24,486 nt of DNA, from positions 1 to 24,486 of the IMG/VR virus record IMGVR_UViG_3300047585_000103. The stretch is one strand, 5' to 3'. The stretch comes from a virus. Below are positions 1 through 24,486 of the stretch, piece after piece. Every line of letters begins with the position of its first letter. The stretch's first letter is position 1. The position numbers and the translations under genes are program-made. The notes beneath the pieces were generated by a model that was given only the letters and a program-made list of their open reading frames with translations, did not search any database and had not been told where the DNA came from.

Positions 1-3
1 CTC

Positions 4-333
4 ATGTCTGACGCCACCGCTATTGACGCCAACCCCGAACGCCAAACTTGGCTGACTGAGCCAAGACCTGACCCGACCAATCATCGCGCCAGACGCGGCC
101 TGACTCATCTCCTTGATACGGAGGACATTCTCCACAACCGAATGACCAATCTCCCATGCACCCATGGCGAGGCTGCCAAGCTCGCCTGTGCGCTCGTGTC
201 TGTGCGCCAGCAGATCCGCCGCGAGCAAATGAAGCCCGACGCCAAGCCTATTGATGTGAGCCTGGAAGTGAGACGCCCCATCCGGCAACTGACTGGGCCG
301 GTCGAGCCTGAGGTTGTGCCGGACGCGCAATAA
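4..333 (+). CDS. Hypothetical protein, 109 residues
   Basis: No family is recognised. The protein is hydrophilic and rich in Arg, Pro and Asp. It has a helical centre at about residues 40-75 with the stretch GEAAKLACALVSVRQQIRRE, and a proline- and valine-rich tail. There is no membrane segment, signal peptide or cysteine motif. It starts at an ATG three bases into the window, so any upstream ribosome binding site cannot be judged. It is followed by a long non-coding gap and could therefore be the last gene of an operon lying left of the window. Codon use looks like that of the replication genes downstream. An antisense frame over its 3' end is arginine- and serine-rich and does not look like protein. 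Confidence 0.6.
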   Translation: MSDATAIDANPERQTWLTEPRPDPTNHRARRGLTHLLDTEDILHNRMTNLPCTHGEAAKLACALVSVRQQIRREQMKPDAKPIDVSLEVRRPIRQLTGPVEPEVVPDAQ

Positions 334-549
334 GTCCGCACGGAGTCGTGGGAAACGAACTGAATATAACACACCAATTGCGAAACTGACTGCTTTTACC
401 ACAGATAAGTGTAAGCAGCATGTTCGAGCATAACAAAAAAGCATAGTCGAAATGAACGATTAAGCTTGACGACTTTCGAAAAATGTCCCCTAGTACCCCC
501 AATAAAAGTCGAAGGTGAGGCTCTCCCTGGGCTGACCGTCCCGGCGGTA

Positions 550-566
550 GGGGTGGGTGGGGCGGG
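550..566 (+). other. G-quadruplex motif with one-base loops
   Basis: Four G tracts (4, 3, 4 and 3 G) are separated by single bases T, T and C: GGGGTGGGTGGGGCGGG. One-base loops are known to give very stable parallel quadruplexes. The motif lies in the non-coding gap on the strand that is also the coding strand of the downstream genes, so it could form in DNA or in RNA. Whether it folds in the cell is inference. Confidence 0.75.
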
Positions 567-610
567 ACTGACCCCCGGCCCAAGGCCGTAAGACCCCTGT
601 TTTTGCAGAA

Positions 611-622
611 CCCAAATTTGGG
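611..622. promoter_or_regulatory. Perfect 12-base palindrome, possible protein-binding site
   Basis: CCCAAATTTGGG is its own reverse complement and sits alone in the non-coding gap, between the two quadruplex motifs. Palindromes of this size are typical sites for dimeric DNA-binding proteins. No second copy was noticed in the window, so no regulon can be claimed. Confidence 0.35.
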
Positions 623-731
623 AAAGTTTGGGGTGTGTTATGTTGGGGCATGTGGCTGGCGTTTGAAGTGAAGTATTACGGGTTTGGGAGGAAACGTTGA
701 AGGGGGGGGGCAGTGGCGAAGGAATTGTGGT

Positions 732-754
732 GGGATTGAGTGGGGTGGGATGGG
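732..754 (+). other. Second G-quadruplex motif
   Basis: G tracts at 732-734, 742-745, 747-749 and 752-754 have loops of 7, 1 and 2 bases, which fits the usual G3+N1-7 rule. It lies within the G-rich part of the gap, 22 bases after a run of nine G at 702-710 that could supply alternative tracts. It is weaker than the motif at 550-566 because of the seven-base loop. Confidence 0.6.
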
Positions 755-871
755 TGGAAAAGCGCAGGTGCGAAGATTTCTGAAAATAGTTGTTGGCAAG
801 GACAGGATAAAACGGCATAGTCGGTCGCGTGAGCTTGGACGCCCACACGGAAATGAGGAACAATCACGAAA

Positions 872-966
872 TTTCAATCGGTCTCCTGATGACTGAAAGC
901 TGGCTTTGCTGCGCCGCCCGGCGTAGCTTTCCCCGCGTCCAACGGTTGTCGGGAGACCCATTGAGG
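872..966 (+). promoter_or_regulatory. Structured leader enclosing the ribosome binding site
   Basis: Bases 872-887 pair with 951-966: twelve Watson-Crick pairs, three G-T wobbles and one C-C mismatch (879/959). The core GGTCTCC (880-886) pairs with GGAGACC (952-958). Inside is a second hairpin, GCTGCGCC (908-915) with GGCGTAGC (920-927) and loop GCCC. The only Shine-Dalgarno-like sequence for the next gene, GAGG at 963-966, lies in the 3' arm of the outer helix, five bases before the ATG at 971. If formed in mRNA the helix would block initiation until opened, as in a thermometer, a riboswitch or repression relieved by a protein. No known riboswitch class is recognised. The pairing is seen; the regulatory role is inference. 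Confidence 0.5.
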
Positions 967-970
967 TTTT

Positions 971-1801
971 ATGATTAACATGCCACTAACAGCAACAGAA
1001 CAATCGCGGCGGGATGAACTTATCCAGACGGTCAAGGCGGGGGTCTTGAACGTGGGTGTCGCCCTTCGAGAACTGAGAGACTCAAAACTTTACTTGTCCA
1101 CCCATAAAAAATGGGAGGATTTTTGCCAAGACACATTTGGTTGCGGAGGAAGGTGGGGATATTATCTGATTCAGGCCGCCAATACTATCGAATCCTTGCC
1201 GCCGGAACAGGCTGAAAAAATTACCACCGAAGGAGCCGCCAGAGCGGTTCATTTATCGGCCAAAAACGAACCCAAAAAAGAAGAGGATTCAAACTTGTTA
1301 TCGGATAACATTTCCTCAAAATCTGACGCGCAAACCGTTGAAAATCAACAAAACGGTGTGAACAACTGTTCGCGTCTGTACTTGACAGAAAATGTAAAGA
1401 AATCCGACAAACCCGTGCAAAAGCCCTATGTTTTTCGTTATGATGAAACCGACTATCAGATACCCCCAAAATTGGTGTCGTTTTGGGACAAAAGGGACGA
1501 CTTGAGCCGGGATTGGATCAATCGGTTGCGCCAGCTTAAAAAGGAGATCAAAGACGCCAAGGAAGGAAACGATCCCATGCTGGCTCCATTCGTCACCCAA
1601 GCCGCCTGGATAAGTCTGGATGACTGCATTGCTTACATCCACGAACTCGTGCCCTACGCGGTTTGTTACACCTGCCAGGGACAGAACACGGCGGACTGCC
1701 GGGCCTGCAAAGGATGCGGCTTCATTGGAAAAGCCGCCTTCCAACGTGTGCCTCAAGAACTGGTGTATGTTCGGGCCAATGCGAACAGGAGGCCAAAATG
1801 A
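971..1801 (+). CDS. Replication-block protein with DnaJ-like zinc motif
   Basis: 276 residues. The N-terminal third (about residues 5-100) resembles a phage and plasmid family of helical proteins with an ALRELRDSKLY-type motif followed by KKWEDFCQDTFGCGG, thought to contact DNA. Residues 95-150 are a polar, Asn/Ser/Lys-rich linker. The C-terminus has Cys232-x2-Cys235, Cys243-x2-Cys246 and Cys249 in a CxxCxGxG setting, like half of a DnaJ zinc-binding domain. The ATG at 971 is preferred to the one at 980 because GAGG lies five bases upstream of it. The stop overlaps the helicase start by four bases (ATGA), so the two are probably coupled. The role is unknown; an accessory to the helicase or an origin-binding protein would fit its place. 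Confidence 0.8.
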   Translation: MINMPLTATEQSRRDELIQTVKAGVLNVGVALRELRDSKLYLSTHKKWEDFCQDTFGCGGRWGYYLIQAANTIESLPPEQAEKITTEGAARAVHLSAKNEPKKEEDSNLLSDNISSKSDAQTVENQQNGVNNCSRLYLTENVKKSDKPVQKPYVFRYDETDYQIPPKLVSFWDKRDDLSRDWINRLRQLKKEIKDAKEGNDPMLAPFVTQAAWISLDDCIAYIHELVPYAVCYTCQGQNTADCRACKGCGFIGKAAFQRVPQELVYVRANANRRPK

Positions 1802-3402
1802 TTCTGCGCCCATACCAAGAGCAACTCCGGCAGGGAATTCACGAGGCGTTCAAGGAGAAACAATCTACTCTGGTCGTCATGTGTACCGGGGGCGGAAAAA
1901 CGAGGGTGGCGGCGCAAATCATTTCCGATGTTGCTCCCAAGCGCACTCTGTGGTTGGTGCATACGCGGGAGTTGGTGTTTCAGGCGGCGCGGGAGATCAA
2001 AAAGTTCACGGGCATGGAGTGCGACATTGAAATGGCTTCCATGCGGGCCGATGCGAGTCTGTTTGGCCGCGCCGGCGTTATCGTGGCCAGTCGGGATACC
2101 CTGATCAGCGGTTCCGAGAAAAAGAGGTTTGAGAATTTCGATCCAAACTCAGTGGGGTTGCTGGTCGTCGATGAAGCCCATCATGCTACGGCAGACAGTT
2201 ACGATGACATCCTTGGACATTTCAAGAAAAATATCGACCTGAAAATCCTCGGTTTAACCGCCACTCCGAATCGTAAAGACGAATCCGCCTTGGGCAAGAT
2301 TTTTGAGAGTGTTGCGGGCACGTATGACATTCAAGACGCCATTCAAGATGGTTACCTGGTGACGGTGAGGGCCATAAGCATCCGCGCCGGGTATCTGGAT
2401 TATTCCCATGTCCGACCGACCGCCGGAGACTTGAATGGAGCCGATCTGGCCGCTGTTATGGAGGCAGAGGAGCCAGTGCAAAAAATTGCCCAGGCCACTT
2501 ACGAGGCCATGTACGGCATGGAGCCGGATTCCCTAAGTGAATTCCCGCCATCAGAATGGAGTTCTAAAACCGGAGGGTTCCCACACAAAAAGACTCTCGT
2601 GTTCTGCGTGCGGGTGCATCACGCCGAAATGTTGACCGCGGTACTAAACCGGATTGAACCGAATTGCACTCAGACCGTCAGCGCACAAACAGACCATCTG
2701 CTGCGGAAGAAATTCCTAGACCAATACCATAACGGCACGATCAAGTGCATGACCAACTGCGGCGTTCTTACCGAAGGATTCGACGAACCCGGCATTGAAG
2801 TCATCATTATGGCTCGACCCACCAAGAGCAAACCCCTATTCACGCAAATGCTCGGCAGGGCCACTCGTACGCTGCCCGGCACCATCGACGGATTGGAAAC
2901 GGCAGAGCAGCGCAAGGAAGCCATTGCCCGCAGTGCGAAGCCGTTTGCCACCATCTACGACTTCACGGGAAATTCAGGCAAACATAAGATCATCAAAACC
3001 ACTGATGCTCTTGGAGGTAATTATGAAGAAAACGAAGTCCAATCCGCTCAGGATGAAATGGACGAACTCGCCAAAGAAGGCGAGTCGGCGGACGTTCTGG
3101 AATTGCTTAAGCAAAAGCGCGCGGAGATTGCGCGACAAAGAGAAGAAAGATTGGCGCGAGAAAACGCAGCCAGAAACAAGATCGTCGCCAAAACCAAGTA
3201 CCAAGTCGCCCCGATAAACCTGTTCGACGTTTTGGACATCACCCCTCAACGGTCTCACGGATGGGACATGGACAAGCGGCTCAGTGAAAAACAGTCGGCA
3301 TTGCTGGCCAAACAGGGTATCGACGCCTCTCAGCTTCCGTACGCTGGAACGGAAAACTCGCCACCTTTAAGCAGTGCAAATTGCTCAAGGCGCGAGGGGT
3401 AA
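1798..3402 (+). CDS. Superfamily 2 DEAD/DEAH-box helicase, C-terminus frame-broken
   Basis: 534 residues as read. An ATP-driven nucleic-acid translocase of the phage SF2 type, probably acting in replication. Motifs: Walker A TGGGKT at 30-35, DEAH at 125-128, TATP at 154-157, and QMLGRATR (motif VI, arginine finger) at 350-357. A second RecA-like domain begins near the KTLVFCVRVHH stretch. A charged coiled region follows at about 420-465, then the LSEKQSALLAKQGID segment common at the end of phage helicases of this group. The start is the ATG overlapping the previous stop; the frame stays open further upstream but only inside the previous gene. After about residue 515 the protein ends in an unfamiliar 18-residue tail while the expected tail continues in another frame (3342-3560). 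Core function should survive; C-terminal function is doubtful. Confidence 0.93.
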   Translation: MILRPYQEQLRQGIHEAFKEKQSTLVVMCTGGGKTRVAAQIISDVAPKRTLWLVHTRELVFQAAREIKKFTGMECDIEMASMRADASLFGRAGVIVASRDTLISGSEKKRFENFDPNSVGLLVVDEAHHATADSYDDILGHFKKNIDLKILGLTATPNRKDESALGKIFESVAGTYDIQDAIQDGYLVTVRAISIRAGYLDYSHVRPTAGDLNGADLAAVMEAEEPVQKIAQATYEAMYGMEPDSLSEFPPSEWSSKTGGFPHKKTLVFCVRVHHAEMLTAVLNRIEPNCTQTVSAQTDHLLRKKFLDQYHNGTIKCMTNCGVLTEGFDEPGIEVIIMARPTKSKPLFTQMLGRATRTLPGTIDGLETAEQRKEAIARSAKPFATIYDFTGNSGKHKIIKTTDALGGNYEENEVQSAQDEMDELAKEGESADVLELLKQKRAEIARQREERLARENAARNKIVAKTKYQVAPINLFDVLDITPQRSHGWDMDKRLSEKQSALLAKQGIDASQLPYAGTENSPPLSSANCSRREG

Positions 3403-3560
3403 ACGTGAAGGATTTGACCATGAAAGACGCGAGCAAAATGATCGACATTCTGGCAAATAATCACTGGAAATTCCCGCAGGGTAAAGTGCCTGCACCATCT
3501 TCATCGCCGGAGCCGGAGCCTGTTCACGCTGGCGGCGATGATGAACAAAGCCCATTCTAA
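3342..3560 (+). pseudogene. Out-of-frame C-terminal segment of the helicase
   Basis: The frame ending at TAA 3558-3560 encodes RWNGKLATFKQCKLLKARG, then a helical stretch with SKMIDILANNHW and an acidic Pro-rich tail. From memory, phage SF2 helicases end this way, with RRW, a Lys/Tyr-Lys-Gln core and IDxIAxNxW after the AKQGID segment. It lies in the -1 frame relative to the helicase and starts a few codons after that protein's conserved part ends. The spacer of about ten residues usually found between the two is missing, suggesting a short deletion that shifted the frame. Its stop overlaps the primase start (TAATG), showing the frame was under selection for coupling. Alternatives are a sequencing error, a recoding site, or a 46-residue protein from the ATG at 3420. 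Confidence 0.7.
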
Positions 3561-4462
3561 TGGCCTCACTGCACAAATGGGTGCGAGTGTCGCGCCAGCA
3601 GAAATGTCCCATCTGTCAAAAATCAGATTGGTGTACCATGGCCGTGGATGTGCCGATTGTGTGCTGCATGAGAATTCAGAATCATCGGACCACCAAAAAC
3701 GGAGGCTGGTTGCATAAACTGACGGACGTAATGGAACCTCCAAAGCCGCCGCCAAAACAACCGGAAAAGCCGCCGCAGGACTTCGCCGCATTGCTTTCCC
3801 GGTGGGGGGATCACACCCCATTCTCTTTAGTGGAATCTCACGCTGAAACCCTCGGCGTGTCGCCTCACGCCCTTACCGAAATTGGCGCGTGTTATTCCTC
3901 TGATAATTCGGCGTGGGCTTTTCCAATGTACGATGCCCTCCGAAACGTGGTTGGAATCCGGCTCAGGAATGAACGTGGCGACAAGTGGGCCGTGCGCGGC
4001 AGCAAGTCCGGCGTGTTCCTTCCCGCCGCTCTGACCTCGCCAATTCTCGTTGTTGAAGGCCCCACCGATTGCGCCGCCTGCCTGTCTATCGGCCTGTGTT
4101 CCATAGGGAGACCTGACTGTAATTTTATTTCTGATATTTTTTCCTTGACGCCTTTTTTGGGTTTTGGTACAATATTGCCACGAAACACAGTTCTTGTCTT
4201 GGTCGGAGACGTGGATTGCAAGTTGAGACCTGATGGAACAACTTGGAACCCAGGCGGGGAAGGAGTCGAAAGACTGTCCAAGGCGATGACGGTCCCGCAC
4301 TACTGCATGACGACCCCCGGCAAGGACATGAGGGAAGCCGTCCGAAATGGGTTTAACCGTCAAATCTTCGATTGTTTATTTTCGGGTTTGGTCAGAAGAA
4401 TGCCTAAACCGATCACCCCAGCTACAGGAAGGAATGAATTATGCTTCTCGGACTTGAAATAG
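3560..4462 (+). CDS. DNA primase-like protein with zinc finger and TOPRIM domain
   Basis: 300 residues. Cys16-x2-Cys19 and Cys35/Cys36 form a likely N-terminal zinc site as in phage primases. A Pro/Lys-rich linker spans about 58-75. A TOPRIM fold follows: ILVVEGPTD with the catalytic Glu166, and VLVGDVD with metal-binding Asp217 and Asp219. These are the Glu and DxD of bacterial DnaG and T7 gp4 primases, which make RNA primers for lagging-strand synthesis. No helicase motor is fused to it; the separate SF2 helicase upstream may partner it. The ATG shares its first base with the TAA of the out-of-frame helicase tail, which fixes the start and implies coupled translation. A TOPRIM protein with another role cannot be excluded. 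Confidence 0.85.
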   Translation: MASLHKWVRVSRQQKCPICQKSDWCTMAVDVPIVCCMRIQNHRTTKNGGWLHKLTDVMEPPKPPPKQPEKPPQDFAALLSRWGDHTPFSLVESHAETLGVSPHALTEIGACYSSDNSAWAFPMYDALRNVVGIRLRNERGDKWAVRGSKSGVFLPAALTSPILVVEGPTDCAACLSIGLCSIGRPDCNFISDIFSLTPFLGFGTILPRNTVLVLVGDVDCKLRPDGTTWNPGGEGVERLSKAMTVPHYCMTTPGKDMREAVRNGFNRQIFDCLFSGLVRRMPKPITPATGRNELCFSDLK

Positions 4463-4487
4463 GCCAGAGAGTCAAGGAGTTGAAGCG

Positions 4488-5024
4488 ATGAACTTTGCAT
4501 TTTCAAGAGTTTGGGCGATGCCAAACGCGGATACGTTCTCTATTCCTCCAATCGGAGATTTCGTGAAACGCTATCTGGCGGAATCGGAAGTGAGCGTTGA
4601 CCCATTTGCTCGCAACTTCCGACTATCCACTTGGACAAACGACCTTAACCCGGACACGAAAGCAGATCATCATTGTGATGCCATTCAATTTTTAAATTTC
4701 CTTCACGAGAACGAAGTGAAGGCTGATTTGGTGGTTTTCGACCCGCCATATTCCAGCCGTCAAATTTCAGAAGTCTATCAACAAATTGGAAGTAAATGCG
4801 GCAAGGAGGAAACCCAAAACGGAAAGTTTTACTCCGATTTCCGCAACGCCATGATGCCGATACTGGCTCCCGATGCGGTTGTTCTGTCCTTTGGATGGAA
4901 CTCAGTTGGCATGGGGCGTGAGCGGGGTTTCGCCATTGAAGAAATTATGCTGGTCTGCCACGGCGGCGCACACAACGACACGATTTGCCTAGCGGAGAGG
5001 ATGGTTCAGCCCAGGCTTTTATGA
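4488..5024 (+). CDS. Adenine-type DNA methyltransferase-like protein, DPPY motif
   Basis: 178 residues. DPPY at 85-88, preceded by hydrophobic VVF, is motif IV of N6-adenine or N4-cytosine DNA methyltransferases. SVDPFARN near residues 36-43 and the TNDLNPDT stretch that follows belong to a short phage methylase family I recognise by pattern, as does FGWNSVGMG at about 132-140 and the HGGAHNDTI near the end. There is no obvious FxGxG cofactor loop, and at 178 residues the protein is shorter than standalone Dam-type enzymes, so no separate target-recognition domain is visible. GGAG lies about ten bases before the ATG. The stop overlaps the next start (ATGA). Likely roles are protection from host restriction or marking of phage DNA; the target sequence is unknown. 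Confidence 0.8.
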   Translation: MNFAFSRVWAMPNADTFSIPPIGDFVKRYLAESEVSVDPFARNFRLSTWTNDLNPDTKADHHCDAIQFLNFLHENEVKADLVVFDPPYSSRQISEVYQQIGSKCGKEETQNGKFYSDFRNAMMPILAPDAVVLSFGWNSVGMGRERGFAIEEIMLVCHGGAHNDTICLAERMVQPRLL

Positions 5025-5419
5025 AAAAACGATGCGATTGCAAAACTCCTTTCTGCCGGGGCGTATTGACTCCCGCCATGATTGCGCAGCGCAAGCACCA
5101 TTGCAGCAAGTGCCTGTCTCGTCGCCAAAAGGCGTGCGACCCCATAGGCGTGGCCTTCAACCACATCCGTGCGCGGGCGAAAGAGCGCGGCCATGAATTC
5201 ACCATCACGCGGGAAAACTGGAGGCAATGGTGCGAGTTTCATGGATTCATTGACGGCACGAATCGTAGGTGCAAGGACGGAATTTCAGTTGACAGAAGAG
5301 ACCCTAGGATGGGGTATCACATTTGGAACATCCGTCCGCTCCCCTTGGGGGTGAACTCTAAGATTTACAAGATGCCAATTGAAGTGGCGATGCGGTATCC
5401 GTATGCCCATGCCGTTTAA
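5021..5419 (+). CDS. HNH-like zinc-binding nuclease, small
   Basis: 132 residues from the ATG that overlaps the methyltransferase stop; the frame is open further upstream but inside that gene. The N-terminal half has Cys5, Cys7 and Cys12, then Cys28-x2-Cys31, a likely zinc site. The C-terminal half has CEFHG (Cys71, His74), then ISVDRRDPRMGYHIWNIRPL and GVNSKIYK. This follows the SIDRIDP-x-x-GY-x3-N plus late Asn/His pattern of many phage HNH endonucleases. Candidate active residues are His74, Asp91, Asn103 and Asn112; the family's final catalytic His appears to be Asn. Coupling to a methyltransferase is notable, since the pair could act on the same DNA, but a simple HNH homing or replication-associated nuclease is just as possible. 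Confidence 0.65.
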   Translation: MKKRCDCKTPFCRGVLTPAMIAQRKHHCSKCLSRRQKACDPIGVAFNHIRARAKERGHEFTITRENWRQWCEFHGFIDGTNRRCKDGISVDRRDPRMGYHIWNIRPLPLGVNSKIYKMPIEVAMRYPYAHAV

Positions 5420-5425
5420 AATTTA

Positions 5426-5451
5426 GGGCGGCCCTCGTGTGAGGGGCGCCC
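5426..5451 (+). terminator. GC-rich hairpin after the HNH-like gene
   Basis: GGGCGGCCCTC (5426-5436) pairs with GAGGGGCGCCC (5441-5451) over eleven positions with one G-G mismatch and loop GTGT. It begins six bases after the HNH-like stop codon. No T-tract follows (GTCAAACAAAAC), so it is not a standard intrinsic terminator. It may slow transcription, protect the 3' end of the upstream mRNA or be partly effective. Confidence 0.45.
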
Positions 5452-5485
5452 GTCAAACAAAACAAGTAACGAAAGGTAGCACAGA

Positions 5486-5746
5486 ATGACAAAATCGACA
5501 GAATCAAATGTAGCAGCCAGCGCGCCAGCAATGGCGGCGGCGGCTCCGGGAGTGCCCAAGACCCGCAAAAAGCGTGAACCCAAACCCAACGGCGAAGCGG
5601 CCAAGCTCCGCGCCCTTGTCGCCGAGGCCGTCCTGGTTGACAAGGCCAGCGCCATCATAGCCATGCTGACCGGATTCGGCGTGGACAAAGTGCGCGTGAC
5701 CCTTGAAGCGCACGCCAAGAAACTGGGAGAAACTTCAACAACCTGA
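5486..5746 (+). CDS. Hypothetical small basic protein, 86 residues
   Basis: No family is recognised. Residues 1-25 are Ala/Ser/Pro-rich and probably disordered, with an alanine-rich run. Residues 26-35 are strongly basic (KTRKKREPK). The rest is predicted helical (EAAKLRALVAEAVLVDKASA, then GFGVDKVRVTLEAHAKKLG). A basic arm plus a helical domain would suit a small nucleic-acid-binding protein, but that is inference. A weak GAAAGG lies about ten bases before the ATG. It stands alone between two hairpins, so it may be a monocistronic unit or the attenuated end of the replication operon. Confidence 0.7.
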   Translation: MTKSTESNVAASAPAMAAAAPGVPKTRKKREPKPNGEAAKLRALVAEAVLVDKASAIIAMLTGFGVDKVRVTLEAHAKKLGETSTT

Positions 5747-5754
5747 CCAATCCT

Positions 5755-5785
5755 CCCGGCCATCGAAGGGTGGCCGGGGACTTTT
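5755..5785 (+). terminator. Intrinsic terminator of the left plus-strand block
   Basis: CCCGGCCA (5755-5762) pairs perfectly with TGGCCGGG (5771-5778) around the loop TCGAAGGG. It is followed by GACTTTT, a short T-run. It begins nine bases after the stop of the 86-residue protein. The T-run is modest and offset by three bases, so termination may be incomplete. Confidence 0.65.
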
Positions 5786-5791
5786 AAAAAT

Positions 5792-5962
5792 ATGAATGCT
5801 TTGGAACACTGGCTTTGCACGCAATTCAGGACTGAGAGGGCGGTGATGGCCGAACTCCAACAGGAAGGAATCATCTCTGACGATGCCGTTTGGGCGAGAG
5901 ACGTGTCGGATGGCGATGCGGAGAACGGTGTGAAATGGTTGAAGGACAAGGCTACATCTTGA
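5792..5962 (+). CDS. Small hypothetical protein, 56 residues
   Basis: An open frame from ATG 5792 to TGA 5960-5962. The product is acidic and amphipathic, with MNALEHWLCTQFRTERAVMA as a likely first helix, then ISDDAVWARDVSDGD and a closing NGVKWLKDKA helix. Composition and spacing look like a real small phage protein, not a shadow, and nothing competes on the other strand. Against it, there is no clear ribosome binding site and the terminator hairpin lies only a few bases upstream, so it would need read-through or its own promoter. It ends three bases before the convergent stop of the 1436-residue gene. No function can be assigned. Confidence 0.5.
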   Translation: MNALEHWLCTQFRTERAVMAELQQEGIISDDAVWARDVSDGDAENGVKWLKDKATS

Positions 5963-5965
5963 GGG

Positions 5966-8900
5966 TCACTTTTTCCAGTCATCAGTCAATCGTCCTCCGG
6001 TTGCCGTCATAATTCCGAATGTGATGAAAGCCTTCTCCAACGCCTTTTCCTGTTCTGGCGAGGCTCCTAAACCGTAGTGGTAAACCTCCTTTAATCCTTC
6101 CTCTATGGGAATAGGAGTGAAAGTTTCCGAAATGAATTCCGGCCATGTGTAAGGTTTTATGCCCTGCGCCTTCAATCGTTTCGGAACGTCCAGAGTCGGT
6201 CCGGAGAGCGGCATTTTGGGGAGTGGCCTATTCTGATAATCCCCCTTGGTCACAATGTCAAGGGCCAGTCCTGCGGCGGGACTGGCCTGGGAGCGCAGAT
6301 ATTCCCCGGCGGTCTTGTACATGTTTTCGTCCGGGTAAATCAGGTGCCTTAGCTTTCCTCCATTGGATGAGCGAATTGCCTGAATTCTCATCGGAAGCCT
6401 GACCATCGTCAGAAATGGGCCTCCCCACGCAAAATTCATCCCGGCGACTTTGAACTTCATCCAGTCGCTTTTCATCGGGTCGGTCGTGTTGATCTTTTGC
6501 TTGTCACCGAACAGATTGTTCAACTGCTGATTTGCGTAAAGCAGCCCCGTCCAGACAGCCACGATTTTTGCTTTTTCCTTCACTTGATGCAGAGCGAACC
6601 ACTTTTCAGCGGGGGTCATGTTCTGCATTTTTAGAAGGCTGTTTGCTGCGCGCACCGGGTCTCCCGCGAGCACGGCTAGTCGGGACAGTTCCAGCTTGGG
6701 AGCGAACAGTGCGAGGCTCGCGTTGGGACTGCTGCCAGCCTTCACCACGCCTGTGATGTGGTTGATCGAATCAGCTATGGACTTGGCCATTTCCGGAGAT
6801 TTCCCTGATTCGGCCAAGCCGTCCCAGTATAGGTCAAACAGGTCTTGCCGAAGCAACTTAAGAACGGAGTACCCACGATTCCCGGCCCCGGGAAGTTTAT
6901 TCACCACAGGAATTTTCTTGAGCAAGTTCTGGAAAAATTCCCGGCCCCGTGGAAACTGCTGTGCCATTTGGGGATTGTTGAAGTCCTCGAATTTTCCTGG
7001 GTCGTTCACCAATCCTGCCCGGTTCGCTGGTGCGTAATTCGGGCGCCGGTAAAGCTCGGCCATTTTCATTTCGTGATAATCAGGATTCATTACCATCCGA
7101 TACATTTCACCGAAGTTTTTCCCGAAAGTGATAGGGTTTGTGAACACCGTCAAAGGCGCGTGAGTACCAAGAGCCACCGTGCCGTGTCCGAAAGTTTTCA
7201 CCCCAAACATGAATCGAGCTACGGCGGGAACGGCTTTCTGGAAAATCCCTTTCTGCTGATCTTCCAACCAATTTTTGGCGCCTTGTTTCAACCGGCGCGC
7301 CTCCTTCTGTTTCTGCCACAGATCATCGGCGACACGCTTGACAGATTTCGATTGAGACAGGCCGTTCAAAACGTCCTTGGCTGGGATGCCAAGATCGGTG
7401 GCAAGTCCGTGAACAATGTCTCCTAATCCCATGACATCCTTGTCGATGTATTCCGTCTTGGCGCGGGCCCAGAGAGTTTTAACCTGTGCTGGTGTCATGG
7501 GCTTGGACGGATCATAATCCTTAAATGCCTCACGCTGCCCAGGAAGATCGACCGGCACTTTTGGAGATGATCCGGTTTTCTTAAAAACTTCTTTTATAGG
7601 CCCCGCGTTCGCGCCATGCGTATCCGCCTCAGTGTCAAACAACTCTTTTGATTTGGAGAATATGTCTTTCAGGTAAGGCTCAATCTTGGGCCCAAGATCA
7701 TCAATCATAGCCTTAGACCACTTGGCAAAGTCGAGTCCAACGCGAGCTATGTGGGCGGCTCCTATGTTGGCAAGATGAACTGCAACGGTGGGATCAATTC
7801 CGGAACTGAATCGCATCCCCATTTCCCGCAAAGCATCCCGGCTTTTGTCTGCGCGAGCGTCGAGGTTCGAGACTATTTTTTCAGCCAGCTTGAGAACGTA
7901 ATCACTGAATTTTGGTTTTCCTTTTTCGTCGAGGTTGTCGATGGCCGATTGAAGGACTGGCTTCGAAGCCTCGACGGCCTTGTCAGCCCGGTTTACACCG
8001 GAAGCAATTTTTTCAGCCTGTTTGGCTTGGGGTTTGGTGAAGTCTTCCCCGGTATCGGCCCTGTAGGCGCGTTGCAATCCAGTAAACGTGCCTGTGTCAA
8101 TGTCGGTTGCGCCTTGTTGCGCCATGCCGATTTTGTGCCACTCCGTCTGCATCTTTTTGCTGCGAGCGTCCCAATCCGACAACGCCTTGAACGCCATTTT
8201 GTACTCGGGAGATTCGGTTCCGAATTGCTGTTCAATACGGGTCGCTGCCTTGGTAAGAGACTCGCCTTGGGCGCGAGCTAGGGCCACGGAATCGAACGAA
8301 ATGGACTTGTTCTTCTCGAAGTCTGACATGGCCTTTTCCGGGTCGGCCCCGTCTTGCAGGAGATCCCGGCCCCATTTCACCGTGCTTTCCGCGTCCGTTC
8401 CTGCTCCGGTCTGGACTGGGGCCACTTGACCAGCGGCGGCGCGGTCAGCGCGGACACGCTCGGCCACGCCGTAAATGTCGCCGCCGTAGCCTTCGGTTTG
8501 TCCTGTGTCCTTTGCCGGCGGTTTGTCGTAGTTTCTGGCGTGTTCCTGTGAAGCTTTCCAAATCTCCGGAAGGTGAGGAGTAATCTTTGGCCCAAACTCA
8601 TCAACCATTTTTTTAGTCCACTCCACGCCAGCTTTCACTCCGTTTTTGATATGATCGGCCCCAATGATGGCGTAGTCGATCAACTCGGTGGGGTCTATCC
8701 CCGACGACAACCGTTTTTTGCGGTCTTTAATGCGCGCGCGCGCGGCGTCAACGGAGGACTGCCAGCCTGACGGTTTGGCAGGTGGTTCCGGGTTCTTTGT
8801 AGCCTGCGGCTCGCTTTGGTCAATGGGTTCGCTCGACTTCGCTTCAACGGAGGGAGGGACAATAGGTTTAAGTTTAGATTTGTCCAATACGGCAATAGAA

Positions 8901-10276
8901 ACCCCGTTTTCTCCTTCGCTTACTTTGATCGAATCATAACCCGCCTTCTTGAGGCGTTCGTTAATGGATGGGTCGCTTTCATACCACTGGAAGTTTAAAT
9001 GCCCGTCAGGTTCCAAGCCGCCTTTGACATTTTTATCATCAAGTATTTCCGCCCTCTCTTGAGGAGTAACCTTTGTCGCGTCGAAGGTTTTTAGTTTTCC
9101 AGAAAATGATTGTATTTTAGCTCCTTTTCTTCCAAACTTTCCCCCTTCTTCGTACTGGCTAGCTACTTCCGGGGTTTCTGATACGTATTGGACGCCGCCT
9201 CGACTTGGGCCTGTTTCCCCAGCGGCGTAATACGTGTGCCCTTTAACAGGCGTTACGTCGACTTCGGGTGGCCCGGCACTCGGTGGCGTGTCGGTTAGCT
9301 GCGCTTCCGGGGGTGGGCGTGAGACTTCTTCACGCTGGCCTTGTGTTTGGGGAGTTTCCCCTTGTTGTCGAAGTGGTGGCGTTTCACCCACTGGTGTCCG
9401 AACTTCATGTTCAGGCACGCTCTTTCCGATTGACTCTTGGCCGGCATCTGGAACTCCTTTCTTGACGATTTGTTCAACTACGGCTTTGGCGGTTTGTGGA
9501 AAGATTCGTCCCCCTTCAACCACGGATTTCATGGCCAACGGGGATTTGTCTATGGCCCTGGATAATCTCGCTGCAGGAGACAGATCGGGCATGGCCGCAT
9601 GTGCTCCCGTCATTCCCGCAAAGGCGGCATCTGTGATCAGCCCCCCTCCCAAATCCAAAATCTTTTTTGTGTCCTGCTGGTTTTTTGGCTTTTTCAGTTC
9701 CGTAACCAATTCCCCGGCTTTTTTGGCTCCGCTACCGGTCATTTGACCAGCGAATGCCAACGACAAAGCTTTTTGAATCACTGGTGCCTTAGCCGCTCCA
9801 AATATGCCTTCTACCAAAGGCCCAAGACCAAGCGTTTCATAAGTGAACGGTGTTCTCAATACGTCTCCCACTTCCTGCGCGGATTTTGTTGCGAGAATGG
9901 CCGCTTTCATGGGCAATCCGAGGCGTTTCACCTCATCTTCGGACAGTCCGTCAGTGGGTGACGGTTGTTCCGGGCCGACAGGTTTCATCTGTGCCGATGC
10001 AATGTCTTTGATCGTGTCCCATGCGTCCTTGGGAATATCGGATAGCGGCGAGGATGGCGTCGGAGCGAACAAAGAGCGGCGTTGCACCGGACTGAGACCA
10101 GAAGTGACAAGGGACGGAGAGAATGCCTTGACCGGCGTCGTCTTTATAGCAAACGGAATTGTTTTCACAAGGCTGCCAACAGGTGGAGGTTTAAATTCCG
10201 CAACACTGTCAACAGGTGGAGGCTTAAATGACGGTTCCTTTACCAGCGTGTCGGGAGCGGGAGGGGTGAATGGCAT
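5966..10276 (-). CDS. Giant polyvalent ejected protein with ADP-ribosyltransferase-like domain
   Basis: 1436 residues, last gene of the minus-strand virion operon. Large multidomain 'polyvalent' phage proteins are packaged in the virion and injected with the DNA. Order: a Pro-rich tail with two copies of FKPPPV (17-33); a region with short hydrophobic helices (about 115-275); a Pro/Gln linker (290-345); an ART-like domain (about 345-472) with [24 protein letters not shown] and [20 protein letters not shown], resembling polyvalent-protein ADP-ribosyltransferases; two copies of an SGIDPT repeat domain (509-580 and 810-881) around a helical stretch; then about 550 residues with hydrophobic helices near 1015-1060 and 1230-1330 that might enter the host envelope. 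The ART assignment rests on pattern and order, not on a proven catalytic triad. The position last in the tail operon parallels T7 gp16. Start ATG is one base after the upstream stop. Confidence 0.8.
7634..7849 (-). repeat. Second copy of internal SGIDPT domain
   Basis: Encodes residues 810-881 of the 1436-residue protein. The copies share R-x-x-SSGIDPT, then IGA-x-HI, a W-x-K-x-M-x-D core, GPKI-x-P-x-L and an IxxxS end. They are similar as protein but diverged as DNA, so the duplication is old. Confidence 0.8.
8537..8752 (-). repeat. First copy of internal SGIDPT domain
   Basis: Encodes residues 509-580 of the same protein, with [20 protein letters not shown] followed by a helix containing [14 protein letters not shown]. 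This IGAxHI plus GPKI pattern recurs, from memory, in many phage polyvalent proteins. It also holds a short alternating GC run (about 8732-8744) in an Arg/Ala-rich part. Confidence 0.8.
10177..10229 (-). repeat. Tandem 33-base direct repeat at the gene's 5' end
   Basis: Two copies of a 20-base core (10177-10196 and 10210-10229) differ by one base and are 33 bases apart. They encode the two FKPPPV units near the N-terminus of the 1436-residue protein. High identity suggests a recent tandem duplication or slippage, and copy number may vary between relatives. Confidence 0.85.
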
Positions 10277-10277
10277 A

Positions 10278-11354
10278 TCACGGCCCCGCCTTTTGCCAGC
10301 TTGATTCGTCTTTCGGATCGCCGCCGATGTATTTCAATCCTCCGGCGTAGGTTCCTCCGATCTTGTAGCCACCTTGAGGGGATCGATCAGAGGAAGTGGA
10401 TGCCTTATCCTTCCCCTTCTTTTCCAATTCCTGAATGTCAGCCCAGTTATCCTGCAATTGACCGTCGATCTTCGCTTTTGAGTCAGCATCCGGGGCGTCT
10501 TCCCTTAATTGCATTAGGGCTGTTCTGTCCTTCAAAAGCTGTGCGTGCGTTTGCAAGTCAAATTTGGACGGCCCCGAAGCAGGCGGACGAGAAACCGTTC
10601 TTGGCTGAGTATTTGTTGCAATCGGTTTTCCGGTCCCATCATAACGAATCTGTCCTGGCCCAAGATTGAATCCAGATGCCGGGGGCGTGTTCGTAACCAT
10701 CTGACCGTTCGGGCCTTGGCCTATTGCACCGCGTGGAATGGGACGCATCTGTTGTGGTGGCGGCGCCAGTTTTCCGGGAATCACTCGCCCATTGGAAAGG
10801 AGCATGGGGGGCTGCGCCCATTTCGATCCCCCGGCTGCGGGAGGAACCGAGCCAGTAGTGGGAGGCGCAGAAACGGGAGGGGAAACAGGTTTTGGTGCAA
10901 CGCCAGCACCTTTCAAAATGTCTTGCGGTTGTCCGGTGAATCCTAGGGATGGCTGAGTCTTGGGATTAACGGCAGGAGAAGGAGTTGCACCTGAATCATC
11001 GCCTTGTGGCAGTAGCGGACTGGCCGTAACAGGAGGTGTGAATGCTTTCAACGCCCCGCCCATGCCCGTCCCCCCAATCCCAAGTTGAGGCCCGAATTGT
11101 AGCATCAGCCGGGCAACGTCCTTCTGATAATTGGGGTCTTTCGGGTCGAGTCCTTTCAAGGCTTTGCCAAAATCTTGTTGTGCCTGAGCCTTGGCCGCTG
11201 CGGAAGCGCGCTGGTCTTGGAACTGCTGCCTCTCCATGCCGAGACGTTGCCCCTCCATCCCTTGCTGGCGGTTCTGAGCCATTATGCGGGCATAGTTGTC
11301 ACCGGCTGTTTGTCCCGGTATAAGCCATGGCGCCACTTCGGAGATATTAGGCAT
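10278..11354 (-). CDS. Ejection/internal virion-type protein, Gln/Pro-rich
   Basis: 358 residues, no enzyme motif. The N-terminal 70 residues are a Gln/Met/Arg-rich coiled-coil-like helix ([20 protein letters not shown]). A segment with [20 protein letters not shown] follows, then a long Pro/Gly/Thr-rich region (about 100-260) likely to be disordered, a helical charged region (265-320) and a Gly-rich C-terminus with [17 protein letters not shown]. Such composition, directly upstream of a giant ejected protein and downstream of tail proteins, recalls the gp14/gp15 ejection proteins of T7-like phages. The assignment is by position and composition only. Its stop is one base from the next start and its own ATG lies three bases after the previous stop, so the operon is tightly coupled. 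Confidence 0.72.
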
Positions 11355-11357
11355 AAA

Positions 11358-12233
11358 TCAAAGAAGTCCTGCTATTGCTCCAATTCCGCCGCCGCCGCCA
11401 GAACCGCCCCCGCCACTTCCCCCTCCCAGCCCAAACATGGACATCAAACCAGACAAAACTGGGTCGGGTGCGGCGGCAATTTCGTTTGAAAGCAACTGAG
11501 CGGCCTGCTCTTGCTCCGGCGTCACTTGATCTGACTGGGTGTTAAAGGACTGCCCGGTCGGAGTCTCTCCAATGAGCGAGTTAAGATTGTTCTGGCCGGT
11601 CTGTTGTTCCTGCAACGAGGTCAACCCAAGGTCTTGCAGGAGCGAGGCATTGGTGTTTGGACTGTTGGCCCCTTGTCCGGTTGCCACTCCGCGTTCTGCT
11701 GCTTGAGTCGAAATCAGATTTTGAACGTCTTGCGGGAGTTGGCCGGAAAGTTCTTGGCTTGTGTTGGTGGATGCTTGTTGGAGATTCCCCTCGTACCCGG
11801 GCAGGTTCATCTCGTAAGGAAGTGCGGCATCCGAAGCGTTTATTTCGGTGGTTCCTTGGGCGAGAGTGCCTTCGTTTCCGAGATTGGAAATATCACCAAG
11901 GATAGCTGAATTGGCCGTGGACGTGGGGTTGGGAACTGATGGCTTGCTTCCGAAAAGTCCACTTAAAAGATTTCCAGCCGCCCCTCCAAGAACAGGCACA
12001 TTGCTAACCAAATTTCCGAACTGACCTTCATAAGTATCCCCAGCCAAATTCCCGCCTCCACCAGGAGCCGAAACTTGAGATGGGCCTTCTTCAGTAGCGT
12101 TTGTGAGCCAACTTCCAAGTTGATCAAGATCACCAAGTGGATTGGTGAAATATCCCGCCACACCACTCCCCAATCCCGTAACGCTGTTTCCGGCTAAAAG
12201 ATTTCCAAGATTTCCAAGGGATGAATTTGCCAT
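11358..12233 (-). CDS. Virion-associated protein, Gly/Asn/Gln-rich
   Basis: 291 residues, no recognised family. The N-terminus (residues 1-45) is a Gly/Leu/Asn-rich amphipathic stretch with NLGNLLAGNSVTGLGSGVAG. The middle is polar and Asn/Gln/Ser/Thr-rich. Residues 235-255 form an acidic Gln-rich helix (TPEQEQAAQLLSNEIAAA), followed by a membrane-like SGLMSMFGLGGG and a Gly-Ser run ending GIGAIAGLL. Glycine-rich hydrophobic termini are seen in phage proteins that insert into or cross the host envelope during ejection. That role is an inference from composition and from the gene order nozzle, adaptor, this gene, then ejection proteins. It lies four bases after the preceding stop. Confidence 0.72.
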   Translation of the reverse strand: MANSSLGNLGNLLAGNSVTGLGSGVAGYFTNPLGDLDQLGSWLTNATEEGPSQVSAPGGGGNLAGDTYEGQFGNLVSNVPVLGGAAGNLLSGLFGSKPSVPNPTSTANSAILGDISNLGNEGTLAQGTTEINASDAALPYEMNLPGYEGNLQQASTNTSQELSGQLPQDVQNLISTQAAERGVATGQGANSPNTNASLLQDLGLTSLQEQQTGQNNLNSLIGETPTGQSFNTQSDQVTPEQEQAAQLLSNEIAAAPDPVLSGLMSMFGLGGGSGGGGSGGGGGIGAIAGLL

Positions 12234-12237
12234 AAAA

Positions 12238-13386
12238 TCAAGGCATGGTTAATCGGACGTTATCCCATCCGGAGTCTCCAAAAATGGCTACATTTGAGGC
12301 AACCGAATTTTTGCCTTCTTCGACATAACTTTGGCCGATGAGAATTTGAATGGCGCGTTGGTGATATTGGGCGGCCTGACCTTTGCTTTCGGCGTCCTGC
12401 ATCCCGTACATGAACCCAGCCATCACCTCCTGTTTGAGGGCTTCCAAGCTCTGGATAAGCAAATAATCGGTGTCATAAACCACGGGAACAAGGTCCATTC
12501 TGGCCAAGGCCGTCACCTGCACTAAATCCAATGGGGAAGGCTGTCCGCATGGAGGATTTTGGAGAAGATTTTCCGGCGGGTTCGGGGATATGCAACCTCT
12601 TCGATAACCGCAGCACCCAGGAGGCAGTCCGTTCAAATAATAACGGCGATACCAGCCCGTCGTTTCTCCCGGCTCCATGACGCTGATGATTTCCGCCGTG
12701 CCCCACCACGGATCGGATTGCCAGACTTGGATATTTCCCAAGGTCACATCCTTTTGGATGCCAGTCAGCGAAGGGGGATCAAAGACGTTGTTCGTAATGG
12801 CGTAAGGCTGCGTCATGGTCACAAACTCACCATTGACCGTATTCGGGCCGTCTTGGGTGACGACGGGAATACCATTGCACAAACCCTGCACGAGGACGCG
12901 AGGGACGGCCTTTGTTTTTGGGTTGGGCACGCAATCCTCGACATTCTCAGGCACGATGAGGATGCGCTGCGGGCCTCCGGTCAAATCACTGAATGTCGCG
13001 GAAAAGTTTCGGGTGTATCCTCCGCGTTGTCGCCATGCTCCGACAAGGCCGTTCCATCGGTCGCACTTGGGCATACGTCCAGTGCCGAATTCGAGGTACT
13101 CTTGAAATTGGTTGGACAATGGCACCGGTCTTTTGCACACGTCAATGGCGATGAGGCTGGCAATACCCCGTGGACAGGTGAGGTAAGGATTGTCACGATG
13201 GACACTGATTGCGACTTCGGCGTAGCTCCCCGCCGGGCCTTCATCTCCAAAGGCCTGGTCATACCTTAGCCTTTCCTGAGCGGCATTGACGACTTCGGCG
13301 CAACCGACAATGTTCCCCGGAGACACGCCCACCTGCTGCGGGTTTCCCCGGAGCCGGTAATCCAAAAGTCGAAGGCGTTGACTCAT
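12238..13386 (-). CDS. Virion structural protein, possible tail adaptor
   Basis: 382 residues. Notable stretches are AAQERLRYDQAFGDEG near residue 35, a VHRDNPYLTCPRGIASLIAID motif, NQFQEYLEFGTGRM, and a beta-rich centre with RILIVPENVEDC and RVLVQGLCNGIPV. A helical tail follows (SLEALKQEVMAGFMYGMQD, then a Gln-rich helix). I recall this pattern from structural genes of uncultured short-tailed phages. The helical C-terminus and the position beside the nozzle gene fit a gp11/gp4-type adaptor joining portal and nozzle, but this is not certain. Eight cysteines include a GCCGYRRGC cluster near 275. A TAGGAA lies about ten bases upstream of the ATG. Proline- and tryptophan-rich composition is typical of virion proteins. 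Confidence 0.72.
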   Translation of the reverse strand: MSQRLRLLDYRLRGNPQQVGVSPGNIVGCAEVVNAAQERLRYDQAFGDEGPAGSYAEVAISVHRDNPYLTCPRGIASLIAIDVCKRPVPLSNQFQEYLEFGTGRMPKCDRWNGLVGAWRQRGGYTRNFSATFSDLTGGPQRILIVPENVEDCVPNPKTKAVPRVLVQGLCNGIPVVTQDGPNTVNGEFVTMTQPYAITNNVFDPPSLTGIQKDVTLGNIQVWQSDPWWGTAEIISVMEPGETTGWYRRYYLNGLPPGCCGYRRGCISPNPPENLLQNPPCGQPSPLDLVQVTALARMDLVPVVYDTDYLLIQSLEALKQEVMAGFMYGMQDAESKGQAAQYHQRAIQILIGQSYVEEGKNSVASNVAIFGDSGWDNVRLTMP

Positions 13387-13426
13387 TTAATGAATTCCTA
13401 CACTTAAAAACCGTTGACTGCAAGCG

Positions 13427-13771
13427 TCAATAAATAGGTTCGATTTCCTCCACGGGCCACTCATCGTTAAAATCCATCGTGATTGGCTGGACTGGATTCG
13501 GCCATTCAACCACTTCCGGTGAAGTCCATCCCGTCTGAGCCTGTGCAGTGGCCGAATGCCACGCGGCTTCCTGCGCTTCTTCTTGGGACACGTCCGACTC
13601 ACCATTGGCCGTGACGACGGGATTTTCAAAGGCCCAACCCAATGGCGGCGGCTGATTCGGCCCCGTGGCCACGGCCACGAAGGTTGGAGCAGCGAAGGTT
13701 TCTGCAACGTATCCAACACCCGGCGTTGTCGGCAACGGGCATTGACCAACGAATTGACAATGGGCTTTCAT
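13427..13771 (-). CDS. Hypothetical virion-operon protein, 114 residues
   Basis: No family recognised. The N-terminal half is Pro/Ala/Val-rich (FAAPTFVAVATGPNQPPPLG). A Gln/Glu/Ala helix follows (SQEEAQEAAWHSATAQAQTG), and the tail is acidic and Trp/Pro-rich (DFNDEWPVEEIEPIY). Its ATG overlaps the stop of the nozzle-like gene (ATGA), which selects this frame over a longer Arg/Ser-rich antisense frame in the same stretch. Coupling to the nozzle gene suggests a small virion or assembly protein. About 40 bases separate it from the next gene. Confidence 0.68.
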   Translation of the reverse strand: MKAHCQFVGQCPLPTTPGVGYVAETFAAPTFVAVATGPNQPPPLGWAFENPVVTANGESDVSQEEAQEAAWHSATAQAQTGWTSPEVVEWPNPVQPITMDFNDEWPVEEIEPIY

Positions 13772-16700
13772 ACATCGTAAATGTTCTTTTTCAAAATCTG
13801 AGCATGGAGCAAAAGCCCTCTTATTCTGGCCTGACCAATGCCCGTCAAACGAGGCTGAATCTGGTAGGCTCGCGCCGCCGGAAATCCGGTTTCCAGTTGC
13901 GCCACGGTAGGCGGTTTCGGCAGGGAATGAAAACTGTACCCAGGAGGAAGCGTCAATGGGTAGGGAGAAGGATTTTTTATGGACGGCACGCTCAAGCTGC
14001 TTTGCTCAAAGCAAACTTTCCATTCATCCCAAAAAGTCCAGCACGATGCAAAGTCCGGCCTCCATTCCATTCGGAAAATGACTTCGCCAACAATCTGATC
14101 GTAATAAACCATGCCTCCCAAAAGTTCCTTTGGGTCAGCTTCTTCGCCCCATGTGAACGCGGGAAATTCCGCCTGCCATTCAATCGGAATATTTTTGGTG
14201 ACACCTTGCGGCGTGGTGATGCTGTCAAAATAAATCGTGTTTGTAGGGATGGTTTCGTACAGATCAATCTCACCTGGACTATTTGGATTAAGCGTGATGG
14301 CAAAGGCCCGCTGCTTCCCTCCAAACTCCCCGGACGTAAGCAACTGGAAAAAAGAGAACCCTTCGTGCATTCCCTCGAAATTGGGACTGCTCAATTCTTC
14401 AAAGGTGTCGATGGGGGTCATGTCCATCGGAAGCAACGCGGCGTGAACGGTGCCGTACTGGGTCAACTGAGGGAGAGCCGTCATCAGCATTCGTTTGTTG
14501 AAATAAATTCCGCTTATCCACGAAAGAAGTCCGGTGTTGGTGAAATCCCAAAGCCGCTGTTCATTGTTGGAAATATCGATGTTGCCCCATTGCTGGAAAT
14601 AGCGTTGCGCCAGAATGATGGACGTGATGCCCGGCTCGATGGTCTGGAAATAAAGGTCACCATTGATCGGCACGATGCACCAATCGTTGACGGCCCCGTA
14701 TCCGGGCGAGTCGCGTTTCCCTCCCAGCACAACATTTATTTGAGGGGGATTGCTGGCCGTCATGGAAATCCATGACTGACGATTGGCCGGCACTTGCAAC
14801 GAGCAACAGCCATTGATGGTGAAGATGTAGAGCAAACCCTGACCCAAGGCGGCGTTATCTTGGGATGGCCATTGCATTCCAGTAATGTTTCCATCGATGG
14901 GGATTCGAAATCCGTCCCCGCCGATGGCCAGAGGATTTTCTGTGACACACAAAACGGAATCGGTGTAATTGTTGGCAGCCGTACCGGATGGGCCACCCAC
15001 AATATCCCCTCCGCTCACCACGTCGCCTTGGGCATACCAGATGATGTCCTGATAATAGACCATAGCCAATGCGGCCGGGAGTTGGCTGATGTTACTGCCG
15101 ATGAAAGCTGGGACTTGAGTTATGGTCAGGGTCACGTCAATCGGTCCGGTGATAATCTGGCCAATGCTGGTGGAAGGTGTGGCCGCGAGCGTGCGCAGAA
15201 CGATGTCCCCTGTCAGGTCGAACGCAACCACCATGAACGTGCCGATGGTCTGCGTTCCTTCAACGAGCGTGATCGTGTCCCCGATGTTTCCGGGGTAAGC
15301 CGGTCCGACTGTGGGCGGGGCGGCGTTGAACGGGTAAATATAATCTTGCGGGAACACCACACCCAACAAGACCAAACTTCCAACGGGAGGCACTGTCCAT
15401 TGGCCGTTGGCAAGGATGATGTATTGCGGACTGGCCGTGGTGTAGAAATTGTAAACGGAGAATTTGACCGTGGTGTTGGTGATGATCGTTCCCGGGGCTA
15501 CTCCCGCTCCAAGTTCAAGTGTTTCCCAAGTCTCCACCGGGGCCGACTCTGCCACGTATCGAAACACGCCCAGCGTGGCTCCCGTGGATACTTCGGTGGC
15601 AATGCAGATGTCGTACAGTTTTCCGATATAGCCGGTGTCATTGGCGGGAATGGTGAGATTGGACGTGCCTCCATCAGCTTGCAAAATCCATCCGTCAACA
15701 ACGACGTTCTGGCTGTACGCGCGCGAGGATACGACGCTGACAATGAAGGATGTTTCGTAAATCTTCTGGCCGCTGTAGGACGGTGTGCCTGCGGTGATAT
15801 ATTGCAACACCAACTGGCCTGTGTCGTTGAATGACACCACTTTGAACGTGCCGTAGGTGACGGTAGTCGTCTGATTTTGCAGCGTCACCGTGTCACCCAC
15901 AGAACCGAAATAAAGGCCCGTGGTGACAAGTTTAATCATCGCGCCCGTATTGGCCGGAATGGACAGGAATCCATTGCCAATCACCACCGATGCCGAATAC
16001 GTGTCGGGATTTGGAGCGGACTCAGTCGGAGGCGTAGTCAGCGTGGCCACCAAATCTCCGGTGATGGGGCTGCTGGGAGTGGCTGATAGAACAACGGCGG
16101 CGACGGTGATGGAATTGCCGTAGATGCCCAAGACTCGAAAAGTGTTGTTGCCGGCCAGGTTCGTGCCTGTGATGGTCAAATTGTCGTAGAGATTTCCTGG
16201 ATATGGAGCGGTCAAAGTCATCACCGAAGTCGGAAAAACAGTCCCTTGCGACGGTTCAACCGGGGACCAAGGTTGGGCCAGCGTCAGGTTATAGAAATTG
16301 GATACAGGCGTGCCGACAACGGTTATGCCGGTTAATCCATTCGATTGCACCAGACTGGTTCCATTCCAAAACAACGGGAGAGTTCCGATGCCCGTGACGG
16401 CATTGTAATCCCCTGCCTGAATGACCAAATAAGTTGCAGCCTGACAAAAATAAGAGCGAGGAGTGATCGGAAGATACAGGCCCCAAGTGTCTGACAGGTC
16501 AATCGGGTCGTAATTGAAGTCGGGATCAACTTGAACGACGTGACCTCCGATGACACAGATGATGTAGGGCGTCCCGGTGGGAGGCGTGTAAAGGATGCCT
16601 CCTTGAAAAAACGGTTGCGTGGAAATGGCGGTAGGGGGGCCGGCGGGAATGACGATGGGAGGTTGGGGAAGGCCGGGGCCAATCGTTTGAATGAATAAAT

Positions 16701-17250
16701 CAAAACCGACGATGTTATTAAGCGTGGTTCCGGCGTAGGCAGACGTGACGGTTTGCAGTCCGATGTTCAGGTTTGAAAATGATGTGACCAAAAATGTTCC
16801 CACGTTGTACGGACTTGGCCCCCCGGAAACCACCGCCGTAAGCTGAATCACGTCCCCGACGTTGCCTACGTATTCGCCAAACGAAAACACCACATTCACG
16901 GAGGAACCGACTGCGGGGACAGCCAAGGTCGATGATTGCGCCAAAAAGCCTTGTTCGTTTGGAGTCTGGACAGGAGGAAGATTGGGCTGTGGAATCGTTT
17001 GCTGAGGAGTGCCCGGAATGATTTGAGGAGGAAGGCTTTTGTTTATCCAACCTTTTTTGACCCACGGATCGCGGGGGGACAACGCCCCATCCCGCATGGT
17101 TCCATTCACCAGCCAAGCCAACTCCTGCTTTGTCAGGCCGTCCGGGTTGTCCTCAAACTGAAATACGGTCGGTGTTTTGAGCGAATCGACTCCACCAGAA
17201 AAATCAAAAGTTCCGGTTGTCTTTATTGGTGAGTCTTTAGCGTTCGTCAC
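13768..17250 (-). CDS. Tail nozzle / stabilisation-like protein with inserted repeats
   Basis: 1160 residues, GTG start. The N-terminus (TFDFSGGVDSLKTPTVF, then NGTMRDGALSPRDPW) and the later beta-rich part (about 215-310 and 725-950: YIICVIGGHVVQVD, TYLVIQAGDY, LPLFWNG, SVLCVTENPLAIGGDGFRI, GLLYIFTINGCCSLQV, NGDLYFQT) look like the beta-propeller of P22 gp10/T7 gp12-type tail nozzle proteins, which form the tail tube end. Known family members are about 470-800 residues. The extra length comes mainly from four to five repeats of about 60 residues between 118 and 702 with the pattern PGNxGDTITL...GTFxVVSF...IVLxxLxAxPSxxIG. It is the first gene of the minus-strand virion operon. Its GTG directly abuts the palindrome GGTTGCAACC. 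Part of the length could act in receptor or glycan binding. Confidence 0.75.
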   Translation of the reverse strand: MTNAKDSPIKTTGTFDFSGGVDSLKTPTVFQFEDNPDGLTKQELAWLVNGTMRDGALSPRDPWVKKGWINKSLPPQIIPGTPQQTIPQPNLPPVQTPNEQGFLAQSSTLAVPAVGSSVNVVFSFGEYVGNVGDVIQLTAVVSGGPSPYNVGTFLVTSFSNLNIGLQTVTSAYAGTTLNNIVGFDLFIQTIGPGLPQPPIVIPAGPPTAISTQPFFQGGILYTPPTGTPYIICVIGGHVVQVDPDFNYDPIDLSDTWGLYLPITPRSYFCQAATYLVIQAGDYNAVTGIGTLPLFWNGTSLVQSNGLTGITVVGTPVSNFYNLTLAQPWSPVEPSQGTVFPTSVMTLTAPYPGNLYDNLTITGTNLAGNNTFRVLGIYGNSITVAAVVLSATPSSPITGDLVATLTTPPTESAPNPDTYSASVVIGNGFLSIPANTGAMIKLVTTGLYFGSVGDTVTLQNQTTTVTYGTFKVVSFNDTGQLVLQYITAGTPSYSGQKIYETSFIVSVVSSRAYSQNVVVDGWILQADGGTSNLTIPANDTGYIGKLYDICIATEVSTGATLGVFRYVAESAPVETWETLELGAGVAPGTIITNTTVKFSVYNFYTTASPQYIILANGQWTVPPVGSLVLLGVVFPQDYIYPFNAAPPTVGPAYPGNIGDTITLVEGTQTIGTFMVVAFDLTGDIVLRTLAATPSTSIGQIITGPIDVTLTITQVPAFIGSNISQLPAALAMVYYQDIIWYAQGDVVSGGDIVGGPSGTAANNYTDSVLCVTENPLAIGGDGFRIPIDGNITGMQWPSQDNAALGQGLLYIFTINGCCSLQVPANRQSWISMTASNPPQINVVLGGKRDSPGYGAVNDWCIVPINGDLYFQTIEPGITSIILAQRYFQQWGNIDISNNEQRLWDFTNTGLLSWISGIYFNKRMLMTALPQLTQYGTVHAALLPMDMTPIDTFEELSSPNFEGMHEGFSFFQLLTSGEFGGKQRAFAITLNPNSPGEIDLYETIPTNTIYFDSITTPQGVTKNIPIEWQAEFPAFTWGEEADPKELLGGMVYYDQIVGEVIFRMEWRPDFASCWTFWDEWKVCFEQSSLSVPSIKNPSPYPLTLPPGYSFHSLPKPPTVAQLETGFPAARAYQIQPRLTGIGQARIRGLLLHAQILKKNIYDV
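15145..16899 (-). repeat. Region of 4-5 degenerate 60-residue beta repeats
   Basis: Encodes residues 118-702 of the nozzle-like protein. Copies are at about 118-183, 343-400, 428-498, 531-590 (weakest) and 613-702. Shared features are PGN-x-GDTI, a GTF-x-VV core, a G-x-I-V-L strand and a TPS-x-x-IG end. Parts of the propeller lie between the first two copies. Confidence 0.65.
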
Positions 17251-17289
17251 GGTTGCAACCTACCCATTTGCAGTCCATAGTCAACGACA
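17251..17289. promoter_or_regulatory. Divergent intergenic region with palindrome GGTTGCAACC
   Basis: Only 39 bases separate the nozzle GTG and the terminase ATG. A perfect ten-base palindrome (17251-17260) touches the GTG. On the plus strand TTGCAA (17253-17258) and CATAGT (17276-17281) are 17 bases apart, each matching four of six promoter consensus bases. The palindrome overlaps this possible -35 box, so it could be an operator. No convincing Shine-Dalgarno precedes the terminase. Confidence 0.35.
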
Positions 17290-19146
17290 ATGGCCAGCAA
17301 GCCGAATTTAAAAGACATGGAGCTTCAGTACGGGATGCTCTGGTTTCCGGGATATTCAGCCTCCGAACGTCACCGGGACTGTATCCAGCGCGGCGGTCGA
17401 TGGAAGCGCAAGGACGGCCAGTGGGCGGGAGAAGGATTGGAGTTTCACTACAAGGGCCTCATCAAGGCATTGTGGCCGGAATTTGATCAGCATCGGTGGT
17501 TCGATTTAATTCTCAAAAGCTGGCTTGAAAACGATTTGATTGGGCTGGCCGGATGCAAGGATTCCGGGAAATCCGGCAGTCTGGCCGTCGTCCACTTGGC
17601 CGATTATTACTGCTTTCCACATACAACCGCCGTGGTGCTTTCCTCAACGACGCGAGAAGCATTGGAGAACCGAATATTTGGAGAAGTGGTCATGCGGCAT
17701 AAGGCTGCTAAAAAAATTCACGATTGGATTCCAGGACACTTGATTCAGGGCAGGCTCCGCATCGTCACCGACAGCCGGGATGAAATCGAGGAAGGCCGGG
17801 ATTTCCGGTGCGGATTCATGGGCGTGGCCATAAAAAAGGGAAGCATTAAAGACGCCTACGATTTGATTATAGGCATCAAGAACAAGCGCAAGCGGTGGGT
17901 ACTCGAGGAACTCCAAACACTCAACGCGGCGGCCTTGGACGGCATGGCCAACTTTTTCCAGACGGGCGCGGACGTGAAAGTGTCCGGCACAGGCAATCCC
18001 TCCGACATCATGGACGCTCACGGAAAGTTATGCGAGCCTCACCAGAGCCTCGGCGGGTGGGACAGCAAGATTGATTCGCACGGCAAGACGAAAACGTGGA
18101 GAACGCAGTTGAATGGCATTTGCGTTCACCTGCCGGGATCGGACAGTCCAAACATGGACGTGGGGCCGGATGAACCAATTCCGTACCCGTACATGATGAC
18201 TCGTGAACAGATGGACAAAGACGCGATGCGATGGACGCGCACGGATTGGCATTTTCAGATGTTCAACGAAGGCCGATGGCCGCGCGGCGAAGGTTCCAGC
18301 CGCGTCATTACGCGCCAGATGTGTGTGGCTGGCGGCGCAATGGGAGAGGCGAAGTGGGCCAACAATATCCGCACCAAAATTCTGGCGATGGACGCCGGGT
18401 TTGGTGGAGATCGATGTGTCTGCCATGAAATGTGGTTTGGCGATGAAATGCCAACCGAGGCAATCGCTGCCAGCACAGACCTCGGCATTGTCCAGGAACC
18501 TTACGGAGCCACCCGCCGTCAAATCATCGCCCTCGTGCAAACCTTGGTCGTGCCGATTGAAGGAGATGACGTGAAAGGGGCCGAAGATCAAATCGTTCTG
18601 TGGATGAAAAATCAGGCGGCATTGCGCGGGATACCCGCATCCCATTGCTTCGTGGAACCGGGAATGAGAGTGGCCCTCGTGCAAAAATTCACCCAGCTTT
18701 GGAGCGATAAAGTCACGATGATCGACTTTGGCGGAAAGCCTTCCGAGGAAATGGTTTCGAGCGACATTCAAATTCCATGCCGCGATTATTATTTTAATCT
18801 AGTCACCGAATACTGGTACTCGGCCCGGCTGATAATCGAGTGCGGCCAGTTCCGGGGATTGGACGAGGAAACGATGCGTGAAGGCGTCATGCGGGAGTAC
18901 ATCAAGAACGCCGGGGGCAACAAAATCCAAGTAGAGACAAAGCGGGATTTTAAGGAAAAAGCGGGATTTTCGCCAGATCGTTTCGATGCGCTTGTCACCG
19001 GGATTCAGGGTGCCAAGATGCTCGGTTTCCGCATCAAACGGAACAGGCCGGACTTGTCTGACGACGATGATGATGGCCGGTGGAAGCGTGAACTTGAGAA
19101 AGAGGCCGATGCCTTTTGGAACGCGGGCGCGTTGAATTATTCTTGA
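17290..19146 (+). CDS. terL: Terminase large subunit
   Basis: 618 residues. The packaging motor that pumps DNA into the prohead and cuts it. Walker A is GCKDSGKS at 88-95. Walker B is WVLEE at about 203-207, with the catalytic Glu. A likely coupling motif (KVSGTGNPSD) follows. The RNase H-like nuclease has Asp368 (KILAMDAGFGGD), Glu456 (HCFVEPGM) and Asp563/Asp566 (FSPDRFDAL). Length is within the usual range (450-650). The C-terminus is Asp/Lys-rich. No small terminase is recognised beside it. It stands alone on the plus strand between two minus-strand operons, facing the glycosyltransferase operon stop to stop with 15 bases between. The ATG at 17290 is taken because LKDMELQYGM precedes the motor fold, but a ribosome binding site is not obvious. 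Confidence 0.92.
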   Translation: MASKPNLKDMELQYGMLWFPGYSASERHRDCIQRGGRWKRKDGQWAGEGLEFHYKGLIKALWPEFDQHRWFDLILKSWLENDLIGLAGCKDSGKSGSLAVVHLADYYCFPHTTAVVLSSTTREALENRIFGEVVMRHKAAKKIHDWIPGHLIQGRLRIVTDSRDEIEEGRDFRCGFMGVAIKKGSIKDAYDLIIGIKNKRKRWVLEELQTLNAAALDGMANFFQTGADVKVSGTGNPSDIMDAHGKLCEPHQSLGGWDSKIDSHGKTKTWRTQLNGICVHLPGSDSPNMDVGPDEPIPYPYMMTREQMDKDAMRWTRTDWHFQMFNEGRWPRGEGSSRVITRQMCVAGGAMGEAKWANNIRTKILAMDAGFGGDRCVCHEMWFGDEMPTEAIAASTDLGIVQEPYGATRRQIIALVQTLVVPIEGDDVKGAEDQIVLWMKNQAALRGIPASHCFVEPGMRVALVQKFTQLWSDKVTMIDFGGKPSEEMVSSDIQIPCRDYYFNLVTEYWYSARLIIECGQFRGLDEETMREGVMREYIKNAGGNKIQVETKRDFKEKAGFSPDRFDALVTGIQGAKMLGFRIKRNRPDLSDDDDDGRWKRELEKEADAFWNAGALNYS

Positions 19147-19161
19147 ATATCGGGGAGGGTT

Positions 19162-19782
19162 TCATGGTGGAAGAATGTTGAAATTTACGAATGTGTCCGG
19201 GAGGTATCGGAAGCCGTCCTTGTTTCGAGCGAACAGCCTTTCCACCATAAGACCATCCGCATGACTTACATTTTCAAATCGAGGCACGGATTTAAGCACG
19301 TCCCCTCTCACGAAAAATTGTTCCAGTCCGACGTGGCAAATCCTCATGTTTTCCGGGTTGGCGCGAAGGATGCCAGGCTCCGACAGGCGAGTGCCGTTGT
19401 GGCGGCGGGAACTTGTCACGATGACTTCCGATTGATCGTCTCCGACGACCGGCATCAGGGCGTCAAAAAAACCATCGTCGTAACAATCGTCGTCGGGAAG
19501 AAATCCCACGAAATGATCTTTGTTCAACATTCCCACATTTTCAAGCCTGCTGATAGCTTCGTTGCATTTGTAGTAACACGGGTCCCACCCCGATTCCGGG
19601 GGCGTGCAATCGGCTTCCCAAATCCACCACGAAGGCTCCGGGTTCTTTTTGCTGGCGACCATCATAAGCCACCGAATCGGATTGACGCCGGAAGGATTGG
19701 AGAACATCCTCCCCCACATTCCCAATAGGGGCAACACGTTGTGAGGTCTGAAAAACGGAGTGATGATGACGAAAGTTTTCAT
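19162..19782 (-). CDS. Glycosyltransferase-like protein, GT-A type
   Basis: 206 residues. The N-terminus VIITPFFRPHNV is the first strand and loop of family-2-like glycosyltransferases. FVGFLPDDDCYDDGFFDAL carries Asp97-Asp99 as the DxD-type metal and nucleotide-sugar site. A C-terminal DGLMVERLF could hold the acceptor-side region. No membrane segment is seen, so it is probably cytosolic. The likely reaction is transfer of a sugar from a nucleotide donor to a protein, glycan or modified base; substrate is unknown. It is the last gene of the minus-strand operon and directly adjoins the preceding stop (TGA then ATG). Shorter than the usual 250-300 residues, it may keep only the core fold. Confidence 0.78.
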   Translation of the reverse strand: MKTFVIITPFFRPHNVLPLLGMWGRMFSNPSGVNPIRWLMMVASKKNPEPSWWIWEADCTPPESGWDPCYYKCNEAISRLENVGMLNKDHFVGFLPDDDCYDDGFFDALMPVVGDDQSEVIVTSSRRHNGTRLSEPGILRANPENMRICHVGLEQFFVRGDVLKSVPRFENVSHADGLMVERLFARNKDGFRYLPDTFVNFNILPP

Positions 19783-20022
19783 TCAATTATTTCTCGCAGG
19801 AACTACGCGTTTCCAAAAAGGACGTTGTATCCAGTGCGTTTGTCCTCGAAGTCCAGAATGCGGTTTGATTTCCCAAACTGTTGTTCCAAACTGGTTTTGG
19901 CTCGCTTTTTTGGCCTCCTCAAAATCGGTGAAAAATCCAATTTCTAGATCGGGGCAAGAAATTGTTTTGCATCCTCCGGGTTCGGGGATTGATTTGGTTT
20001 TGACCAAAATAAAAATGCTCAT
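19783..20022 (-). CDS. Hypothetical protein of the glycosyltransferase operon, 79 residues
   Basis: No family recognised. A beta start (MSIFILVKTKSI), a CKTISC pair, then ISCPDLEIGFFTDFEEAKKA (strand-helix) and a Trp-rich basic end (WIQRPFWKRVVP). The FFTDFEEAKKA segment recalls small phage proteins with an alpha-beta fold. Its ATG overlaps the stop of the preceding gene (ATGA) and its stop abuts the next ATG, so it is translated as part of the operon. Position between two glycosyltransferase-like genes suggests a linked role but gives no function. Confidence 0.65.
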   Translation of the reverse strand: MSIFILVKTKSIPEPGGCKTISCPDLEIGFFTDFEEAKKASQNQFGTTVWEIKPHSGLRGQTHWIQRPFWKRVVPARNN

Positions 20023-20708
20023 GTGTGATTTGTAACCGGTCCAGGATGGTAATCTTTAACTCTTGGATTTCCACACCCCAATAGAAGCTCCGGCAAAAAC
20101 CAATCATGTCGGTCACGGGGTTTTGAAACTGGTATTTTGGGCAACGTCAACAAATAATCCACTGTGGCCCACCAGAATCCTCCGGCGAAATAGGAGTTCG
20201 ACCCCCACCGCGCCGCGTTAGGATCGTTCGGAGAGTTGTGCGTCCAGTGGCAACCGCAGGCATCGTATTGGCCACTCTCCAAGTCGGCTACGTTCTGACG
20301 CCAGTTCGTGATGGTGTGATAGTTAAGGCAGTCGGCCCACTTCTGAATCATGGGATTTCCAGGGTGAGTAACGCCCTTCATATGGGCAAGACCAACTGCC
20401 CAACCTTTGCGGAAAAGAAGCCATTCCTGCAACTTTTGCATAGTTGGAAGCAGGCTTTCGGCGTCCTCTCCGTTATGCACGACGGAAAGATTGGGTTGAT
20501 GAGGAAATATTCTTGCCACTTCAAAGAAGTCAGGCCTTGGTCCATTAACACATGCTACGAACTCATCAGCCTCAAGCAATCCAGCCGATTCCATCAACAA
20601 AAATTGATTTTGAAACACGGCCCGTCCGAATCTATTGTCAATCGACGCCCCGCTATCGACGTTGTGGCCCCCGCTCAATCTTACGTGGTAGAAAAAAGCC
20701 GTCTTCAT
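20019..20708 (-). CDS. Glycosyltransferase-like protein 2
   Basis: 229 residues from ATG 20708. AGGAG lies nine bases upstream of it, which decides against the TTG at 20717. It begins KTAFFYHVRLSGGHN and has GRAVFQNQFLLMESAGLL, AVGLAHMKGVTH and a late GSNSYFAGGFWWATVDYLLTL followed by DRHDWFLPELLLG. This FFW-ATxxYLxxLP plus E-x-W/L-LG pattern belongs, from memory, to a sugar-transferase-like family of bacteria, giant viruses and phages. Metal-binding residues are not clear, so activity is less sure than for its neighbour. It lies between two more members of the cluster and overlaps the 79-residue gene by four bases. It probably acts with them on one glycan; the donor and acceptor are unknown. 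Confidence 0.68.
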   Translation of the reverse strand: MKTAFFYHVRLSGGHNVDSGASIDNRFGRAVFQNQFLLMESAGLLEADEFVACVNGPRPDFFEVARIFPHQPNLSVVHNGEDAESLLPTMQKLQEWLLFRKGWAVGLAHMKGVTHPGNPMIQKWADCLNYHTITNWRQNVADLESGQYDACGCHWTHNSPNDPNAARWGSNSYFAGGFWWATVDYLLTLPKIPVSKPRDRHDWFLPELLLGCGNPRVKDYHPGPVTNHT

Positions 20709-20720
20709 TGATGTCAACTC

Positions 20721-21473
20721 CTAAACCCGAAATACGCTGTCGCTTTGTGTGCTCCACATTTTCTTTGTGTTTGGGTCTGCGTTTGCCCACTTTTCGGTGT
20801 GATTGCAAAAAGCCAGTAGATTCGATTGATCTCCTCGGTGCATGATGTTCTGGCCGTCCCGCCATTCACCTTGGAACCAGATATTGTCGAACGTCACCAG
20901 AGCCGCCGTGTGACCCCCCGCCGCAATCCTTTTCCAGTACGCTTTATGGCCGTGCTCGAATTCGTATCTGGCACCGTGATTCAAAATACGATGATATTGC
21001 GCCAGCAGCCTTGCATCGGTGGAAAATCCGGTTGTATTCAGGTGGGCGCGAACCATGTGAGAGGAAAAAAACCCGTACATGCCGGAGCCATATTCGGAGT
21101 ACGATTCGGCGATGCGTTGCAGCCAACCGGCGCGGTGGAAATAGATTGATTCACCAAGGCAAACCAGAATCTCGTCCTTGTCGGCAACGGTTTGGGCGTA
21201 ATCCACGTAGGCTCCAACGTCCCATCCGCCATGATTCTCGTGTTCCCAAAACTGGCAGTGGGTGCCTTTGAAATAGGCTGCGCGTCGTTCCGTCAACGCG
21301 CCGCCGTTGATCACCACCACCAGCTTGTGAGGGTATCCCGGAGGATGTTCCAAATAGGTTCGAGCGAAGCGTGGGGCATAAGCGTCGATGTTGCTGCCGC
21401 CCGTCACCGCGATGTAGAGCAACGTGAATTTGATGGATGGTGCCTGTTCTTGGACCATGTAACAAGTTTTCAC
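20721..21473 (-). CDS. Glycosyltransferase-like protein 3
   Basis: 250 residues, GTG start at 21473 overlapping the upstream TGA (GTGA). Fold cues are FTLLYIAVTGGSNIDAYAPR, then HKLVVVINGGAL, a central ENHGGWDVGAYVDYAQTV, and DEILVCLGESIYFHRAGWLQ. The last resembles the strand-loop-helix after the sugar-nucleotide site in GT-A enzymes, where N-x-G-x-D-x-G-A-Y is a common motif. SGMYGFFSSHMVRAHLNTTG follows as a possible acceptor region. There is no transmembrane helix. Family membership is inferred from pattern and from its neighbours. The last 15 bases hold the AGGAG used by the next gene. Confidence 0.7.
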   Translation of the reverse strand: MKTCYMVQEQAPSIKFTLLYIAVTGGSNIDAYAPRFARTYLEHPPGYPHKLVVVINGGALTERRAAYFKGTHCQFWEHENHGGWDVGAYVDYAQTVADKDEILVCLGESIYFHRAGWLQRIAESYSEYGSGMYGFFSSHMVRAHLNTTGFSTDARLLAQYHRILNHGARYEFEHGHKAYWKRIAAGGHTAALVTFDNIWFQGEWRDGQNIMHRGDQSNLLAFCNHTEKWANADPNTKKMWSTQSDSVFRV

Positions 21474-22195
21474 GTTACGACGGGAGGAAGGCCGTGTTCA
21501 ACCACTTCTTTGCGAATCCAGCAGTGTTCCCAAAGAGCGAGTTTGGATTCGTCATCCATGCTCGGCCAGAAAAGTTCAAAAGGGACATGCACTTTCAGTT
21601 GAAGCACGCACCGACACGCGCCGCAAACGTGGAGATTGGCGTCGTGGGTAGTGGAAAGGTTCATTCCCTTGCGCCGCTCAAGCTCCCGTCGAAATGCGCC
21701 GGCCAACGGCACCGTGAAGAAACTTAACCAGTCACCCTTGTCATTTAACGGACAGCCAACGCACACGGCGGCGCGCGCCTCAGCCAATTCAATCGGGACG
21801 GCCTCGTCCTCGGAATTGAGCCATTTGACCAAGATTTCTCCACCGTCAGCAATATTTGCAATGCTGCTTCGGAGACTTTTTTTTTGAGGATGCGGGGGGA
21901 TGGGTGACGGCGCATTTCCGCTACGCTCTTCCGCGCTGGACACGTAAAAATCAGACCACCCGTTGGTGAAGGCGATTTGAGCGAGTCCGGCGTCCACTTC
22001 GTTGGTAATCACTGCGAGGTCGGTGGACAGGTGATAGCGCTTGGTCATGGCCGGGTTGCCGATGCGGGCTTGCTGGATTTGCTGAACCTGCTGGTCAAAA
22101 CTGGTGAAGGCCGGACTTTGCCAGCCAGTCCCGGGGTCGCGCCAAGTGACGCCATTGGGAATCGGTCGATTGCGATTTTTGAGTCGGTATCCCAT
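21470..22195 (-). CDS. Hypothetical protein with cysteine-rich metal site
   Basis: 241 residues. The N-terminus is polar (MGYRLKNRNRPIPNG). DLAVITNEVDAGLAQIAFTNG is followed by a Pro-rich linker and a helical segment. The C-terminal half has Cys145-x2-Cys148 and Cys191-x2-Cys194-x-Cys196, with Cys225 further on. The context, CVGCPLNDKG ... LHVCGACRCVLQLKVHVP, looks like a zinc ribbon or Fe-S site. From memory similar CxxC...CxxCxC proteins sit near phage glycosyl or structural genes, but no function is known to me. GAATAAGG precedes the ATG, and the stop overlaps the next start. It is second in the operon after the 130-residue helical protein. Confidence 0.7.
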   Translation of the reverse strand: MGYRLKNRNRPIPNGVTWRDPGTGWQSPAFTSFDQQVQQIQQARIGNPAMTKRYHLSTDLAVITNEVDAGLAQIAFTNGWSDFYVSSAEERSGNAPSPIPPHPQKKSLRSSIANIADGGEILVKWLNSEDEAVPIELAEARAAVCVGCPLNDKGDWLSFFTVPLAGAFRRELERRKGMNLSTTHDANLHVCGACRCVLQLKVHVPFELFWPSMDDESKLALWEHCWIRKEVVEHGLPPVVT

Positions 22196-22198
22196 ACC

Positions 22199-22591
22199 TT
22201 ATTCCTTGACCACAATGGCCGCGCCGGACTGAGTTTCCAGCATCCCGGCGATACATGGCGCGGCGGTGGTGGTATCTTTCATCCCGGCCTTGATGTTCTC
22301 TTGCAGGGCGTCAATCTGCTGACCTACTTCGCCGTTTTGCCCGACAACATGCAGGGCTTGGCCGACAAACTCCTTGGCCTTGGCCTGCTCCCGGATTTGG
22401 GCCAGCAACGCCTCGTTTCGGTCGGCCCACACGTTGACATCGTGAATGTTTCGTTGGAGGCAACCGAGAATGACGGTGAGATGAATGCCGCCGGTGACGG
22501 CCTTCCCGATGAGTTCATTCAGTTCGTGATCGAACGCCTTATCGGTCATTTTTTGCTGCTTTGGCTCAATATCCATGAGGGCACTTTCCAT
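22199..22591 (-). CDS. Hypothetical helical protein, 130 residues
   Basis: No family recognised. Almost all helical: KAFDHELNELIGKAVTGGIH, then a Leu/Ile-rich helix, then RNEALLAQIREQAKAKEFVG with coiled-coil spacing, and a polar tail. Size, helix content and closeness to head genes would suit a chaperone or scaffold-like partner, but there is no specific evidence. The start is either ATG 22591 or ATG 22576; neither has a clear ribosome binding site. It heads the minus-strand operon, divergent from the ribbon-helix-helix-like gene. A long plus-strand frame over it is rejected as a shadow because this frame has normal helical composition and operon spacing. Confidence 0.62.
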   Translation of the reverse strand: MESALMDIEPKQQKMTDKAFDHELNELIGKAVTGGIHLTVILGCLQRNIHDVNVWADRNEALLAQIREQAKAKEFVGQALHVVGQNGEVGQQIDALQENIKAGMKDTTTAAPCIAGMLETQSGAAIVVKE

Positions 22592-22640
22592 TTGCGCGTA
22601 AGAATTGTCAATGTAAAACTTGACGGAAATTAACTTTTAT

Positions 22641-22656
22641 ACAAAGGTAGCTTTGT
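22641..22656. promoter_or_regulatory. Inverted repeat ACAAAG-N4-CTTTGT before the regulator gene
   Basis: A perfect six-base inverted repeat with a GTAG centre lies in the 70-base divergent region, five bases before ATG 22662. AT-rich TTATAC/TATACA overlaps its left end. Ribbon-helix-helix proteins commonly bind short inverted repeats at their own promoters, so this is a natural operator candidate. In mRNA it would instead form a small hairpin at the ribosome binding site. Confidence 0.4.
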
Positions 22657-22661
22657 TGAAG

Positions 22662-22826
22662 ATGGTAAAAATAAGCGATGAAGCGCATAAGGCTCTGAAA
22701 AAGGCCGCCGCTGATAAGGGCATGACAATGCCGGAATTGGCGAGTGTGCTGATCACAGAGGCCCTTAAAAAAGGGCAATGGGAGATTCTTGTGCCTTGGC
22801 AACCCGACTGGAAACCCGCCGCATGA
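22662..22826 (+). CDS. Ribbon-helix-helix-like DNA-binding protein
   Basis: 54 residues. MVKISDEAHKALKKAAADKG gives a beta strand then a helix, followed by MTMPELASVLITEAL as the second helix. This is the strand-helix-helix order of Arc/CopG-type repressors, and the size is typical. The ATG at 22662 is chosen because the ribbon strand begins there; a TTG at 22620 would add 14 unlike residues and overlap the promoter region. A Trp/Pro-rich tail (WEILVPWQPDWKP) follows the fold. Its stop overlaps the GroES-like start (ATGA). Likely role: repressor of its own operon or of the divergent minus-strand operon, with the inverted repeat at 22641-22656 as a possible site. Confidence 0.68.
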   Translation: MVKISDEAHKALKKAAADKGMTMPELASVLITEALKKGQWEILVPWQPDWKPAA

Positions 22827-23197
22827 AATTGCTGGGAAATCGCGTTCTCCTACGCCGCATCGAAGTCCAAGAACGGCCCCACGCTTCCGGCCTGTTCCTC
22901 GCCGACCCATACGCCAAAGGCTCGTGTATGTTCGAGGTGTTGCAAGTCGGACCAGGCCGTTGGCTCTATCATCCGTTCAAAAAGAGTAAGAAAGTTTTCA
23001 TCAAACCCGAAGTCCAAGTCGGTGACGTGGTGTTTTCGACACACTGGCATGATGCCTCCGAAGTTCCGACTTGGCACAAGCCGGAGTATCTCGACGGCGT
23101 GGACGGGCGAGGCCGTGTGGCCTTGGACGCCCGGTTTTGTCTCGCCGCCTTTCCGCAACCTGAAATCCCGCAGTTTATTCCAAAGTCCCATATATGA
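22823..23197 (+). CDS. GroES/Cpn10-like co-chaperonin
   Basis: 124 residues from the ATG overlapping the regulator's stop. It follows the Cpn10 plan: LGNRVLLRRIEV as first strand, a mobile-loop-like ERPHASGLFLADPYAKG at 17-33 with the hydrophobic GLFL expected to touch GroEL, then FEVLQVGPGR (compare the family's GEVVAVGPG), and EVQVGDVVFSTHW (compare VKVGDRVLF). ARFCLAAF ends it, as ILA does in GroES. An insertion with PFKKSKKVFIK and a long Pro-rich C-terminus are extra; bacterial GroES has about 97 residues. No GroEL is seen, so it would act with the host chaperonin, as T4 gp31 does for capsid folding. Its place before the portal supports a role in head assembly. Confidence 0.78.
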   Translation: MKLLGNRVLLRRIEVQERPHASGLFLADPYAKGSCMFEVLQVGPGRWLYHPFKKSKKVFIKPEVQVGDVVFSTHWHDASEVPTWHKPEYLDGVDGRGRVALDARFCLAAFPQPEIPQFIPKSHI

Positions 23198-23541
23198 GCG
23201 TTCTTAAAAAAGCAAAAGCGGCCACTCCCGGCCCTCGCCCCCAACCGTCGTCCAATAATCCGATCATCGTGCTTGAGACCGAGTTCTATGCCGTGGCCAA
23301 GCAGCATTTTCCAGACGAACTGGAAGATGCGGACGCCAAAAAAATCATGTGGGCCATGTATCTGGCTGGCGTCCGGTCAACATCGTTTCAACTGGTGAGC
23401 AACGCCATCCGGCCACTGGGACAAGCGGCGGAAGTTGAATTCAACAAGTTGGTGGATGTGCCTGGTGGCGCCGCCGCAGGGCAGATTACGGATACGCCCG
23501 GCACACCGGGTAATCCCGGAGGAACCATTGCCGTGCGGTGA
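23194..23541 (+). CDS. Hypothetical protein upstream of portal, 115 residues
   Basis: Starts with a four-base overlap (ATGA) on the GroES-like gene. An unstructured Pro/Ala N-terminus (1-22) is followed by a helical core (ETEFYAVAKQHFPDELEDAD, then IMWAMYLAGVRSTSFQLVSN) and a Gly/Pro/Thr-rich end (TPGTPGNPGGT), close to a collagen-like pattern but only three units long. No family recognised. Genes in this position are often small head proteins or unknowns. It is followed by a 47-base gap before the portal-like gene. Confidence 0.62.
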   Translation: MSVLKKAKAATPGPRPQPSSNNPIIVLETEFYAVAKQHFPDELEDADAKKIMWAMYLAGVRSTSFQLVSNAIRPLGQAAEVEFNKLVDVPGGAAAGQITDTPGTPGNPGGTIAVR

Positions 23542-23550
23542 GGTGCCTCG

Positions 23551-23579
23551 TTGACAATGCGGCGGGGCCGAGTTATTGA
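23551..23579 (+). promoter_or_regulatory. Possible promoter before the portal-like gene
   Basis: TTGACA (23551-23556) matches the -35 consensus fully. With a 17-base spacer it is followed by TATTGA (23574-23579), a poor -10 box that keeps TAT. AAGG (23581-23584) lies four bases before ATG 23589. The leader would be very short, so this may be chance. Confidence 0.3.
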
Positions 23580-23588
23580 TAAGGTCAA

Positions 23589-24486
23589 ATGGGACTTGAC
23601 TATACCGATGCGCGACAGCTTTCAATGGTGGCTGACGATCTCGTATGGGCAGATTGGCCTCGAGGTCTGAACCGGGAACGCATCCTTGCCCTCGCAAACG
23701 GCGATCCAACTTTTTCTCCGGCAGAAGCCAAATCCGCTCGTGTCAAGACCAACATAAACGACCTTACCCACACGAGTTTGCTGCACGAAGCAAGGACGCA
23801 GTATGCCAACGGTCTTTTCCAGTCCGGGTCATTCATCAGTATGCGGACGGATTGGAAATTGGGCAGACCTGAAATGGTGGATGTTTGGTCAAGAATCGTG
23901 GAGAGCGAAGCCAATCAGCCGTTGCTCGAAAGCATCCCTTACTACGAATTGCTTCGCGCGGAATATGGTTTGGCGGTGCTTAACGGAGTGGCTCCGTCAG
24001 CGTGGCGCGACCGGGACAGCCTTATTCCCAAGCCTTTGGCCACCTCGGATTTGCTCGTGCCCACCAACACGGAACTCGGATTTGACGGACTCCCATTTCT
24101 GTTTATTCGTAAATCTCTGACCGCGCGGGAACTTGAGCGAATTACGCTGGCCAGCAAACGTGATCCCGGCTGGAACATGCCATTTGTCAAGAATTGTCTT
24201 GAATGGGTGGACTCGGAAATGAGACAGGGGCTTGATCGAAGTTGGAACAACTATTATCGACCGGAAAAGTGGCAGGAAGAATTGAAGCAGACGGCGGGTT
24301 GGTACATGGCTGATCGGGTGCCCACGGTGGACGTATTCGATATTTACTGCTTTGTTGAGGCCACAAAAAAGAACGGGGCCGGATGGGTTAGGCGCATGAT
24401 TTTGGATTCGTGGAGCAATCCCGGAAACCCGCCAACGGGCGACGGGCCGGTGCGTCAAAATCGGAAAGGCTTGGACAACACGCGCA
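23589..24486 (+). CDS. Probable portal protein, N-terminal part, cut by window end
   Basis: 299 codons with no stop before the edge. The portal is the twelve-part ring at the prohead vertex through which DNA is packaged. Seen: YTDARQLSMVADDLVWADWP, a helix with NINDLTHTSLLHEARTQYANG, a beta part with SDLLVPTNTELGFDGLPFLF and RKSLTARELERITLASKR, and aromatic VDVFDIYCFVEATKKNG. From memory, portal proteins of short-tailed phages share the late L-V/I-P-x-x-T plus RxxxTxxELxxI sequence and a D-x-Y stretch. The assignment is supported by position near the head module and by absence of another portal in the window. It is not proven, and the clip and crown regions are missing. Confidence 0.68.
   Translation, partial: MGLDYTDARQLSMVADDLVWADWPRGLNRERILALANGDPTFSPAEAKSARVKTNINDLTHTSLLHEARTQYANGLFQSGSFISMRTDWKLGRPEMVDVWSRIVESEANQPLLESIPYYELLRAEYGLAVLNGVAPSAWRDRDSLIPKPLATSDLLVPTNTELGFDGLPFLFIRKSLTARELERITLASKRDPGWNMPFVKNCLEWVDSEMRQGLDRSWNNYYRPEKWQEELKQTAGWYMADRVPTVDVFDIYCFVEATKKNGAGWVRRMILDSWSNPGNPPTGDGPVRQNRKGLDNTR

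Follow-up and report, generated by a model that had tools for sequence, protein, structure and literature searches.

In an uncultured phage, the gene that opens the replication operon begins inside a long, exceptionally stable hairpin predicted for its leader RNA. The phage record comprises 24,486 bases and was analysed as a whole (hereafter, the window). A single hairpin of 44 base pairs spans positions 862–976 and includes the start codon, with the Shine–Dalgarno-like GAGG (963–966) and the ATG (971–973) both lying within the helix and the latter at its foot. The occlusion of the start site in the predicted fold is well supported, and the hairpin probably acts as a translation lock on this gene. 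We tentatively propose, at a likelihood a little short of probable, the complete reading in which this lock is opened by removal or occupation of the 5′ arm, most simply by an RNase III-type cleavage.

Fold of the leader and accessibility of the start site

The MFE fold of the leader is identical to the centroid fold and has an energy of −60.8 kcal/mol, compared with −31.5 ± 3.5 kcal/mol in 200 dinucleotide shuffles (z = −8.4). No shuffle matched it in this comparison, which an earlier, sequence-only reading of the DNA had suggested as a check. Among 4,874 segments of 121 nt on both strands of the contig, the one carrying the hairpin is the lowest in energy. The outer duplex is nearly continuous (5 + 11 + 16 pairs), two 1 × 1 mismatches being its sole breaks, and is followed by inner pairs of 2 + 2 + 8. 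Calculated as separate duplexes, the middle 16-bp part has −25.6 kcal/mol, and the AU/GU-rich outer part over the start site −11.6 kcal/mol. The sequence-only reading had described the pairing of 872–887 with 951–966, which proved exact (12 Watson–Crick pairs, three G·U pairs and one C·C mismatch at 879/959), as did the inner hairpin and the location of the GAGG in the 3′ arm ahead of the ATG (Table 1). The size of the helix had been understated, because it extends from 862 to 976 and buries the ATG as well. A hammerhead ribozyme was rejected: CTGATGA...GAAA at 886–899 resembles its core, but stem II is absent between the boxes.

Table 1. Features of the leader and the first operon genes (positions in the window)
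Feature	Position	Strand	Basis or remark
Sigma-70-like promoter match, TTGGCA-17-CATAGT	793–821	+	3 found vs 0.3 expected in region; candidate only
Possible upstream ORF, from GTG829 or ATG853	829–978	+	Runs through the helix; overlaps ATG971 by 8 nt
5′ arm of the long leader hairpin	862–895	+	MFE/centroid fold, pair list
Middle 16-bp duplex (880–895/943–958) with enclosed loop	880–958	+	Duplex energy; putative cleavage region
Inner hairpin	908–927	+	8 pairs, GCCC loop; fold, pair list
3′ arm of the long leader hairpin, with Shine–Dalgarno (SD) sequence and start codon	943–976	+	Fold, pair list
GAGG, SD-like, pairs with 872–875	963–966	+	Pair list; 0.3% unpaired at 37 °C
276-residue gene	971–1801	+	Family with CxxC...CxxC C-terminus, usually beside this helicase
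DEAD/ResIII helicase	1798–3402	+	phrog_16, E 3e-72; PF04851; own AGGAGG

The accessibility of the start site was expressed as opening cost, i.e., the energy required to make positions −15 to +5 single-stranded. For the 276-residue gene this cost is 18.6–20.2 kcal/mol, varying with the flanks included in the fold, against 2.4–12.1 kcal/mol for the other tested genes of this phage, which bears out the earlier claim of a trapped ribosome binding site. It also lies above the 95th percentile (14.4 kcal/mol; median 7.3) of 395 gene starts from nine related phages. Deleting the 5′ arm from the fold, or letting a ribosome cover it, lowers the predicted cost from 18.6 to 5.4–7.8 kcal/mol, the level of an ordinary gene.

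Recurrence among related phages

Scans with single proteins retrieved no close relatives, neither for the 276-residue protein among viral and genome contigs nor for the helicase among viral contigs; one helicase search gave very distant helicases only. BLAST with the leader as query returned nothing useful from phages or plasmids. A terminase search led to a family of related phages. The family of the 276-residue gene, in which the CxxC...CxxC C-terminus is conserved and the N-terminus exchangeable, opens the operon in four phages, namely G000 (the window), G004, G010, and G018. The predicted model of the 276-residue protein consists of helical N- and C-terminal parts joined by a disordered linker (residues 101–150), and this structure had no match in the PDB. 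The nearest homologues are 20–28% identical, and their start codon is not trapped by such a hairpin. The homologous gene start is free in G004, G010, and 11 further homologues, and is trapped only in the window. Nevertheless, all four operon-opening phages carry a hairpin with z ≤ −7.1 within 320 nt upstream of the gene, at varying distance from the start.

Comparable traps were found in front of other genes. In G018, an ORF of 114 residues located just upstream of the family gene is trapped (16–17 kcal/mol). In G011, the trapped gene (286 residues, 21.3 kcal/mol) is non-homologous, and the base of the helix holds its ATG; by eye it resembles a replication initiator, without a family match. 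In L031, which lies outside the terminase family, a hairpin is positioned directly 5′ of the ATG of a related gene, whose value of 20.3 kcal/mol is the highest on its strand. The leaders of the window, G018, G011, and L031 have no sequence in common. Because the geometry recurs in dissimilar sequences, selection may act on the structure alone.

A hairpin scan covering 361 of the 378 segments of 90 sequences (1.38 Mb) identified 15 long unbranched hairpins at z ≤ −6.5, four of which end at the ATG of an ORF with 80 codons or more, compared with 0.8 expected and none in the mirror control. If the window, which prompted the test, is left out, three of 14 hairpins do so. At the looser cut-off of z ≤ −5, the excess is small (9 vs 5.9 expected), and among ten relatives of another, initiator-like gene (G012 type), eight lacked a leader hairpin beyond z −4. 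Taken together, the excess at the strict cut-off, the small excess at the loose one and the eight hairpin-free leaders indicate that the trap recurs and is not a fixed feature of the family. Start-trapping hairpins might move or re-evolve before unrelated genes that lead replication modules, in a single uncultured-phage lineage (window, G018, and G011), with a double-strand-specific factor of phage or host reading the structure rather than the sequence and timing the onset of replication; we consider this broader scenario improbable.

Several further structures were observed in the scanned sequences. Hairpins lie directly or closely 5′ of the ATG of a small gene in five terminase-family phages (L158, minus strand 5863–5940; L166; L179; G007; G010); this gene is apparently homologous among them and carries a motif like LLPKSxF. 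In L031, CGCTCGTCGCCGGTGTAACAACCGGCGGCGGG is present in two exact copies (3339–3370 and 3564–3595), the second of which is located directly 5′ of the ATG of a ParB-like gene with a TTT spacer. Two genes of G018 share a similar leader (42217–42300 and 43085–43190) consisting of a hairpin, CCACGCGGAA..., and ACACATG. From about 110 to 1 nt 5′ of a gene start in L213, the crossing inverted repeats GTTGAGTCAG/CTGACTCAAC and TGCGCCGGTCCC/GGGATCGGCGCA form a pseudoknot-like arrangement. Very long palindromes of 38 and 58 pairs are found in G007 (9311–9409) and G003 (22686–22832), respectively; the G007 palindrome is about equal on both strands and thus more similar to a DNA element.

Release of the start site and alternative explanations

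During transcription, the 5′ arm would pair with the 3′ arm and bury the GAGG and the ATG, so that the intact transcript would be poorly translated. We infer that the hairpin forms in vivo and represses translation. The lock would open on loss or occupation of the 5′ arm, and the simplest agent would be an RNase III-type cut in the 16-bp middle duplex. The combination of a weak outer and a strong middle duplex suggests a lock of two parts, the outer of which would be released by a cut in the middle one. After such a cut, the start site would be covered by the weaker, untethered AU/GU-rich outer duplex alone, and the opening cost would fall to that of an ordinary gene. In E. coli, RNase III acts on duplexes spanning at least about two helical turns, and processing by this enzyme affects translation at the lambda N leader and at the processing sites of T7 early mRNA. 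The nearly continuous duplex in the window reaches this length, as would be expected of a leader relieved by RNase III. Occlusion of a ribosome binding site relieved by RNase III has been described for E. coli adhE and lambda cIII (PMC5371410), and the lambda N leader and the T7 early mRNA processing sites are also cited as RNase III-related (PMC5371410). As in adhE and lambda cIII, a long leader duplex hides the start, which removal of the partner strand would free. In contrast to these systems, both the SD sequence and the ATG are contained in an exceptionally stable helix in front of an unrelated gene, and cleavage is a prediction. By this analogy, RNase III is a possible though less than probable opener. 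The window sequence displays no feature that singles out RNase III, and a terminase scan of genome contigs did not find a host. With the sigma-70-like match (Table 1) as promoter, transcription would begin about 30 nt 5′ of the helix, which is compatible with release by RNase III as well as with translation of an upstream ORF.

The latter would provide a different way to open the helix: a ribosome translating the upstream ORF, from 829 or 853 to 978, would unwind the duplex and initiate or re-initiate at ATG 971, so that the gene would require a translated leader. In all three trap leaders, an ORF running through the helix stops at the trapped start, with an overlap of 8 nt in the window and of ATGA in G018 and G011, and covering the 5′ arm reduces the opening cost in the window to 7.0 kcal/mol. 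Phage f1 provides a precedent: coupling of its genes VII and IX occurs at −4 nt, and a long hairpin immediately precedes gene IX (PMC12548453). In MS2, the coat and lysis genes are translationally coupled by RNA unfolding (PMC12548453). The window shares with both cases a hairpin over the downstream start and an ORF that passes through the helix and ends there, but its upstream ORF is short, lacks an SD sequence and does not exceed chance expectation. Shuffles produced such an ORF in fractions of 0.47, 0.32, and 0.40 for the three leaders (product approximately 0.06), and in 19–47% for the window depending on the start codons allowed. Furthermore, none of the three ORFs is preceded by a convincing SD sequence, the G018 ORF has no ATG, and ATG853 lies only 9 nt 5′ of the helix. 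Coupling through the upstream ORF is the foremost rival to release by cleavage, albeit an unlikely one. The hairpin could also be an RNA-processing or mRNA-stabilizing element that overlaps the start codon incidentally, in which case RNA stability, set by cleavage or by protection of the 5′ end, and not translation would be regulated. The strong hairpins of all four operon-opening phages, with their varying distance to the start and the free starts in G004 and G010, would fit such an element. The overlap with the start, however, is exact and costly in the window, G018, and G011, and hairpins ending at an ATG are in excess of expectation at the strict cut-off, which makes a purely incidental overlap distinctly unlikely.

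An element acting as DNA, i.e., a palindrome adjoining the replication genes that forms a cruciform, binds a protein or serves as an origin of replication, would be in accordance with the position of the hairpin between a long non-coding region and these genes and with the strong palindromes of the relatives, some of which are symmetrical on both strands (G007). However, the complementary strand folds to only about −45 kcal/mol (z −4.1 vs −8.8 for the coding strand), and the minus strand folds much less well in G018, too; G010 is an exception with equal strands. G·U pairs account for 8 of the 44 pairs of the hairpin. In the arms of six leader hairpins of the phage group, 21 G·U stand against 5 A·C (binomial p = 0.0012), counted with a scoring that treats both kinds of mismatch alike. 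The better fold of the plus strand and the prevalence of G·U over A·C in the arms indicate that the RNA of the coding strand is likely the selected form, and a DNA element is very improbable. The sequence-only reading had considered a thermometer or a ligand switch; neither idea found support. The paired SD sequence and start codon recall RNA thermometers of the fourU and ROSE type, in which the SD sequence is paired in the leader (reviewed in PMC4166951), but the window helix is far too stable for physiological melting: the SD sequence is unpaired to merely 0.3% at 37 °C, 0.5% at 42 °C, 1% at 50 °C, and 3% at 60 °C. Rfam searches of the leader, both at the gathering threshold and with the E-value limit relaxed to 10, yielded nothing relevant, in agreement with the earlier statement that no known riboswitch class is matched, and no conserved loop sequence or aptamer was seen in the relatives. 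A thermometer or metabolite riboswitch is thus extremely unlikely. An intrinsic terminator or attenuator before the operon is highly improbable: eight T follow directly after the G004 hairpin, but the UUUU at 967–970 of the window is itself paired and lies nine bases past the GC-rich stem, and a terminator scan gave nothing at the hairpin site.

The operon and the significance of the lock

The start of the helicase overlaps the stop of the first gene by ATGA (1798–1801), and its opening cost is 6.5 kcal/mol. With this accessible start and an AGGAGG of its own, the helicase could escape the lock, which therefore would not necessarily shut off the entire operon. The earlier suggestion that RNA folding controls all of the operon is thus plausible only in part: the two genes overlap, but the helicase has a separate ribosome binding site. 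An odd tail closes the helicase frame at 3402 (region 3350–3560), and an overlapping ORF (3381–3560) reads like a helicase C-terminus, pointing to a possible frameshift, either programmed or due to a sequencing error. Upstream of the operon, the window contains a non-coding stretch of about 530 nt (334–861), G-rich in part and located 3′ of a gene at 4–333, which looks related to L003 3323–3673. The identical 16-mer AACGATTAAGCTTGAC is present in the window (455–470) and in the L003 region 3674–4708 and is possibly a promoter or origin element. The motif also links the window with G001, and the remaining hits of a motif scan looked like chance.

The hairpin probably exemplifies, in new genes, a type of control already known, and is set apart by its extreme stability and by the recurrence of its geometry before unrelated ORFs. 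The three leaders with this geometry (window, G018, and G011) can be compared side by side. If the lock works, expression of the operon's first gene would depend on an RNA-processing or ribosome event, beyond the promoter alone.
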